Positions 1 to 64,000 of a stretch of 64,000 nt of DNA are shown piece after piece. The notes under the pieces are model-generated. The model saw nothing but the letters and a program-made list of their open reading frames with translations. It was not told the origin of the DNA and did no database searches. This stretch comes from Hoeflea sp. (lineage in GTDB: Bacteria > Pseudomonadota > Alphaproteobacteria > Rhizobiales > Rhizobiaceae). Location: the NCBI RefSeq assembly GCF_002733955.1, contig NZ_NVXQ01000002.1, positions 310,001-374,000 of the forward strand, given 5' to 3'. How positions within the stretch are numbered: position 1 is the first letter of the stretch; each line of letters starts with the position of its first letter. Position numbers and translations under genes: made by a program.

Positions 1-135
1 TGTCGCCAGACCAGCCCGCGCTGCAGCCAGCAATGCTGCGGTTCAGCAGGCTGACTGGAGCGAATTCTGATCGCACACAGAAAGGTCCGGAACGGCACAT
101 CCCCGAACCGGCGAAATAAGCGATAAAATGTAAAT
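1..135. other. Window-edge stretch, possibly the tail of an upstream plus-strand gene
   Basis: No complete gene lies here. Two plus-strand frames are open from the left edge, one to a TGA at 68-70 and one to a TAA ending near 119, so either could be the end of a gene that starts before the window. The hairpin directly after it (136-172) ends in a T run on the plus strand, which fits the end of such a gene. Nothing identifies the product. Confidence 0.3.
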
Positions 136-172
136 GACGCGCTCAGATGGAAACATCGGAGCGCGTCTTTTT
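136..172 (+). terminator. Rho-independent terminator between convergent units
   Basis: A 9-bp perfect stem (GACGCGCTC at 136-144 and GAGCGCGTC at 159-167) is followed by five T residues on the plus strand. It abuts the stop codon of the minus-strand CBS gene at 171, so it probably serves a plus-strand gene from outside the window. It may also act from the other side, where the following sequence is moderately T-rich. Confidence 0.7.
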
Positions 173-599
173 ATCCGGCGATATAAGCCTTGATTTCCTC
201 GGCCTCGCGCTCGACATCCTCGATGCGCCGGCGCACGACGTCACCGATGGAGATAATCCCCACCAACCTGCCGTCTTTCTCGACCGGCAAATGACGGAAC
301 CGGCCATTGGTCATCAATTCCATGACCTGGTTGATGGTGTGATCTTCACCGCAGGTGGTGACCTTCGAGGTCATGATCGCCGAAATCGGCGCCGTCAGGG
401 CGTCCGCGCCCTTCTTTCCAACGGCACGAACGATATCGCGCTCGGAAAGAATGCCCGCAATCTTGCCGCCATCGCCAGTCACGACAACCGCGCCGATCTT
501 GTTGTCGCCCAGAAAGCGCACGGCTTCTTCCGTACCCATTGTCGGGCTTACCGTGACAACGTCCCGGCCCTTCTGGTCAAGTATCTGCTTAACAGTCAT
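171..599 (-). CDS. Two-CBS-domain protein
   Basis: A 142-residue soluble protein made almost entirely of two CBS domains (roughly residues 1-60 and 70-132), which pair into a Bateman module that in this family binds adenine nucleotides such as AMP, ATP or NAD. The repeats are visible as the paired motifs GILSERDIVRAV and GIISIGDVVRRR near the end of each domain. Stand-alone CBS proteins of this length are common in Hyphomicrobiales; they are usually sensors or regulators without an enzymatic partner domain, and the target cannot be told from sequence. It ends against the terminator at 136-172 and is probably monocistronic. Confidence 0.85.
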   Translation of the reverse strand: MTVKQILDQKGRDVVTVSPTMGTEEAVRFLGDNKIGAVVVTGDGGKIAGILSERDIVRAVGKKGADALTAPISAIMTSKVTTCGEDHTINQVMELMTNGRFRHLPVEKDGRLVGIISIGDVVRRRIEDVEREAEEIKAYIAG

Positions 600-884
600 T
601 CAATCCTCCTCGCGCAAGATGTCTACCATTCAAAGCGCTCCCGATCGCTTTCGAATTTGACATATGGTGCGCTCGAAGCCGGAGCTTTGCAAGCCTGCTG
701 ATCCGGCACGCTCGGCGCAGCGTGAAAAGCTACCAAAGTGTCACAAAACCGGACACATGGCCCATGTGCGGCACTCACCCGGCTTGCATCACAACATGAG
801 AACAGGCCAGCATGGCAGGGGGTGACGCAAGCGCCGGGACTGCACGTCAGTCAGGCTGATCTGCGAGCTTGCAGAACCCGTGCG

Positions 885-1619
885 CTACCACAAATTCGCA
901 TCCTGCCTGAGTGGATCAAACAGCGAGAACGCCAGGAATCCGAACAGGAAACCACCGACATGCGCCTCCCAGGCAATCGCAGAATCCGCGATGCCGAATG
1001 AAAACCCGACAGCTGCCAGCAGGTTGATGACGAACCAGACAACCAGAAATCCCAGGACGGTGCGGTTTCCCAGTGACTGCACGATGCTCAGACGCGGGTT
1101 GAGATGCGCCCGATCCCGCCGGAACCCGCCGCCGTCGCCAAAGGCAAACCGGGCCGCAGCCCCCATCAACGCAGAGACCACACCGGAGGCGCCGACCATC
1201 ACGGTCTGATCGCCCCAGTGAAAGGCAAGAAACAGCGCCGCGGACGCGAGCGCGCTCAACAGCCAGAAGACAAGAAACCGGACCCAGCCGATGCGTCGGG
1301 CGACCACGGCCCCGAACGCGGCCAGCCAGAACGAATTCAGCGCCAGATGGGTGTAACCGCCATGCAGCAGCGAGTAGGTGATCGGCGACCACAGATACGG
1401 GCCCGCCTGCCCGGAAATGCCAATCGCATAGCGCTGCGGGATAAAGGCAGTCTGCAGATAAATCTCGAGAACGGCTGCCCTGGGCAGCAATGAATCGAGC
1501 GCGACCTGGATCGCCACCATCAACAACAACATCGCCAGAACGACATTGGGCAAGTTGAATACCGGTTCGTTCCCAGGCCGGTTGGGACCATTGGGGATGG
1601 CGTCGTGGTCCTGGCTCAT
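885..1619 (-). CDS. Rhomboid family intramembrane serine protease
   Basis: A 244-residue polytopic membrane protein with the rhomboid (S54) signature. The nucleophile is Ser145 in GASG, the catalytic histidine is His220 in AHVGG, and the HLALN motif at 91-95 sits in the second membrane segment. About six hydrophobic helices are visible. The ATG at 1617-1619 was chosen because a GGAAG ribosome site precedes it and the short hydrophilic N-terminus starting MSQDHD is usual for the family; the frame stays open much further upstream but that part is low-quality sequence that contains a terminator. Rhomboids cleave single-pass membrane proteins inside the bilayer; the substrate is unknown. Confidence 0.88.
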   Translation of the reverse strand: MSQDHDAIPNGPNRPGNEPVFNLPNVVLAMLLLMVAIQVALDSLLPRAAVLEIYLQTAFIPQRYAIGISGQAGPYLWSPITYSLLHGGYTHLALNSFWLAAFGAVVARRIGWVRFLVFWLLSALASAALFLAFHWGDQTVMVGASGVVSALMGAAARFAFGDGGGFRRDRAHLNPRLSIVQSLGNRTVLGFLVVWFVINLLAAVGFSFGIADSAIAWEAHVGGFLFGFLAFSLFDPLRQDANLW

Positions 1620-1692
1620 ACGAAGGCGCTTCCAATTTGTTTCAGACACTCGAGCAGTAAGACCCCGGACCACAGGCTGGCAACCGCCAGAC

Positions 1693-1723
1693 AAAAAAAA
1701 GCCGCTCGCATGAAGCGAACGGC
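1693..1723 (-). terminator. Strong rho-independent terminator upstream of the rhomboid gene
   Basis: Read on the minus strand, a 9-bp stem (GCCGTTCGC with GCGAGCGGC, one G-U pair) with a five-base loop is followed by eight T residues. No protein gene lies immediately upstream on this strand; the next genes on the right are on the plus strand. It must therefore end a short transcript that starts between about 1730 and 1950, either an independent small RNA or an attenuated leader of the rhomboid mRNA. Confidence 0.8.
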
Positions 1724-1860
1724 CGGCCGAGCCCCCTCGTCCAAATTTGTGCTGAAGGAACACTCCTTCGTCAACTGATGCTCCAAGATGGCACGCCACC
1801 CGGCACTCCGCAATGGGAACCGAAAATTAACCTTAATGGCGCGGCCATGGCATGGTTTTC
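1693..1860 (-). ncRNA. Candidate small RNA or attenuated 5' leader
   Basis: This stretch is bounded downstream by the strong terminator at 1693-1723. Just before it sits a second perfect hairpin, GAAGGA/TCCTTC with a four-base loop at 1754-1769, so a transcript of roughly 100-160 nt would fold into at least two stem-loops. The right-hand boundary is a guess because no convincing promoter was recognised. No sRNA family was recognised. The rhomboid start codon lies 74 bases beyond the terminator, so an attenuator is as likely as a free sRNA. Confidence 0.35.
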
Positions 1861-1957
1861 GCTTTGTTAAGAGGAACAACAGGTGGCTTGATCCCGTTTG
1901 CGTCAAAATGGAACAAATCGGCACAAAGCAGCCCCTCTCAACACTGGTGGCGACGAA

Positions 1958-2581
1958 ATGAAACACAAGAACAGCTTTGAACTTTTCGACTACTGGACCG
2001 AAAAGCGCGGCCAGCGGGCAGCGCCAAGCAGGACAGACATCGAACCCGCCGACATTCGCACACTCCTGCCGCATGTCTTCATTTGCGATCTGGTTGCCGA
2101 TGGTCAGTTGAGCTTCCGCCTCGCAGGAACCGCCTTGTGCGCTCTGCACGGGCGCGAGTTGAAAGGACAGCTGTTCTCTTCACTCTGGTTGGCCGACGGC
2201 TCACGCAATGCCGGGCGCACCGGCGCATCGGTTGCGACCGGCGCCACGCCGGCAGTTCTTTCGCTTGATTGCCTGAGCAGCGGCGGCCGGGTGACGCAGG
2301 CTGAAATGCTGCTGCTTCCGATTACCGGACCGAGTGGACACAACGACCGGCTGATCGGAATGCTGTCATTGTTCAATCCACCCTACTGGATCGGCCATGA
2401 ACCGATCGTCGGCTTCTCCTCGACAGGTGTCCGCTTTATTGATCAGGAACGCGATCCTTTGTTTCTGGCCAACCGCCCGGAAATCAAACTCCCCGGAACG
2501 CCAAAATTCGCCCACGGTTTTGCCAACAGCAGCAAGCGGGTCGCTCATCTGGTTGTACTGGAAGGCGGACGTCGCGATTAG
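1958..2581 (+). CDS. PAS_5 (DUF1457) family PAS-domain protein
   Basis: A 207-residue protein of the PAS_5 family common in Alphaproteobacteria. The diagnostic N-terminus is visible: FDYW, then RG, then PSRTDIEPADIRTLLPH at about residues 10-45, after which a single PAS-like fold continues to about residue 140. No output domain follows, so it probably acts by protein-protein contact; family members have been linked to signalling but have no settled role. The ATG at 1958 is preceded by GGTGG at about eight bases. An earlier in-frame ATG at 1898 would add 20 residues of no recognisable character. The C-terminal third is not conserved with anything I recognise. Confidence 0.75.
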   Translation: MKHKNSFELFDYWTEKRGQRAAPSRTDIEPADIRTLLPHVFICDLVADGQLSFRLAGTALCALHGRELKGQLFSSLWLADGSRNAGRTGASVATGATPAVLSLDCLSSGGRVTQAEMLLLPITGPSGHNDRLIGMLSLFNPPYWIGHEPIVGFSSTGVRFIDQERDPLFLANRPEIKLPGTPKFAHGFANSSKRVAHLVVLEGGRRD

Positions 2582-2667
2582 CGGGTAAACGCGATCAACG
2601 CTTACCCATTGTTAACAGTGCCTGGATTAATATGAATTCTCATCGTCAGGGAATCCACAAGGCTCTC

Positions 2668-3279
2668 ATGTTGACCGCACAATCCGCATCGCACGAAATC
2701 GAAACGAATGGGGCCGAGGAACGCAAGTTTCATCGCGTGACCATCTCCGTCCAGGGCCGGTTCATGCGGGCTGATCATTCCGAACATGACTGCATTGTCG
2801 ACACCATGTCGCCTTTCGACGCCGTCATATCCAGCAGCGCGCGCCCGGAAACAGGCGAACGCATCGTGGCCTATGTCGATTACATCGGCCGCATCGAGGG
2901 CAGGGTGAGCCAAGCCGGTCTTCGCTCCTTTACGCTTTCTCTCAACGCCACCGATCGCAAGCGCGACAAGCTCTCCGCGCAGCTGACCTGGCTTGCCAAC
3001 AAGCATGAGCTCGGCCTGCCGGAAGATCGCCGCCACGAGCGTGTGTCTCCGAGCAATCCTGTCTCGGAAATTCGCCTGGACGATGGTCGGCGTTATCCGT
3101 GCCGGATCATCGATCTGTCCGTCTCCGGCGCAGCCGTCGAAATCGACGTCCGGCCAGCTTTCGGAACCATGGTCGTTCTGGGCAACATGCGCGGCCGCGT
3201 CGTCCGGCACTTCCAGGAAGGCATTGCCATGGAATTCATGACGCTGCAGCCTGACGAGGCCATCGACAAGCTGTCCTGA
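2668..3279 (+). CDS. PilZ-domain protein with two PilZ-like halves
   Basis: A 203-residue protein. The C-terminal half has a full c-di-GMP binding signature: RRHER at 121-125 and DLSVSG at 149-154, matching RxxxR and D/NxSxxG. The N-terminal half looks like a degenerate copy (ERKFHR at about 18-23, DTMSPFD at 45-51), so only one c-di-GMP dimer is likely bound. Tandem PilZ proteins with one degenerate half are seen in rhizobia. The ATG at 2668 is favoured because AAGG lies five bases upstream; an in-frame ATG at 2632 lacks a ribosome site. The protein is followed directly by a terminator. Confidence 0.85.
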   Translation: MLTAQSASHEIETNGAEERKFHRVTISVQGRFMRADHSEHDCIVDTMSPFDAVISSSARPETGERIVAYVDYIGRIEGRVSQAGLRSFTLSLNATDRKRDKLSAQLTWLANKHELGLPEDRRHERVSPSNPVSEIRLDDGRRYPCRIIDLSVSGAAVEIDVRPAFGTMVVLGNMRGRVVRHFQEGIAMEFMTLQPDEAIDKLS

Positions 3280-3304
3280 ATTCGGCCTGTCAGCCCGAGA
3301 CATC

Positions 3305-3333
3305 AAGCCGGCCCTTTCGAGGCCGGTTTTTTT
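3305..3333 (+). terminator. Terminator of the PilZ gene
   Basis: A stem of about nine base pairs (AAGCCGGCC with GGCCGGTTT) with a seven-base loop ends in a run of seven T residues, 25 bases after the PilZ stop codon. Confidence 0.85.
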
Positions 3334-3695
3334 GTGCCTTTCGATATGAGGGAAGCAAGCTCGCGCTTTTTAACATTTCTGGATGGCGGTTTCATCCAGG
3401 CCCCGCATCTCTCGCTGCTCCCGATCCAACCGCGCAGACAGCGGCAAGGGGCAGCCCAGACCGAGCCATTCCGCACAGACGTGAGTTGCAACACCGCATC
3501 CGGCCACGGCGTGTGCGGCTGGCCCATGGTTGCCAAAGCCTGAATGAGACCGCGGGCATTTTATACTTGTTTTATATTTGTTTTACATAGTATCGATTCA
3601 AATTAGCTTCAAGTAAGCGCTAATTTGTACTGCGCGTTTTTGCGTAGCATCAAAATCTACGTGTCATTGTTGCCTCATAACGGGGAAACAAGACT
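3334..3695 (+). promoter_or_regulatory. Long intergenic region with a perfect inverted repeat upstream of the BTLCP gene
   Basis: No convincing gene was found here; the short open frames lack ribosome sites and family resemblance. The right half, from about 3558, is AT-rich against a GC-rich background. It contains a perfect 9-base inverted repeat, CAAATTAGC at 3599-3607 and GCTAATTTG at 3619-3627 with an 11-base spacer, about 70 bases before the protease start codon. That position suits an operator or an RNA stem in a long leader. Short T-rich near-repeats precede it at 3560-3588. Confidence 0.45.
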
Positions 3696-4307
3696 ATGAA
3701 CAGACACATTCAGACAATGGGGAAATTTGCTGCGGCTTGCGGCCTGGCGCTCACCTTTAGCGCAAACGCATTTGCAGCGCCAACAAATCTCGTGGCCACC
3801 GGAAACACCAATCCGCCGATCGGCCACTTCGAGTTCTGCAAGAACTATCCGAACGAGTGCACGTCGCTCGGCCGCGACCGCGGCCCGATGGCACTGAGCC
3901 GCAAAGCCTGGGCCACGATGCTCGAGGTCAACACGCGCGTCAACCAGAGCATCCGCCCGGACACTGATCTCAACATCTACGGCGTCGAGGAACTCTGGTC
4001 CTATCCACGCAGCGTCGGCGACTGCGAAGACTACGTGCTTCTCAAGCGCCACATGCTGATGCAGAAAGGGTTTTCGCCCAACGATCTGCTGATCACCGTA
4101 GTGCTGCAGCCCAATGGTGATGGCCACGCGGTGCTGACCGTGCGAACCGATTACGGCGACTACATTCTCGACAACATGCGCGGCGATGTGAGGCTGTGGT
4201 CGGAAACCGGCTACACCTTCATCAAGCGGCAATCATCCGAGCACGCCGCGCGCTGGACCAAACTTGGACCAGGCTCCGCATCCAACGTCGGCGCCGTCAA
4301 CAACTGA
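3696..4307 (+). CDS. Exported transglutaminase-like cysteine protease (BTLCP family)
   Basis: A 203-residue protein with a signal peptide (basic start, hydrophobic 10-26, cleavage about AFA-AP at 27/28), so it acts in the periplasm. The BTLCP/DUF920 catalytic triad is present: Cys110 in GDCEDYV, His144 in GHAVL and Asp159 in LDNM. The family includes LapG, which cuts large adhesins under c-di-GMP control, but no LapD-like receptor or RTX adhesin gene is next to this one, and rhizobial genomes often carry several BTLCPs. A PilZ gene precedes it on the same strand but is separated by a terminator. The ATG at 3696 opens the signal peptide directly. Confidence 0.88.
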   Translation: MNRHIQTMGKFAAACGLALTFSANAFAAPTNLVATGNTNPPIGHFEFCKNYPNECTSLGRDRGPMALSRKAWATMLEVNTRVNQSIRPDTDLNIYGVEELWSYPRSVGDCEDYVLLKRHMLMQKGFSPNDLLITVVLQPNGDGHAVLTVRTDYGDYILDNMRGDVRLWSETGYTFIKRQSSEHAARWTKLGPGSASNVGAVNN

Positions 4308-4444
4308 TCCTTATCCGTTCCGGAAACAACGCCTGCGGGGGCTATCCGGAACAACAGTCATAGCGACCTGAGTGCTGTCACGCATTCGGGTTCTGGGTTG
4401 GGCACTGGTCGAGTCCCCATGCTTCCCCGCAACGGCCAGGCCTT

Positions 4445-4476
4445 GAGCCGACCCCAATGTCCCCTGGGGTCGGCTC
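4445..4476. terminator. Hairpin between convergent genes
   Basis: A perfect 11-bp stem (GAGCCGACCCC at 4445-4455, GGGGTCGGCTC at 4466-4476) lies between the plus-strand protease and the minus-strand carbonic anhydrase. It lacks a long T run on either side, so it may slow or process both transcripts rather than be a textbook terminator. Confidence 0.55.
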
Positions 4477-4507
4477 CTTCATGTCCGGGGCAAAAATCAA
4501 ACCATGA

Positions 4508-5035
4508 TCAGTCGATGCGCGTCAGGCCCTTGGAAAAGCGCTTGGCGTTTTCGACATAGTGGCTGGCCGACAGCTTCAGCATCGCCTCGAGATCTTTACC
4601 AAGCGTTTTCACGACCTTGGCCGGCGACCCGAGCACCAGCGAATTGTCCGGAATTTCCTTGCCTTCCGTGACCAGCGCTCCGGCGCCAATCAGGCAGTTC
4701 GCGCCAATTTTCGCCCCATTGAGCACTGAGGCGCCCATTCCGACCAGCGAATTGTTGCCGATGGTGCATCCGTGCAGGATCGCTGCATGGCCGATCGTGC
4801 AGCCTTCACCGATCAGCAACGGAAACCCGATATCGGTGTGCAACACGCAGTTTTCCTGGATATTGGAGCCTTTTCCAACGGTGATGGATTCATTGTCGCC
4901 TCTGAGAACAGCACCGAACCAGATGCCGGCCCCCTCCTCCAGGATCACATTTCCGATCACCTGCGCACTGTCCGCGACATAATGGAAATTGGCTGGCAGT
5001 GTTGGTTGCTTTCCATCCAGGCTGTAAATCGCCAT
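4508..5035 (-). CDS. Gamma-class carbonic anhydrase family protein
   Basis: A 175-residue left-handed beta-helix protein built of hexapeptide repeats (for example VIGNVI, LIGEGC, TIGHAA, LVGMGA). The three metal-ligand histidines of the gamma class are in place: His66, His83 and His88, the last two five residues apart as in archaeal Cam. The family interconverts carbon dioxide and bicarbonate, though many bacterial members (YrdA/PaaY type) have weak or unproven activity. The ATG at 5033-5035 is preceded by AGAGGA at a good distance; an earlier in-frame start adds 17 residues outside the fold. Confidence 0.88.
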   Translation of the reverse strand: MAIYSLDGKQPTLPANFHYVADSAQVIGNVILEEGAGIWFGAVLRGDNESITVGKGSNIQENCVLHTDIGFPLLIGEGCTIGHAAILHGCTIGNNSLVGMGASVLNGAKIGANCLIGAGALVTEGKEIPDNSLVLGSPAKVVKTLGKDLEAMLKLSASHYVENAKRFSKGLTRID

Positions 5036-5193
5036 GCGGGTTTCCTCTCTTTCACACCGTCGGTTCCGGCTGCAAAGCCGGATCATGGACCGGTCTTAGA
5101 ATGGAACGCCACTCAATGGTAGGCTCCAGATGCACCCCGCAGCGATGCGCATGATGACGGGCGCATTCATGCAGGTGGAGTGAACAGCAGAAC

Positions 5194-5529
5194 CTAAGCC
5201 AGGAAATAGCCGCTGGCGAAGGCCACCTGAAGCACGATGACGCCCGAACACATCGACCAGCCCGCTGCCACCAGCGTCAACACTGCGTAGAGCGGCAGCG
5301 ATACCAGCCCTGCCCGCCAGTTGCGGAACCCGTTGACCAGCAACAGGCGCGGCCCCAGCACCGCTGCCAGAACCATTTCGATGCCGATACGCACAGGGTG
5401 CAGCCGGCCGGCGGCAGCCTCCGGCTCGCGCCATCCGGCCAGCCGGACTATCTCCAGCCCGACCCAGGCAGTGGCAAATCCGGTCGCCATGGCAAATATT
5501 GCTGCGAGGAAATCGAGAGAATAAAGCAT
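5194..5529 (-). CDS. Small integral membrane protein of unknown function
   Basis: A 111-residue protein with three or four hydrophobic segments (about residues 4-30, 48-65, 74-110), a short basic loop around 33-47, and no catalytic motif. It looks like a conserved small membrane protein of Hyphomicrobiales but I do not recognise a named function. It is divergent from the gene at 5636, sharing a short intergenic region of about 106 bases, and lies 158 bases upstream of the carbonic anhydrase. Confidence 0.6.
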   Translation of the reverse strand: MLYSLDFLAAIFAMATGFATAWVGLEIVRLAGWREPEAAAGRLHPVRIGIEMVLAAVLGPRLLLVNGFRNWRAGLVSLPLYAVLTLVAAGWSMCSGVIVLQVAFASGYFLA

Positions 5530-5635
5530 TGGTTAACCATACCCGGTCCAGTGTTGACGCTCGTCAAATCATCTAGCAAGCGCCATGCCGCAGCCAGATG
5601 TTCCACTTTGGCACATATTGAAACGACTGGCTTTC

Positions 5636-6370
5636 ATGTCTCATTCATCATCCACAATAGACCACGCACCATTGCTGTCGCCGCGCTTTGTCTGGAAGCT
5701 GACAGCGGTGGTCACCGTTCTGTGCCTGCTCACCCTGGGAATTGCAGTGGCAGGACGCATGATCGGAAAAAGCATTTCCTATGCCGGCAATACGGCCGAC
5801 CGGACGTTGCATGAAATTGTCATCGGTGATGATGTCCTGAGCCTTCCGGCCAATGTGATCCGCTTCGAAAGCCAGCGGGTTTCGGGCGTGCAGAATGCGG
5901 TCGACACCTATTTTTCCTGGCCTGGAATGCATGGCTACAGTGAAGCACGGCGGGATGTGTTCAGTCAGCCCCGCTCAGCCCATGGCCTGATATTTGCGCG
6001 GATTGCCCAGGCCACCATGTCGCGCGACATGTCGGGTCGCTTCACCCCGATCTACAAGAGATTGACCGACGGCCCGCCGGTCGCCGGGCCGAACGGGCTC
6101 GATTCGTTCAGGCTGCGGCCAGGAGCCGGCTACGCTAATGAACTGATGTATGTGGAAAAAGCGGCAACCGACCGGCCTTATGCCGTGCGATGCCTGGTCG
6201 AAGACCATGGCTCCAAGCTGAATTTTACCACCCAGACCGGCTGCCAGCGTGATATTTTCATCGGCAAGGACCTGTCAGTGACCTACCGCTTCTCGATAGA
6301 TCTGCTGCCCCATTGGCAACAGATCGAAGCGGATGTCCGCAAGCGCCTGGAGCTGGCGCTGAAGAAATAG
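5636..6370 (+). CDS. Single-pass membrane protein of unknown function
   Basis: A 244-residue protein with one strong N-terminal membrane helix (about residues 20-42), no signal cleavage site, and a soluble C-terminal domain of about 200 residues that is probably periplasmic. Two cysteines in the C-terminal third (in VRCLVED and TGCQRD) could form a disulfide. I do not recognise the family. The start is uncertain: an in-frame ATG at 5585 would add 17 residues, and neither start has a good ribosome site. It converges with the DUF3126 gene six bases downstream. Confidence 0.65.
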   Translation: MSHSSSTIDHAPLLSPRFVWKLTAVVTVLCLLTLGIAVAGRMIGKSISYAGNTADRTLHEIVIGDDVLSLPANVIRFESQRVSGVQNAVDTYFSWPGMHGYSEARRDVFSQPRSAHGLIFARIAQATMSRDMSGRFTPIYKRLTDGPPVAGPNGLDSFRLRPGAGYANELMYVEKAATDRPYAVRCLVEDHGSKLNFTTQTGCQRDIFIGKDLSVTYRFSIDLLPHWQQIEADVRKRLELALKK

Positions 6371-6376
6371 CTGTCG

Positions 6377-6583
6377 TCAGTCGAGGTCGACGTCGAGAAT
6401 GGCCATCGAGAAATTATACGACAGATCACCATCTTCATCATCGCGAAAGACGATGCCGAGGAATTCGTCGCCGAGATAGACTTCGGCGGAATCGTCTTTC
6501 CGCGGCCGTGCCTTGATCACGATCTTCTCGTTGAAAATTCCCTTGAAATAGGCATTCAGCTTGGTGATTTCGTCTGGCTTCAC
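6377..6583 (-). CDS. DUF3126 family protein
   Basis: A 68-residue acidic protein starting MKPDEITKLNAYF and ending in an aspartate-rich tail. It matches the short DUF3126 family found almost only in Hyphomicrobiales, whose function is unknown. A strong AGGAGAG ribosome site precedes the ATG. It lies downstream of cysE on the same strand (115 bases), an arrangement that recurs in rhizobia, so the two are probably co-transcribed. Confidence 0.85.
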   Translation of the reverse strand: MKPDEITKLNAYFKGIFNEKIVIKARPRKDDSAEVYLGDEFLGIVFRDDEDGDLSYNFSMAILDVDLD

Positions 6584-6698
6584 GGTGCTCTCCTGGGCGA
6601 TTTGGTTGGCCCGGCTTTTGGCACGGACAGCAGGCTAAATCAAACCCGCGATGTGATTATCAAGGATAATGTCGCACCGCCAGACAGCGGCGCCAGCT

Positions 6699-7523
6699 TC
6701 ATGTTCCACCGTTGATCAACTGATCCATCGCCCGCGAAGGCTCCTCGCAGCCTGCGGTTCCCACCACCCGTGCCGGCACCCCGGCGACAGTTGAATTCGG
6801 CGGGACCGGCTTCAGCACCACCGAGCCTGCCGCCACCCGGCTGCAATGGCCAATCTCGATATTGCCCAGCACCTTTGCGCCGGCGCCAATCAGCACGCCA
6901 TCCTTGATCTTGGGATGACGGTCACCGGTTTCCTTGCCCGTTCCGCCAAGCGTAACGCCCTGAAGCAGCGACACATTATCGCCGACCGTCGCCGTCATGC
7001 CGACCACAAGGCCGGTCGCATGGTCAAGGAACAGCCCCTTGCCGAGCTTGGCGGCAGGATGAATGTCGGTCTGGAAAATCTCGGAAGACCGGCTCTGCAG
7101 ATAAAGCGCCAGATCGACCCTGCCCTTGCCCCAAAGCCAGTGCGCCAAACGGTGGGTCTGGATGGCATGAAAGCCCTTGAAATAGAGCACCGGCTGGATG
7201 AACCGGTTGCAGGCCGGATCACGGTCGTACACCGCCTGAATGTCGACGCGCAGCACCGAGCCCCAATCGCGCCAGTCGTTGACCATTTCAAGAAAGGTCT
7301 GGCGCAGCAGATTGGCCTGCAGGTCCTGGTGATCGAGGCGCTCGCAGACCCGGTGGATCACCGCCTCTTCCAGCGACGGCTGGTTGAGAACGGTGGAATA
7401 GAGGAAGGCCGCCAGCAGCGGATCCTGCGCGATCGACCGTTCGGCCTCGAGACGAATCGAATCCCAGATCGGATCAATCGCCTTGACGGACTCACCCGCC
7501 CGTGCACCTGAATTCGCTGACAT
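6699..7523 (-). CDS. cysE: Serine O-acetyltransferase
   Basis: A 274-residue protein with the alpha-helical N-terminal SATase domain (about 20-140) and a C-terminal hexapeptide left-handed beta-helix (about 150-250). The catalytic histidines of the family appear in LFLDHATG and in GDRHPKI. It transfers acetyl from acetyl-CoA to serine, giving O-acetylserine for cysteine synthesis in the cytoplasm; the enzyme usually forms a complex with cysteine synthase and is inhibited by cysteine. The ATG at 7521-7523 is chosen because GGAGG lies five bases upstream; earlier in-frame starts at 7547 and 7610 have none. Confidence 0.93.
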   Translation of the reverse strand: MSANSGARAGESVKAIDPIWDSIRLEAERSIAQDPLLAAFLYSTVLNQPSLEEAVIHRVCERLDHQDLQANLLRQTFLEMVNDWRDWGSVLRVDIQAVYDRDPACNRFIQPVLYFKGFHAIQTHRLAHWLWGKGRVDLALYLQSRSSEIFQTDIHPAAKLGKGLFLDHATGLVVGMTATVGDNVSLLQGVTLGGTGKETGDRHPKIKDGVLIGAGAKVLGNIEIGHCSRVAAGSVVLKPVPPNSTVAGVPARVVGTAGCEEPSRAMDQLINGGT

Positions 7524-7694
7524 CGCCGCCTCCGGGCTTGTTGGCATTTTCTGCACCGCGGGTTTCCGTGCCCCGCACGATACGCTGAAGCGCCTAGATA
7601 AGGTGTCCATGACCGATGTTCAAACGAAGATATTTGAACGCAGCCTTCAACAAAGGATAAGACAGATCCGTAAAAAAACAATCGGGTGGGTGAA

Positions 7695-8501
7695 ATGGAC
7701 GTAAACATATCCTTTGCAGACGGCGCGATCATGGCCTCTGCCGGTGGCAGCGCGATCGGCCGGCTCACCATAAACCGCCCGGACAAACGCAATGCCCTGA
7801 CCGATGGAATGTGGCGCGCCGTGCCCGAAGCCGTCGACTGGCTCGTCAATAAGCAGAACGCGCGCGTGGTCATCATCGAGGGCGCAGGGGACCGCGATTT
7901 TTCCGCCGGCGCAGATATCGGCGAGTTCGCCACATTACGAAAGGATGCGGAGACGGCCCGCGCCTATGAGGCCGGAAACTCGGCTGCCTTTGCTGCCATC
8001 CGGCACTGTCCCGTTCCGGTGATCGCGGCCATACGCGGCATCTGTTTTGGCGGCGGATGCGGCCTTGCGGCAGCCGCCGACATCAGGATTGCGGATGAAA
8101 CCGCCCGATTTGCCATTCCCGCCGCGCGGCTCGGGCTGGCCTACCCGCTTGACGCCATGCAGGATCTGGTCCGCGCGCTTGGCGATCAGCAGGCCCGGAT
8201 CGCATTGTTCTCGGCTCGGGAAATCACGCTCGCTCAAGCCTTAGCCTGTGGCTGCATTGCCGTGTCATGCCGGCCGGATCGGCTGGAGGACGAGGTCCAG
8301 GCTCTTGCCACTTCTATCGCAGCCGCAGCGCCTTTGTCGGTCCGTGCGTCAAAAGCCGCGATTTCGGCTTTGCACAGCGGCTCGCTCGACGATTACGAGC
8401 GTGCAGGCACGCTTTCGGCCTCCACCTTCGACAGCGCGGATTACGCCGAAGGCCGGAATGCTTTCATGGAAAAGCGCAAAGCCCAATTCAGGGGCCGCTG
8501 A
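7695..8501 (+). CDS. Enoyl-CoA hydratase/isomerase family (crotonase) protein lacking the usual catalytic glutamates
   Basis: A 268-residue crotonase-fold protein. The CoA-binding and oxyanion-hole segments are recognisable (SAGADIGEF and CFGGGCGLA). The two glutamates that hydrate the double bond in true enoyl-CoA hydratases are missing: the first is Gly in GGGCGLA, where GGGCELA is usual, and the second is Ala in FAIPAAR, where a PE pair is usual. It is therefore unlikely to be a plain hydratase and may be an isomerase, hydrolase or another crotonase. The ATG at 7695 is favoured over an upstream GTG. It is divergent from cysE and meets a hydrolase gene two bases away at its 3' end. Confidence 0.8.
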   Translation: MDVNISFADGAIMASAGGSAIGRLTINRPDKRNALTDGMWRAVPEAVDWLVNKQNARVVIIEGAGDRDFSAGADIGEFATLRKDAETARAYEAGNSAAFAAIRHCPVPVIAAIRGICFGGGCGLAAAADIRIADETARFAIPAARLGLAYPLDAMQDLVRALGDQQARIALFSAREITLAQALACGCIAVSCRPDRLEDEVQALATSIAAAAPLSVRASKAAISALHSGSLDDYERAGTLSASTFDSADYAEGRNAFMEKRKAQFRGR

Positions 8502-8503
8502 AT

Positions 8504-9394
8504 TCAGCTGCGCCCCTCAAGCTTGTCGAGAAAGCCTGAGACCGCGTCATTGAACGCATCATTGCGGTCACCGGCCACCATGTGCCCTGCTCCGGATACA
8601 TCGACAAATTCGGCATGCGGCACCATTTCGCGAAACGCCTGCACCGCCTCTTCCGTCACCAGCTCCGACTGTTGGCCGCGGACCAGCAGAACCGGAATTT
8701 CGAGGCCATGTGCGGCTTCGACAAGGCGTTGCTGCCCGGTCTCCGAGCCGTGATTGATATTGCGGGGACCATCGATGAACGCGGGATCCCAGTGCCAGCG
8801 ATAGCGGCCATCATCGCCCTGGCGCAGGTTCTTGGCCAGGCCATCGAGCGAACGGCGCGGCGCCCGGTTCGGCAGGTAGGCGGCAATCGCCGCGGCCGCC
8901 TCTTCCAGTGTGGCAAAGCCCTCGCGCATCCGCGCCGCCATGAACCCCTGGATCCGGCTGACTCCCTCCGCATCCATATGCGGCGTGATGTCGACCAGCA
9001 CCAGGCCCGCCAACAGGCCCGGACCACCAAGATGCTCAGCCATCAGCCCGGAAATACCTCCAAGCGAGGCGCCGACCAGAACCGGCTGCTTGCCTGTCTT
9101 CGCTGCAATCTGACGGCACACGGCAACGGCGTCCGCAGCATAATCGTCAAAGGCATAGCCCTTGTCTTCGACCCAGGCGCTGTCGCCGTGTCCGCGCTGA
9201 TCCAGCGTGAATGCCGTGTGGCCCGCATCGGCTATGCGGCGCGCGGCACCACCCCAGGCATGCCGGGTCTGCCCGCCGCCATGCAGCAGCAGCACCGGGT
9301 TGCCGTGAACCTCGCCGCGGGGCTCGTGCACATCTGCCAGCAGCCGGTTGCCGGAGGCGCCGGTGAATTCGGTCTTGGTTTTCGTGTCTTGCAT
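8504..9394 (-). CDS. Alpha/beta hydrolase
   Basis: A 296-residue alpha/beta hydrolase-fold protein. The oxyanion-loop motif HGGG is at 38-41, the nucleophile elbow GASLGG puts Ser110 as nucleophile, and the catalytic histidine is in GAGHM near the C-terminus. The substrate cannot be told; related proteins include esterases, epoxide hydrolases and peroxidases. Its ATG overlaps the stop codon of the next hydrolase gene upstream (TGATG), so the two are translationally coupled. Confidence 0.85.
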   Translation of the reverse strand: MQDTKTKTEFTGASGNRLLADVHEPRGEVHGNPVLLLHGGGQTRHAWGGAARRIADAGHTAFTLDQRGHGDSAWVEDKGYAFDDYAADAVAVCRQIAAKTGKQPVLVGASLGGISGLMAEHLGGPGLLAGLVLVDITPHMDAEGVSRIQGFMAARMREGFATLEEAAAAIAAYLPNRAPRRSLDGLAKNLRQGDDGRYRWHWDPAFIDGPRNINHGSETGQQRLVEAAHGLEIPVLLVRGQQSELVTEEAVQAFREMVPHAEFVDVSGAGHMVAGDRNDAFNDAVSGFLDKLEGRS

Positions 9395-10185
9395 CAGATC
9401 GTTCCAGCCTCGACGTCAGCGAAAAACTCGAGCGCTGCCGCCTTGAACACCTTGTCGCCGACAGCGAGCATGTGGTCGCGGTTGGGAATGTCGAGTGCGC
9501 GGGCGCGCAACATCAGTTGCGCCAGGCCGTCGGCTGATCCGGCGATGTCGTCGCGGGTGCCCACGCCGATGAGCGCGGGCATCGTCAAACGCGCCAGATC
9601 TTCTTCGCTGACGAGGGTCCGCGATGTGGAGATGCAGGCAGCCAGTGCCAACCGGTCGCTCTTGGTCTGCTCGGCAAAAGCGCGGAACATGCGCCCCCGT
9701 TCATCCGTGACATCTTCGAGCGAATCGGCGCGCAGGGCGTCCGCGATCGGGTCCCAGTCTCCGACGCCATCGATCATCCCGAGACCAAGGCCGCCAAACA
9801 CCAGTGAGCGCACCAGATCAGGCCGTGCAAGCGCGAGAAAGGCGGAAATCCGTGCGCCCATCGAATAGCCCATCACATGGGCCGAGTTGATGTTGAGCGA
9901 ATCAAGGAGCCCGGCAGCGTCTGCGGCCATCATTTCCGGATGATAGGCTTCGGGATCATGCGGCTTGTCGGATTGTCCATGGCCGCGATTGTCGAGCGCG
10001 ATGACCCGGAAACCGGCTTCATCAAGGGTCTTGAACCAGCCCGGAAACACCCAGTTTACATGCGCCGTGGAAGCAAAGCCGTGAATCAGCAGGATCGGGA
10101 ACCCGTCCGGATTGCCCGCCTCGTACCACGAAATTTCAATGTCTCCGGACGTGAAACGCCCGGCCTGAAGCCGATCCAGATTCAT
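9394..10185 (-). CDS. Alpha/beta hydrolase
   Basis: A 263-residue alpha/beta hydrolase with HGF at 35-37 (oxyanion), nucleophile elbow GYSMGA with Ser108, and a catalytic histidine in NRDHM near the end. It is distinct in sequence from the hydrolase that follows it and is not a recent duplicate. The stop codon overlaps the next start by one base, so both are made from one transcript. No signal peptide, so cytoplasmic. The substrate is unknown. Confidence 0.85.
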   Translation of the reverse strand: MNLDRLQAGRFTSGDIEISWYEAGNPDGFPILLIHGFASTAHVNWVFPGWFKTLDEAGFRVIALDNRGHGQSDKPHDPEAYHPEMMAADAAGLLDSLNINSAHVMGYSMGARISAFLALARPDLVRSLVFGGLGLGMIDGVGDWDPIADALRADSLEDVTDERGRMFRAFAEQTKSDRLALAACISTSRTLVSEEDLARLTMPALIGVGTRDDIAGSADGLAQLMLRARALDIPNRDHMLAVGDKVFKAAALEFFADVEAGTI

Positions 10186-10362
10186 GCAAAACCCCTTTCA
10201 CTCCCTACCTAGCCCAATCGCATCGCCATGCAAACGGTGTCTGGTTGCAAAGCCGGCACCGGATGCAAAAGCAGCCTGACCGCGTCCAAATAGCGTCTAC
10301 ACTTTTGCGAGGGCAACGTATAAGGTCCGCTGCAAATCGAGTACGCCACGACGGAGAGATGC

Positions 10363-10608
10363 ATGGCTGACCACAAAATCCCGCATTTCCAGAATGATGC
10401 AGGCCACGCCGCCATTGAGATCGGCGTCAAGGAATTCATGTGCGTGGGCGCAAACCCGCCATTTGATCATCCACATGTGTTTCTCGACATGGGCGCGGAC
10501 AGCGAAAAGGTCTGCCCCTATTGCTCGACACTCTACAAATACAGTCCCGCGCTGCATGGTGACGACACTGTCCCGGCGGGTTGCTCCTGGGTCTATCAGG
10601 CAGCCTGA
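10363..10608 (+). CDS. CHCC-type zinc-finger protein, NDUFS6-like
   Basis: An 81-residue protein with the zf-CHCC pattern: Cys27, His36 within DHPHV, Cys51 and Cys54 in CPYC. This is the zinc-binding domain of the mitochondrial complex I subunit NDUFS6 (13 kDa), whose alphaproteobacterial homologues belong to or assemble with NADH:quinone oxidoreductase. The nuo operon itself is not in the window. An NDUFS4-like gene lies about 11 kb away (21810-22115). Confidence 0.85.
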   Translation: MADHKIPHFQNDAGHAAIEIGVKEFMCVGANPPFDHPHVFLDMGADSEKVCPYCSTLYKYSPALHGDDTVPAGCSWVYQAA

Positions 10609-10764
10609 GCGCCGTTCCAGCGTCAGCACCCTCCTGCGGTCATGGTCAGAAGTCGGGATTGATGGGTGCGGTAGCCGCGTTCCCGGCACTGGCCCCGGTC
10701 GATCCTTCTTGCTCCGAACCGGCTCAAGGCCGCTGATCCGCAGCCGAATCGGGAGAGCGCCCTG

Positions 10765-11940
10765 ATGTCCCGCAACATTTTGATCATCGGTGCCGGCATT
10801 GGCGGCCTGACCGCTGCGCTGGCTTTTGCCTCCGGGGGCGATCACGTCGATATTGTCGAGCAGGCTCCCGAGCTCAGCGAAGTCGGCGCGGGCCTTCAGG
10901 TCTCGCCCAATGCCAGCCGGATCCTCATAGCTCTTGGCCTGGGCGACAGGTTGCGGCAGGTCATGATTGTCCCGCACGAGATCGTTCTCGCCTCCGGTCA
11001 GTCGCTGCGCAAGATCACCCATGTTCCCTGCGGCGGATTTGCCGAGGACCGCTGGGGTTCGCCCTATGGGGTGATGCACCGCGCCGATCTGCAGAAGCTG
11101 CTGCTCGACGCGGTCACGGCACACCCAAATTGCCGGTTGCATCTGGGCCAGCGCATTCAGGACTCTGATATCGGCGCTCTGCACGAGCAGCTGGGCCGTC
11201 CCGCACCCGACCTGACTGTGGGCGCGGACGGCGTCTGGTCCCAAACCCGAAAGCTTGTCCCCGGCGCATCCGAACCCCGCTTTTCCGGCCAGATCGCCTG
11301 GCGCTTCACGGCGCCGGCGGATGTCGCCCGGACGGTCTTGAACCCGGTCAATGTAACGGCCTTCATGGGGCCCAAAACCCATCTGGTCACCTACCCGCTG
11401 GATCAGGGCAAGACCATCAACATGGTGGCGATTACCCGTGGAACCCAACGTGGCGAAACATGGAACAGTCATGAAATGGCTACGGACCGGCAGGATCTGC
11501 TGCGTGCCTTTGCGGGCTGGCACAGGGGCATTGTTTCCATTCTCCGCCAGGCCCCCGAAATGAACTGCTGGCCCTTGTACGAAGTGGCCGATGGTCCGTG
11601 GCACGATGCCGGGAAAACTGTTCTCATCGGCGACGCGGCCCACGCCATGACCCCGTTCGCCGCCCAGGGCGCGGCGATGGCGATTGAAGATGGCTATGAA
11701 CTGGCAAACGCCTTGAGCCAAACAGCCTCCGGAGACCTGACACCGGCACTGGCGCGTTTTGAGGCCGCAAGACGTACTCGGATCGCCCGCACCCGCGGCC
11801 GCGGCGCGTTCAACCAGTTTGCCTATCACGCCCGCGGACCTATCCGTTTGGGCCGCGACCTGGTGCTCTCGCTCAAGCCGCCTGAAAGCCTCGCCGCCGA
11901 CTTGGACTGGCTCTACGGTTACCGCGCCACGGGGTTGTAG
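10765..11940 (+). CDS. FAD-dependent monooxygenase (salicylate-hydroxylase-like)
   Basis: A 391-residue group A flavin monooxygenase. The dinucleotide-binding GAGIGG is at 9-14, the DG motif lies in GADGVWS, and the second FAD-contacting motif GDAAHAMTPFAAQG is in the C-terminal half. Proteins of this kind use NAD(P)H and oxygen to hydroxylate aromatic rings, but rhizobial genomes carry several and the substrate cannot be assigned. The ATG is preceded by GGGAGAG. It follows the NDUFS6-like gene by 156 bases without a clear terminator. No membrane segment is visible. Confidence 0.82.
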   Translation: MSRNILIIGAGIGGLTAALAFASGGDHVDIVEQAPELSEVGAGLQVSPNASRILIALGLGDRLRQVMIVPHEIVLASGQSLRKITHVPCGGFAEDRWGSPYGVMHRADLQKLLLDAVTAHPNCRLHLGQRIQDSDIGALHEQLGRPAPDLTVGADGVWSQTRKLVPGASEPRFSGQIAWRFTAPADVARTVLNPVNVTAFMGPKTHLVTYPLDQGKTINMVAITRGTQRGETWNSHEMATDRQDLLRAFAGWHRGIVSILRQAPEMNCWPLYEVADGPWHDAGKTVLIGDAAHAMTPFAAQGAAMAIEDGYELANALSQTASGDLTPALARFEAARRTRIARTRGRGAFNQFAYHARGPIRLGRDLVLSLKPPESLAADLDWLYGYRATGL

Positions 11941-12035
11941 CCGAACCCTTCGGGCAAACCACACGGCGCCCCCCCCCAAAATCGAAAAGCGACACCGGGT
12001 ATAGGGCAACAGTCCGACCTGGCGATACCGTCAGC

Positions 12036-12067
12036 AAAAAGGCCCCGGAAACGAAGTTCCGGAGCCC
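12036..12067 (-). terminator. Terminator of the aap operon
   Basis: On the minus strand a 10-bp stem (GGCTCCGGAA with TTCCGGGGCC, one G-U pair) with a six-base loop is followed by five T residues, 54 bases after the aapP stop codon. Confidence 0.85.
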
Positions 12068-12120
12068 GTAAATTTGCAAGACTGGACCTGGCAAATGCCA
12101 GACCGGGAGTTGTTGTGTTG

Positions 12121-12918
12121 CTAGTGCAGGATCTGGCTCAGGAACAGCTTGGTGCGTTCATGCTGCGGATTGTCGAAGAACTCGCCCGGCTCGTTCTGCT
12201 CGACGATCTGGCCCTGGTCCATGAAGATCACCCGGTTGGCAACCTGCCGTGCAAAGCCCATTTCGTGGGTCACGCACAACATGGTCATGCCTTCTTCGGC
12301 GAGCCCGACCATGGTGTCGAGCACTTCCTTGATCATTTCCGGGTCGAGCGCCGATGTCGGCTCGTCAAACAGCATGATGCGCGGGTTCATGCACAGCGAC
12401 CGGGCAATCGCCACACGCTGCTGCTGGCCACCGGACAGCTGGCCGGGATACTTGTTCGCCTGTTCGGGGATCTTGACCCGCTCCAGGTAATGCATGGCGA
12501 TTTCCTCGGCCTTTTTCTTCGGCATCTTGCGCACCCAGATCGGCGCCAGGGTGCAATTCTCGAGGATCGTCAGGTGCGGGAACAGGTTGAAGTGCTGGAA
12601 CACCATCCCGACCTCGCGCCGAACCTCGTCGATCTTCTTCAGATCGTTGGTCAGCTCGATGCCGTCAACGATGATCTTGCCCTTCTGATGCTCTTCCAGA
12701 CGGTTGATACAGCGGATCATGGTAGATTTGCCCGAACCCGAAGGTCCGGCAATGACGATCCGCTCGCCGCGCATCACCTTGAGATTGATGTCGCGCAGAA
12801 CGTGGAACTCGCCGTACCACTTGTTCATGCCGATGAGCTCGATGGCCACATCGGTTTCCGACACGGTCATTTTCGAAGGACCAGCACCTTCAGTTGCTGC
12901 TGCGTTGCTGTCAGCCAT
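12121..12918 (-). CDS. aapP: General L-amino acid ABC transporter, ATP-binding protein
   Basis: A 265-residue ABC ATPase of the polar amino-acid class. Walker [10 protein letters not shown] is at 58-66, the signature LSGGQ at 161-165 and Walker B MLFDEP at 182-187. It energises AapQM at the inner face of the membrane. It is the last gene of the order aapJ-aapQ-aapM-aapP, which is that described in Rhizobium leguminosarum, where the system takes up many L-amino acids. It starts 15 bases after the aapM stop codon. The N-terminal 20 residues are variable and not part of the fold. Confidence 0.93.
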
Positions 12919-12933
12919 GGTTAAGTTCCCTTG

Positions 12934-14067
12934 TTATCGTTTATGGCCAGTGTCGAGCCGCCGTTCCATATAGGCGGAATAGCGCGACATGCCGAAGCAG
13001 AAGATGAAGAAGACGAAGGCGGCGAAGACGAACCCGGTCGCCGGCGTTGCAGGTGAAATCCAGTTCGGGTCGTTCATGTTCTGCTGAACGATGCCAAGCA
13101 GGTCGAACAGGCCGATGATCAGCACCAGACTGGTGTCCTTGAACAAGCCGATGAAGGTGTTGACGATGCCCGGAATGACCAGCTTGAGCGCCTGCGGCAT
13201 GATCACCAGCCGTGTGCCCTGCCAGAAGGTCAGTGCCATGGCGTTGGCTGCCTCGTACTGCCCCTTCGGGATTGCCTGCAGACCGCCGCGGATCACTTCG
13301 GCCATATAGGCCGACGAGAACAGCGCCACACCGATCAGTGCCCTTAGCAGCTTGTCGAAGGTCACCCCATCGGGGAGAAACAGCGGCAGCATCACCGAAG
13401 ACATGAACAGCACCGTGATCAACGGCACCCCGCGCCAGAACTCGATGAAGATGACACTGAACATCTTGACGATCGGCATTTCCGACCGCCGCCCGAGCGC
13501 CAGCAGGATCCCCAGCGGGAACGACACCACGATGCCGACGATGGCCACGACCAGCGTCACCAGCAGGCCGCCCCAGAGCGGGGTTTCGACAGGCTCGAGC
13601 CCGAACTGGCCGGTCAGCAGGATAAAGGCCAGCACCGGAAACACCACCAGCAGGTACAGCGCGTTTTCGCGCTTGTAGGGCACCGAAGGTATCGCGATCG
13701 GCACCAGGCCCGCAATCAGCAGAAGGCCGGACAGATTGACCCGCCAGCGCTCTTCGATCGGATAGCGCCCGTAGATGAACTGCCCGAACTTGGCCTCGAC
13801 GAAGGCCCAGCAGGCGCCCGTGCCCGGTCCAATGCAGGCATCCCGGCTTTCCCCGGTCCAGACCGCGCTGATAAAGGCCCAGTCGATGATCGGCGGGATG
13901 ATCCACAGCAGAAACAGGAAGGTGACGATTGTCAGCACCGTGTCGCGTGGTGTTGCGAACAGGTTGACCTTGAGCCACCCCATCGCACCGCCGGTGGAAA
14001 CCGGTGGCGCCGTCGTCGGGCTTTCTTCGGTGCGAACGTAACGTATTGAAGTCGGTAGCGTTTCCAT
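12934..14067 (-). CDS. aapM: General L-amino acid ABC transporter, permease
   Basis: A 377-residue inner-membrane permease, larger than most HisM-type permeases because of extra N-terminal membrane segments, as is usual for AapM. About eight hydrophobic segments are seen, and the EAA loop that contacts AapP is present in the last third ([17 protein letters not shown]). It forms the heteromeric channel with AapQ. Only three bases separate it from aapQ. Confidence 0.92.
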
Positions 14068-14070
14068 GGT

Positions 14071-15279
14071 TCAGCGCTCCACCAGTGCGACACTGGAGTT
14101 AAACCAGTTCATGAATGCGGATGTCAGCAGCGACAGGGTGAGATAGACCAGCATGGTGATCGAGATCACCTCCACTGCCTGCCCCGTCTGGTTGAGTACC
14201 GTCCCGCCGAAGATCGAGACCAGGTCCGGATAGCCGATAGCAACCGCAAGTGACGAGTTCTTGGTCAGGTTGAGATACTGGCTGGTCAAAGGCGGAATGA
14301 TCACCCGCATGGCCTGTGGCACGATCACCAGGCGGCTGGTCAGGTTCGGCCGGATCCCCAGCGCGAACGCTGCTTCCGACTGGCCGTGTGACACCGCCAG
14401 GATGCCGGCACGCACGATCTCGGCAATGAACGAGGCCGTATAGAGCGAGAGCCCAAGCAGCAGCGCCATGAATTCAGGCTGGACAACCCAGCCATCGACC
14501 ATGTTGAAGCCCTGCAGGCTTGCATATTCAAGCGACAGCGGCATGCCGGTGACAAGGTAGGCCAGCAATGGCAGGACAATGATCAGCCCCAGCCCCGTCA
14601 GGAAAACCGGAAACTGCTGCCCGGTGGCCATCTGCCGCTTCCTCGCCCATCGGCCGATGAAGACCCAGGCGACAATGGCGATGATCACGGCATAGAGAAT
14701 CAGCGATGCGCCCGCTTCGGGCACGATGCGCGGCATGTAGAGCCCGCGATTGTTGAGGCTGAACACCACCTCTGCGCCCGGCTCGAGCCCGACCTGCCGC
14801 GGTGACGGCAGGATCGACAGAACCGCCTTGTACCAGAACAGAAGCTGCAGCAGCAGCGGAATGTTTCTCAGCGTCTCGACATAGACGGTGGCAAATTTCT
14901 GCACCAGGTAGTTCTTCGACAACCTCGCCAGACCGACAATGAAGCCGATTATCGTGGCAAAGAAGATGCCGATGATGGCGACCACCATGGTGTTCAGCAG
15001 ACCTACGAAAAACGCCCGCAGATAGGTGCTGTCATTCGTGTAGGGAATAAAGGATTGTCCGATATCGAAACCGGCGCGCTCACCGAAGAAACCAAGGCCG
15101 GAAGCGATACCCGCCCGGGCAAGGTTGTCGATGGCATTCGTGACACCGGAGTAGACCAGGAAGAGCACGAAGATGATCAGCAAAACCTGGAATACGAGGC
15201 CGCGCGCTTTTGGATCATTCATCAATGATACGCGACCGGAATCATCAGCGTCTGCAACGACGCCTTCTTGATGAGCCAT
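14071..15279 (-). CDS. aapQ: General L-amino acid ABC transporter, permease
   Basis: A 402-residue permease with about eight membrane segments and an EAA loop (EIVRAGILAVSHGQSEAA). A large insert of about 100 residues between the first permease helices is typical for AapQ. The ATG at 15277-15279 is preceded by GGGGA; an in-frame TTG four codons earlier is less likely. Two hairpins, one a strong terminator, lie between aapJ and this gene, so aapQMP is probably transcribed at a lower level than aapJ. Confidence 0.92.
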   Translation of the reverse strand: MAHQEGVVADADDSGRVSLMNDPKARGLVFQVLLIIFVLFLVYSGVTNAIDNLARAGIASGLGFFGERAGFDIGQSFIPYTNDSTYLRAFFVGLLNTMVVAIIGIFFATIIGFIVGLARLSKNYLVQKFATVYVETLRNIPLLLQLLFWYKAVLSILPSPRQVGLEPGAEVVFSLNNRGLYMPRIVPEAGASLILYAVIIAIVAWVFIGRWARKRQMATGQQFPVFLTGLGLIIVLPLLAYLVTGMPLSLEYASLQGFNMVDGWVVQPEFMALLLGLSLYTASFIAEIVRAGILAVSHGQSEAAFALGIRPNLTSRLVIVPQAMRVIIPPLTSQYLNLTKNSSLAVAIGYPDLVSIFGGTVLNQTGQAVEVISITMLVYLTLSLLTSAFMNWFNSSVALVER

Positions 15280-15352
15280 AACTGTCCCCAACTCTATTCG
15301 TCCGGACCTTGTGGCCGGATCATTAGTTAACCTGTCGTCGTTGCGTCAGGCC

Positions 15353-15379
15353 TTTCGGATCACCTCGGGAGATCCGAAA
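15353..15379 (-). other. Second hairpin in the aapJ-aapQ gap
   Basis: A 9-bp perfect inverted repeat (TTTCGGATC at 15353-15361, GATCCGAAA at 15371-15379) follows the aapJ terminator in the minus-strand transcript. It may protect the 3' end of a processed aapQMP leader or the aapJ message. It has no T run of its own. Confidence 0.6.
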
Positions 15380-15405
15380 AAGCGGGCCCCTTGGAGGGGC
15401 CCGCT
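15377..15405 (-). terminator. Intra-operon terminator after aapJ
   Basis: On the minus strand a perfect 11-bp GC-rich stem (AGCGGGCCCCT with AGGGGCCCGCT, three-base loop) is followed by T residues, 12 bases after the aapJ stop codon. It should end most aapJ transcripts while allowing some read-through into aapQMP, the usual way to make binding protein in excess of permease. Confidence 0.85.
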
Positions 15406-15417
15406 CATCATGAGTGC

Positions 15418-16440
15418 TTAGCGGATCGGCGGTGCGTACTGCAGGCCACCCTTCGACCAGAGCGCGTTCACGCCACGGCCGATTGCAAGCGGGGTCGAAG
15501 CGCCAACGTTGCGCTCAAAGACTTCGCCGTAGTTGCCGACTTCCTTGATCACGTTGTAGGCCCAGTCGTTGCTCACTCCGATGGAGTCACCAAAGGTGCC
15601 TTCCTTGCCGAGCAGACGCATGACGTTGGGGTCGGTGGAGTTGGCCATCTCGTCAACATTTTCCGATGTCACGCCCATTTCTTCGGCATTGAGCATCGCG
15701 AAGTGTACCCACTTGACGATGTTGAACCACTGGTCGTCACCCTGACGGACCACAGGACCCAGAGGCTCCTTCGAGATCACTTCAGGCAGAACCATGTGCT
15801 CGTCCGGAGCCGACAGGCCGAGGCGGATCGAATACAGGCCCGACTGGTCGGTCGTGTAAACGTCGCAACGGTTTGCGTCGTAGGCAGCGTTCACTTCTTC
15901 GAGCTTTTCAAACACGACCGGGTTGTAGGTCATGTCGTTGGCCTTGAAGTAGTCGGTGAGGTTCAGCTCGGTGGTGGTACCGGTCTGCACGCAGACCGAA
16001 GCGCCCGACAGCTGCAGCGCGGAATTCACGCCCAGCGACTTGCGAACCATGAAGCCCTGGCCGTCATAGTAGTTAACGCCAGCGAAGTTGAGACCCAGCT
16101 GGGTGTCACGGCTCATGGTCCAGGTGGTGTTGCGCGACAGCACGTCGATCTCACCGGACTGGAGAGCGGTGAAGCGCTCCTTGGCCGAAAGCGGGCTGAA
16201 CTTGACAGCCGATGCATCACCGAACACGGCAGCAGCTACGCCACGGCACAGATCAACGTCGATACCCGACCAGTCACCTGCATCGTTCGGGGCGGAAAAG
16301 CCGGCGAGGCCGGTGGAGACGCCGCACTGGACGAATCCCTTTGCCTTGACGTCATCCAGCGTTGCGGCGGAAGCAGCTGTGGCTCCCATGCCTGCAACGG
16401 CCGCGACGCCAACGACAGCCGACAAAATCTTCTTTTTCAT
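15418..16440 (-). CDS. aapJ: General L-amino acid ABC transporter, periplasmic binding protein
   Basis: A 340-residue exported solute-binding protein of SBP family 3. The signal peptide runs from MKKK to a cleavage site near residue 25 (ASA-AT). The body shows the two-lobed amino-acid-binding fold, with the conserved stretch GIDVDLCRGVAAAVFG and SRNTTWTMSRD near the first hinge. It delivers L-amino acids to AapQMP. The ATG at 16438-16440 opens directly on the signal peptide with AAAGG upstream; the longer in-frame reading is spurious. It is divergent from metC, as in R. leguminosarum. Confidence 0.94.
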   Translation of the reverse strand: MKKKILSAVVGVAAVAGMGATAASAATLDDVKAKGFVQCGVSTGLAGFSAPNDAGDWSGIDVDLCRGVAAAVFGDASAVKFSPLSAKERFTALQSGEIDVLSRNTTWTMSRDTQLGLNFAGVNYYDGQGFMVRKSLGVNSALQLSGASVCVQTGTTTELNLTDYFKANDMTYNPVVFEKLEEVNAAYDANRCDVYTTDQSGLYSIRLGLSAPDEHMVLPEVISKEPLGPVVRQGDDQWFNIVKWVHFAMLNAEEMGVTSENVDEMANSTDPNVMRLLGKEGTFGDSIGVSNDWAYNVIKEVGNYGEVFERNVGASTPLAIGRGVNALWSKGGLQYAPPIR

Positions 16441-16791
16441 TTGATACAACCTTTTTTTCTGTTGCCCTGTTTTTGGGTGCGCCCATGCGGGGGAACCTTT
16501 GTTTGACAGCCCTCTGCCCGCCTCCATTGTGCGCTCTAATATACCATGCCGAAATCAGCCATGGGTCAAGTCTTGCGCGCGTTAAAACTTTCAAATCACC
16601 CGATTTCGATCACAGACCGCGCTGAGCGAGGGGATGGAATGCAGGCCAGACACATGTCTTCCGGCTCGCCAGCACAGCAAGACAGTTGCGCTTTCGATCG
16701 CCGGGCGGCTTCTTGTGATCCCGTCAAACTCGCGATAGTCGTTGGTCCAAACAACGCAATCAGGATGCAAGTCCACAACAACGGATCTGGT
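16441..16791. promoter_or_regulatory. Divergent intergenic region aapJ-metC
   Basis: About 350 bases separate the aapJ and metC start codons and must hold both promoters. On the minus strand a TTGACC (16564-16569) and a TATATT (16538-16543) are visible but 20 bases apart, so they are only a weak promoter candidate for aapJ. The metC frame is open through this region from 16546, but the translated part has no resemblance to the family. No second gene is seen. Confidence 0.45.
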
Positions 16792-17979
16792 ATGAGCAAC
16801 GAAAACGACACGCCGAAGACGGGAATCAACACGCGCCTGGCGCATTCCGGCCACGACCCGAGGAGTTTCCACGGCTTCGTCAATCCGCCGGTTGTGCATG
16901 CCTCGACAGTGCTGTTTCCCGATTCGGCGACCATGGTCTCGCGCAATCAGAAATACACCTACGGCACCTACGGCACCCCCACCACCGACGCCTTGAATTC
17001 AGCGATCAACGACCTGGAAGGCTCGGAAGGAACGGTTGCCGTCCCTTCCGGCCTCGCGGCGATCACGGTCCCGTTCCTGGGTGCCCTCAGCGCCGGCGAT
17101 CATGTGCTCGTGGTTGATTCCGTCTATGGCCCGACGCGCAATTTCTGCAATGGCATGCTGGCCAGAATGGGCATCGAAACCAGCTATTACGATCCCTCAG
17201 TCGGCGACGAGATTGAAAGCCTGATGCGGCCGAACACCAAGCTCGTGCACACCGAGGCGCCAGGCTCCAACACCTTCGAGATGCAGGACATCCCGGCGAT
17301 CGCCGAAGTTGCACATGCTCATGGCGCGCTGGTGTCCATGGACAACACCTGGGCAACGCCGCTCTATTTCAAACCGCTTGATCATGGCGTCGACATTTCG
17401 ATCCATGCCGCGACCAAATACCCGGCCGGTCACTCCGACATTCTGATCGGAACCGTCTCGGCCAACAAGAAGGCCTGGCCAGCTCTGTGGGCATCTTTCA
17501 CCGCGCTTGGTGTCTGTGCCGGCCCGGACGACAGCTACATGACGCTGCGCGGTCTGCGCACCATGGGAATCCGGCTTGACCGGCACCAGCAATCGACGCT
17601 GGCGATCGCGCGTGCGCTTGAAGGCATGCCGGGCGTCGCAAGGGTCCTGCACCCAGCTCTCGTAAGCTTCCGCGGCCACGCTTTGTGGAAGCGCGATTTC
17701 TCAGGCTCTTCCGGCATTTTCTCGATTGTCCTGGATGTGGCGGACACGGAACGCCATCAGGCCAAGGCGCATGCCTTCCTTGATGCGTTGGAAATCTTTG
17801 GCCTTGGCTATTCCTGGGGAGGCTACGAGAGCCTTGCCGTCCATGCTAACCTCTCCGACAGGACCGTCGCCCTGCCCCCCAAGGAAGGCCCGGTGATCCG
17901 GCTTCAGATCGGACTGGAGGACGTCGACGACCTGATGGCGGATATCGAGCGGGGACTCGCCGCAGCCAAGAAGGCCTGA
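16792..17979 (+). CDS. metC: Cystathionine beta-lyase
   Basis: A 395-residue Cys/Met-metabolism PLP enzyme. The PLP lysine is Lys209 in HAATKYPAGHSD, with the phosphate-binding YTYGTYGTPT stretch at 55-64 and the cofactor-contacting aspartate in SMDNTWATP. It cleaves cystathionine to homocysteine, pyruvate and ammonia in methionine synthesis. The ATG at 16792 matches the usual N-terminus (NTRLAHSG within 20 residues); the frame is open far upstream but that part is not conserved. The pairing of metC with aapJQMP is long known in rhizobia. Confidence 0.9.
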   Translation: MSNENDTPKTGINTRLAHSGHDPRSFHGFVNPPVVHASTVLFPDSATMVSRNQKYTYGTYGTPTTDALNSAINDLEGSEGTVAVPSGLAAITVPFLGALSAGDHVLVVDSVYGPTRNFCNGMLARMGIETSYYDPSVGDEIESLMRPNTKLVHTEAPGSNTFEMQDIPAIAEVAHAHGALVSMDNTWATPLYFKPLDHGVDISIHAATKYPAGHSDILIGTVSANKKAWPALWASFTALGVCAGPDDSYMTLRGLRTMGIRLDRHQQSTLAIARALEGMPGVARVLHPALVSFRGHALWKRDFSGSSGIFSIVLDVADTERHQAKAHAFLDALEIFGLGYSWGGYESLAVHANLSDRTVALPPKEGPVIRLQIGLEDVDDLMADIERGLAAAKKA

Positions 17980-18040
17980 TCACAGACCACGCCTACTGAT
18001 AGGTAACGGGTTCAACAGGGCATTTGTTGCACAGAACCGG

Positions 18041-18057
18041 CGCCGGATTCTCCGGCG
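18041..18057. other. Short hairpin between metC and the kinase gene
   Basis: A 7-bp perfect stem (CGCCGGA with TCCGGCG, three-base loop) lies between the convergent metC and histidine-kinase genes, next to the kinase stop codon at 18061. Without a T run it is a weak terminator candidate for either strand. Confidence 0.35.
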
Positions 18058-18060
18058 TCG

Positions 18061-20292
18061 CTATGCCGGCAACATGACCACGAATCGGGCGCCATCCTGA
18101 CAGGATGTGTCGAGATATATGCTGCCGTCGTGGCTTTCGATGATCCGGCGGCACAAGGCAAGCCCGATGCCTGTCCCGGAATACAGCTTCTCATCCGCAT
18201 GCAGCCGCTGGAAGACACCGAAAATTCGCTCCGCCTGCTCCGGGTCAATTCCGATTCCGTTGTCTTCGACATCGATTTTCAACCCGTCGGGAACATGCCG
18301 AGCGCGAGCCTTGATCTCGACAGCAGAGTGAGGCTGGCGGTACTTCAACGAATTCGCAAAAAGGTTCTGAAACAACTGCGTGAGAAGGTTGAAATCGGCA
18401 TAGACGGTGACATCGCCTTCGACATCGAGCGTCGCCTGCGCTTCGCCGACATTCACCGCGAGATTGTTCCAGGCAAGATTGAGCGCTTCGGACAGCTGAA
18501 AATTCTCGGGATTGATCCTCTGATAGGCCAGTTGGGAATATTCCAACAGGCTGGACGTCATCTCTTCCATCGCTTCACTGCGCTGCGAGATGTAGCCGGA
18601 GAATGTCGCAAGATCATCGGTCTTGCCGGCGCTGACATCCTCGGCAATCATATCTGCAAAAAGCCGGATCTGTCGAAGTGGCGCCTTGAGATCATGCGAA
18701 ACGACGGCGCTGAATTGCTCGAGCGCGCTGTTGCGCAACTTGAGCTCCCGCGATTGTCTGGCAATCCGGTCCTGCGCCTCACGAACCTCGGTGATGTCTC
18801 GCCCCACGGAAACCAGCTCCACCGGCTCCCCGTTCTCAAACACCATCAGGTTGGACCATAAATACCACAGCGTCTCCCCCGAGAGCGTGGGCATTGCCTG
18901 TTCGGCGGTGTTCAAGGGCTGCTCCTGGGTCAGTCCCGCGAGGTGTTCAGCCAGAACCTGCCTTTCAGTCTCCGGTACGAAATCCATGAATTTTCGTCCG
19001 ATCATGTCCTCGGGCGCCAGTCCGACGGAACGGGCATAGTGTTCGTTGACATAGGTCAGCGTTGTATCCGGCTTTGCACGGGTGATAAAATCCGGAAGGT
19101 TGCGCACCAGGGTCTGGAACTCGTGCTCCTTTTGCTTGAGCGCATTTTCGATCTCCAGCCGTTCGGTGATATCCTCGACGAAGGCCAGCGCCAACGGCTC
19201 ATGCAGGTCGTCCATACGTTCCAGGCGCACCCGGCACGGGTAGGTGCTTCCGTCCTTGCGCCGGTGCACGGTATTGAAAACCTGAACCTTGGTCTCACCA
19301 GACACGATCGGGGCCATCAGCACCGCCCTTTCTTCCTCCGTCGAACCGACGATGAAATCGGCGGCAGAAAGCTCACGCAGCTCTTCCATGCTGTATTGCA
19401 GATTGTCGCGCGCCGCCTTGTTGGCACTGATAAGCTGTTCACGCGTCATGCTGGCCAGATACACTTCCTGCGCAACATTCTCGATGATGAGGCCGAGCCT
19501 TTCAGCTTCGCTTTTCGCCTGACTGAGCACGCTCACATCGGTCCGCACACCAACATGCAGCTTGTCTTCCGTGATGCGCTCTTCCACCAGCAGGAACCGG
19601 TCCGGCCTTACCCGCTGTACAAACGGTTCCCCCGGATTGCGGTGACGCTGCAGCCTTTGTGCAATCCAGGCCTCGCGCTCTTCTTGAGTTTCACCTGCAT
19701 CCGGATACTGACCCCGATCGACGCCGTAGCGAACGATCGATTCGAAAGTGGCACCGATTTGCATGGCCGGGTTGCAGATCGGGTAGATGTCCCGGTAGGC
19801 GTCGTTGCACAGGACCAGACGGTCCTGGTCGTCATAGACCACGAAGCCTTCCGAAATGGACGCCAGAGCCGTGTTCAGGATCGCTTCAGCCCGCAGGCGT
19901 TCTTCCTGCACCTGGTAGATTTCGCTGAGATCCCGCACCAGAGCCACCAGCCCAATGGGCTCATCACCCGATGAGTCCAGTTTGCTGACGGTCAGCTCCG
20001 CGGGAAAGACGCTGCCATCCTTGCGCCTGAGGCTGAGGCGACGATGCAACATCTTGATGTCATCACCGATGGGATAAAGGGCTGCCCCCACCTCCTTGGC
20101 ATCTTCGATGGATTCATAAAGCGCTAGCGGTTCCATGCCGGACAGCTCATCAGTGCTGTATCCGAACTTTTCCGCGGCAGCCGGATTGGCAGCAACAATT
20201 ATCCTGTGTTCGTTGACGATCAGAACCGGATCCGGCAGCGTTTCATACAAGGCCTTGAGCAGGTTTTCAGGCGACGGCTGCATGCGGCTCAC
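18061..20292 (-). CDS. Cytoplasmic multi-PAS sensor histidine kinase
   Basis: A 743-residue kinase with four PAS-type segments (about 8-125, 135-260, 265-385 and 390-510), a HisKA dimerisation domain with the phosphorylated His533 in VVSHDLKAPL, and a HATPase domain (N box near 642-647, DNGIG at 677-681, GTGIGL at 706-711). No membrane helix or signal peptide is visible, so it senses a cytoplasmic cue. It lies 27 bases after the single-domain response regulator gene, its probable partner. The HisKA and ATPase parts resemble those of bacteriophytochrome kinases, but no GAF/PHY chromophore domain is present. Confidence 0.9.
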   Translation of the reverse strand: MSRMQPSPENLLKALYETLPDPVLIVNEHRIIVAANPAAAEKFGYSTDELSGMEPLALYESIEDAKEVGAALYPIGDDIKMLHRRLSLRRKDGSVFPAELTVSKLDSSGDEPIGLVALVRDLSEIYQVQEERLRAEAILNTALASISEGFVVYDDQDRLVLCNDAYRDIYPICNPAMQIGATFESIVRYGVDRGQYPDAGETQEEREAWIAQRLQRHRNPGEPFVQRVRPDRFLLVEERITEDKLHVGVRTDVSVLSQAKSEAERLGLIIENVAQEVYLASMTREQLISANKAARDNLQYSMEELRELSAADFIVGSTEEERAVLMAPIVSGETKVQVFNTVHRRKDGSTYPCRVRLERMDDLHEPLALAFVEDITERLEIENALKQKEHEFQTLVRNLPDFITRAKPDTTLTYVNEHYARSVGLAPEDMIGRKFMDFVPETERQVLAEHLAGLTQEQPLNTAEQAMPTLSGETLWYLWSNLMVFENGEPVELVSVGRDITEVREAQDRIARQSRELKLRNSALEQFSAVVSHDLKAPLRQIRLFADMIAEDVSAGKTDDLATFSGYISQRSEAMEEMTSSLLEYSQLAYQRINPENFQLSEALNLAWNNLAVNVGEAQATLDVEGDVTVYADFNLLTQLFQNLFANSLKYRQPHSAVEIKARARHVPDGLKIDVEDNGIGIDPEQAERIFGVFQRLHADEKLYSGTGIGLALCRRIIESHDGSIYLDTSCQDGARFVVMLPA

Positions 20293-20319
20293 AATCTGGG
20301 AAAAGCCTTCTGGATCGGC

Positions 20320-20751
20320 TCACATATAGTCTTCGGAACACGTCTCAGACAGCTGATCTTGGGTGTATTCCTTGATGATGAAATTGATCACTGTGCCGTC
20401 GATCTCATCCTTGCCGATCTTGAAATCGACACCGAAATCTCTGAACTGCTCGAAATAACGACCGCTGATATCGGAGGAAATTATGCCGATCGGGCCGATG
20501 AAACCCGCCCCGCGCAACTGTGGCGCGGTCTCGCGAAAATCATTGTTCGGCACCAGGCGGTTGTCGAGAAAGATCATGTCGATCCCGCCAGCTTTGACGA
20601 CATCGACCGCACTGCCGATATCGCTGACATAATCAAGATCGATTGAACTGTCTTCCGCCGATTTCAGTTTTCGTTTCAGTAGGATGTGCTCGGCCGGATC
20701 ATCATCGACCAACAGGATCCTGATCTGATTGTCGCTTTGCTCTGAGCTCAT
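20320..20751 (-). CDS. Single-domain response regulator
   Basis: A 143-residue receiver-only protein. The acidic pocket is DDD at 16-18, the phosphoryl-accepting aspartate is Asp63 in IFLDNRL, Ser replaces Thr in the switch position (IISSD), and a conserved lysine follows (DFKIGKDE). With no output domain it may relay phosphate, act as a sink, or bind a target protein. It sits between the LuxR-type gene (18 bases upstream) and the kinase gene (27 bases downstream), so all three are one operon. The C-terminal 25 residues extend past the receiver fold. Confidence 0.88.
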   Translation of the reverse strand: MSSEQSDNQIRILLVDDDPAEHILLKRKLKSAEDSSIDLDYVSDIGSAVDVVKAGGIDMIFLDNRLVPNNDFRETAPQLRGAGFIGPIGIISSDISGRYFEQFRDFGVDFKIGKDEIDGTVINFIIKEYTQDQLSETCSEDYM

Positions 20752-20769
20752 CGATGGCCTCCACCCGAT

Positions 20770-21459
20770 CTACGTTATCAAACCACTGCGTATGGCCGAG
20801 GCCACCATTTGTGCCCGGTTGACGACGTGCAGCTTGCGCAAAACCGCAGCGATATATGAGTTGACGGTATGTTCGGACAACCCGAGAATGATGGCGATTT
20901 CTGCCGAGGTTTTTCCTTCAGATGTCCAGCGGACAATCTGTATCTCGCGATCGCTGAGCCCGCTGATGGAATCAAGAGACAGGATGACCTCGAAATAGCG
21001 CTGGAAAATCAGCGCCGCATCCAGCGCCAGCAGCGCCAGCGCCTGGTGCTCCAGTTCTCTGGCCTCGCCAACCATGATCAGGCCGTGTCTTTTTCCGGTT
21101 GCAGCGTGCAACGGCACAATTGCCACCGAACGGGATCCACCGGCAGTCAGAACCGCCGAATGATTTTCGTTCATATCGATCACGCACGGCGCGGAAGACT
21201 GCTGAAGATATACAAAGACCGGATCGTCCGCTTCGATCACCTGCTGCTTGGGATCATCGAACCAGGCGTGGGGCAAATTGTGCAACGCGTGGACATGTTG
21301 CAGATTGATTCCCTGATCATCGGCCAATATCTCGGTCAGGCCGAAATAAGAGAACCCGTGGCTTCCCGCCAGGGATTTGAACAACCGAAAAAAATCCATC
21401 CGATTGACAGCGCGCTCGAGTTCAGGACCAAGATGTAAAACGGTTTCCGTCACCAGCAT
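20770..21459 (-). CDS. LuxR-family regulator with autoinducer-binding-like domain
   Basis: A 229-residue protein. The last 65 residues are a LuxR-type helix-turn-helix (LSDREIQIVRW, then GKTSAEIAIILGLSEHTVNSY). The N-terminal 150 residues resemble the acyl-homoserine-lactone-binding domain: Trp66 and Asp79-Pro80 align with the conserved W57 and D70-P71 of LuxR. The positions of Y61 and W85 appear changed (Pro70 and the segment PCVI at 91-94), so it may not bind a usual AHL. No luxI-like synthase gene is in the window. It is the first gene of an operon with a response regulator and a kinase. Confidence 0.8.
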   Translation of the reverse strand: MLVTETVLHLGPELERAVNRMDFFRLFKSLAGSHGFSYFGLTEILADDQGINLQHVHALHNLPHAWFDDPKQQVIEADDPVFVYLQQSSAPCVIDMNENHSAVLTAGGSRSVAIVPLHAATGKRHGLIMVGEARELEHQALALLALDAALIFQRYFEVILSLDSISGLSDREIQIVRWTSEGKTSAEIAIILGLSEHTVNSYIAAVLRKLHVVNRAQMVASAIRSGLIT

Positions 21460-21695
21460 ATCGTCACTTTCGAATCAGCGCCTGTTATAATTGTCTAATA
21501 TTCCACAGCATCCCTGTGTCATACAATTCTTCTTATAAGCTATTTCAGCAAAACTGAAAATGCCTTTGATAACAAGTATTTTAATCGCGTTGATAAGCAG
21601 CACTGCCCGCAGCTTCAATCCAAAGCGAGACGCCTTTGCGCCAATGCAGGCGGACATCTGTAATTGCTTTGGCTTGGATGGTGAAGCGCGAGAAA

Positions 21696-21772
21696 TGGCG
21701 ACCCCTGCAGGATTCGAACCTGCGACCGTCGGCTTAGAAGGCCGGTGCTCTATCCAGCTGAGCTAAGGGGCC
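21696..21772 (-). tRNA. tRNA-Arg (anticodon TCT)
   Basis: A 77-nt cloverleaf with encoded CCA. The acceptor stem GGCCCCT pairs with AGGGGTC (one G-U pair), the T arm is GCAGG-TTCGAAT-CCTGC, and the anticodon loop CTTCTAA gives TCT, reading AGA. The anticodon stem has a C-A mismatch at its outer pair (27-43). Confidence 0.95.
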
Positions 21773-21809
21773 GACTGCGGCTTGCCGCAAGGGCAAACCG
21801 TGGCAACGA

Positions 21810-22115
21810 CTAGTGGGTCCAGGGTTGACGGCGATCAAAACGGAAATTGTCGGAGTAGACCACCCGGCGGCGTTTGGCTTCCTGCGGCTCGATGACACGA
21901 TAGGCCAGACCATAGCGCGTGGCATAGGCGACGGCCGCTTCCCGCGTCTCGAAGGTCATGCGGATCTGGCTTTTCATGTCTGCGGAGGATGTGTAGCCCA
22001 TCATCGGGTCGATGCTGCGCGGCTTTTCCTGCTCGAATTCGAGAACCCAGTCCAGGCTCTTGGCCTTGCCGGATTGCATGGCAGTCTTTGCGGGACGGTA
22101 GATTTTCGCAGTCAT
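21810..22115 (-). CDS. NDUFS4-like ETC complex I subunit
   Basis: A 101-residue protein of the ETC complex I subunit family (the 18 kDa/NDUFS4 type). The family pattern is clear: LDWVLEFE near 21-28, DPMMGYTSSADM at 36-47, then TFETREAAVAYA and GLAYRVIEP. In mitochondria and alphaproteobacteria this subunit joins the N-module of NADH:quinone oxidoreductase. The gene lies between tRNA-Arg and tRNA-Pro, a placement shared by several rhizobia. A second accessory complex I homologue is at 10363-10608. Confidence 0.88.
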   Translation of the reverse strand: MTAKIYRPAKTAMQSGKAKSLDWVLEFEQEKPRSIDPMMGYTSSADMKSQIRMTFETREAAVAYATRYGLAYRVIEPQEAKRRRVVYSDNFRFDRRQPWTH

Positions 22116-22205
22116 GTCCCAATCCTCTTCATGGCGGAACCCGCCCCAAAAGGCGGATCGTGGCGCCCTGCTGCATGACGCCCAGCCAATGGGCGTTTGA
22201 ATTAA

Positions 22206-22282
<77 letters not shown>

Positions 22283-22364
22283 ACTGCCTAAGGCGTGATC
22301 CGGATACACCGGAACGCATTGCCCCGCAACTCCAAATCGACGCTTATTTCAACTTACCGGCAAA

Positions 22365-22829
22365 TCATTCGCCAATCACCCGGTGACGAACCGTGTCGCC
22401 CACGGAAATCCCCCGTTGCGATGTCGTTCCGCCATTCAATTCCAGTACATAGCGCACCGGGCCGGCGGATGGGATGATGGCTTCGGAATAAGGTTCGGTC
22501 CGTTCGGCGATTCGGATCACCGTGCCGGCTTCATCAATAAAAAGCATATCCAGCGAAAGCGGTGTGTTCTTCATCCACATCAGCACTTCCCGGGTCTGAT
22601 CAAACCTGAACAGCATGCCGTGATCGGCCGCCATGCTCGTCCGGTTCATCAGGCCGCTGGCGCGGTCCGCAGGCGTCAGCGCCAGTTCGACCGAAAACTC
22701 GACAGGACCGTCCCCGGTCTCGATCACCAGCCGTTCAGGATCGGTCGGCAGCACCTTGGCAACCACCGGCGCACCGAAGACCACGAGAGATAGAAGAACC
22801 AGTGCGACGCGTCTGAGGGTGCCCATCAT
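22365..22829 (-). CDS. DUF192 family exported protein
   Basis: A 154-residue protein with an N-terminal hydrophobic signal (about residues 5-24), then the DUF192 domain with the motifs GLMNRTSM, GMLFRF, MWMKNTPLSLDMLFID and the C-terminal VLELNGG. The family is small and of unsettled function; members are usually periplasmic or membrane-tethered. The ATG at 22827-22829 was chosen because everything upstream in frame overlaps the cold-shock gene. It lies four bases after that gene, so the two are co-transcribed, an arrangement common in rhizobia. Confidence 0.85.
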   Translation of the reverse strand: MMGTLRRVALVLLSLVVFGAPVVAKVLPTDPERLVIETGDGPVEFSVELALTPADRASGLMNRTSMAADHGMLFRFDQTREVLMWMKNTPLSLDMLFIDEAGTVIRIAERTEPYSEAIIPSAGPVRYVLELNGGTTSQRGISVGDTVRHRVIGE

Positions 22830-22833
22830 CCGC

Positions 22834-23409
22834 TCAGTGGGAATTCGGGATAGGCGAATCGATGTCAGGGTGGATTTCCGCCGCCATGAGGCCCTTGTCG
22901 CCGTCACCGAAGCGAACCAGCACGACCTGCCCCGGACGCAGCTCGGCCAGACCGTACCGCCGCAACGTTTCCATATGAATGAAGATGTCTTCGGTCCCCT
23001 CACCGCGGGTCAGGAATCCGAAGCCCTTGGTGCGGTTGAACCACTTGACGATCGCGCGCTCGAGCCCGCTTGATGGCTTGACCTGGACATGCGTCCGCAC
23101 CGGAGGCAATTGCGAAGGATGAACTGCGGTTGATGTATCCATCGAGAGGATGCGAAAGGTCTGGTATCCGCGTTCCCGTTTCTGGATTTCGCACACGACC
23201 CGGGTGCCCTCCAGAACAGTCTGATATCCGTCGCGGCGCAGACATGTCACATGCAGGAGAACATCCTCCATGCCATTGTCTGGAATGATGAAGCCAAAGC
23301 CCTTGGCGACATCAAACCACTTTATGACGCCGGTAATCTCCATGAGATCAACGGGATCACCAAGCGCTTCCGCACCAACCTGGTCTTTTTCTGAGGACCT
23401 TTCCCCCAT
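22834..23409 (-). CDS. Protein with two cold-shock domains
   Basis: A 191-residue protein with two CSDs (about 23-85 and 116-180). Each has the nucleic-acid-binding RNP1 motif, KGFGFI in the first and KGFGFL in the second, preceded by KWF. Most bacterial Csp proteins have one CSD of about 70 residues; the double form is typical of Alphaproteobacteria. It probably binds single-stranded RNA or DNA and melts secondary structure. It is followed by a DUF192 gene four bases later. The upstream region is AT-rich. The N-terminal 22 residues are acidic and variable, and the start could be at an internal Met23. Confidence 0.9.
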
Positions 23410-23599
23410 CCGGATGCCTCTCCAATACGCGCCACAAACAAATGAAGTGATTCTTGATTAAAACATTAACATTGTATTACGAGGGCAGCGCAAGCCCCGC
23501 AGGAAAACTTGTTCATTCGTCCCCTTGTATCGGATTGGCGTTGCTTGGAAGGCAAATTTGCCTATCGTTCACGCTTTCGAGAATCATGAGGTAAAGCCA

Positions 23600-24040
23600 A
23601 TGCGTTATCTGCACACGATGGTCCGCGTCGCCGACGTCGAGGCGTCGCTGGACTTCTATTGCAACAAGATGGGTCTTGTGGAAATCCGCCGCCACGAGAG
23701 CGAAGCCGGCCGGTTCACACTGATCTTTCTCGCTGCTCCTGAAGACAAGGAACGGGCCCTGGCTGATCAGGCTCCCTTGCTTGAACTGACCTACAACTGG
23801 GACCCCGAGGAATATGATGGCGGCCGTAATTTCGGTCACCTCGCCTATGTCGTCGACAACATCTACGATCTCTGCCAGTCGCTGCAGGACAAGGGCGTGA
23901 CCATCAACCGTCCACCGCGCGATGGCCATATGGCTTTCGTCCGTTCGCCCGACGGCATTTCCATCGAGCTTCTCCAGAAGGGAGATCCGCTTGAGCCGGC
24001 GGAACCCTGGAAGTCGATGGAAAACACAGGCAGCTGGTAA
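23600..24040 (+). CDS. gloA: Lactoylglutathione lyase (glyoxalase I)
   Basis: A 146-residue VOC-fold metalloenzyme. The four metal ligands can be placed at His5, Glu62, His80 and Glu123 and match the spacing of E. coli GloA. It isomerises the methylglyoxal-glutathione hemithioacetal to S-lactoylglutathione, the first step of methylglyoxal detoxification. The ATG at 23600 is chosen because GAGG lies nine bases upstream and His5 needs this start; an in-frame start at 23525 adds 25 unrelated residues. A terminator follows. Confidence 0.93.
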
Positions 24041-24051
24041 CAGCACGTGAC

Positions 24052-24080
24052 AGGCCCGGCCTCATCTTAGCCGGGCCTTT
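24052..24080 (+). terminator. Terminator of gloA
   Basis: A perfect 9-bp stem (AGGCCCGGC with GCCGGGCCT, nine-base loop) is followed by a short T run, 12 bases after the gloA stop codon. Confidence 0.8.
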
Positions 24081-24229
24081 ATGACGTAAGGCTCACGCAA
24101 CGGAGCCGGGCTAACCTGTTATCAGGGCCATGCTTTCGCCGCATTTGCGACGCATCGCATGAATTTTGGCGCTGATGCCGAAGAGCCTTTTCAGGCGAAC
24201 GGCTTTGTCCGTTTACAACAACGTCGCAA

Positions 24230-25468
24230 ATGAGTAGGCATTTTTCAGGACCTTCGGGTCTGCCAATGCAAGATACCCGGGGGCTCCAGAGTTTGCAGAC
24301 AGGCGGATACAGAGCAGCCATCAGGCGCAACTCCACCCGGACGTTGCTTCTGACTGGTGCAGCAGCAATTCTAAGCGGTTGCGTGTCGACCGCTGACCCC
24401 GCCATGTTTGCCAATCAGGGCTTCGCTCCAGGCTCGCCAGAAATGTTCGACGGTATCGTCAGCGCGGACCAGTCCGCTGTCATGTATGCGGACGCTCAGG
24501 CCGCTGCCGACACCGCCCCCGGCGTTCCTCTTCCGGTCCCTTCCCCGTCTGCTGCCGACGCGACATCGCGGATGCCGGCCGATACGCAGACTGTAGCCGC
24601 CGCCGGCCAGCCGGTCGTCATGGCAGATACAGCGGTCGATGCGCTCAACCGGGGCATTACCCAGAGCCAGCCGACCCAATCGGTCGCCAATCTCTATGGT
24701 TCGACGCCGGCTGCCACCCCGGCCAGCGTGACGCTGCAGGAAAGCCAGCCTACCCAGCCGGCCGAACCCCAGGCAGCAGCAGTCTCAGCTGATACGGTTT
24801 CGGTCAGCCCGGAGGCTACCGTACCAGAACCGCCACAGCAGGTTCAGGAACTGGCAGTCGTCGCACCGCCAAAGAAGAAATCGATTTTCGCGCGCATGTT
24901 CGCGTCCCCCAAGCCGTCGGCCAAAAATGCGCCTGCCGGAACCACCAAACGGGTCGTCTCCCGGAAAAACGCTCCGGTCACCGTCGCCTCGGCCGGTTCG
25001 AACGCGCTGCCCGGCGTCAAGCTGGCGTCGATGTTCGACAACGAAGCCACATCATCGGGAAATTCCGATTCGGGCCAGATCCAGCTGGCCTCCGCCGCTG
25101 GTCTGGCGCGCCTCGCTCCCAACGGGTTGCATCTGCAGACCGACAAGGTTCAGGTCGATTGCTTCAAGCCTCAGCTTGTACGCACCCTCAAGGCGATCGA
25201 ACGGCACTATGGTCGCCCCGTCGTGGTCACCTCCGGCTACCGCAGCCCCAAACACAACCGCCGTGTTGGTGGCGCCTCCGGCTCCCGCCACACCTCCTGT
25301 GAAGCGGCGGATGTTCAGGTCGAAGGCGTCTCGAAGTGGCAACTGGCAAAGTACCTGCGCTCGATGCCCGGCCGCGGTGGCGTGGGCACCTATTGCCACA
25401 CGGAATCGGTGCACATCGACATTGGAAACACCCGTGACTGGAACTGGCGCTGCCGTCGTCGCAAGTGA
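24230..25468 (+). CDS. Lipoprotein with C-terminal M15-type (DUF882/YcbK-like) peptidase domain
   Basis: A 412-residue protein. A hydrophobic segment ends in a lipobox (LSGC, Cys at about residue 51), so it is probably anchored to a membrane facing the periplasm. Residues 60-290 are low-complexity, rich in Ala, Pro, Thr and Ser. The last 110 residues are an M15 peptidase fold: GYRSPKHNRRV, then SRHTSCEAADVQ (His and Asp zinc ligands) and SVHIDIG (third ligand). This family trims peptidoglycan peptides. The start is uncertain; an ATG 13 codons later and non-ATG starts nearer the hydrophobic stretch are possible. It is monocistronic. Confidence 0.82.
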   Translation: MSRHFSGPSGLPMQDTRGLQSLQTGGYRAAIRRNSTRTLLLTGAAAILSGCVSTADPAMFANQGFAPGSPEMFDGIVSADQSAVMYADAQAAADTAPGVPLPVPSPSAADATSRMPADTQTVAAAGQPVVMADTAVDALNRGITQSQPTQSVANLYGSTPAATPASVTLQESQPTQPAEPQAAAVSADTVSVSPEATVPEPPQQVQELAVVAPPKKKSIFARMFASPKPSAKNAPAGTTKRVVSRKNAPVTVASAGSNALPGVKLASMFDNEATSSGNSDSGQIQLASAAGLARLAPNGLHLQTDKVQVDCFKPQLVRTLKAIERHYGRPVVVTSGYRSPKHNRRVGGASGSRHTSCEAADVQVEGVSKWQLAKYLRSMPGRGGVGTYCHTESVHIDIGNTRDWNWRCRRRK

Positions 25469-25623
25469 TCCGATCGCAATTTTCGCCGCCTGAAGCGCTG
25501 TTCCCCTGGGGCAGTTTTACGGCAACAAAAAAACTTCATTTGGATGTCATTTTTTTCGCTCAAAACGCAATTATGCGCTTGCGGTCCTAAAACGGTCTGA
25601 CTATAAGACGCCCACAGTGTTAC

Positions 25624-25698
25624 GCGCCCTTCGTCTATCGGTTAGGACGCCAGATTTTCATTCTGGAAAGAGGGGTTCGACTCCCCTAGGGCGTACCA
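25624..25698 (+). tRNA. tRNA-Glu (anticodon TTC)
   Basis: A 75-nt cloverleaf with encoded CCA. Acceptor GCGCCCT pairs with AGGGCGT (first pair G-U), the anticodon stem CCAGA/TCTGG carries loop TTTTCAT giving TTC, and the T arm is GGGG-TTCGACT-CCCC. The 287 bases between it and the recJ stop codon hold no gene that I can support. Confidence 0.95.
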
Positions 25699-25985
25699 CT
25701 GTTTCCAAGCGCTTCGCTTGAATTTCCCCTTTGAAATGCGAGACTTGCACAAGTTCAGCCCGACAGTGGTCGAGTGCGTCATGAAGAGATGTCGCGCATC
25801 GCGCAAGGCTATCGCGCCGTCTCATCCTACGTCCCGGACCAGACCACAAACCTCCGACGCTCAGGCTGATTCCAGACATGCTGACGGCCCCGAATCCTGC
25901 CAGAAATGGCAACGGCTTTCAGCGGTCCCGGAGCGTTCTTGTTTCGATTGGAAGGTCGTCCGTATCCCGATTGCAAGAGCGGTGC

Positions 25986-27785
25986 CTAGCGCGCCTCAGC
26001 GGCGTCGATGACACGGATCTGAACCCGCCGGACACCCTGCCAGTAATCCGCCGACAGCGAGCCGGCAATGTGAAACGTCAGCCCGCGTCCGCCGAGCAGC
26101 GCTGCGCCCATTTCGGTGTCAGCGGCACGGAATGCAATCCCGTTGAGCCGACCGCCATCGGGCCCCGCGAACGACAACTTGATGTGATTCTGTCCAACCA
26201 CACGGGCATCTTTCAGCGTATGGCCGGGCACAGCGAAAACCGGCTGCGGATGTCCTGCACCATAGGGACCAGCTCGTTCGATCATGTCGACAAGATCAAG
26301 CGTTGCACCCGACGCCGAAATGGCGCCATCGATCTTCAACCGGTGTTGCGATGTCAGTCCCGCCACGGCGTCTGCCGCATTGTCCTCGAAAAAGGCCCTG
26401 AGCTCTCCAAGCCGGCTTTGCTCGACCGTCAGCCCGGCAGCCATGGCGTGACCGCCACCCTTGACCAGCAGACCGGCCTCTACCGCCTTTCGCACCAGCC
26501 GGCCGATATCGACACCCGGTATCGATCGGCCCGACCCGGTGCCCTTGCCATTGCCATCGAATGCGATGGCGAAAGCCGGTCTGCGGTAGCGTTCCTTCAG
26601 CCGCGAGGCCAGCAGCCCGACAACCCCGGGATGCCAGCCCTGACGCTCCGTGACGATGACCGCCGGTCCTTCGCCGCTCGCCATCTCGATGGCCGCTTCC
26701 GCATCGGCCTCTTCCAGCATGGCAGCTTCGATCGCCTGGCGCTCCTTGTTCAGCTCTTCCAGCCGTTCGGCAATGGCTGCCGCTTCATCCTTGTCCTCAA
26801 GCGTCAGCAAACGGCTGCCGAGAGCTGCGTCACCAATCCGGCCACCGGCATTGATTCGCGGCCCGATGAGAAAGCCGAGATGATAGGGCGTGACGGGACC
26901 GTTCACGCCGGCCCGCTGCGCAATCGCCGCCAGGCCGACATTGCCCATGCTCCGTGCGGCCAGCAGTCCCTTGACGACGAACGCCCGGTTGAGCCCCTTG
27001 AGAGGCACCACGTCGCAAACCGTCGCCAGCGCCACCAGATCAAGGCACCCAAGCAGATCGAACAAGCTTGCCCGCTCATCGCCCTGCCCGCGCAACAGAC
27101 GCAACGTGCCCGCGAGCACCATGAAGACCACACCACAGGCGCACAAATGCCCAAGCCCGGACAGATCATCCTCGCGGTTGGGATTGACCAGAGCAAGCGC
27201 AACCGGCAGCTCGCTCGCCACCTGGTGATGATCGATCACCACGACTTCGACACCGCGCCGGGCGGCTTCCGCAAGCGATTCATGACTGGTCGAACCGCAG
27301 TCGACCGTGATGATCAGCTTTGCACCGCGGTCAACGAGCTCGCCGATGGCGGTCGGATTGGGGCCGTAGCCTTCAAATATCCGGTCTGGAATGTAAATTT
27401 CACTGGCAAGTCCGAAATGGCGCAGGAACCTCTGCATCAGCGCCGAAGAGGCTGCGCCGTCAACGTCATAGTCACCAAAGATGGCAACCCGCTCGCCACG
27501 CGAGATCGCCAGCGCGATCCGCGCGGCCGCCTTGTCGCAATCCGTCAGCTTCGAGGGATCGGGCATCAGTGTCTTGATGGTCGGATCAAGGAACGCCTTG
27601 GCATCGCCGATGGCAACCTCGCGCCCCGCGAGCACCCGCGCGATCACATCCGGCAGCCCGGTCATCTGCGCAATTGAAATTGCCTTGTTCTCGCTGGTCA
27701 TGTCCAGCCGCGAGACCCATTTCTGTGCGGACAGCGATTGCTCCACCCCAAGAAACGCCCGGTCTGATGCGCTGTTGACTGTCAT
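25986..27785 (-). CDS. recJ: Single-stranded-DNA-specific exonuclease RecJ
   Basis: A 599-residue DHH-superfamily nuclease. The metal-binding motifs are FGDYDVDG at 103-110, VDCGS at 161-165 and IDHH at 184-187; the DHHA1 motif GGGHAMAAG and a C-terminal OB-like domain follow. It degrades single-stranded DNA 5' to 3' in recombination and mismatch repair. The ATG at 27783-27785 matches the usual rhizobial N-terminus; the in-frame upstream extension of 41 residues is not conserved. It lies downstream of glpX but behind a terminator, so it has its own promoter. Length is usual. Confidence 0.93.
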   Translation of the reverse strand: MTVNSASDRAFLGVEQSLSAQKWVSRLDMTSENKAISIAQMTGLPDVIARVLAGREVAIGDAKAFLDPTIKTLMPDPSKLTDCDKAAARIALAISRGERVAIFGDYDVDGAASSALMQRFLRHFGLASEIYIPDRIFEGYGPNPTAIGELVDRGAKLIITVDCGSTSHESLAEAARRGVEVVVIDHHQVASELPVALALVNPNREDDLSGLGHLCACGVVFMVLAGTLRLLRGQGDERASLFDLLGCLDLVALATVCDVVPLKGLNRAFVVKGLLAARSMGNVGLAAIAQRAGVNGPVTPYHLGFLIGPRINAGGRIGDAALGSRLLTLEDKDEAAAIAERLEELNKERQAIEAAMLEEADAEAAIEMASGEGPAVIVTERQGWHPGVVGLLASRLKERYRRPAFAIAFDGNGKGTGSGRSIPGVDIGRLVRKAVEAGLLVKGGGHAMAAGLTVEQSRLGELRAFFEDNAADAVAGLTSQHRLKIDGAISASGATLDLVDMIERAGPYGAGHPQPVFAVPGHTLKDARVVGQNHIKLSFAGPDGGRLNGIAFRAADTEMGAALLGGRGLTFHIAGSLSADYWQGVRRVQIRVIDAAEAR

Positions 27786-27910
27786 GCGAAAACCAACCTG
27801 TTTCAAGCGCCATGCCATCATGGATGCGCTTCCGTTAGGCTCATAGCCCAAACCGCGGCCCGCGGCAAAGCGCGACTGCAATCGCGGGCGACAGCATGCA
27901 GGGTTCAACG

Positions 27911-27941
27911 AAAACGCCCCGGATCTTGCGAAACCGGGGCG
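27911..27941 (-). terminator. Terminator of glpX
   Basis: On the minus strand an 8-bp stem (CGCCCCGG with CCGGGGCG) followed by TTTT, 40 bases after the glpX stop codon and upstream of recJ. Confidence 0.8.
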
Positions 27942-27980
27942 GAGCCATTCTCGAAGTGAAAACCTGGTCTGGCGCGAACG

Positions 27981-28967
27981 CTAGTCGAACTTTTCGAGAT
28001 CCTGATGCCGCGCCTTGATTTCGCGCACCGTCTTTGAGGAAGAGCGCATGACGATGGTGTGGGTGATGATCGCGTCGCGGGTAAATCGCACACCCTGCAA
28101 CATGTTGCCATCGGTCACGCCGGTCGCGGCAAACAGCACGTCACCGCTGGCCATTTCTTCCATCGTGTAAATCTTGTTGGGGTCGGAAATCCCCATCTTG
28201 GCAGCGCGCGCCACCTTTTCCTCGGTGTTGAGCTGCAACCGGCCCTGCATCTGTCCGCCGATGCAGCGCAGCGCCGCAGCCGCCAGCACGCCCTCCGGAG
28301 CTCCGCCGATGCCGAGATAGATGTCGATCCCTGTTTCATCCGGATCGGTGGTGTGGATGACGCCGGCAACGTCGCCGTCACCGATCAAACGGATCGCAGC
28401 GCCCGTGGCCCGGACTTCCTCGATCATCCGTGCGTGGCGCGGCCGGTCGAGGATACATGCGGTCACCTGTTCCACAGGCACGCCCTTGGCGCGGGCCATG
28501 GCATGAATGTTTTCAGTTGGCGTTGCGTCAAGGGACACGGTGTTGGCCGGATATCCCGGTCCGATGGCGACCTTTTCCATGTAGACATCGGGTGCGTAGA
28601 GCAGGCTGCCTTTTTCTGCGATCGCAATCACCGCCAGCGAATTCGGCAGGTTCTTGGCGCAGATGGTGGTGCCTTCGAGCGGATCAAGCGCGATGTCGAC
28701 CTTGGCACCTTCACGGGTGCCGACTTCCTCGCCGATATAGAGCATCGGCGCTTCGTCGCGCTCGCCCTCGCCGATCACCACGGTACCGTCGATCGGCAGG
28801 CGGTTGAGTTCCTGACGCATCGCGTCGACAGCCACCTGGTCGGCTGCCATCTCGTCGCCCCGTCCACGAAGCCGTGCCGCAGCCACGGCAGCTCGTTCGG
28901 TCACACGGGCGATTTCCAGCGTGAGGATACGCTCCAGACCGCTGGCTTCTGTTGGTTTGGCTGACAT
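27981..28967 (-). CDS. glpX: Class II fructose-1,6-bisphosphatase
   Basis: A 328-residue protein of the lithium-sensitive phosphatase fold. Metal-binding motifs are IGEGERDEAPML at 65-76 and ALDPLEGTT at 93-101. It removes the 1-phosphate of fructose-1,6-bisphosphate in gluconeogenesis; some alphaproteobacterial members also act on sedoheptulose-1,7-bisphosphate. It follows hom by 189 bases on the same strand, the usual order in rhizobia (hom-glpX-recJ), but the gap and the absence of overlap leave co-transcription open. The start gives the expected length. Confidence 0.94.
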   Translation of the reverse strand: MSAKPTEASGLERILTLEIARVTERAAVAAARLRGRGDEMAADQVAVDAMRQELNRLPIDGTVVIGEGERDEAPMLYIGEEVGTREGAKVDIALDPLEGTTICAKNLPNSLAVIAIAEKGSLLYAPDVYMEKVAIGPGYPANTVSLDATPTENIHAMARAKGVPVEQVTACILDRPRHARMIEEVRATGAAIRLIGDGDVAGVIHTTDPDETGIDIYLGIGGAPEGVLAAAALRCIGGQMQGRLQLNTEEKVARAAKMGISDPNKIYTMEEMASGDVLFAATGVTDGNMLQGVRFTRDAIITHTIVMRSSSKTVREIKARHQDLEKFD

Positions 28968-29156
28968 GGTCTACTATCCCCCAGGGTACATCGTTTTGCC
29001 GCTCATACAGCGTTCAAACCTAGCAAGGCAATGTGAAAACCGTATTAAAAGCCGTGTTTATTCAAGATTTTGGCCTATTCCAAAACTAAATCGATTAGGC
29101 TGACAACGCCCCCACAGCACCCACCTCCCAAAAGCAGCAGACGGCCACCCAGGCGA

Positions 29157-30479
29157 TCAGTTATCGCGCGTCCGCTCGATCCGGATCACCTGTGGCTCGC
29201 CCGCGAGGTAACCCTCGCTCTTGATCGCATCCACCGCAGACCGCACTTTCGATTCAGTCGTGGCGTGGGTCACCAGGATGACTGTTTGCGGACCCGCGTC
29301 CGACCCTGCCGGACGGGCGCGCTGGACAATCGATTCAAGCGAGATGTCGTTGCTGGCCATGGAGGTGGCGATCGAGGCGAACACCCCTGCCCGGTCATCA
29401 ACCTTGAGCGAGATGAAATAGCCGCCTTCGTGGCTCTGGATCTGCGCCCTTGTGTAGGGCTCGAGTTTGTCCGCGGGCCGGCCAAGTGCAGGCGCATGCT
29501 GGTGGCCCGGCCGGCTCTTTGCGATATCGGCAATATCGCCGAGCACAGCTGACGCCGTGGCTTCTCCGCCGGCGCCGGGGCCGGACAACATCAGCTCGCC
29601 CAGAATGTCGGCTTCGATCGTCACCGCATTGGTCACGCCTTCAACCTGCGCAATCATCGAGCCTTTCGGCACCATGGTCGGGTGAACCCGTTGCTCGATC
29701 CCCGTCGCAGTTCGCTGCGCAACACCGAGCAGCTTGATCCGGTACCCCAACTCATCGGCGGCATGAATGTCATCGATGGAGATATTGGTGATGCCTTCGA
29801 TATAGACCTCGTCGGCAGCAATCTCGGTTCCAAAGGCCAGACTGGTCAGGATCGACAGTTTGTGAGCCGTATCGTTGCCCTCGATGTCAAAGGCCGGATC
29901 AGCTTCGGCATAGCCGAGCCGCTGGGCTTCGGCCAGACACTCGGCAAAGCCCATATTCTCGTGCTCCATCCGGGTCAGGATGTAATTGCAGGTGCCGTTC
30001 ATGATGCCGTAGATCCGCGTCACGGCATTGCCGGTCAAGGATTCGCGCATCGCCTTGATCACGGGAATGCCGCCGGCAACCGCTGCCTCGAAATTCAACA
30101 ACACGCCGTTGGCCTCGGCAAGCCGCGCCAGCTCGACACCGCGCTGGGCCAGCATCGCCTTGTTGGCGGTAACCACGTGCCGCCCCGCAGTCAGTGCCGC
30201 GGTCGCCGCGGCAAGCGCCGGATCGCCTTCGCCACCGATCAGTTCCACCAGCACATCGATATCGGCTTCGCGCGCCATGACCACCGGATCGTCAAACCAG
30301 ACGACACCGTCGAGATTGAGGCCACGGTCACGGCTCCGGTCGCGCGCACACACGGCGGTAATCACGATTTCCCGACCGCAGATGTCGGCCAGGAGATTGT
30401 GCCGGTTGGCGATTATCTGAAACAATGCCGCGCCGACAGTGCCAAGGCCTGCAATGCCGATTTTCAGGGCATCAGTCAT
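29157..30479 (-). CDS. hom: Homoserine dehydrogenase
   Basis: A 440-residue enzyme. The NAD(P)-binding GIAGLGTVG is at 8-16, the catalytic middle domain has the usual NGTCNYILT motif, and the last 80 residues form an ACT regulatory domain (GGYFISLKVDDRAGVFA), which fits feedback control by threonine. It reduces aspartate semialdehyde to homoserine for threonine and methionine. The ATG at 30477-30479 is preceded by AGGTGG. It follows an aminotransferase gene by 87 bases on the same strand and they are probably one operon. Confidence 0.95.
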   Translation of the reverse strand: MTDALKIGIAGLGTVGAALFQIIANRHNLLADICGREIVITAVCARDRSRDRGLNLDGVVWFDDPVVMAREADIDVLVELIGGEGDPALAAATAALTAGRHVVTANKAMLAQRGVELARLAEANGVLLNFEAAVAGGIPVIKAMRESLTGNAVTRIYGIMNGTCNYILTRMEHENMGFAECLAEAQRLGYAEADPAFDIEGNDTAHKLSILTSLAFGTEIAADEVYIEGITNISIDDIHAADELGYRIKLLGVAQRTATGIEQRVHPTMVPKGSMIAQVEGVTNAVTIEADILGELMLSGPGAGGEATASAVLGDIADIAKSRPGHQHAPALGRPADKLEPYTRAQIQSHEGGYFISLKVDDRAGVFASIATSMASNDISLESIVQRARPAGSDAGPQTVILVTHATTESKVRSAVDAIKSEGYLAGEPQVIRIERTRDN

Positions 30480-30566
30480 GTTAAAAGTCCACCTGTATGG
30501 GATCGCCCGCATGAAGATGCGGGACGTTGAAAGTCTAGGCGGGTTTACCGGTGACGAACCGGACGG

Positions 30567-31787
30567 TCAACGCCGGGCGGACAATGAAACCACATTGTCG
30601 CCGCCGCCATTGCCCGAGCTTGCAAAGAAGCGCTTGATGTTGCGCGCCGCCTGGCGGATGCGATGCTCGTTCTCGACCAGCGCGATGCGGACATGCTCGT
30701 CGCCATGTTCGCCGAAGCCGACACCGGGCGCGACCGCGACATCGGCCTTTTCGACCAGCAGCTTGGAAAATTCCAGCGACCCCAGATGCTTGAACTGCTC
30801 GGGGATCGGCGCCCAGGCAAACATTGTTGCAGCCGGTGGCGGCACGTCCCACCCGGCCTTGCCGAAACTCTCGACCAGCACATCGCGGCGGCGTTTGTAG
30901 ATTGAACGCACCTCGGCGATGTCGGCGCCATCACCGTTCAATGCGGCAGTGGCGGCCACCTGTATCGGTGTAAACGCACCATAATCGAGGTAGGACTTGA
31001 CCCGCGTCAGCGCCGAAATCAGCCGCTCGTTACCAACAGCAAATCCCATCCGCCAGCCCGGCATCGAAAACGTCTTCGACATCGAGGTGAATTCGACGCA
31101 GATATCCATCGCGCCAGGTACTTCCAGAACCGACGGCGGCGGCGTGTCGTCGAAATAGATTTCGGAATAGGCCAGGTCGGACAGGATGAGGATGTCGTGC
31201 TTCTTGGCGAAAGCCACCACATCCTTGTAGAAATCAAGCGTCGCGACATAGCTCGTCGGGTTCGACGGGTAATTCAAAATCAGCGCCAGCGGCTTCGGAA
31301 TCGAATGCCGTACCGAGCGTTCCAGCGCGGCAAAGAAACTGTCATCCGGCACAACATCCAGCGAGCGGATCACGCCGCCCGACATGATGAAGCCGAAGGC
31401 ATGGATCGGATAGGTCGGGTTGGGACACAGGATCACATCGCCGGGTGCGGTGATCGCCTGGGCCATGTTGGCAAAGCCTTCCTTGGATCCCAGTGTGGCC
31501 ACCACCTGGGTCTCGGGATTGAGCTTGACGCCAAAACGGCGCTCGTAATAGGCGGCCTGTGCACGCCGGAGACCGGGAATGCCGCGCGAGGTCGAATAGC
31601 GGTGTGTGCGCGGGTCTCTCACCGCTTCGCACAGTTTGTCGACGATGGCGGCAGGTGTCGGCAGGTCGGGATTGCCCATTCCCAGATCAATGATGTCGGC
31701 CCCCCCGGCCCGCGCCGACGCCTTGAGCCGGTTGACCTGCTCAAAGACATAAGGTGGGAGGCGGCGGACTTTGTGAAATTCTTCCAT
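30567..31787 (-). CDS. Class I/II aminotransferase (AlaC-like)
   Basis: A 406-residue fold-type I PLP aminotransferase. The PLP lysine is in SMSKTFSMPGWR, with the substrate-carboxylate arginine in the C-terminal region (EHVRIAL) and the NYPSNPT motif upstream. It most resembles the AlaC/YfdZ group of glutamate-pyruvate aminotransferases, though LL-diaminopimelate and aspartate transaminases are related. Placement directly before hom hints at a role in the aspartate family or in alanine synthesis. The ATG at 31785-31787 is preceded by GGGGAA; an earlier start adds 20 residues of no known character. Confidence 0.9.
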   Translation of the reverse strand: MEEFHKVRRLPPYVFEQVNRLKASARAGGADIIDLGMGNPDLPTPAAIVDKLCEAVRDPRTHRYSTSRGIPGLRRAQAAYYERRFGVKLNPETQVVATLGSKEGFANMAQAITAPGDVILCPNPTYPIHAFGFIMSGGVIRSLDVVPDDSFFAALERSVRHSIPKPLALILNYPSNPTSYVATLDFYKDVVAFAKKHDILILSDLAYSEIYFDDTPPPSVLEVPGAMDICVEFTSMSKTFSMPGWRMGFAVGNERLISALTRVKSYLDYGAFTPIQVAATAALNGDGADIAEVRSIYKRRRDVLVESFGKAGWDVPPPAATMFAWAPIPEQFKHLGSLEFSKLLVEKADVAVAPGVGFGEHGDEHVRIALVENEHRIRQAARNIKRFFASSGNGGGDNVVSLSARR

Positions 31788-31866
31788 GGAATTCCCCGGG
31801 GTTGTGGGCTGAACGCGGAGGCTCTGATTGCACGGATTTGCGTCCAATCCAAGTCAAACGCAAGCT

Positions 31867-32382
31867 CTAATTCTCGATTTCCTGCTGCATATCGCTGCCA
31901 TGGTTGGCGGCCAGAGCCCGCAATTCCTTGAGCCGGGCTTCGTATTGCGCCCGCGCGTCAGGCGTCGACGCCCGGTTGCGAAGCAGTTCTGTCATCTCGG
32001 CTTCCGCCGCCAGCTTTTCCTGGTCGGAGAACTGGCTGTTGGCTGCTTTGGGTTGCTGACCGAAATTCGGATACTGGCCTGACCGGCTTGCACCCGAAGC
32101 CACGAATTCCCTGTTCTCGACAGGCGTGGTCTTCTCAAGCGGAATGACGGACGCAATCCCCGGGTTTCGCCTGGTCGTTGCAGAAGACGCCTGCTCGGTG
32201 CGGATTGCGTCTCCCGCGTTCGAAGCGGCCACCTGATCTGCACCGCTGCCCTGTACTGCTGCCGGGATGGCAGTCGCAGCCGGCACACTCTTTGGGGCCG
32301 CGTCTTCAAGCGAAGCCGTCTGGCATCCGGCAAGAACCAGAAAGCACAGGACAACAATCACGGGACGTATAATCGGCATCAT
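31867..32382 (-). CDS. Small lipoprotein of unknown function
   Basis: A 171-residue protein. The N-terminus is a lipoprotein signal with lipobox LAGC (Cys20), so it is likely tethered to the outer or inner membrane facing the periplasm. The middle is rich in Ala, Ser and Thr and probably disordered. The last 45 residues (DQEKLAAEAEMTELLRN on) look helical with a charged heptad-like pattern, possibly a short coiled coil. I recognise no family. The start is set by the signal peptide; a longer in-frame reading is spurious. It is divergent from phaC. Confidence 0.72.
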   Translation of the reverse strand: MMPIIRPVIVVLCFLVLAGCQTASLEDAAPKSVPAATAIPAAVQGSGADQVAASNAGDAIRTEQASSATTRRNPGIASVIPLEKTTPVENREFVASGASRSGQYPNFGQQPKAANSQFSDQEKLAAEAEMTELLRNRASTPDARAQYEARLKELRALAANHGSDMQQEIEN

Positions 32383-32551
32383 AATCACGAATTTTCCGGT
32401 CTCCACAAAATGGCGGTCATGACATGGACAAAAAAAGTCCCTATCAAGATAGGATAAAGCCAGTATTGGCAGACAAGCAAAGCAAACAAGCCGATTTAAG
32501 GCAGAAGACGGGCAAGAGGCAAGCTCGGGAACATGATGAGGAGACGCCGCC

Positions 32552-34387
32552 ATGGCGGACAGGGGCAAAACGACGGCAGGCAACGACCAGGCTGAGCCGG
32601 GCACGACTTCCGCCGAAGCCTATGTCGTCAAGGATCCCGAGGTCTTTGCCCGCAATGTTGCCCGCATGCTCGAAGAACTCGGCAAGGCTGCATCAGCCTG
32701 GGTGGAACCGCGCGAAAAGGGCGAAGTTGTCGACACCGTTTCCGAGCCGATGGCCGACATGGTCAAGACCTTCTCCAAGGTCGGAGAATACTGGCTGTCC
32801 GATCCCAAGCGTGCCCTTGATGCCCAGACGTCGCTTCTGACCAGCTATTTCGGCATGTGGAGCCAATCCATAGCCCGCATGTCCGGCGAGGACACCAGCC
32901 CCCGCACCCCGACCAGGGACAAGCGCTTCACCGATCCGGACTGGGACGACAATCCGTTCTTCGAGTTCCTGAAGAATGCCTATTTCATCACTTCGGACTG
33001 GGCCAACAAGCTCGTCGACGAGAGTGAAGGCCTCGACGAGCACACGCGCCACAAGGCAGCCTTTTACGTGCGCCAGATCACAAGCGCCCTGTCGCCGGCC
33101 AATTTCATCGCCACCAATCCAGAACTCTACAAGGAAATGGTGTCGTCCAACGGCGCGAACCTGGTCAAGGGCATGCACATGCTGGCCGAGGACATAGCTG
33201 CCGGCAAGGGCGAGCTGCGGCTGCGCCAGTCCGATGCCTCCAAGTTCAAGGTCGGCGAAAACATCGCCGTCTCTCCCGGCAAGGTCATTGCCCAGGACGA
33301 GGTCTGCCAGATCATCCAGTATGATCCGTCGACCGAGACCGTGCTCAAGCGTCCCCTGATGATCGTGCCGCCCTGGATCAACAAGTTCTACATTCTCGAT
33401 CTCAATCCGAAAAAATCCTTCATCAAATGGGCCGTCGATCAGGGGCACACGGTGTTCGTGATCTCCTGGGTCAACCCGGACCAGCGCCATGCCGACAAGG
33501 ACTGGGAATCCTATTCCCGCGAGGGCATATCCTTCGCACTCGACACCATCGAGAAGGCCACCGGCGAACGCGAGGTCAATGCCATCGGCTACTGCGTTGG
33601 CGGCACCTTGCTGGCCGCCACGCTGGCGCTGCACGCCCAGGAGAAGGACAACCGCATTGCCACGGCCACGTTCTTCACCACGCAGACCGATTTCACCTAT
33701 GCCGGCGATCTCAAGGTGTTTGTCGACGAGGCGCAGATCACCTCGATCGAGAACGCCATGGGAAAGAACGGCTATCTCGATGGTTCGAAAATGGCCACGG
33801 CGTTCAACATGTTGCGCGCCTCGGACCTGATCTGGCCCTACGTGGTCAACAACTATCTCAAGGGCAAGGATCCGATGCCCTTCGACCTGCTCTACTGGAA
33901 TTCCGACGCCACCCGCATGCCCGCGGCCAACCACTCCTACTACCTGCGCAACTGCTATCTCGAAAACAACCTGTCGCAAGGCAAGATGCAGCTTGCCGGC
34001 AAGACCCTCAAGCTCAGCGACATCAAGATCCCGATCTACAATCTCGCGGCCAAGGAAGACCACATTGCCCCTGCCCGCTCGGCCTATATCGGCGGCAAGC
34101 TGTTCGGCGGCGACGTGACCTATGTCATGGCCGGCTCGGGCCACATCGCAGGCGTCGTCAACCCGCCCGTATCCGGGAAATACCAGTTCTGGTCTGATGG
34201 TCCGACACATGCCGAGTTTGACGACTGGGTGGCAGGCGCTGTCGAGACACCGGGATCCTGGTGGCCGCACTGGCACGCCTGGATCCGTGCCGGCTCCAAT
34301 GAAGAAGTGCCGGCGCGCAAACCCGGCGGCAAGAAGCTCAAGCCCATAGAGGCCGCTCCCGGGTCCTACGTCCAGGTTCGGATCTGA
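32552..34387 (+). CDS. phaC: Class I poly(3-hydroxyalkanoate) synthase
   Basis: A 611-residue enzyme. The lipase-like box GYCVGG places the nucleophile Cys348, and the other triad members are Asp503 in KEDHIAP and His531 in GSGHIAG. It polymerises (R)-3-hydroxyacyl-CoA into storage granules. The N-terminal 100 residues are the variable domain. Length and motifs fit class I, which needs no PhaE or PhaR partner. The strong GAGGAG ribosome site supports the start at 32552. No phaAB or phasin gene is adjacent, as is usual in rhizobia. Confidence 0.94.
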   Translation: MADRGKTTAGNDQAEPGTTSAEAYVVKDPEVFARNVARMLEELGKAASAWVEPREKGEVVDTVSEPMADMVKTFSKVGEYWLSDPKRALDAQTSLLTSYFGMWSQSIARMSGEDTSPRTPTRDKRFTDPDWDDNPFFEFLKNAYFITSDWANKLVDESEGLDEHTRHKAAFYVRQITSALSPANFIATNPELYKEMVSSNGANLVKGMHMLAEDIAAGKGELRLRQSDASKFKVGENIAVSPGKVIAQDEVCQIIQYDPSTETVLKRPLMIVPPWINKFYILDLNPKKSFIKWAVDQGHTVFVISWVNPDQRHADKDWESYSREGISFALDTIEKATGEREVNAIGYCVGGTLLAATLALHAQEKDNRIATATFFTTQTDFTYAGDLKVFVDEAQITSIENAMGKNGYLDGSKMATAFNMLRASDLIWPYVVNNYLKGKDPMPFDLLYWNSDATRMPAANHSYYLRNCYLENNLSQGKMQLAGKTLKLSDIKIPIYNLAAKEDHIAPARSAYIGGKLFGGDVTYVMAGSGHIAGVVNPPVSGKYQFWSDGPTHAEFDDWVAGAVETPGSWWPHWHAWIRAGSNEEVPARKPGGKKLKPIEAAPGSYVQVRI

Positions 34388-34471
34388 CACCAGTCGTCTC
34401 TTTAATTTGCACCGCCCCGATTCCTTGCCCCCATTTGCGGGCCAACGCGATGCCTGTTATGCGCGCTCACC

Positions 34472-35194
34472 ATGATCTTTGACCCGCCGCTCATTCCCGC
34501 GACCCTGATACGCCGCTACAAGCGTTTCCTGTTCGATGCAGAGCTCGACACCGGCGAGCTGATTACCGGCTCCTGCCCCAATACCGGCTCGATGCGCGGG
34601 CTGACCGAGCCCGGTTCCAGGTGCTATCTCACCCGGCATACCTCAACCACCCGCAAATACGCCCACGCGCTGGAACTGGTCGAGGCCGACAACACGCTCG
34701 TCGGCATCAACACCGACAGGCCCAACCTGTTGGTTGAGGAGGCGATCGACAAGGGTCTGATCGGATCGCTGGGAACCTACGCCACGCGCAGGCGCGAACA
34801 GAAATACGGACTGAATTCCCGCATCGACATTCTTCTCGAGGATCAGGATAAAGGCCGGGCCTATGTGGAGGTCAAGAATGTGCATTTTCGCCGCAGTGAG
34901 GGGCTGGCCGAATTTCCCGACAGTGTGACGACCCGTGGCGCCAAGCATCTTGAGGAGCTCGGAGATATGGCAGAGGCTGGACACCGCGCGATAATGGTCT
35001 ATCTGATCCAGCGCAGCGATGTGGACCGGCTGAGCCTGTGCCGCGATCTCGACCCGGCCTACGCAGCCGCCTTTGATCGCGCCATGACCCGCGGGGTTGA
35101 AGCCTGCGCCATACGGTGCAAGATCACATCTGAGCAAATCAGCGCTGAGACGATCGTACCCGTTGAGGAAACCCGCCTAAACAGCGTATTGTAG
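34472..35194 (+). CDS. sfsA: Sugar fermentation stimulation protein A homologue
   Basis: A 240-residue protein of the SfsA family, with motifs [12 protein letters not shown] at about 30-41, YVEVKNVHF in the middle and [13 protein letters not shown] after it. The acidic-basic pattern (E-K in VEVKN) resembles the PD-(D/E)xK nuclease core, and DNA binding has been reported for the E. coli protein; its role is unclear. No ribosome site is apparent before the ATG. It is on the same strand as map 45 bases later, which suggests co-transcription. Confidence 0.9.
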
Positions 35195-35239
35195 AACAAG
35201 ACCGGTTCAACCGGCCCGAAAATGACAAAGCGAGCCACC

Positions 35240-36067
35240 ATGGTTACCTATATTGATGCCGCATCGGCCCCGATGAAGAACACCGGCCAGATCCGGCTCT
35301 ATGGCGAGGAAGGGTTTGAAGGCATGCGCAAGGCAAGCCAGATTACCGCCAGATGCCTGGACGAACTGGTCACCCGCGCCGTGCCGGGCGCAACCACCAA
35401 CGAGATTGACCGCTTTGTCTATGAATTCGGCATGGATCACGGCGCCCTGCCCGCGACGCTGAACTATCGCGGCTACACCAAATCCTGCTGCACCTCGATC
35501 AATCACGTGGTCTGTCATGGCATCCCAAATGACAAGCCGCTGCGCGAAGGCGAGATCGTCAATATCGACGTCACCTATGTGCTCGACGGCTGGCATGGCG
35601 ATTCAAGCCGGATGTATCCGATCGGGGAAATCAAGCGCGCCGCCGAACGGCTTCTCGAGATCACCCACAAGTCGCTGATGCTGGGCATCGAGGCGGTCAA
35701 GCCCGGCGCACGCACCGGCGCCGTCGGCGAAGCAATCCAGAAATACGCCGAATCCGAACGCTGTTCCGTCGTCCGCGATTTCTGCGGCCACGGCGTCGGC
35801 AAGCTTTTTCATGATGCGCCGAACATCCTGCATTACGGCCGCGCCGGGGAAGGTCCGGAAATGCGCCCCGGCATGATCTTCACCATCGAGCCGATGATCA
35901 ATCTCGGGCGCCCCCATGTGAAGGTGCTCTCCGACGGCTGGACGGCGGTGACGCGCGACCGGTCGCTGACCGCACAATACGAGCACACCATCGGTGTGAC
36001 CGAAACCGGCTGCGAGATATTCACCCTCTCGCCAGCCAGCCTGGATCGTCCCGGGCTGCCCGCATGA
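35240..36067 (+). CDS. map: Type I methionine aminopeptidase
   Basis: A 275-residue pita-bread metalloprotease. The five metal ligands fall at Asp110, Asp121, His184, Glu217 and Glu248 with the same spacing as in E. coli MetAP, and the substrate-contacting His93 is in VCHGIP. It removes the initiator methionine from new proteins. The ATG at 35240 is preferred to one at 35222, but neither has a strong ribosome site. The stop codon overlaps the radC start (ATGA), so the two are coupled. No N-terminal zinc-finger extension is present. Confidence 0.94.
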
Positions 36068-36978
36068 CATCACCCCGTCGACCAGGTCTGGACGTAGAAG
36101 GCCTGGATGACGGGGGGCTGAATGATGAAAGCCTCGATGGCAACGGCTTGACCGAAAACACGGACGGCCTGCAAGGCGCCGCGGCTTCGGCCGGTGACCG
36201 CGGCGAGCCGCCCGAAGACGAACGCAACTACTTCGCCGAAAGCCGCCAGGGCAAGGCCAGGGGCCGCGCGCTTGAGAGTGATCCGCGCGCCGCTACGGTC
36301 AATCCGGAAGAGCATTTCCATGGCCATCGCGATCGGCTGCGCCAGCGCTTCCGCGACGGTGGTGATGGCGCGCTGGCCGATTACGAATTGCTTGAACTGC
36401 TGCTGTTCAGACTGATCCCGCGCCGCGACACGAAGCCGATTGCCAAGGCGCTTCTCGCAAGGTTCGGATCGCTTCCGGAGGTGCTTGGCGCCCCGGTTCG
36501 ATTGCTGACCGAAGTCAAAGGCGTGGGCGACAGTGTTGCGACCGATCTCAAGCTGGTCGCCTCGATCGCCCATCGCATGCTCAAGGGCGAACTTAGGGGC
36601 CGGCAGGTTCTTGCATCCTGGTCCTCGGTGATCGAATATTGCCGCGCAGCGATGGCGTTCGAAGCCCGCGAACAGTTCCGCGTGCTGTTTCTCGACAAGA
36701 AGAACGCGCTGATTGCCGACGAGGTTCAGCAGACCGGCACCGTCGATCACACCCCGGTCTATCCGCGCGAAGTGGTCAAGCGGGCGCTGGAACTCTCGGC
36801 AACCGCCATCATCCTGGTGCACAACCATCCCTCGGGTGATCCGACGCCGTCACGCGCCGACATCGAGATGACCAAGCTGATCATCGACACCGCCCGGCCG
36901 CTCGGCATCACCGTGCATGACCACATCATCATCGGCAAGGATGGTCATGCCAGCCTCAAGGGGTTGAAACTGGTCTGA
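36064..36978 (+). CDS. radC: RadC family JAMM-domain protein with a long N-terminal extension
   Basis: A 304-residue protein. Residues 85-300 are the RadC core: the helix-hairpin-helix VKGVGDSVA and the metalloprotease-like JAMM motif [14 protein letters not shown] with His253, His255 and Asp266. The first 80 residues are an unusual low-complexity stretch rich in Gly, Asp, Glu and Leu with short imperfect repeats (GLDD, GLND, SLDG). RadC is no longer thought to be a classical repair protein and its function is open. It overlaps map by four bases. An internal start is possible but less likely given the coupling. Confidence 0.9.
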
Positions 36979-36982
36979 ATGG

Positions 36983-37004
36983 CAGTGTTGGCTTGAAAAC
37001 ACTG
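36983..37004. terminator. Hairpin after radC
   Basis: A 7-bp perfect stem (CAGTGTT with AACACTG) lies just after the radC stop codon. A second imperfect stem of C and G runs sits at 37014-37041. Neither has a long T run. They lie between convergent radC and the photolyase gene, so they may end both transcripts. Confidence 0.45.
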
Positions 37005-37069
37005 TTGGGCGAAGCCCCCGCAATTGCCAGGTATTGGGGGCAGTTTATTGCGTGGGCCTCAGCTCAAAC

Positions 37070-38635
37070 TCAGGTGTAGTCAGACCGCATTTCAGGCCCT
37101 TCCAGGAAAGCTTCTGAATCCGACTTCACCGTCTTAAGACGATCCGCAGACATGCGATCGAGTGACCCCAAGATCAATCCCATGCGGTGGTTCTGCTTCA
37201 GCAGTTGCTTGTTCCTGTCGAGGAAATTCCAGTACAAATAGTTGAAAGGACAAGCCGTTTCGCCCTCCTTCTTTTTCACCTTGTAACTGCACCGGTCGCA
37301 GTAATCGCTCATCCGGTTGATATAGGCGCCGGACGCCGCGTAGGGTTTGGAGGCCACGAACCCGCCATCCGCAAACAGCGCCATGCCGAGCACATTGGGC
37401 ATTTCGACCCATTCATAGGCGTCGGAATAGACGATCAGAAACCACTCCTGCACCGCTTTGGGATCAATGCCGGCGATAAGGCAGAAATTGCCGATCACCA
37501 TCAACCGCTGAATATGGTGCGCATAGGCGTTCGCGCGGGTTTCCGAAATAGCCTGGGAGAGACAGTTCATTTTCGTCTCGCCGGTCCAGAAAAAGCCAGG
37601 CAGCGGCCGTGTTGCGTCGAGCGCATTGCTGTTTGCATAGTCAGGCATCTTCAGCCAGTAGACACCGCGTATGAATTCCCGCCACCCGATGATCTGGCGA
37701 ATAAAACCCTCGACCGCATTGAGCGGCGCCTTGCCCTCCCGGTACGCTGCTTGCGCCTTGTCACAGCATTCACGCGGTCCGAGAAGGCCGCAATTCATCA
37801 AGCTGGACAGATGACTGTGAAACAGCAGTGGCTCGCCCTGTTTCATCGCATCCTGCCAGTCGCCAAACCCCGGCAGGGCTTCCTCGACAAACCAGTCGAG
37901 ATACGCGAGTGCATCATCGCGCGTCACCGGATAATCGAATGGCTCGAGATCGCCAAAATGATCGGCAAATTCGGTCCCGACCAGCTCGACAACCTCCTTC
38001 GTGGTATCATCGGCTTTGAAAACCGGGCGGGTCGGGATGGCCACGTTATCGGCCAGCGCCTTGCGGTTTTCGGCGTCATAATTCCACGCCCCGCCTTCGG
38101 GTGCGCCCTTGCTCATCAAATAACCGGTACGCCGCCGCATTTCCCGGTAGAAATACTCCATTCTCAGGCTTTTGGGGTGCTGGCCGTCCTCTCCGGTCGC
38201 CCAGGCAACAAAATCTTCATGACTTGCCAGGAAACGCGTGTCGGACCGGATCTCCAGGTCTGCGTCGAGTTCTTCCCGCCAGTTTTCAGCGGCCTCGAGA
38301 CCGCGCACTTCCGAAGGCTCGGTCATCACCACGCGGCGCACCTGATGCCGGTCGATTGCCGACGCAAGTGCTGATCCCAGTTCACCGGGATTATCATCGG
38401 CATCAAGTTTGACATAGTCGACCTCAAAGCCTTCGGCCCGCAAGTCGTCGGCAAAATGACGCATGGCGGAAAACAGAAATGCAATCTTCTTCTTGTGATG
38501 CCGTACGAATGTGGCCTCGCCCGACACCTCCGCCATCAAGATCACATCACGCTTCGGATCGGCATCGCTCAGGCTTGAAAGATCACGCGACAGCTGATCC
38601 CCAAGCACAAAGCGCAACACCTTTTCTTTTCCCAT
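37070..38635 (-). CDS. Iron-sulfur (6-4) photolyase / FeS-BCP family protein (PhrB-like)
   Basis: A 521-residue member of the FeS bacterial cryptochrome and photolyase family. The four cysteines that bind the [4Fe-4S] cluster are Cys358, Cys446, Cys449 and Cys462; each is exactly eight positions later than C350, C438, C441 and C454 of Agrobacterium PhrB, which repairs (6-4) photoproducts and uses FAD plus a ribolumazine antenna. The ATG at 38633-38635 is chosen because GGAG lies six bases before it, whereas an ATG two codons earlier abuts that GGAG. It stands alone and is convergent with radC. Confidence 0.9.
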   Translation of the reverse strand: MGKEKVLRFVLGDQLSRDLSSLSDADPKRDVILMAEVSGEATFVRHHKKKIAFLFSAMRHFADDLRAEGFEVDYVKLDADDNPGELGSALASAIDRHQVRRVVMTEPSEVRGLEAAENWREELDADLEIRSDTRFLASHEDFVAWATGEDGQHPKSLRMEYFYREMRRRTGYLMSKGAPEGGAWNYDAENRKALADNVAIPTRPVFKADDTTKEVVELVGTEFADHFGDLEPFDYPVTRDDALAYLDWFVEEALPGFGDWQDAMKQGEPLLFHSHLSSLMNCGLLGPRECCDKAQAAYREGKAPLNAVEGFIRQIIGWREFIRGVYWLKMPDYANSNALDATRPLPGFFWTGETKMNCLSQAISETRANAYAHHIQRLMVIGNFCLIAGIDPKAVQEWFLIVYSDAYEWVEMPNVLGMALFADGGFVASKPYAASGAYINRMSDYCDRCSYKVKKKEGETACPFNYLYWNFLDRNKQLLKQNHRMGLILGSLDRMSADRLKTVKSDSEAFLEGPEMRSDYT

Positions 38636-38773
38636 CAGCATCTCCGGTTAACGTCAAGGCCGCCACACGCAGCGCCTTCCTCTGACCTACGCTATACGGC
38701 ACGTTGCAGATCGCCTGAGAAAGAAAACCTATCAAAATTTCCGCAATTTGACCGAGGACGGGAACACAAACGC

Positions 38774-38802
38774 AAAACGCCGGAGCAAAGCTCCGGCGTT
38801 TT
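38774..38802 (-). terminator. Terminator of tig
   Basis: A near-perfect palindromic stem (AACGCCGGAGC with GCTCCGGCGTT, three-base loop) has A residues on one side and T residues on the other, so it works on both strands. It lies 26 bases after the tig stop codon. Confidence 0.85.
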
Positions 38803-38827
38803 CAACTCTGTTTGTCTGGACTGTGGC

Positions 38828-40249
38828 TTATTCAGCCGCAGTGTCGTCCTTCTTGGCGGCCTTCTTCTTGGCAGGCGCCTTCTTCTTCGCTGCCGGCTTT
38901 TCAGAGGCTTCCGCCTCGTCTTCAGCCATCAGCTCATCCTTGGTCACCGTCTTGTCCGTCACGTCGATCATGGTCATCAGGTGATCAATGGTCTTTTCTT
39001 CGAAGATCGGAGCGCGCAGCGAGGCGACAGCGCCGGGAGTCTTCTGGAAATATTCGTAGATTTCCTGTTCCTGACCCGGGAACTTGCGGACCTGCTCGAA
39101 CAGCGAGCGCTGCAGTTCGTCATCACTGACCTCGACACCGGCTTCTTCGCCGATCTTGGAAAGCACCAGTCCGAGACGGACGCGGCGCTCTGCCAGCGTG
39201 CGGTACTCTTCGCGCGCAGCTTCCTCGGTGGTGTCCTCGTCGGCGAAGGTCTTGCCGTTGTCCGACAGTTCCTGGTTGATCTGGCGCCAGATGCTTTCGA
39301 ACTCGGCGTCAACCAGCTTGGAAGGCGTATCGAACTTGTGCGCTTCGTCGAGCTGATCGAGGATCTGCCGCTTCAGCTTCTGACGCGTCACCTGGCCATA
39401 CTGGTCTTCGATCTGCGAACGCACGATTTCGCGCAGCTTGTCCGCCGAATCCAGACCAAGCGTCTTGGCCAGCTCGTCGTTGATTTCCAGCTCGCCAGGT
39501 GCGGCAATCGACTTCACCTTGATGTCGAAAGTGGCTTCCTTGCCGGCAAGATGGGCTGCCTGGTAGTCGGCCGGGAACGTGACCGTGATCACCTTATCGT
39601 CGCCTTCCTTGAGACCGATCAGCTGTTCTTCGAAACCGGGAATGAACCGGTTCGAGCCGATCACCAGCTCGGCATCCTGGTCCGCGCCGCCTTCGAAAGG
39701 CTCGCCGTCGACCTTGCCGAGGTAATCGATCGTCACCTTGTCGCCATCGGCGGCCTTGCCGGACTTGGGCTCGAATGTGCGGCTGTTTTCAGCCACGCGA
39801 AGCACCTGCTCCTCGACTTCTTCGGCCGGAACCTCGACAACCTCACGGACAACCTTGACCTTCGACATGTCGGCGAGGTCAAAAGCCGGAATGACTTCAT
39901 AGGCAATGTTGAATTCGAAATCTGCATCACCGTTGAGGATAGCATCAGCTTCCTTTTCGTCTTCGGTCATGGTGATTTCGGGCTGGGTAGCGGAACGTTC
40001 GCCACGCTCGGCCAGGATCGCTGTCGGCTTTTCCTGGATCATTTCATTGACCAGCTGGGCCATGATCGACTTGCCGTACATCTTTTTCAGATGCGAGATC
40101 GGCACCTTGCCGGGGCGGAAGCCCTTGATCTGCATCTTGCCCTTGGCTTCGGCAAGCTTCTCGTTCATCTGCGCTGCCATGTCCGCAGCGGGAACGACAA
40201 CCTTCAATTCGCGCTTCAGCCCTTCGGCAAGCGTTTCGGTAACCTGCAT
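38828..40249 (-). CDS. tig: Trigger factor
   Basis: A 473-residue ribosome-associated chaperone and peptidyl-prolyl isomerase. The N-terminal ribosome-binding segment GFRPGKVP is present (about 43-50), the FKBP-like middle domain has [11 protein letters not shown], and the long helical C-terminal domain forms the cradle. The last 35 residues are Lys, Ala and Glu-rich and probably disordered, a common alphaproteobacterial extension. The ATG at 40247-40249 is preceded by GAAGG and matches the usual MQVTET start; the upstream extension of 30 residues is spurious. The tRNA-Leu gene is upstream on the same strand. Confidence 0.95.
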
Positions 40250-40427
40250 GTTCAAACCTTCATTTCCTCGCGACTGCGACCGTTCGGGTTGGCCCCGCGA
40301 CTGGGCCGGTGCTCCGGCGTCGCTTGTGGCTTTCTTCATTATAAGCCCCAGACCGGATCAACCGACTGAACGCCTTCGTGCTGCCCTGTCATCCCACGCC
40401 CTGTGGCGATCGAACCGGACTGTAATT

Positions 40428-40512
<85 letters not shown>

Positions 40513-40662
40513 CTTTAGGGCCGCAAAACCACGCTCGCGCGAGGCGACCCTGAACGCGGTCGCTCTATATCACCCGATTGGCAGTGATCAAAGGAAAAAT
40601 CACCCGATAGAGCACGGTTTGTACGATTGCATACCGAGCCAGGCGAATTCTAAGCCGGCTTT

Positions 40663-41271
40663 TCAATAGAGCGGCTCTTCGTAAAGGGCTTTTCCGTCGA
40701 TCATGATGCGGGCGATCTGCGCATCGCCCTTGTCTGATATGCGCACGGCTACCGTCGTCCGCTGCTGGTTGCGGGCGGCTTCGATCTCCAGCCCCTCACC
40801 TTCCGGCACGTAGTAACGCTCGATCCCGAAACTGAGAGAAAGCTGGCCAGCGACGGCTTCCGAGGAACCGGAGCGGGTCCATCTGGTCGGATTGCTCCTG
40901 AGAAAGATCTCTCCAGGGGCGCGGTTGACCGGCGTGTTCAGGCTGACCGCCTTGACCACACCCAGACCGTCCTCGCCGTCATGCAGCGTCAACCAGAGCC
41001 TCACCGGCCCGTCATGCGCCGGCAGTTCGCCTTTAAACAGCGATCCATCGACATTGGAAATCTCCTCATAGCGCAACCTCACATAATCCCCGCGCATGAG
41101 ATCCCTGGGATCGACCGGCGCCGTCTTGAAGACGATTTCGGCACCATTCCGCAAGATCGCGGCACGATCGAGAATCATCCACCCGGGCAGTCCGATCAAC
41201 ACGCAGCCTGCAAGCAGAAGAGCCAGCACCGGGTGGATCTCGCGCCGCAACAATTGCCCGAGCGCCCTCAT
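40663..41271 (-). CDS. GDYXXLXY-domain protein
   Basis: A 202-residue protein with one N-terminal membrane helix (about 15-35) and a periplasmic domain holding the family motif GDYVRLRY at about 61-68. Such proteins are nearly always encoded next to DUF2157 membrane proteins, as here, with a four-base overlap (41268-41271), so the two probably form a membrane complex. The function of the pair is unknown. No lipobox or cleavage site is evident. Confidence 0.88.
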   Translation of the reverse strand: MRALGQLLRREIHPVLALLLAGCVLIGLPGWMILDRAAILRNGAEIVFKTAPVDPRDLMRGDYVRLRYEEISNVDGSLFKGELPAHDGPVRLWLTLHDGEDGLGVVKAVSLNTPVNRAPGEIFLRSNPTRWTRSGSSEAVAGQLSLSFGIERYYVPEGEGLEIEAARNQQRTTVAVRISDKGDAQIARIMIDGKALYEEPLY

Positions 41272-42383
41272 GTCTGAACCCCTTCTTTCTTGAACCGCTT
41301 TTCAAGACGCATCATCGCGTAGGCCATTGCCGCCAGAACCAGCCCCCCGAAAAACAGGAAGCCCGCGCTTCCGAGCAGCGACCCAAGCGTTTCCCCGACG
41401 ATGTAGATCGTCTCGCAGCTGAAGGCGAAATAGGCGAAGCGCCGAATCAACCGGTTCTCCCCACCCGCCACCACCAGCACGCCGACACTGGTTCCCAGCA
41501 CCAGCGCTGCAAATGCCATGATCCCGGGCAGGCTGGTGATCTCGGCATCTGCCTGTACCATCCCGAGACCGCCAAGCAGAAGCACGGCTCCATAGGCTGA
41601 CAGGGTCCCATGCCTTGAAAACGGAGCATCTGACTGCAGCGGCATCAGCGATCCGGCGGCAAACGCCACGGCACCGATTGCAGCCAGCAGGTAGCTCGGG
41701 TTCAGCTCTGTTGCCTCCTCGGCAATCCAGACCACCGCGCAAAGCAGCATGACTGCGCCAAGGTGCCCGGCCATGACCGACCGGGACCGCCACGCCGCTA
41801 CACCCACCGCGGCCGTGACAACCAGAGCCACGATATAGCCCGCCAGGTCAGGACCATGCCAGGAACTGAAGATTCCCAGCCCGTCCGACACGGTGAACAG
41901 GTAGCCCAGAGCCAGCAAACCTGCGCTGATCGCAGCCATAGGGGAAGAATACGTGACCGACACGACGAGCGCGCCGATGGTCCAGCTCAGCATGAAAGCC
42001 GCCTCGTCGCCGCTGAGATGATACATTTGCCCGACAAGGGCAACCCCGGCACCAAAACACAAAAGCGTAAACACCAGCAGTGCCTCGGCAATCCAGTGGG
42101 CGTTCCGGAGGACCGCAAATGTCGCTCCTGACAGCCCCCCTATTATAAAGACTAAGATCATCGCCACGCGCAGCGGGCGGGCGATCAACTCCCAGTTGGC
42201 CGCCACGAGCGCGATGACAGCCGCACCAAAAAGCACGGCAGCAAGAACGGCCAGCACGCTCGAGAGGTTCAAACCGGTGTGGCGACGGTCATGATCACGG
42301 AGCAAGGCAGCACCCTGGCCCGCATCCAGCAAACCGCCGCGAATCCACTCTTCAATCTCGCGCGACAAATATCTCCGCAGCAT
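41268..42383 (-). CDS. DUF2157 multi-pass membrane protein
   Basis: A 371-residue protein. The first 40 residues form a cytoplasmic DUF2157 segment (REIEEWIRGGLLD), followed by about eleven hydrophobic helices. It shares a four-base overlap with the GDYXXLXY gene downstream and surely works with it. No transporter motif is recognised. The gene begins its own operon; 270 bases upstream lie before the first DUF1127 gene, which is divergent. Confidence 0.85.
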   Translation of the reverse strand: MLRRYLSREIEEWIRGGLLDAGQGAALLRDHDRRHTGLNLSSVLAVLAAVLFGAAVIALVAANWELIARPLRVAMILVFIIGGLSGATFAVLRNAHWIAEALLVFTLLCFGAGVALVGQMYHLSGDEAAFMLSWTIGALVVSVTYSSPMAAISAGLLALGYLFTVSDGLGIFSSWHGPDLAGYIVALVVTAAVGVAAWRSRSVMAGHLGAVMLLCAVVWIAEEATELNPSYLLAAIGAVAFAAGSLMPLQSDAPFSRHGTLSAYGAVLLLGGLGMVQADAEITSLPGIMAFAALVLGTSVGVLVVAGGENRLIRRFAYFAFSCETIYIVGETLGSLLGSAGFLFFGGLVLAAMAYAMMRLEKRFKKEGVQT

Positions 42384-42559
42384 GATGCGATTCTTCCCTT
42401 GAACTGGTCTGAGTTGAGACTACATCAGCAGCCGACAAGGGCCAACGATGGCATAACAGGCACTTTGCCCCTCATCATCACGAAATTGCACAGCTATGAG
42501 GCAAACCGGGCCGATTCCCCGTCTAGCCATGCAATCTCGGAATAGCTTCCATGATTATA

Positions 42560-42594
42560 TTGCACTGCACAAATCGATTGAATGCCCCTATATT
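42560..42594 (+). promoter_or_regulatory. Conserved promoter-like element, copy 1
   Basis: TTGCACTGCACAA starts at 42560 and CCTATATT follows, with TATAT beginning 29 bases after the first T. The 13-base box has the T-N11-A spacing and TTG/CAA dyad typical of LysR-type regulator sites, and it overlaps the place of the -35 hexamer if TATATT is the -10. The same element with the same spacing precedes the other two DUF1127 genes. Confidence 0.65.
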
Positions 42595-42653
42595 CAAATC
42601 ATCGGAACGCCACGGTGGTGAGCCGAACAACAGCGGGACAGAGGATGACATCG

Positions 42654-42794
42654 ATGAAACTGATCAACTCCTTCGCCAGCTGGCGGAAATATCGCGAAAC
42701 ATGCGTCGAGCTGAACCGGCTTTCCGAACGCGAGTTGAGCGACATCGGCATGTCACGAAGCGATATCCCATTCGCTGCACGGCGCGCCCTGTAA
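42654..42794 (+). CDS. DUF1127 micro-protein, copy 1
   Basis: A 46-residue basic protein with the DUF1127 (YjiS-like) core: LNRLSERELSDIGMSRSDIPFAAR. The ATG at 42654 has AGAGG ending nine bases upstream; an ATG at 42645 is too close to it. DUF1127 proteins in Rhodobacter (CcaF1) bind RNA and affect sRNA processing; in Agrobacterium and Brucella they influence phosphate, fucose or stress traits. It is followed 13 bases after the stop codon by three tandem CCUCCUCCC hairpins, the same order as ccaF1-CcsR1-4. Confidence 0.9.
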   Translation: MKLINSFASWRKYRETCVELNRLSERELSDIGMSRSDIPFAARRAL

Positions 42795-42807
42795 GAAATT
42801 CAAGAAT

Positions 42808-42934
42808 TCGGAGCGGCCTCCTCCTCCTCCCAAATGCCGCTTCGATGTGACTGGTGTTCATCCTCCTCCCGAGCATCAGTCTCCCAAAATGACGCTCACC
42901 GGATCCTCCTCCCCCGGTGAGCGTTATTTTTTTG
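42808..42934 (+). ncRNA. Tandem CCUCCUCCC hairpin RNAs (cuckoo/CcsR-like)
   Basis: Three consecutive stem-loops follow the DUF1127 stop. Hairpin 1 (42808-42845): 10-bp stem, 18-base loop with a run of CCU repeats. Hairpin 2 (42849-42881): 11-bp stem with two G-U pairs, loop AUCCUCCUCCC. Hairpin 3 (42892-42924): perfect 11-bp stem, loop AUCCUCCUCCC, then seven T residues, so it is also the terminator. Each loop is an anti-Shine-Dalgarno sequence. In Rhodobacter sphaeroides such hairpins are cut out of a DUF1127 mRNA to give Hfq-dependent stress sRNAs. Whether they are separated here is inference. Confidence 0.82.
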
Positions 42935-43133
42935 TCCATTGCCCTGGTTGATCCTCCAGCAGCTGCGACGACATCGCTCCCCCACGCCAGATCCACATCA
43001 GACTACCTCGCCAGAGAAGCTTCTGTAGGCTTGTATCCGCAGGACCCCGCACCGCGACACATGCGATTCAGCCATACCTCGCAAGGGTTTGTTAAGTCGC
43101 ATTGCAGATTTCGCATGGCTCCTTTGCGATTTT

Positions 43134-43168
43134 TTGCACTGCACAAATCGATTGTAATCTCCTATATC
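43134..43168 (+). promoter_or_regulatory. Conserved promoter-like element, copy 2
   Basis: TTGCACTGCACAA starts at 43134 and the CCTATAT block follows, with TATAT 29 bases after the first T. The first 21 bases are identical to copy 1. It precedes the second DUF1127 gene by about 60 bases. Confidence 0.65.
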
Positions 43169-43227
43169 AGGATCAACGAAACGCGGCGCACTGATCACCA
43201 TCAGCGCCACATTGAAAGGAAAACACC

Positions 43228-43371
43228 ATGAACTTCCGTAAGGCTTACAAAGACTGGCGCGACTACCGCAACACCGTCAACGAACTGTCCCGCATGTCCG
43301 AACGCGAACTCAACGACCTCGGCATCTCCCGCGGCGACATCCCGTTCGTTGCTCGCCGTCCCGGCCAGTAA
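43228..43371 (+). CDS. DUF1127 micro-protein, copy 2
   Basis: A 47-residue protein too short for routine gene finding. It starts MNFRKAYKDWRDYR, and the DUF1127 core LSRMSERELNDLGISRGDIPF is clear and closer to copy 1 than copy 3 is. The ATG at 43228 has GAAAGGA about eight bases upstream. Unlike copy 1 it is followed not by CCUCCUCCC hairpins but by a normal terminator. Confidence 0.9.
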   Translation: MNFRKAYKDWRDYRNTVNELSRMSERELNDLGISRGDIPFVARRPGQ

Positions 43372-43388
43372 GAACTGAAGACCTCTGC

Positions 43389-43451
43389 CCGGTTCACCGA
43401 ACCGGACATTCAAAACGGCGCCCTGGCAACAGGGCGCTGTTTCTGTTTTGG
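43389..43451 (+). terminator. Tandem hairpins and terminator of DUF1127 copy 2
   Basis: First a 7-bp hairpin (CCGGTTC with GAACCGG), then a 9-bp stem (GGCGCCCTG with CAGGGCGCT, loop GCAA) followed by a T-rich run. Between here and copy 3 of the promoter element at 43640 nothing else is seen. Confidence 0.8.
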
Positions 43452-43639
43452 GCAATCATGCTGGACCCTGCTGCCGCCATGATCGCGCCCCGTCGCAATC
43501 GCTTTGATCGGGTTAGCAATCCCCGGCTCGCAATACCGGTAAACCGGCGATCCAGCGAGTGCCTGTTTTCTCGGCATCTTCAATGGTTGACGAAGCACTA
43601 ATCGAGCCATTCCGGCCGCGCATATCTGGGCTGCGATTA

Positions 43640-43674
43640 TTGCGCTGCACAATTGGGCGGCAAACGCCTATATG
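43640..43674 (+). promoter_or_regulatory. Conserved promoter-like element, copy 3
   Basis: TTGCGCTGCACAA starts at 43640 and CCTATAT follows at the same 29-base offset as in the other two copies, although the sequence between the two blocks differs. It precedes the third DUF1127 gene by about 65 bases. Conserved blocks with conserved spacing but a free spacer are what a real promoter would show. Confidence 0.65.
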
Positions 43675-43737
43675 ACAGGCATCAGAATGATTATTTCGAC
43701 ATCACCGCCCGTATCGGGCACACCCTAGGAGACTGCC

Positions 43738-43884
43738 ATGAAAATTCTCAGCAGAGCCCGCAGCTGGATGAAGTCTCGCCAGACCGCACAGCAGCTTGCA
43801 AACCTGTCCAACGAAACCCTGGCTGACATCGGCCTGACCCGTTTCGACATCGACAATGTGGCACGCGGCCTTCGTACCCGCTAA
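43738..43884 (+). CDS. DUF1127 micro-protein, copy 3
   Basis: A 48-residue protein, the most divergent of the three: MKILSRARSWMKSR, then LANLSNETLADIGLTRFDIDNVAR in place of the usual core. It keeps the LxxLSxxxLxDIGxxRxDI pattern. The ATG at 43738 has AGGAG seven bases upstream. It ends with its own terminator. Confidence 0.88.
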   Translation: MKILSRARSWMKSRQTAQQLANLSNETLADIGLTRFDIDNVARGLRTR

Positions 43885-43908
43885 TCGCATCTGTCATGAC
43901 CGTTCGTT

Positions 43909-43941
43909 ACGGCGTCCTCTGGGGCGCCGTTTTCGTTTTGA
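43909..43941 (+). terminator. Terminator of DUF1127 copy 3
   Basis: A 9-bp stem (ACGGCGTCC with GGGCGCCGT, one T-G pair) and four-base loop followed by a T-rich run, 24 bases after the stop codon. Confidence 0.85.
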
Positions 43942-43984
43942 GGTCGGATAAAACATCTTTGAGACGGCATCGCGCCCGTGGTAA

Positions 43985-45430
43985 ATGGACGTCATGACCA
44001 AGACCTCTCCTTCAAATTCCCCCATCCACGTCATCGGCGGCGGCCTCGCCGGCTCGGAAGCAGCCTGGCAGATCGCCCGCCGAGGCTTGCCGGTGATTCT
44101 GCATGAGATGCGCCCGGTGCGCGGAACCGAAGCCCACAAGACCGACAGCCTCGCTGAGCTGGTCTGCTCCAATTCCTTCCGTTCCGATGATGCGGAAAAC
44201 AATGCCGTGGGCGTCATTCACGCGGAAATGCGGCTTGCGGGTTCGCTGATCATGTCCTGCGCTGACAAGAACCAGGTCCCTGCCGGTGGCGCACTGGCCG
44301 TCGATCGCGAGGGATTTGCGCAGGCCGTGACCGACGCGATTGCCGCCGAGCCGCTGATCACCATTGCCCGCGAGGAAATCACCGGTCTGCCGCCAGCGGA
44401 ATGGGACCAGACCATCATCGCCACCGGCCCGTTGACCGCCCCTGGCCTGGCCGACGCCATCAGCACCGAAACCGGCCAGGACGCGCTGGCCTTCTTTGAT
44501 GCGATCGCCCCGATCATCCACACCGATTCGATCGACATGTCGATCTGCTGGTTCCAGTCGCGCTACGACAAGGTTGGCCCCGGCGGCACCGGCCGCGACT
44601 ACATCAACTGCCCGATGGACAAGGAGCAGTATGACGCCTTCATCGATGCGCTGATCGCCGGTGACACCACCGGGTTCAAGGAATGGGAAGGCACGCCCTA
44701 TTTCGATGGCTGCCTGCCGATCGAGATCATGGCCGAGCGCGGCCGCGAAACCCTGCGCCACGGGCCGATGAAGCCGATGGGCCTGACCAATGCGCACAAG
44801 CCCGACGAAAAGGCCTATGCCGTGGTGCAACTGCGCCAGGACAATGCGCTGGGCACGCTCTACAACATGGTCGGATTCCAGACCAAGCTGAAATATGGCG
44901 CCCAGGCCGAGATCATCCGCATGATCCCCGGGCTTCAGAATGCCGAATTCGCCCGGCTTGGCGGCCTGCACCGCAACACCTATCTCAATTCACCACTGCT
45001 TCTCGATGGCAAGCTGCAGCTCAAGAGCCGTCCGGGTCTGCGCTTTGCAGGCCAGATCACCGGCTGCGAGGGCTATGTCGAGAGCGCTGCCATGGGCCTG
45101 CTCGCAGGCCGCTTTGCCGCAGCCGAGCGGCTTGGCGAAGAGCTTGCCCCGCCGCCGCTGACATCCGCCTTTGGCGCGCTGCTCAACCACATCACCGGCG
45201 GTCATCTGGTCAGCCATGACGAGCCGGGCAAGCGCTCATTCCAGCCGATGAATGTCAACTTCGGACTGTTTCCGCCGCTCGAGCCTGGCGCCATCGTCAA
45301 GCCCGAGGGCGGCGGCCGTTTCCGCGGCAAGGACAAGGCCAAGGCAAAGAAGCAGGCGATGGCCCGCCGGGCTCTGGCGGATTTCGCGGCCTGGCTCGGC
45401 GTTTCCAGCGTTCAGCAGGCCGCCGAATAG
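43985..45430 (+). CDS. trmFO: Methylenetetrahydrofolate-tRNA-(uracil-5-)-methyltransferase TrmFO
   Basis: A 481-residue GidA-related flavoprotein. The FAD-binding motif [13 protein letters not shown] is at about 16-28. Conserved cysteine motifs are [10 protein letters not shown] and [10 protein letters not shown]. It makes ribothymidine at position 54 of tRNA using methylenetetrahydrofolate and FADH2. The start is uncertain between the ATGs at 43985 and 43994; both ribosome sites are weak. The C-terminal 20 residues are Ala and Lys-rich as in other rhizobial copies. Confidence 0.93.
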
Positions 45431-45574
45431 CGCGAAAACAACATATCGGCGGTATTTGTGCAGTTGGTTTAGAAAACTGCTAACCGCCACACGGTATCTT
45501 CCCAGCGTTGCATGAGCTGACGCCCGTTGAGGCGTGGCCCGATCAGATTGCACCGGTCCATGGGAAGAACTGTC

Positions 45575-46930
45575 ATGTTGAAAACCTTCGCCACCAACCG
45601 CTCCGGAAATTTCGGCATGATCGCCGCCTTGCTGAGCATCCCGCTGTTCGGCGCAGCTGCCCTGGCGGTTGACTATGTCAATGCCGCCGGCCAGCGCAGC
45701 GATATCCAGAACGCGGTCGATGCCGCCGTTCTCGCCGCCGCCTCATCGGGGAAGTCGGCTGAAAGTGATCTGCGCGCGGTCGCCGAAGAGGTGCTGCTGG
45801 CCAATGTCGATGCAGACACCCGCGACGAACTCAAGATCACCGGCTTCGATCTCAACGCCGAAGGCCAGGTGACGATGTCCGTCAGCGGTCAGCTGCCAAG
45901 CACATTTGCCCGAATTTTCAAGCTCGATGTTCTCGAGGTTGCCGTCAGCGCCCAGGCCCAGCGTCCCGGTGGCCAGAGCGTCGAGATCGCGCTTGTCCTC
46001 GACAACACCTACTCCATGGTCGGGCAGAAGCTGAGCGACCTCAAGACTGCAACCAATGCGCTGATCAAGACCTTCGAAGTCGAACAGGATCTCGACGTCA
46101 AGATCGCTCTTGTGCCGTTTTCGCGCTATGTCAATGTTGGTACCCAGAACCGCGATGCCAGCTGGCTTGATGTCGATCCGGACAGCTCCAGCACCGAGAA
46201 TGTCTGCTACAAGCGAAAACCCGTCACCGGCAAATCCGGCTGCAGAACCGAGACCACAACCGGCACGAATGACGGCGTTCCCACCACACGAACCCGGGAA
46301 GTGTGCACCAGCTACACCTATGGCCCCGAGGAGACCGTCTGCAGCGACCGGACGACCAACATTCGCTGGTACGGTTGTGTCGGCTCCCGAGATGCGCCGC
46401 TGGACGTCACCGACACGCGGCCGGACCGACGCATTCCGGGCCTGATGAACCAGCGCTGCAGCACGCCGTTGCTGACCCTGACCGACAACTACACCGCGAT
46501 CCGCAAGGCCGTCACTGACATGAACGCCCAGTACGATACCTACATCCCTGCCGGGATCATGTGGGGCTGGCGCGTATTGTCACCGCAGGCGCCGTTTTCC
46601 GAAGGCAAGGCCTACTCCAGGAACGTGCGCAAATTCATGATTGTCATGACCGACGGTTCCAACACCCTGTCCCCAAGCTATCCCCACCACAATGGCAAGG
46701 ACGGTACCTATGCCGACCGCTTGATGACCAGGGCTTGCGACAACGCAAAGGCAGAGAGCATCGAAATCTTTACGGTCGGCGTCGACGTGCCCAATGCCAG
46801 CACCCGGGACGGGCTCGTCGCCTGTGCCAGCAAGGCCAAGAATGCCGTTGCCATCACGGATTCGAGCAAGCTCGACGAGGTCTTTCAGAACATCGCCGGC
46901 GAAATCCTGTCCGTGCGCCTGACCATGTAA
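45575..46930 (+). CDS. TadG-like von Willebrand factor A protein
   Basis: A 451-residue protein. The N-terminus is the TadE/TadG-like stretch RSGNFGMIAALLSIPLFGAA, one membrane helix shared with pilus-assembly pseudopilins. A VWA domain follows, with a variant MIDAS (LDNTYSM, where DxSxS is usual) near residue 150 and MTDGSN later. A Cys-rich insert of about 70 residues (around 210-275) has five or six cysteines, possibly disulfide-bonded in the periplasm. No other tad genes are adjacent. The ATG at 45575 has GGGAAG seven bases upstream; ATGs at 45527 and 45560 lack it. Confidence 0.85.
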   Translation: MLKTFATNRSGNFGMIAALLSIPLFGAAALAVDYVNAAGQRSDIQNAVDAAVLAAASSGKSAESDLRAVAEEVLLANVDADTRDELKITGFDLNAEGQVTMSVSGQLPSTFARIFKLDVLEVAVSAQAQRPGGQSVEIALVLDNTYSMVGQKLSDLKTATNALIKTFEVEQDLDVKIALVPFSRYVNVGTQNRDASWLDVDPDSSSTENVCYKRKPVTGKSGCRTETTTGTNDGVPTTRTREVCTSYTYGPEETVCSDRTTNIRWYGCVGSRDAPLDVTDTRPDRRIPGLMNQRCSTPLLTLTDNYTAIRKAVTDMNAQYDTYIPAGIMWGWRVLSPQAPFSEGKAYSRNVRKFMIVMTDGSNTLSPSYPHHNGKDGTYADRLMTRACDNAKAESIEIFTVGVDVPNASTRDGLVACASKAKNAVAITDSSKLDEVFQNIAGEILSVRLTM

Positions 46931-47011
46931 GCAAGATCACGCGTCTGCCACACGGTGATCTCGCTGCCTGCATGGCTTCAGGGCACTTCTGCCTGGCGAT
47001 AGCGCCGGAGA

Positions 47012-47978
<967 letters not shown>

Positions 47979-47986
<8 letters not shown>

Positions 47987-48437
47987 TCTCTCCCCCTTCT
48001 GGCGCATCGAAATCCGGGCTGGCCAGCGCAAAGCTGCCGCACAGCCACAAGGAGACTTCCGCCGCATCCTCTGCCGAGGCAAAGATGTAGTCGCCGCCCT
48101 TGAGCGTTGATTCGTGAAATTCGATATGCAGGCCGGGCTGTTCCTCGACAGGCTGCACGCTGACATCGCCCGGCAGGATCAAACGCGCCACCTGGTGTCG
48201 GCCCATCGATTGTATGAAACCGGTCTTGCCGTCGGCCAGCCGCAAAAAGCTGGCATTGCCGTCCTTGGTCATCGTTACCGAGCGGATCGCCTCGCCCGGA
48301 TAGGCGCGCGCAAACTCCAGAATGACCTCACCATGGTCACGGCCACCCTTGGTGCGCGAACCTCCGGTATAGTGGACCACGCCGATCAGCAGTGTCACCG
48401 CAAAGGCCACCACGACTATCAAGGCACCAAGACTCAT
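47979..48437 (-). CDS. Small membrane-anchored protein of unknown function
   Basis: A 152-residue protein with an N-terminal membrane helix (about 3-24), then a soluble domain with no known motif (LADGKTGFIQSMG and GGDYIFASAEDA stand out). Orientation is probably N-in with the domain periplasmic. It overlaps the desaturase-family gene by eight bases, hinting at a shared pathway. No family recognised. Confidence 0.7.
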
Positions 48438-48579
48438 CCATTCCCTCCGCTTGACGTAGCTCCCGTCCGCGTCAACCTGACGTGACTATGCCGCGCATCC
48501 CTGCCGCGCGCAAGGCGTGGACATGGAAGCCGGCAATCCTGATCAAGACCCGGAAAGCTTGCTCCAGACTGAGGTGAAA

Positions 48580-49452
48580 TCAGAATGTGCCGCGACGGGC
48601 GGCGCGCCACAATTGCCACTGCCGGCGCCATTGCGGCAACCGCACCGTCTCGGACAGGCAATCGGCAGCCTTTTTCTCGGCGCGGTCGAGCACTGTTTCA
48701 ACCAGCGCCACCGGCAGGTAGGCCGAGTTGACGGCTGGCGGCACCTCCACAAGGGCTGCGCGGGCCTTGCCCAGATGCTCGCGTCCGAATCCGGCAAAGG
48801 CGCGAATGGCATTGGCTGAGCGATCGCGGTCCGCTCCGGCCAGGAAGCTGTCTCTGGAAAGTCCGGTCGCCGACAGCAGATCGCCGGGGATGAACACCTG
48901 CCCCCGGGCCTGGGTTATCGGCAACATCATCAGATGCCCGGCAACCGCCTGGGCGACGCCCGCATGGCCGCTGGCGGTGCTGGTCCTCGTAGCCGCGGTC
49001 GGATCGAGCACGAAGGCCGACATCTGCAGCAGCGCAGACGCGGTCTCCCCGGCATAGCCCTCGTAGCTGGTCCGGTCCTGCATGGGATCGTCATAGAGAT
49101 CGAAAATCCGCGCGTCACACATGGCGGTCAACGGCTCGACTGGAAGAGCGCGGCGCTCGATCAGCTCGAGCAGAGCCGAGGCCACCGGATGCGCCTGCGC
49201 TTCCTCCCGCCGCTCACCCGAAACCATGTCCCGCCACCATTGCAGCCGCATTTCCCCCGGAAGGGCCTCACGCACCCTGTCCCGGACAGCCGCAATTTCA
49301 GCGTTGAACAGAAACAGCACCAGCAGATCGTCACGAACAGCTGCAGACATCAGCAGCAGCGCCAGATAGCGGTCGATATCGGCTGCACGCAGGCTCGCGA
49401 GCAACTCAGACCGGCTTTGATCTGACAACACCGCGTCGGACACTGCTGTCAC
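48580..49452 (-). CDS. Squalene/phytoene synthase-fold protein, NDUFAF6-like
   Basis: A 290-residue all-helical protein of the squalene/phytoene synthase family. In true synthases the first aspartate-rich motif (DxxxD) follows the FCR-type stretch; here the matching region reads LFLFNAEIAAVRD with no such motif, and the second region YDDPMQD is only partly kept. It is therefore unlikely to make phytoene. Its position, overlapping a Mth938-fold gene by four bases downstream of secDF, fits the alphaproteobacterial homologue of the mitochondrial complex I assembly factor NDUFAF6. That role is inference from the neighbourhood. Confidence 0.8.
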   Translation of the reverse strand: MTAVSDAVLSDQSRSELLASLRAADIDRYLALLLMSAAVRDDLLVLFLFNAEIAAVRDRVREALPGEMRLQWWRDMVSGERREEAQAHPVASALLELIERRALPVEPLTAMCDARIFDLYDDPMQDRTSYEGYAGETASALLQMSAFVLDPTAATRTSTASGHAGVAQAVAGHLMMLPITQARGQVFIPGDLLSATGLSRDSFLAGADRDRSANAIRAFAGFGREHLGKARAALVEVPPAVNSAYLPVALVETVLDRAEKKAADCLSETVRLPQWRRQWQLWRAARRGTF

Positions 49453-49841
49453 CCTTCGACGGCGATCAGGGCAGCGGCAACGGCACGCGATTCCGACAAC
49501 ATCACATTGTAGGTCCGCACAGCCGCGCCAGTGCTCATCGGATCTGACGAGATGTTGGCCTCCCGCAGGGCCTGCTTCAGCTCCGCCGGCAACGGACGGA
49601 TCGACGGACCAGTGCCGAGCAACAGGAACTCGATGTCTTTCGCTTCAGCCAAAACCCGCGAAAACAGCTCCACATCAAGCGGCTGGTCCTCTGTCACCTC
49701 CCAACCGTGCACGCCCGACGGCAGACACAGGATGGAGCCGCGATGCGACATGTCGGCAAAGCGGAAACCGCCGTTTCCATAGGCGTCTATAGGCGGACGC
49801 CCTGGAAAGTGCGCGGCGCGGATCTCGATTCCCGAGGCCAT
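49449..49841 (-). CDS. Mth938-like (DUF498) protein, NDUFAF3-like
   Basis: A 130-residue protein of the DUF498/Mth938 fold, with the family stretch LLLGTGPSIRPLP near residues 73-85. The human member NDUFAF3 (C3orf60) is a complex I assembly factor. It starts two bases after secDF and overlaps the phytoene-synthase-fold gene by four bases, so all are in one operon. A role in complex I assembly here is inferred. Confidence 0.88.
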   Translation of the reverse strand: MASGIEIRAAHFPGRPPIDAYGNGGFRFADMSHRGSILCLPSGVHGWEVTEDQPLDVELFSRVLAEAKDIEFLLLGTGPSIRPLPAELKQALREANISSDPMSTGAAVRTYNVMLSESRAVAAALIAVEG

Positions 49842-49843
49842 GC

Positions 49844-52414
49844 TCAGGCCCTGCTTTGATCCGCACCCTCAGGCACTGGTTCTGCTTCGGTTTCTGCATC
49901 CATGCCGACCCGGAAATTGTCCGCTCTCAGCTTGAACAGGATCAGCACCGGCGCCGCGATGAAGATCGACGAGTAGGTACCGACGACCACACCGAAGATC
50001 ATTGCGAATGTGAACGACCGGATCACTTCGCCGCCGAAAATGAACAGCGCAAGCAGTGCAAGCAGCGTTGTCACCGATGTCAGGATCGTCCGTGGCAGCA
50101 TCTGGTTGATCGACAGATCGAGCAGGTTGGTCAGCGACAGTTTCTTGTATCGCCTCAGGTTCTCGCGCACGCGGTCATAGACCACCACCGTATCGTTGAG
50201 CGAGTAACCGACGATCGTCAGCACAGCCGCGATACTGGAGAGGTTGAACTCGATTCCCGAGACCACGAAGATCCCGATGGTCAGCACAACGTCATGCAAT
50301 GTGGCGATGATCGCGCCGAGCGCAAACTGCCATTCGAAGCGGAACCAGATATAGACCAGGATCGCCAGCAGTGATGCGATCACCGCGATCGTGCCGGCCT
50401 GCGCCAATTCGCCTGAAACGGTCGGGCCGACAACCTCGACCCGGCGAATATTGTAATCGCCCTCGAGCTCGCCCCGGACCAGTGTGATGACGGTCTGTTC
50501 GGCGTTCTCGCCGCCGCCCTGTGCCTGCACCCGGATCAAGACTTCCCGCGGTGAACCGAACTCCTGCACCTGGACATCGCCGAGATTGAGTTCCGACATC
50601 CGCGCCCGGATATCGCCGACGTCAGCGTTGCCATCCTTGGCCTGGACCTCGATCATCGATCCACCTTTGAAATCGATGCCGTAATTCATGTTGATCGTGG
50701 CAAACAGCCCCATCGCCGCCAGCGAAAGCACCGCCGACAGAACAAATGTGAATTTGCGGATCCGCATGAAGCGGAAGGTGAAATCGCGAATGACTGCGTC
50801 AAGCGCGCCCTTCGGCATGGCCTTGGGGCGCTTGCGGCGCACCCATTCCGCCACCATCCAGCGGGTAAAGGTGAAGGCTGTGAACACCGTTGTGACAATA
50901 CCAACCGCCAGGGTGACGGCGAAACCGCGGACCGGGCCGGTACCGAGATAAAACAGGATCACGGCCGCGATCAAAGTGGTCACGTTGGCATCGAGGATGG
51001 TTGCGAAAGCCTTGGAGAAGCCAGCGTCGATCGCCTGGATCAGCGATCGCCCTGCCCTGTGCTCCTCGCGAATGCGCTCGTAGATCAGAACGTTGGAGTC
51101 GACCGCCATGCCGACCGTCAGCACGATACCGGCAATACCCGGCAAGGTCAGTGTCGCCCCCAGCATGGTCAGGATCGCGATGATCATGCAGACATTGGCA
51201 ATCAGCGCCAGGTTGGCGATGAAGCCGAGCATGCCGTAAGCGACGAACATGAAGCCCAGCACCAGAAGCGCGCCGATGATGCCGGCGATTTCGCCTGCGG
51301 CCACAGAGTCGGCTCCAAGGCCGGGGCCGACCGTCCGCTCTTCGATCACCGTCAGCGTGGCAGGCAGGGCGCCGGCACGCAGCAGGATTGCAAGGTCATT
51401 GGCGCTCTGCACGTCGAAATTGCCGGAAATCTGGCCTGTACCGCCCAGGATCGGCTCACGGATCACCGGAGCAGAAACAACCTGGTCATCAAGCACGATG
51501 GCAAATGGCAGACCGACAAACTGGGTCGTGGCCTGGCCAAAACGCTGTCCGCCCTTCGAATCGAAGCGGAAGCTGACGATCGGTTCGTTGGTGCGCTGGT
51601 CATAGCCGGCCTGCGCATCGACCAGGTTTTCGCCCGAGACCAGAACCGTGCGCTGAATGAGATAGGGAATCGGCGGATCGTCAGTGGTGTAGAGAACTTC
51701 CGAATTGGCCGGCGGACGCCCCTGGATCGCTTCCTGCACCGGCATCGTAGTGTCCACCATCCGGAACGCCAGCTTCGCAGTCTGGTTGAGCAGGTTCTTG
51801 AGCCGCTCGGGGTCATCAAGCCCGGGAACCTGAACCAGAATTCGATCATCGCCCTGGCGCTGGATCACGGGCTCGGTCGTACCCAGCTCGTCGATACGCT
51901 TGCGCACCACTTCAATCGACTGCGCCACAGCTGATGACACCCGGTAGGTAATGCCCTCATCCGTCAGCAGAATACGCAACTGTCCGGGCCGCATTTCCTC
52001 GACGGTCGCTTCCGTCACGGTGCCGCCACCGAACAGTCCTGCACTCACCGGTTCGGAAAGTTCGGCAAGGATTTCCTTGGCTTCCTCGACCCGGGCATCG
52101 TCGCGGATCCGCACCTGCACCATCTGGCCAGTGCCCGAAAGCCCTGTGTAACCAATGCCCGCTTCGCGCAACAGGCGCCGCACATCATCAACCGTTGTGG
52201 TCAACCGGTCCTTGATGATGTCCTCGCGTTCCACCTGCAACAGCATGTAGGACCCACCCTGCAGATCGAGGCCGAGGGTGAGCTGCTTGGATGGCACCCA
52301 GTCCGGCAGAGCTTCGGTCTGTTGCTGGCTGAGAACATTCGGGAACGCGAACACCACGCCGGCAAGCACCGCTAGCCAGATGAGAGTAGTTTTCCAACGG
52401 GAGAAATAAAGCAT
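49844..52414 (-). CDS. secDF: Fused protein translocase subunit SecDF
   Basis: An 856-residue fusion of SecD (about 1-525) and SecF (about 555-835). SecD begins with one helix, has the P1 periplasmic domain with LGLDLQGGSYML, and five more helices from about 375. SecF starts with one helix, then IDFKGGSMIEV, and ends in the helices with LNDTVVVYDRVREN. It uses the proton gradient to help pull proteins through SecYEG. The fused form is usual in rhizobia. It lies 93 bases after yajC and leads the complex I assembly genes. Confidence 0.95.
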   Translation of the reverse strand: MLYFSRWKTTLIWLAVLAGVVFAFPNVLSQQQTEALPDWVPSKQLTLGLDLQGGSYMLLQVEREDIIKDRLTTTVDDVRRLLREAGIGYTGLSGTGQMVQVRIRDDARVEEAKEILAELSEPVSAGLFGGGTVTEATVEEMRPGQLRILLTDEGITYRVSSAVAQSIEVVRKRIDELGTTEPVIQRQGDDRILVQVPGLDDPERLKNLLNQTAKLAFRMVDTTMPVQEAIQGRPPANSEVLYTTDDPPIPYLIQRTVLVSGENLVDAQAGYDQRTNEPIVSFRFDSKGGQRFGQATTQFVGLPFAIVLDDQVVSAPVIREPILGGTGQISGNFDVQSANDLAILLRAGALPATLTVIEERTVGPGLGADSVAAGEIAGIIGALLVLGFMFVAYGMLGFIANLALIANVCMIIAILTMLGATLTLPGIAGIVLTVGMAVDSNVLIYERIREEHRAGRSLIQAIDAGFSKAFATILDANVTTLIAAVILFYLGTGPVRGFAVTLAVGIVTTVFTAFTFTRWMVAEWVRRKRPKAMPKGALDAVIRDFTFRFMRIRKFTFVLSAVLSLAAMGLFATINMNYGIDFKGGSMIEVQAKDGNADVGDIRARMSELNLGDVQVQEFGSPREVLIRVQAQGGGENAEQTVITLVRGELEGDYNIRRVEVVGPTVSGELAQAGTIAVIASLLAILVYIWFRFEWQFALGAIIATLHDVVLTIGIFVVSGIEFNLSSIAAVLTIVGYSLNDTVVVYDRVRENLRRYKKLSLTNLLDLSINQMLPRTILTSVTTLLALLALFIFGGEVIRSFTFAMIFGVVVGTYSSIFIAAPVLILFKLRADNFRVGMDAETEAEPVPEGADQSRA

Positions 52415-52507
52415 GGGGCTCTCGGTTCATCCTCGGGGACGAAATGGGGAAATGGATGCACGGTGCCGTATCGCGGACAGGAACCATGCCCTGTCCGCAT
52501 TTTGCGG

Positions 52508-52831
52508 CTATTCCTTGACCGGCTCGCCCTTGACGCGAACATCGGCAATCAGGCTGCGCACCAGACGAACCTTGACGCCGTCGGCGATCTCGACTTCCAG
52601 CTCGGCATCATCAATCACCTTGGTCACCTTGGCAACCATGCCGCCGCCGGTCACCACCTGGTCGCCACGGCGAACATTGGCGAGCATTTCCGCGCGCTTC
52701 TTCATCTGCGTCCGCTGCGGGCGGATGATGAGAAAATACATGATCACGAAGATCAGCAGGAACGGCAGGATCGACATCAGGATCTCGCTGCCGCCGCCTG
52801 CGGTCTGGGCATAGGCCGGGGTTACAAACAT
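52508..52831 (-). CDS. yajC: Preprotein translocase subunit YajC
   Basis: A 107-residue protein with one membrane helix (about 20-40, ending in FLIIRPQRTQMKKR) and a small soluble domain (GDQVVTGGGMVAKVT). It is part of the SecDF-YajC complex and lies just upstream of secDF. The ATG at 52829-52831 has AAGGAG six bases upstream. The longer in-frame reading is spurious. Confidence 0.94.
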   Translation of the reverse strand: MFVTPAYAQTAGGGSEILMSILPFLLIFVIMYFLIIRPQRTQMKKRAEMLANVRRGDQVVTGGGMVAKVTKVIDDAELEVEIADGVKVRLVRSLIADVRVKGEPVKE

Positions 52832-53130
52832 GAAAAACTCCTTGAAGATATAGCATGGAGCCCCGGAAACGGGCCGCCAACAGTCGAGCGGAATATAGTG
52901 GCAAGATAGCCGATTGCAACGCAAACATGGCCTGTCCCCGGCTGATTTCCCACTCTAAACCGCTTTTCGGCATTGCCGCTCCATGCTACCCGCTCTCCAT
53001 CACCTCTCGCAGCGACAGTTTTGCCGTTCACCCGTCAAACTGCGGGGGAGAAGACGACCGGCGCCGATTTCCGATTGGACTGTCAGGTCGGCAATCGCAG
53101 CAGCGCATCAGACAGTCACGGGACAAAGAC

Positions 53131-54000
53131 ATGCAAGATCAGACCGCCCAGCAAATCCTCGCAGAACTCGCACGGCTTTCCCGTGCGGTGGAATCACTTG
53201 CCCCCGCACCCCGTCCCGCTATCGACTTCGAAGCCGCAGACTGTTTCGTCTGGAATGCAGAGGCCCATCACCTCGCCCCGGTGGGCAAACCCAACCGCAT
53301 CGACATCGGCCTGATCAAGGGTGTCGACCATGTGCGCGATATCCTGGTCGACAACACCCGGCGCTTTGCCCGCGGACTGCCGGCAAACAATGTGCTTCTA
53401 TGGGGCGCACGCGGCATGGGAAAATCGTCGCTGGTCAAATCCGCCCACGCAGAACTTTCCACTGAAGCCGAGACCATCGCTCCGTTGAAACTGATCGAAA
53501 TTCACCGGGAGGACATCAACTCCCTGCCCGAGCTGATGGCCATCCTCAGGCCCTCCGACAACCGTTTCATCCTGTTTTGCGATGATCTCTCTTTCGATCA
53601 TGACGACACCGCCTACAAGTCGCTCAAGGCAGCACTCGACGGCGGCATCGAAGGCCGGCCGGAAAATGTCGTGCTTTACGCCACCTCCAACCGCAGACAC
53701 CTGCTGCCGCGCGACATGATCGAAAACGAGCGCTCCACTGCCATCAATCCCAGCGAAACCGTGGAAGAGAAAGTCTCTCTCTCCGACCGCTTCGGGCTAT
53801 GGCTCGGATTCCACAAATGCAACCAGGACGAATATCTCGAAATGGTCACAGGCTATGCAGATCACTTTGATCTCAAGATCACACCCGAAGATCTGCAGGC
53901 TCAGGCGATGGAATGGTCGACCACCCGTGGCGCGCGGTCCGGCCGCGTTGCCTGGCAGTTCATCCAGGATCTGGCCGGCCGCCACGGCCAGAGGCTTTGA
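53131..54000 (+). CDS. DUF815 family AAA-type ATPase
   Basis: A 289-residue P-loop ATPase. Walker A GARGMGKSS is at 92-100, Walker B FILFCDDLSF lies about 45 residues later, and YATSNRRHLLPR is the sensor-like stretch. The family is widespread in bacteria and has no assigned role. The ATG at 53131 follows a GGGACAAAG region; the open frame upstream to 52855 is spurious. It is divergent from yajC, with 299 bases of intergenic DNA, and convergent with the LytM gene. Confidence 0.88.
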   Translation: MQDQTAQQILAELARLSRAVESLAPAPRPAIDFEAADCFVWNAEAHHLAPVGKPNRIDIGLIKGVDHVRDILVDNTRRFARGLPANNVLLWGARGMGKSSLVKSAHAELSTEAETIAPLKLIEIHREDINSLPELMAILRPSDNRFILFCDDLSFDHDDTAYKSLKAALDGGIEGRPENVVLYATSNRRHLLPRDMIENERSTAINPSETVEEKVSLSDRFGLWLGFHKCNQDEYLEMVTGYADHFDLKITPEDLQAQAMEWSTTRGARSGRVAWQFIQDLAGRHGQRL

Positions 54001-54027
54001 CCCGATCTGGTATTGGCGATGAAACAC

Positions 54028-54060
54028 AAAAAGGCCGGCACCCGTAAGTGCCGGCCTTTT
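54028..54060. terminator. Bidirectional terminator
   Basis: A perfect stem (AAAAGGCCGGCAC with GTGCCGGCCTTTT, six-base loop) flanked by A and T runs lies between the convergent DUF815 and LytM genes and should work on both strands. Confidence 0.88.
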
Positions 54061-54080
54061 CACTTTCGCCTGGAGGGGCG

Positions 54081-55841
54081 CTATTCCAGATATTGGGTCG
54101 GGTCTACCGGTGAGGCATTCTTGCGCACTTCGAAGTGCAGCCGCGGGGTCTTGGCGACACCGGTCATTCCCGAATTGGCGATCACCTGGCCACGGGCCAC
54201 CTTGTCACCGCGGGAGACGTTGAGTTTGTCGGCGTGGGCATAGACCGTCACCAGCCCGTCATCGTGCCGGATCAGAACCGTCTTGCCATATTCCTTCAGC
54301 CCGTCGCCGGAATAGATCACAACACCGTTTTCGGCGGCCTTGACCGGCGTTCCGGTCGGCATTGAAATGTCGATGCCGTCATTGCGCTTGCCGTTTTCGC
54401 TCTTGCCGAAGCCGGTGATGACCTGGCCGCGGGCCGGCCAGCGGAACTTGTCTATCCCGGTTGCCGCAGGCGCAACCGCCGCGATTTCACCCTTGGTTTT
54501 GGCCGCCACACTGTCTCCACCCGACTGCACCGGCGGGGTGTAAACCTTGGGCGTTGGCGTCTGTTCAACCGATGCGGTCGTTGACGAATCGAGCCTTGAA
54601 GCTGCCGCACCAGGAATGGTGAGCGACTGTCCGATTCGGATGTTGCTCCCGGTCAGGTCATTGGCAGCTTTAAGCGCGTCCACGCTGACACCGTGACCAC
54701 GGGCGATCTTGCTCAGCGTGTCACCGCCTTTGACCACGTAGACGCCGCCTGTAGCCTGACCGGAGTTCGACCCGGTTTCGCTGACTGTGCGGCTGGCAAC
54801 CTCTTGCCTGTCAGGATTGCGCAGCGACGGCGCCGCAGGCAACACCGCAACATCGCGAACCGGCGAAGGAGCGGGGACCGGCAGCCGGTCATGCTTGACC
54901 TCGCCCCGCATTCCGGATCCGGAATTGGAGGCACGGGTCTTTGGATTGTTGTCCGGTGCCGACACCGGTGCCTGGCGCGAATAGACATAGATCGGGATCA
55001 GCAATTGCCGTCCGCTCGCCACCCGCGACGCATCCTCGATACCATTGGCCTTCATGATTTCGGAGGCCGGCACGCCGTAACGCTTGGACAAGTTGTAGAT
55101 GGTCTCGCCTTCACCAAGTGTGATCCGGGTTGCGCCGGTTGTCGTCCATCCCGCGCTTTGCGGGGCAGAACCAGTGACAATCGGATCGGGTGCCAGAACC
55201 GGATCAGCATTCTGGTAGCGCGGGTCTACCGGCACGGCTGCTGACATTTCACGTGGCCGCTCGGGAAAAGCTTGCGAAGCCGCTGCGGGCGCCGCTGAGC
55301 GAACCATCGGCTCCAGCGTCGGTGCGGCAGCTGTTTGGACCGGCTGGGATGCAGGCTTGCTCGCGGGCAAGGCCCTGCGCGCAACCGAAGAAACCCGCTG
55401 CACACCACTCGTGATCAAGTTCGAGGAAGAGGACGCGACCCGCGCAGCGGCTCCGGGAATGGAACCGGTCGAGGTCGGATCATAGCCTTGCTGGGACGGC
55501 GCCCGGTAATCACCTGGAAACGCCTGCGAGACCCCTGATGGAGCTTGCGGGAACGCCTGCTGGTTGGCGCTTGGCGCTTGCGGATAGCTGTTGTTTTGCG
55601 GATAGGAGGCAGCCTGGGGATAGCCACCGGCCACCGCGCCCGGATTGCCGCCGATGCTGCCCATCGGCGCGAGCGTGTCCGCAGCCGGCTGGGGAACAGA
55701 AGCTGTCAGCAACTGATCCGTGTTTCGATAGGAAAAGCGGCTTGCATCCGAGCTGCACGCGGCGGCCGAACTTGCCAACAGCGCGACACCGAGCAAACGA
55801 GTTACCGATGTGCCGGAAACGACAGTCTGTCTGAGACGCAT
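54081..55841 (-). CDS. LysM and degenerate LytM (M23) domain protein, NlpD/DipM type
   Basis: A 586-residue exported protein. The N-terminus is a signal with a possible but weak lipobox (AAAC, Cys29). Residues 50-230 are Pro, Gln and Ala-rich. Two LysM domains follow (about 245-295 and 370-415), which bind peptidoglycan. The C-terminal M23 fold has lost catalytic residues: Asn replaces His in RNDGIDI and Arg replaces the first His of HxH in PRLHFEV. Both changes match E. coli NlpD, which activates amidases instead of cutting. It is likely a cell-division amidase activator. It follows surE-pcm, the classic nlpD context. Confidence 0.9.
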   Translation of the reverse strand: MRLRQTVVSGTSVTRLLGVALLASSAAACSSDASRFSYRNTDQLLTASVPQPAADTLAPMGSIGGNPGAVAGGYPQAASYPQNNSYPQAPSANQQAFPQAPSGVSQAFPGDYRAPSQQGYDPTSTGSIPGAAARVASSSSNLITSGVQRVSSVARRALPASKPASQPVQTAAAPTLEPMVRSAAPAAASQAFPERPREMSAAVPVDPRYQNADPVLAPDPIVTGSAPQSAGWTTTGATRITLGEGETIYNLSKRYGVPASEIMKANGIEDASRVASGRQLLIPIYVYSRQAPVSAPDNNPKTRASNSGSGMRGEVKHDRLPVPAPSPVRDVAVLPAAPSLRNPDRQEVASRTVSETGSNSGQATGGVYVVKGGDTLSKIARGHGVSVDALKAANDLTGSNIRIGQSLTIPGAAASRLDSSTTASVEQTPTPKVYTPPVQSGGDSVAAKTKGEIAAVAPAATGIDKFRWPARGQVITGFGKSENGKRNDGIDISMPTGTPVKAAENGVVIYSGDGLKEYGKTVLIRHDDGLVTVYAHADKLNVSRGDKVARGQVIANSGMTGVAKTPRLHFEVRKNASPVDPTQYLE

Positions 55842-55946
55842 AACACTACCCAATCAACGCAAAACCAATTGAGTTGATTAAAGCGCGTTAGTGTTACTCA
55901 TCAGTTAAGACCGCAGAATTCGGCGCATTTTGTGGCAATTTTCGGC

Positions 55947-56600
55947 CTACAAGGCGGCTGCGACACCGGGAATGAAAGCGCGGTAAGGAACCTCGAAAAG
56001 ATCTTCGCGTTCAAACCTGCTGCCGATTTTTGTCAGTCGCATCATCACCGTCGGGCCGTCTTCCTGAAGCAACGGCGCGAGCATGATCCCGCCTGTTGCC
56101 AGCTGATCGACAAACTGGCGTGGCATGACATCAAAAGCACAGGTTGCAACGATCCGGTCGAAACTGCCCTCCCCGGTCACCCCCTTGAGCCCGTCGGCCT
56201 GACGCGACACGATATTGCCAAGACCCAGATGGGCAAAGCGCTGCTGTGCCAGCTGCACCAGCGTCTTGTAGCGGTCAACCGTGACCACGCGCTCGGCCAA
56301 TCGTGCCGCCACAGCAGCCAGAAAACCGCTTCCGGTCCCCAGGTCAAGCACGCGCTGCCCGGGCTCTATGGAGAGCATGATGATCAGCCTAGCAACAAGA
56401 TCTGCGCTTTCTGCAAAGCCACCGCAATCAATCGGCACCAGCCGGTCCTGATAGGCAGCGTCGGTGTGGGCCGCCGACAGGAAAAGGGTGCGGGGCGTCT
56501 GCTCGAGTGCCGTCAGCAACGCCTTGTCGGCCAGCCCTTCCGCCCTCAGGCGCAGGAAAAGCCCGGCGAACCCCTCTTTCTCCGCCAGTCGCGCATTCAC
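55947..56600 (-). CDS. pcm: Protein-L-isoaspartate O-methyltransferase family protein
   Basis: A 217-residue SAM-dependent methyltransferase. SAM motif I is LDLGTGSGF at 85-93. It repairs L-isoaspartate by methylating it, in the cytoplasm. The active-site stretch before motif I (IDCGGFAESADLVARL) departs from the usual G-T-I-S-x-P pattern, so activity may differ. It follows surE by three bases, as in many bacteria, and precedes the NlpD-like gene by about 105 bases. The length is normal. Confidence 0.85.
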   Translation of the reverse strand: MNARLAEKEGFAGLFLRLRAEGLADKALLTALEQTPRTLFLSAAHTDAAYQDRLVPIDCGGFAESADLVARLIIMLSIEPGQRVLDLGTGSGFLAAVAARLAERVVTVDRYKTLVQLAQQRFAHLGLGNIVSRQADGLKGVTGEGSFDRIVATCAFDVMPRQFVDQLATGGIMLAPLLQEDGPTVMMRLTKIGSRFEREDLFEVPYRAFIPGVAAAL

Positions 56601-56603
56601 GGT

Positions 56604-57356
56604 TCAGTCTTCCAGAGCTTTGGCTATCTGGTCCTGCACGGCATGATTGGTCAGGTCCAGCTTCAACGGCGTCACCGAAACATAGCCATTTGAGATCGCC
56701 TTGATGTCGCTGTTGGCTTCGGGCGAGAAATCCCGGCGTCCGAATTTGAGCCAGAAATAGGGAAACCCTCGACCGTCCTTGCGCTCTTCGATCGACAGGC
56801 CGTGCGTCATTTGCCCCTGATCGGTCACCACCACGCCCTTGACCTCGTCGGCGGGGCAATTGGGGAAATTGGCGTTGAGCAATGTGCCCGCTGGCAGATC
56901 GATCTTGATAAGCTTCTTGAGCAGCTCCGGCGCATGCGTCTCGACCACATCCCAGGGCATGATCCGGCCATGATTGTAGGCCTGGCTGATGGCAATCGAG
57001 CGAACGCCCAGCAACGTGCCTTCGATCGCGCCGGCGACGGTTCCCGAATAGGTCACGTCATCAGCAACGTTTTGCCCTGCATTGACGCCCGACAGCACCA
57101 GGTCGGGTTTTTCGTCCATCAGGCTCTTGATCGCCATGATCACGCAATCGGTTGGCGTGCCGCGCAGCGCAAAGGTCTTGTCACGCACCTTGCGCAGCCG
57201 CAACGGCTCGGAAAGCGTCAGCGAATGCGCAAGTCCGCTCTGGTCGGTTTCAGGCGCCACGATCCAGACATCGTCTGAAAGCGTCCGTGCGATGCGCTCA
57301 AGCACCTCAAGTCCCTCGGCATGAATACCGTCGTCGTTGGTGATGAGAATACGCAT
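56604..57356 (-). CDS. surE: 5'/3'-nucleotidase SurE
   Basis: A 250-residue acid phosphatase fold. The metal-binding NDDG is at 7-10 (Asp8, Asp9), and the later GTVAGAIEG and SGVNAGQN motifs are in place. It removes phosphate from nucleoside monophosphates and short polyphosphate. The ATG at 57354-57356 has AGGAG eight bases upstream; the in-frame upstream extension is spurious. It lies 25 bases after serS and three before pcm. Confidence 0.94.
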
Positions 57357-57381
57357 GGTCTGCACTCCTGAAATGAAAGAA

Positions 57382-58665
57382 TTACGCCGCCTTTTCGATC
57401 CTGGTGATCCCGCCCATATAGGGCCGGAGCACGTCTGGAACGGTAATCGTCCCATCGGCGTTTTGATAATTTTCGATCACCGCGATCAGCGCCCGGCCAA
57501 CAGCCACGCCCGATCCGTTCAGCGTGTGCACGAACCGCGTTGCCTTGTCGCCGGCCTTGCGGCAACGCGCATTCATGCGGCGTCCCTGAAAGTCGCCACA
57601 GACCGAACAGGATGAAATTTCACGGTAGGCCTTCTGTCCCGGCAGCCAGACCTCGATGTCATAGGTCTTGCGCGCGCCAAATCCCATGTCGCCGGTGCAC
57701 AACACGATGGTGCGATAGTGCAGCCCCAAACCCTTGAGCACGGCTTCCGCGTTGGTCGTCATGCGCTCGTGCTCTTCAAGCGACGTTTCCGGCGTTGTCA
57801 CCGAAACCAGTTCAACCTTGGTGAACTGGTGCTGGCGCAGCATGCCGCGCGTGTCACGGCCGGCAGAGCCCGCCTCCGAGCGGAAACAGGCTGTCTGCGC
57901 CACATAGCGCTTGGGCAACTCTTCCTCGGCAATGATTTCGCCGGCCGCCATATAGGCCAAAGGCACTTCCGCGGTCGGGATCAGCCAGCGGCCGTCGGTG
58001 GTCTTGAACAGGTCGTCGCCGAATTTCGGCAACTTGTCGGTGCCATAGGCCGCAGCATCATTGACCATCAGCGGCGGATTGACTTCGGTGTACCCATGCT
58101 CACCGGTGTGCAGATCGAGCATGTACTGGCCGAGCGCCCGCTCGAGCCGTGCGAGGCCGCCTGAAAGGATGGTGAAGCGTGCACCCGACATCTTCGCCGC
58201 GCGCTCGAAATCCATCATCCCCAGCGCTTCGCCGAGCTCGAAATGTTCTTTCGGCTCAAACCCGAGATCCGGTTTGAGGCCAGAGACGCGGACCTCGACA
58301 TTGTCGCTTTCGTCCTTGCCCACCGGCACGTCGTCGAGCGGGATGTTGGGCAGCACCGACAAGGCATATTTGAGCGCTTCGTCGAGCTCCCGCTCCTTGG
58401 CTTCACCGGCCTGAAGCTCATCCTTGATGGTCGCGACTTCAGCCTTCAGGCTGTCGGCCTTGGCCTGGTCCTTGGACGCCATCGCCTTGCCGATTTCCTT
58501 GGAGGCCGCATTGCGGCGTTCCTGCAGCGCCTGCAGCTGGCCGACATGGCTGCGCCGCGCTTCATCGAGCGCGATCAGTTGCTGCGCCTGCGCCTCCGCG
58601 CCGCGCTTCGCCAGCGCTGCGTCAAGGGCTTCGGGGTTCTCACGTATCCATTTGATGTCAAGCAT
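57382..58665 (-). CDS. serS: Serine-tRNA ligase
   Basis: A 427-residue class II aminoacyl-tRNA synthetase. The N-terminal 110 residues form the tRNA-binding coiled coil (charged heptads with [17 protein letters not shown]). Motif 2 is [21 protein letters not shown], split here as FRSEAG and RGMLRQHQF, and motif 3 is [15 protein letters not shown]. It charges tRNA-Ser in the cytoplasm. It follows tatC by 81 bases that contain a hairpin (58706-58726). Confidence 0.96.
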
Positions 58666-58705
58666 GGCAGGTTCCGGTACTCGATTGGCAGCGCCAGACC
58701 CGCAA

Positions 58706-58726
58706 CCGTGCCGTCAGACGGCACGG
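58706..58726. other. Hairpin between tatC and serS
   Basis: A perfect 9-bp stem (CCGTGCCGT with ACGGCACGG, three-base loop) lies between the tatC stop and the serS start on the minus-strand transcript. There is no T run, so it may be an mRNA processing or stability element. Confidence 0.4.
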
Positions 58727-58746
58727 CGCAAAATCAAGACCGGAGC

Positions 58747-59583
58747 TCAGGCGTCCCCTTCGGGATCAGAGGCTGCCGCCGATGCTTCTTCGGCTTCCGC
58801 CACGGCCGCTCTCGCAGCGCGCTGGCGCTCCACGAGTCGGGCGCAATAGATGGCAATCTCGTAAAGAATGATGGTAGGCAGCGCAAGCCCGATCTGGGAG
58901 ACCGGATCCGGCGGTGTCAGGATGGCGGCTGCGACAAACGCCGCGACAATGGCGTATTTGCGCTTGTCGGCAAGGCCCTGGCTGGACACCAGCCCGACGC
59001 GTGCCAAGAGCGTGGTCACCACCGGCAGCTGGAACACCAGCCCAAAGGCAAAGATCAGGGTCATGATCAGCCCGAGATACTCGGACACCTTGGGCAGCAG
59101 CATGATCGAGGCTTCACCCGTACCGCCGACCTGCTCCATCGACAGGAAGAACCACATCACCATCGGCGTGAAGAAGAAATACACCAGCGCGGCACCAAGC
59201 AGGAACAACAGCGGCGAGGCAACCAGGAACGGCAGGAAGGCCCCGCGCTCGTTCTTGTAGAGCCCCGGTGCCACGAACTTGTAGACCTGCGCCGCGATCA
59301 TCGGAAACGCCAGCACCAGGCCGCCGAACATGCCGATCTTGATCTGGGTGAAGAAGAACTCCTGCGGCGCGGTATAGATCAGCTCGATCTTGCGGTCTGA
59401 CATTCCTGCCCAGTCCACCGCCCAGGTAAAGGGCTGAACCAGCATGTTAAACAGCGGCTTGGCGAAGGCGAAGCACAGCAGGAAAGCGAGAAAGAACGCG
59501 CCAATGGCCCACATCAGGCGATTGCGCAGTTCCAGCAGATGCGTCATCAGCGGCTGCGGCTTGTCATCGATATCGTCGGTCAC
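58747..59583 (-). CDS. tatC: Sec-independent translocase subunit TatC
   Basis: A 278-residue protein with six membrane helices. The N-terminal cytoplasmic stretch HLLELRNRL holds the Glu and Arg that bind the twin-arginine signal. It forms the Tat receptor with TatB. The stop of tatB overlaps its start by four bases. The C-terminal tail is Ala and Glu-rich. Confidence 0.95.
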   Translation of the reverse strand: MTDDIDDKPQPLMTHLLELRNRLMWAIGAFFLAFLLCFAFAKPLFNMLVQPFTWAVDWAGMSDRKIELIYTAPQEFFFTQIKIGMFGGLVLAFPMIAAQVYKFVAPGLYKNERGAFLPFLVASPLLFLLGAALVYFFFTPMVMWFFLSMEQVGGTGEASIMLLPKVSEYLGLIMTLIFAFGLVFQLPVVTTLLARVGLVSSQGLADKRKYAIVAAFVAAAILTPPDPVSQIGLALPTIILYEIAIYCARLVERQRAARAAVAEAEEASAAASDPEGDA

Positions 59584-60320
59584 GCCTGGCCCTCGCCGTT
59601 AGGTTTCTTGGCGCGAGGCGCACTTTTGGCCGCCGCCGGCTTTGCAGGCGCTTTGGCCCTGGATGCGGGCGTTGCGGCTTTTGCAGCAGATTTTGGAGCG
59701 GGAGACTTAGCTGCGACAGACTTGGCCGCCGCAGCTGTCTTGGCTGCCGCGGGCTTGGCTTTTGCGGAGGCCGCTGCCTTGGTGGTCTTGGCCGCAGCAG
59801 GCTTTGCCTGTGCCGATGCCTTGGCTGACTTGGCCGAGGCAGGTTTTGCAGCAGCCGACTTGTCTGCGGCAGGTGCATTCGGGTCAGGTTTTGCCGCTGT
59901 TTCGGCAGGCTTGGTCGCCGGCCAGCTCTCCGTAAACGCCGGCGGGCCATCATCAAGCTTCATCGTCGGATCAGGAGCAGCCATCTTCGGCGGCTCTTCA
60001 GCCGTCGAAGATGGAGTCTTGACCGATTTTTCCAGATCCGCCTTGATATCCTTTGCCGTGTCCTTGAGCGGGTTTACGGCATCGCGAATGTTCTGCATGG
60101 GATTGAGCTTGCGCGCGTCATCAAACGTCTTCTTGACATCGTCAAGCTCCGCTTCCCGCAGCGCATCGTCGAACTGACCGCGAAACTCGGAAGCCATGGC
60201 TCTGAGTTTCTTGGTTGTTCGCCCGAAGGCGCGCAGCATGGGCGGCAGGTCTTTTGGACCAACCACGACGATCAGCACAATGGCTACGACCAGAAGTTCT
60301 GGCCAACCGATGTCGAACAT
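59580..60320 (-). CDS. tatB: Sec-independent translocase subunit TatB
   Basis: A 246-residue protein, longer than E. coli TatB (171). It begins MFDIGWPELLVVAIVLIVV with one helix, then the amphipathic helix PPMLRAFGRTT. From about residue 120 it is an Ala, Lys and Pro-rich tail, probably unfolded, a common rhizobial feature. It binds Tat signal peptides with TatC. The tail makes long false open frames on other strands. Confidence 0.93.
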   Translation of the reverse strand: MFDIGWPELLVVAIVLIVVVGPKDLPPMLRAFGRTTKKLRAMASEFRGQFDDALREAELDDVKKTFDDARKLNPMQNIRDAVNPLKDTAKDIKADLEKSVKTPSSTAEEPPKMAAPDPTMKLDDGPPAFTESWPATKPAETAAKPDPNAPAADKSAAAKPASAKSAKASAQAKPAAAKTTKAAASAKAKPAAAKTAAAAKSVAAKSPAPKSAAKAATPASRAKAPAKPAAAKSAPRAKKPNGEGQA

Positions 60321-60361
60321 TCAGACGTCTCCTCACCCGTCAGGGCAACGGGATTGGGATA

Positions 60362-60562
60362 TCAGCTACGATCCTTGGCTTCTTCAGCCTTGCTTTCAAC
60401 AGTCTTGGTCTCAGGCGCGGTTTCGTCGTCGCCCATACCCTTCTTGAAGCTCTTGATGCCCTTGGCAACATCGCCCATCAGCTCCGGAATCTTGCCGCGG
60501 CCGAAAAGAAGCAGGACAACGACCAGAACGATCAGCCAATGCCAGATACTAAATGAACCCAT
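60362..60562 (-). CDS. tatA: Sec-independent translocase subunit TatA
   Basis: A 66-residue protein: one helix ([16 protein letters not shown]), the conserved [20 protein letters not shown] and an acidic tail. It oligomerises to form the Tat pore. The ATG at 60560-60562 has AGGAG six bases upstream. tatB follows by 41 bases. Confidence 0.95.
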
Positions 60563-60601
60563 GATACTCTCCTGTATGCATTCCACCCTGATTTAGGATG
60601 T

Positions 60602-61726
60602 TTAACCGTTTCTTTCAAACACCAATATGTCACGGGTGTTGACAGTGACCGATACATCGCGGACGCCACCCCTCAATTGACCTGCGCGAATGCGCGCGTC
60701 AATCGGGTTTTCGCCGCCCGCTACTGCCACTGTCACCAACTCCTCCACACCGAGAAATCTCCGCGCCACGATCCGTGCCGACACACCACAAGGCGTTTCC
60801 GTAACTTCAACGCCTGGAAGCCTTATTGCAATCGAGACGTTAGAACCATGCCTGAATTCTTTTGCCGCAACCGGACCCAGCGGTGTTTGCGCAACGCCGT
60901 CCGAGACAACGCTGTCAAACACGTTGATTTCGGAGAAGAACCCGGCCGCGAACAGATTGGCTGGCCGGTGGTAAAGATCTTCCGCGGTTCCAACCTGGAC
61001 CAGCGCACCGTCTTTGAGCAAGGCGATCCGGTCGCCCATGCGCATCGCCTCTTCGGCATCGTGGGTCACCACGATTGCCGTGGCCCGCGCTTCGCGCAGG
61101 ATCGCCAGCGTCTCCGCCCTGACACTGTCCTTCAGTCGCGAATCCAGTCCCGAGAACGGCTCATCCATCAACAGCACCGCCGGGCGCGGCGCCAGTGCTC
61201 GCGCCAGCGCAACCCGCTGCTGCTCGCCACCCGACAGCGCATGCGGATAGTTCTCGGCATAGTGAACCATGCCGACGCGATCGAGCGCCGCCAGAGCCTC
61301 GCGCTTGGCGTCAGCCGATGACAGCGCCGTCAGACCGAATTTGACATTGTCGAGGATCGTCAGATGCGGAAACAGCGCAAAGTCCTGAAACATGAGCCCA
61401 ATCCCGCGGCGCTCCGGCGGCAGATTGGTTTGCGGACCGGCGATTTCCCGATCATTGAGCAAGAGCCGGCCCCGCTCCAGGGGCTCGATACCGGCAGCCA
61501 GTCTCAACAGCGTGGTCTTTCCCGAACCCGAGGGGCCGAGCAGACACAGCACTTCACCCGGCTCGGCCGCCAGCGTCACGCCACGCAGCGTCGGCAGATC
61601 ACCATAGGCATGGTGAACATCTTCAAACGCCAGCCGCGCGGCGAAGGTAACGCCGGCAGTCCTGCGCGCGATAGCCGCTCTTGTCTGCTGTGTAGCGATT
61701 GTAGCAACCCTTGTCGTCAACAACAC
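60602..61726 (-). CDS. ABC transporter ATP-binding protein, PotA/FbpC type, without permease genes nearby
   Basis: A protein of about 374 residues. The ABC domain has Walker [10 protein letters not shown], signature LSGGEQQRVALARAL and Walker B LLMDEP; the last 110 residues resemble a TOBE domain, as in importers of iron or polyamines. No permease or binding-protein gene is next to it. The start is uncertain: the GTG at 61724-61726 was chosen because it lies after the scpB stop codon, but the open frame extends to a GTG at 61771 inside scpB, and later non-ATG starts nearer the ABC domain are possible. It sits between scpB and tatA on the same strand. Confidence 0.78.
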   Translation of the reverse strand: MLLTTRVATIATQQTRAAIARRTAGVTFAARLAFEDVHHAYGDLPTLRGVTLAAEPGEVLCLLGPSGSGKTTLLRLAAGIEPLERGRLLLNDREIAGPQTNLPPERRGIGLMFQDFALFPHLTILDNVKFGLTALSSADAKREALAALDRVGMVHYAENYPHALSGGEQQRVALARALAPRPAVLLMDEPFSGLDSRLKDSVRAETLAILREARATAIVVTHDAEEAMRMGDRIALLKDGALVQVGTAEDLYHRPANLFAAGFFSEINVFDSVVSDGVAQTPLGPVAAKEFRHGSNVSIAIRLPGVEVTETPCGVSARIVARRFLGVEELVTVAVAGGENPIDARIRAGQLRGGVRDVSVTVNTRDILVFERNG

Positions 61727-61754
61727 TCGGCCCGTAGCATACGCGCCCGGATGC

Positions 61755-62513
61755 TTAGTCCTCCGCTTCACCCATCGGTGTCAAGAGACCAAGCTCTTCC
61801 AAATCGAGTTGAGTGATCGGGTCTTCATCCTCCGCGAAGTCATCACCGGAGTTCGGCAGCGGCGGTTGAAAGTTCGAGGGCACCCGTCCAGATAGCAGGC
61901 CGGCTCCCTTGAGCTCATCCATACCAGGCAGATCGCGCAAATCCTCAAGCCCGAAATGATCCAGAAACGCCATTGTCGTGCCATAGGTCACCGGGCGTCC
62001 GGGCGAGCGGCGGCGGCCGCGCATCCGCACCCAGCCGGTCTCCAGCAGCACATCGAGCGTGCCCTTGGACGTCGCCACACCGCGCACATCCTCGATCTCG
62101 GCCCGCGTCACCGGCTGGTGATAGGCAATCGTCGACAGCACTTCGAGGCCGGCGCGCGAGAGCTTCTTGGCTTCGGTCTCGTCCCGCCGGATCAGAAAGC
62201 CCAGATCTGCAGCCGTCCGGAATGCCCAGGCATCGCTGACACGAACCAGATTGACGCCCCGCGCGGCATAGCGCTCGGAGAGCCGCGCCATCACCTCGCG
62301 CACGGGCGTGTCTTCGGGAAGTTTGTCGGCGATCAGTTTTTCCGCCACCGGCTCGCTGGAGGCGAATACCAGCGCCTCGGCTATCCGTTCAGCCTCATGC
62401 AGCGCGCGCTCCTTGAGTGCGTCGAGAGCATCCGAACCGGTGCTGCTCTGTTGTTGATCATCAGCGGCCGCCTCAATGATGTGCGCCGTGCCCTGCCCCG
62501 GATCCATGATCAT
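61755..62513 (-). CDS. scpB: Segregation and condensation protein B
   Basis: A 252-residue protein with two winged-helix domains (about 35-115 and 120-190), the family stretch LSTIAYHQPVTRAEIEDVRG and the strand VTYGTTMAFLDHFGL. With ScpA it bridges SMC in chromosome compaction. The start overlaps the scpA stop by four bases (ATGA), so it is coupled. An acidic tail closes the protein. Confidence 0.94.
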   Translation of the reverse strand: MIMDPGQGTAHIIEAAADDQQQSSTGSDALDALKERALHEAERIAEALVFASSEPVAEKLIADKLPEDTPVREVMARLSERYAARGVNLVRVSDAWAFRTAADLGFLIRRDETEAKKLSRAGLEVLSTIAYHQPVTRAEIEDVRGVATSKGTLDVLLETGWVRMRGRRRSPGRPVTYGTTMAFLDHFGLEDLRDLPGMDELKGAGLLSGRVPSNFQPPLPNSGDDFAEDEDPITQLDLEELGLLTPMGEAED

Positions 62514-63388
62514 GCCTTGCTCCCTGCGCTGGCAGCCGCCGTTTGCGGCAGTCGCATGAAGATTGGTTGAAACGCGCCGTCCTGACGGATCTCCAGCCTG
62601 CCTTCGCGCACCATCTCGAGACTGGCGGCAAAGGAACTGGCGATCGCCGTGGTTCGCTCAGCGGGATCGGACAGGTAGCGTTGCAGGTAATGATCCAGCG
62701 CTGTCCAGTCCTTGAGCTCTCCGATCAACCGGAAAAGAATAACCCGGGCGTCGCTGAGCGACCACACACGCCGGCGCGAGATCGTCACTTCGGTCACGGT
62801 CTGGCGCTGCTTCTGCGCCGCATAGGCCGTCAACAGGTCGTAGAGCGTCGCGTCAAAATCAAGGGTCTTGTCAATGACCATCGGCTCCGGCGCCCCACGG
62901 GCGAAGACATCGCGGCCCAGACGGTTGCGATTGACCAGTTTGGACGCGGCTTCGCGCATGGCTTCCAGCCGCTTGAGCCGGAAGGCGAGCTGTGCCGCCA
63001 TCTCCTCACCGCTGGGTTCATCGCCCTTCGGCCCCTGCGGGATCAAAAGTTTGGATTTGAGGTAAGCCAGCCAGGCCGCCATCACCAGGTAGTCCGCAGC
63101 AAGTTCCAGCCGCAACGCCCGCGCTTTCTCGACAAACAGCAGGTATTGTTCCGCCAGCGCCAGAACCGAAATACGGGCCAGATCGACACGCTGGGTACGC
63201 GCCAGATGCAAGAGCAGATCGAGTGGGCCTTCGAAGCCTGCGACGTCGATCACCAGCGAGGGATCACCCGTGGCCCGGTCTGGCTTGATGTCGTCCCACA
63301 TCACGTCCATGGGCGTCTTGCCCGCCTGCACGTTGCCAGACGGCATCTTGCCGGAAGTGCCTCCGCTTTGCCGCTTGCCGTTGCTCAC
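62510..63388 (-). CDS. scpA: Segregation and condensation protein A
   Basis: A 292-residue kleisin. The N-terminal SMC-binding part has FEGPLDLLLHLARTQRVDL, the middle is helical, and the C-terminal winged helix ends before residue 285. It starts with GTG at 63386-63388; internal ATGs about 15-28 residues later are alternatives because the first 30 residues are Gly and Lys-rich and variable. It follows nagZ by 23 bases on the same strand. Confidence 0.92.
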   Translation of the reverse strand: MSNGKRQSGGTSGKMPSGNVQAGKTPMDVMWDDIKPDRATGDPSLVIDVAGFEGPLDLLLHLARTQRVDLARISVLALAEQYLLFVEKARALRLELAADYLVMAAWLAYLKSKLLIPQGPKGDEPSGEEMAAQLAFRLKRLEAMREAASKLVNRNRLGRDVFARGAPEPMVIDKTLDFDATLYDLLTAYAAQKQRQTVTEVTISRRRVWSLSDARVILFRLIGELKDWTALDHYLQRYLSDPAERTTAIASSFAASLEMVREGRLEIRQDGAFQPIFMRLPQTAAASAGSKA

Positions 63389-63411
63389 GCCTGCCGCCTT
63401 TCAGATCCTGG

Positions 63412-64000
63412 TCAGGAGGCCGCCATCAGCCCCTCGAATTCCTCGCGCAATGCAGCCTCGTCACTGTCGTCGGGAGCGCGGAAGGCTGTCATGACGTCAC
63501 TCGCGCGACGCAATGCCACATCGGCAAGCACCGGCGTGGCAGACGCCACGGCTTCCATTTCCGCCCGAACGCCATTGCAGTGCAATGTGACATCGCATCC
63601 CGCGGCGAAAATTGCACGGGTCCTTGTGGCGAAATCCCCAGAAAGCGCGTTCATCGACACGTCATCGGACATCAGCAAGCCGTCGAACCCGATTTCGGAG
63701 CGGATAATTTGCTCCACCACCCGGGGCGATGTCGTGGCGGGGTTTTCCGCATCCAGGGCCGTGAACACAACATGGGCCGACATCGCCATGGCTTCACCGG
63801 CAAGCGCCTTGAACGGAAGGAAGTCATGCGCAGACAGCTCTTCATGCGACGCATCGACATGCGGCAGCTCGAAATGCGTGTCTGCCCCTGCCCTTCCATG
63901 TCCGGGAATGTGCTTGATCACCGGCAACAGGCCACCAGCCTTGAGCCCATCGCATGCGGCCTGTCCCAGAACCGAGACGACCTCCGGCGTGATCCCGTAG
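63412..64000 (-). CDS. nagZ: Beta-N-acetylhexosaminidase (NagZ), 5' end beyond the window
   Basis: The C-terminal 195 or so residues of a GH3 glycosidase; the frame is open to the window edge and the start lies outside. Visible motifs are VIKHIPGHGRAGADTHF, the catalytic stretch with the His general acid/base loop, and MSDDVSM with the nucleophile aspartate. NagZ removes N-acetylglucosamine from muropeptides in cell-wall recycling. The order nagZ-scpA-scpB-tatABC is typical of Alphaproteobacteria. Confidence 0.92.
   Translation of the reverse strand, partial: YGITPEVVSVLGQAACDGLKAGGLLPVIKHIPGHGRAGADTHFELPHVDASHEELSAHDFLPFKALAGEAMAMSAHVVFTALDAENPATTSPRVVEQIIRSEIGFDGLLMSDDVSMNALSGDFATRTRAIFAAGCDVTLHCNGVRAEMEAVASATPVLADVALRRASDVMTAFRAPDDSDEAALREEFEGLMAAS

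Follow-up and report, generated by a model that had tools for sequence, protein, structure and literature searches.

The locus described here resembles several published systems. NfeR1 of Sinorhizobium meliloti (SmrC14, SmelC397) is a 123-nt, Hfq-independent RNA with three anti-Shine-Dalgarno hairpins, which is activated by LsrB, repressed by NtrC and silences ntrBC (PMC10746234). It silences mRNAs through CCUCCUCCC loop motifs, and transport proteins are among its published targets. In Rhodobacter sphaeroides, a DUF1127 ORF, ccaF1, is followed by the anti-Shine-Dalgarno hairpins of CcsR1-4, under an RpoHI/RpoHII promoter (PMC10253847). Short DUF1127 proteins beside CcsR-like sRNAs are frequent in alphaproteobacteria, a layout labelled the CIN1 locus (PMC10253847), and one family has been proposed for the multi-hairpin CCUCCUCCC RNAs of Rhizobiales, which were compared with a Rhodobacter RNA (PMC3927594, section 2.7).

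DUF1127 genes and anti-Shine-Dalgarno sRNAs also come together in the VtlR/LsrB regulon (Agrobacterium abcR1, atu1667 and vrsA; three DUF1127 genes and abcR2 in Brucella), under one LysR regulator and with a motif similar to the one we describe below. VtlR binds and activates the atu1667 promoter in Agrobacterium, where atu1667 is an orthologue of Brucella DUF1127 genes, and Brucella VtlR regulates three DUF1127 genes and AbcR2 (PMC7486931, PMC12595884). The paper naming atu1667 leaves open whether it is protein-coding or an sRNA and, in contrast to what we find here, its available text mentions no αr14 sRNA for atu1667. Our literature search, which covered few subscription papers, turned up no paper naming both NfeR1 and DUF1127.

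A DUF1127 gene followed by a three-loop αr14 sRNA

We analyzed a 64,000-nt stretch (the window) of a 4.86 Mb Hoeflea genome, whose relatives at the locus are Hoeflea; among 14 named records that share a promoter pattern described below, the longest aligned piece came from H. halophila KCTC 23107 (86.6% identity over 4,590 bases). The features of the locus are collected in Table 1. A short DUF1127 gene stands directly 5' of an anti-Shine-Dalgarno hairpin RNA, the arrangement by which PMC10253847 defines the CIN1/cuckoo layout, and only 8 nt separate its stop codon from the start of the Rfam match.

Table 1 Features of the locus in the window
Feature	Coordinates	Strand	Details
DUF2157 membrane protein gene, recurrent upstream neighbour	41268-42383	-	PF09925; synteny
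Box A, DUF1127 gene 1, degenerate LsrB/VtlR-type	42530-42552	+	TGCA-N6-GAAT-N3-TT-N3-T; 2 mismatches to published arms
Box B, DUF1127 gene 1	42560-42572	+	TTGCACTGCACAA, T-N11-A type, overlapping the -35 region
Presumed -10 element CTATAT	42588-42593	+	transcription start inferred near 42600
DUF1127 gene 1, 46 aa	42654-42794	+	PF06568, E 3.6e-14
A/U-rich linker, candidate endonuclease (RNase E) site	42795-42809	+	AAUUC at 42797-42801 and 42805-42809
αr14 (NfeR1-family) sRNA, Rfam RF02344	42803-42929	+	cmscan; 3' end probably 42933
Hairpin 1	42808-42845	+	10 bp; CCUCCUCCC loop 42823-42831
Hairpin 2	42849-42881	+	11 bp; CCUCCUCCC loop 42862-42870; covariation
Hairpin 3, Rho-independent terminator	42886-42933	+	CCUCCUCCC loop 42905-42913; U7 42927-42933; covariation
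Box A, DUF1127 gene 2	43103-43125	+	1 mismatch
Box B, DUF1127 gene 2	43134-43146	+	exact
DUF1127 gene 2, 47 aa	43228-43371	+	PF06568, E 1.3e-17
Box A, DUF1127 gene 3	43610-43632	+	2 mismatches in TGCA arm; GCAT-N3-TG-N3-T exact
Box B, DUF1127 gene 3	43640-43652	+	1 mismatch
DUF1127 gene 3, 48 aa	43738-43884	+	PF06568, E 9.5e-12
trmFO-type gene (GIDA family), recurrent downstream neighbour	43985-45430	+	PF01134, E 5.2e-100; synteny

The covariance-model search (cmscan) matched the RNA to αr14 (RF02344) over the full length of the model (1-123) at 99.1 bits, against a gathering cut-off of 58.8. The CcsR1 model (RF02791), which covers two hairpins, gave 31.3 bits against a cut-off of 65.3. We rejected CcsR membership because this score falls under its cut-off, while αr14 stands 40 bits over its own; matches to 6C, ar7 and Pseudomon-1 were also rejected, being under their cut-offs and overlapping αr14. 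The RNA 3' of DUF1127 gene 1 is one three-loop αr14 sRNA, of the family of S. meliloti NfeR1. The preliminary description of this DNA, which had proposed such a search, was correct in content and coordinates for the 46-codon DUF1127 gene, the three stem-loops with CCUCCUCCC loops and the terminator in the last of them, and its cuckoo-type reading of the sRNA agrees with the published CIN1 layout. The CcsR-like name that it gave was near but not exact, and its three CcsR copies give way to a single αr14 sRNA. It had also called rhizobial versions far less studied, which is contradicted by the promoter, target and nodulation data in print for NfeR1 (PMC10746234).

The window sRNA shares with NfeR1 its Rfam family, the three hairpins with CCUCCUCCC loops, variable stems, a terminator in hairpin 3, a candidate LTTR-type box before the -10 element and a DUF1127 gene as neighbour (in S. 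meliloti, this last point follows from a 21-base site discussed below). It differs in that NfeR1 is free-standing and has its own promoter, whereas the window sRNA follows the DUF1127 ORF in one predicted transcript. With ccaF1-CcsR1-4 it has in common the DUF1127 ORF immediately before the hairpins and a predicted origin as a 3'UTR-derived sRNA; CcaF1 has 71 aa compared with 46 aa in the window.

The DUF1127 ORF at the Hoeflea locus is under purifying selection. Comparing gene 1 with seven Hoeflea orthologues, we found dN below dS in all seven cases (dN 0.010-0.064, dS 0.135-0.508), and across the eight sequences the variable sites in the 46 codons were distributed 7/2/17 over the three codon positions. 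Downstream, a strong terminator-like hairpin lies 3' of DUF1127 gene 2 (43413-43442); DUF1127 genes 2 and 3 therefore appear to be separate units, each with its own boxes.

The loops are kept while the stems drift

The minimum free energy of the sRNA is -58.5 kcal/mol, compared with -29.45 (sd 3.05) for shuffled sequences (z = -9.5; none of 200 shuffles was as good). In this fold, the stem of hairpin 3 (42886-42930) comprises 17 bp, including A-U pairs with the U tract, around a core of about 12 bp.

We collected 117 three-loop units from the window and related genomes and scored a motif as lying in a loop when at least 7 of its 9 nt were unpaired inside a stem of at least 6 bp. This was the case in 114, 116 and 117 of the 117 units for hairpins 1, 2 and 3, respectively, compared with 114, 121 and 180 of 351 flank-shuffled controls under the same criterion. 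The 5' arms of these hairpins came in 99, 100 and 49 distinct versions. In an alignment of 45 ORF-linked units (A1), the RNAalifold consensus drew hairpins 2 and 3; hairpin 1 was absent from the consensus of these 45 rows. Covariation was pronounced in the two hairpins drawn, with 192 cells changed on both sides of a pair against 57.8 in shuffles (none of 500 as high) and changes on both sides in 21 of 23 pairs; slid controls were far lower. The CCUCCUCCC loops are kept while the stems drift with compensation. Loss of the loops under drifting stems, which had been named in advance as an outcome that would speak against the preliminary description, did not occur.

This pattern bears on a reading in which the three hairpins are a mere 3'UTR stabiliser and terminator that takes no action in trans. 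A triple hairpin with a terminator would indeed protect the 3' end of the mRNA. A stabiliser, however, has no need of a fixed loop sequence on drifting stems, and stand-alone versions of the RNA exist, among them NfeR1, which silences mRNAs through these very motifs. We consider this reading very improbable.

DUF1127 linkage recurs across the order

To see how common the layout is, we surveyed 160 stretches around αr14 matches, 130 of them from the window's family (f1; among the matches listed) and 30 from other families of the order. Adding the window and a second locus of its genome (L002) gave 162 records, and 152 of them contained arrays with at least two loop motifs, 186 in total. In at least 59 of these 186, the end of a DUF1127 ORF lies no more than 60 nt before the first loop motif (45/160 in the window's family and 14/26 in other families), a lower bound since ORFs longer than 150 aa were excluded, as happened to DUF1127 reading frames in L091 and L163. 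With only five DUF1127 matches in the 4.86 Mb of the window's own genome, linkage at this frequency is not due to chance. At E ≤0.001, αr14 itself was detected in 116 of 121 genomes of the window's family (108 over the cut-off) and in 103 of 297 genomes sampled from the order (55 over the cut-off).

The survey also brought up some further RNAs. Arrays of nine or eight CCTCCTCCC loop motifs lie near a DUF1127 gene in three records from other families of the order (L172, L163 and L179). In the window's own genome, a second, weaker αr14-like RNA with two loop motifs scored 38.1 bits, under the cut-off (L002:1501-1645; G000:C35:335523-335667). A TTGCAATGCAGCAT..CATATA stretch lies immediately 5' of it; no DUF1127 ORF was found upstream, and the ORF on its 5' side resembles a sugar ABC-transporter ATPase (putative). 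We also ran Rfam over sites of the genome that differ from TGCACTGCACAA by no more than one base (17 of the 18 loci L010-L027, L021 being omitted because it overlaps L020, and L014 being the site of DUF1127 gene 3 in the window), and the only matches above cut-off at these places were the window's αr14 and two tRNAs.

LsrB/VtlR-like boxes precede the DUF1127 genes

A consensus scan of 42000-43600 returned a single sigma70-like site, which ends at 42594, overlaps box B and precedes DUF1127 gene 1; within DUF1127 ORF 1 and the linker the scan, of a kind that misses promoters, found no promoter-like site. The published LsrB consensus arms are TGCA-N6-GCAT and GCAT-N3-TG-N3-T (PMC8844928, PMC10746234), and each of the window's three DUF1127 genes is preceded by LsrB/VtlR-like boxes, the set at gene 1 being degenerate. 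At up to two mismatches, the window contains 20 matches to box A where 23.4 would be expected by chance, and we rejected box A by itself as a signal; box B alone was found three times, with 1.8 expected. Box A stands 30-31 nt before box B at all three genes, for which we calculated, post hoc, a rough chance of 4e-11. Only this position before the three box B copies speaks for box A as a signal in the window.

In the wider set, GCAT-N3-TG-N3-T occurs upstream of 21 of the 59 αr14-linked DUF1127 ORFs (0.6 in shuffles) and TGCA-N6-GCAT upstream of 25 (0.67 in shuffles). For 87 arrays with no DUF1127 ORF found upstream, the corresponding numbers were 37 (2.2 in shuffles) and 19 (0.9). In the linked set, the distance from the GCAT box to a -10-like hexamer is exactly 48 nt in 17 of 21 cases. 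This spacing fits the position of the LsrB site of nfeR1 (-72 to -57), a gene transcribed from its own sigma70 promoter (PMC10746234). The VtlR motif of PMC12595884 was found with at most two mismatches in 13 of the 59 linked upstream regions, compared with about 0.0 in shuffles at two mismatches and none at fewer. Against this motif, the Brucella VtlR 15-mer CAATGCAGCCATGCA, the upstream regions of DUF1127 genes 1, 2 and 3 in the window show 4, 3 and 5 mismatches, of which only 3 is rare in shuffles (0.3%).

The pattern TGCAN6GCATN3TN4TG, which we chose with the abcR and gene 2 sites already in view, matches exactly at three places of the window's own genome: the promoters of the two abcR genes and that of DUF1127 gene 2. 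With one mismatch there are 59 further places, gene 1 included, for a total of 62 against 16 with the reversed pattern. A LysR gene adjoins the abcR pair, and none of the best 25 of 55 NCBIfam equivalog models exceeded its cut-off for the encoded protein. We take this protein to be a putative LsrB, from its place beside abcR. Taken together, LsrB control of the DUF1127-αr14 unit is predicted and likely. As for the abcR pair itself, these are two tandem αr15/AbcR sRNAs (G000:C2:207865-208283; L248 and L249), each with an exact TGCA-N6-GCAT-N3-TG-N3-T box, beside the LysR gene.

Two other readings of the transcription unit were weighed against these results. According to the first, the sRNA is transcribed from its own promoter inside the DUF1127 ORF, as NfeR1 is, and the DUF1127 gene is a mere neighbour. 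Published NfeR1 has both a sigma70 promoter of its own and an LsrB box, and 36 of the 186 surveyed units carry a loosened LsrB-like box at a distance that would fit an sRNA start. Yet no promoter-like site was detected in the ORF or the linker by a consensus scan, which can miss promoters, and both the 8 nt between stop codon and Rfam start and the linkage in at least 59 of 186 arrays, beyond chance, argue for a single unit. We therefore regard a separate promoter at this locus as unlikely.

According to the second, this is a CcsR-type locus in the narrow sense, with an RpoH promoter responding to heat or oxidative stress and several CcsR copies matured with the DUF1127 protein. Gene order and loop motif are indeed those of ccaF1-CcsR1-4 (PMC10253847, PMC8625941), the CcsR1 model gives its 31.3-bit match, and CCTATAT would also fit the RpoH1 -10 consensus in PMC8844928. 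Against this, the match stays under the CcsR1 cut-off while αr14 is far over its own, and the promoter resembles those of LsrB/VtlR, whereas ccaF1 has an RpoHI/RpoHII promoter. We consider this reading improbable.

An A/U-rich linker and predicted targets

We next examined the linker between the ORF and the sRNA. Units were classed as ORF-linked when an ORF lay within 110 nt and as having a predicted start of their own when a loosened box A lay at a suitable place. An AAUU(U)C motif at -34 to -9 before the first loop motif was found in 32 of 68 ORF-linked units and 13 of 17 units with a leader, but in only 1 of 36 units with a predicted start of their own; it was found in 9 of 31 inner tandem units and 8 of 34 unclassified ones. 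Units that must be cut out thus carry it in 45 of 85 cases compared with 1 of 36 for own-promoter units (Fisher 2.5e-8), a comparison in which the motif was counted after it had been seen and the units share ancestry and are not independent. The AAUU(U)C motif is consistent with processing by RNase E. We name this enzyme as the candidate because it matures CcsR from the ccaF1 mRNA and prefers A/U-rich RNA (PMC8625941, PMC10253847).

Folding the whole predicted precursor hinted at a possible additional level of control. In its minimum-energy fold, hairpin 2 is absent and the second loop motif (42862-42870) is engaged with 42635-42644, immediately 5' of the DUF1127 start codon; loops 1 and 3 stay open. 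Because this segment belongs to the ribosome-site region of DUF1127 gene 1, the αr14 sRNA might repress its own host mRNA through this anti-Shine-Dalgarno motif.

For targets in trans, we considered the full 9-nt loop complement, GGGAGGAGG, which stands 3-9 nt before an ATG at six sites of the genome (none for the reversed-pattern control). Long ORFs of 438, 383 and at least 501 aa start at three of these sites and encode an SBP_bac_1 solute-binding protein, a DctP solute-binding protein and a GMC oxidoreductase, and the other three open ORFs of at most 96 aa; the set is a small sample. A wider pattern, GGGAGGA + ATGA, with 67 places, was set aside as ordinary Shine-Dalgarno sequence.

One promoter with and without the reading frame

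The 34-nt pattern TTGCACTGCACAAATCGATTN6CCCTATAT, which spans the promoter, was found in the 14 named records mentioned above: seven Hoeflea, six Ensifer and one Rhizobiales bacterium with the Ensifer layout. A DUF1127 ORF lies between this promoter and αr14 in all seven Hoeflea records and in the window; between the same two elements, none was found in the seven Ensifer-type records, which have a leader only. In the latter, 141-156 nt separate the start of box B from the first loop motif, and 284-285 nt further on comes another loop array.

The surroundings recur as well. Of the 160 stretches, which included about 1 kb of flank, 69 contain trmFO, DUF2157 or the GDYXXLXY gene next to it. Forty loci, mostly chosen for their trmFO/DUF2157 neighbourhood, were re-examined with longer flanks; with the window, trmFO is present in 39 of the 41 loci and DUF2157 upstream in 19 of 41.

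We used TrmFO to place the two arrangements on a tree of 39 rows, 20 of them ORF-linked and 19 not. Rows were assigned manually. An additional unit in which the ORF is missing or broken occurs in each of L209, L210 and L211; in L225, ORF and loops are 150 nt apart; and L227 (f16) carries a DUF1127 gene but lacks an exact loop array. The ORF label required three changes on the tree, compared with a mean of 13.5 when labels were shuffled (none of 500 as low). Sixteen ORF-less rows form one supported branch (95/98), beside ORF-linked members of the family, and both rows of f43, the family nearest the window's on this tree, and L202 are separately ORF-less. Rows of the families f11, f16, f41 and f44 were scored ORF-linked. 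The base of f1 is unresolved and the root is a midpoint root, so the direction of change rests on these other families.

A possible intermediate is preserved in L209. In bases 801-1120 (trmFO strand), the C-terminal half of a DUF1127-like protein lies between the box B promoter and the first αr14, and no in-frame ATG, GTG or TTG was found before it. This remnant is an apparent halfway stage of ORF loss, and together with the TrmFO tree it favours loss. Most likely, then, the ORF-linked order is the older arrangement at the nfeR1/trmFO locus, and the Ensifer-type stand-alone form lost the ORF and kept promoter and sRNA.

The opposite direction was also considered, in which the Hoeflea-type order is derived: a deletion would have brought a DUF1127-αr14 unit under the promoter of an ORF-less αr14 unit lying upstream of it, and the ORF would be a gain rather than a loss. 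The parts that such a fusion needs are present in L210 and L211, where a unit without an ORF precedes one with DUF1127 and αr14, and the unresolved base of the window's family and the ORF-less f43 would both allow it. However, the sequence flanking the window sRNA on its 5' side, GAATTCGGAGCGGC, finds its match in the first unit, which lacks an ORF, of L210 and some Ensifer records, and not in the second unit of L210 or L211. The ORF-linked rows of f11, f41 and f44 near trmFO and the start-less remnant of L209 likewise argue against a gain. We regard this scenario as possible, if doubtful.

Loss of the ORF also offers a reading of the S. meliloti locus. SmrC14 has been placed between SMc02051 and tig (PMC2780559), and a predicted second unit, sm7' (214 nt, 1667983-1667769), awaits detection (PMC2573895). 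A 21-base SMc02051 site (PMC12542648) occurs exactly in L193, between the second αr14 array and the next DUF1127 gene. From these coordinates we infer that NfeR1 corresponds to the second αr14 of an L193-type locus and sm7' to the first, ORF-less one. As predicted, sm7' lies just upstream of SmrC14, where its place and length fit the leader-αr14 arrangement without an ORF seen at Ensifer loci. In view of the TrmFO tree and the L209 remnant, the NfeR1 locus probably descends from the 3'UTR of a DUF1127 mRNA.

Discussion

We consider it probable that the window locus is one CIN1/cuckoo-type transcription unit, in the older arrangement at nfeR1/trmFO. A promoter with LysR-type boxes, probably for LsrB/VtlR, would give a single mRNA with the 46-aa DUF1127 reading frame first and an αr14 sRNA, some 127 nt long, at its 3' end. 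Endonuclease cleavage of the A/U-rich linker at AAUUC, most likely by RNase E, would free the sRNA, whose third hairpin is the terminator; the DUF1127 protein may have a role in this maturation, as the preliminary description suggested. The three identical CCUCCUCCC loops would then pair with purine-rich Shine-Dalgarno regions of selected mRNAs and block their translation, with mRNAs for periplasmic substrate-binding proteins probably among the targets. Family membership, the fold with its compensatory changes, purifying selection on the ORF, linkage and the promoter motif are computed results.

Several observations count against this model. NfeR1 works in S. meliloti with no linked DUF1127 ORF, f43 is ORF-less in both its rows, and L209, L210 and L211, although scored as ORF-linked, each hold a further unit in which the ORF is missing or broken. 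The window's match to the VtlR 15-mer is weak, box A of gene 1 has two mismatches, and box A taken alone does not exceed chance. The second loop motif is paired in the fold of the whole precursor. Elsewhere, DUF1127 proteins are reported to act by protein contacts (PMC12501420). As NfeR1 is Hfq-independent, Hfq co-immunoprecipitation at the window locus could be negative.

For the family as a whole, we tentatively propose, as close to an even call, that the stand-alone NfeR1-type sRNA of the trmFO locus began as the 3'UTR of a DUF1127 mRNA and was freed as the reading frame eroded. A single LTTR promoter (box A, box B, CTATAT) would have outlasted the ORF, which would have disappeared at least once (Ensifer-type clade), possibly as many as three times, with the L209 remnant caught midway. 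The small protein and its anti-Shine-Dalgarno sRNA would originally have been controlled as a pair by LsrB/VtlR, S. meliloti sm7' would be an unrecognized ORF-less descendant, and atu1667 is predicted to be both protein and sRNA.

The layout of a DUF1127 gene with a cuckoo RNA has already been published as the CIN1 locus, and the window locus is otherwise an ordinary member of its kind. Its interest lies in connecting the work on NfeR1 and LsrB in rhizobia with that on CcaF1 and CcsR in Rhodobacter, and the point left open in print, whether atu1667 is a protein or an sRNA, becomes directly testable. The origins of new trans-acting sRNAs are rarely caught in sequence. Here, a like promoter and sRNA are found near the same genes with an ORF (Hoeflea), with a decayed ORF (L209) and without an ORF (Ensifer-type), and the window locus looks like the older, protein-linked form of an sRNA that stands alone in nitrogen-fixing relatives.
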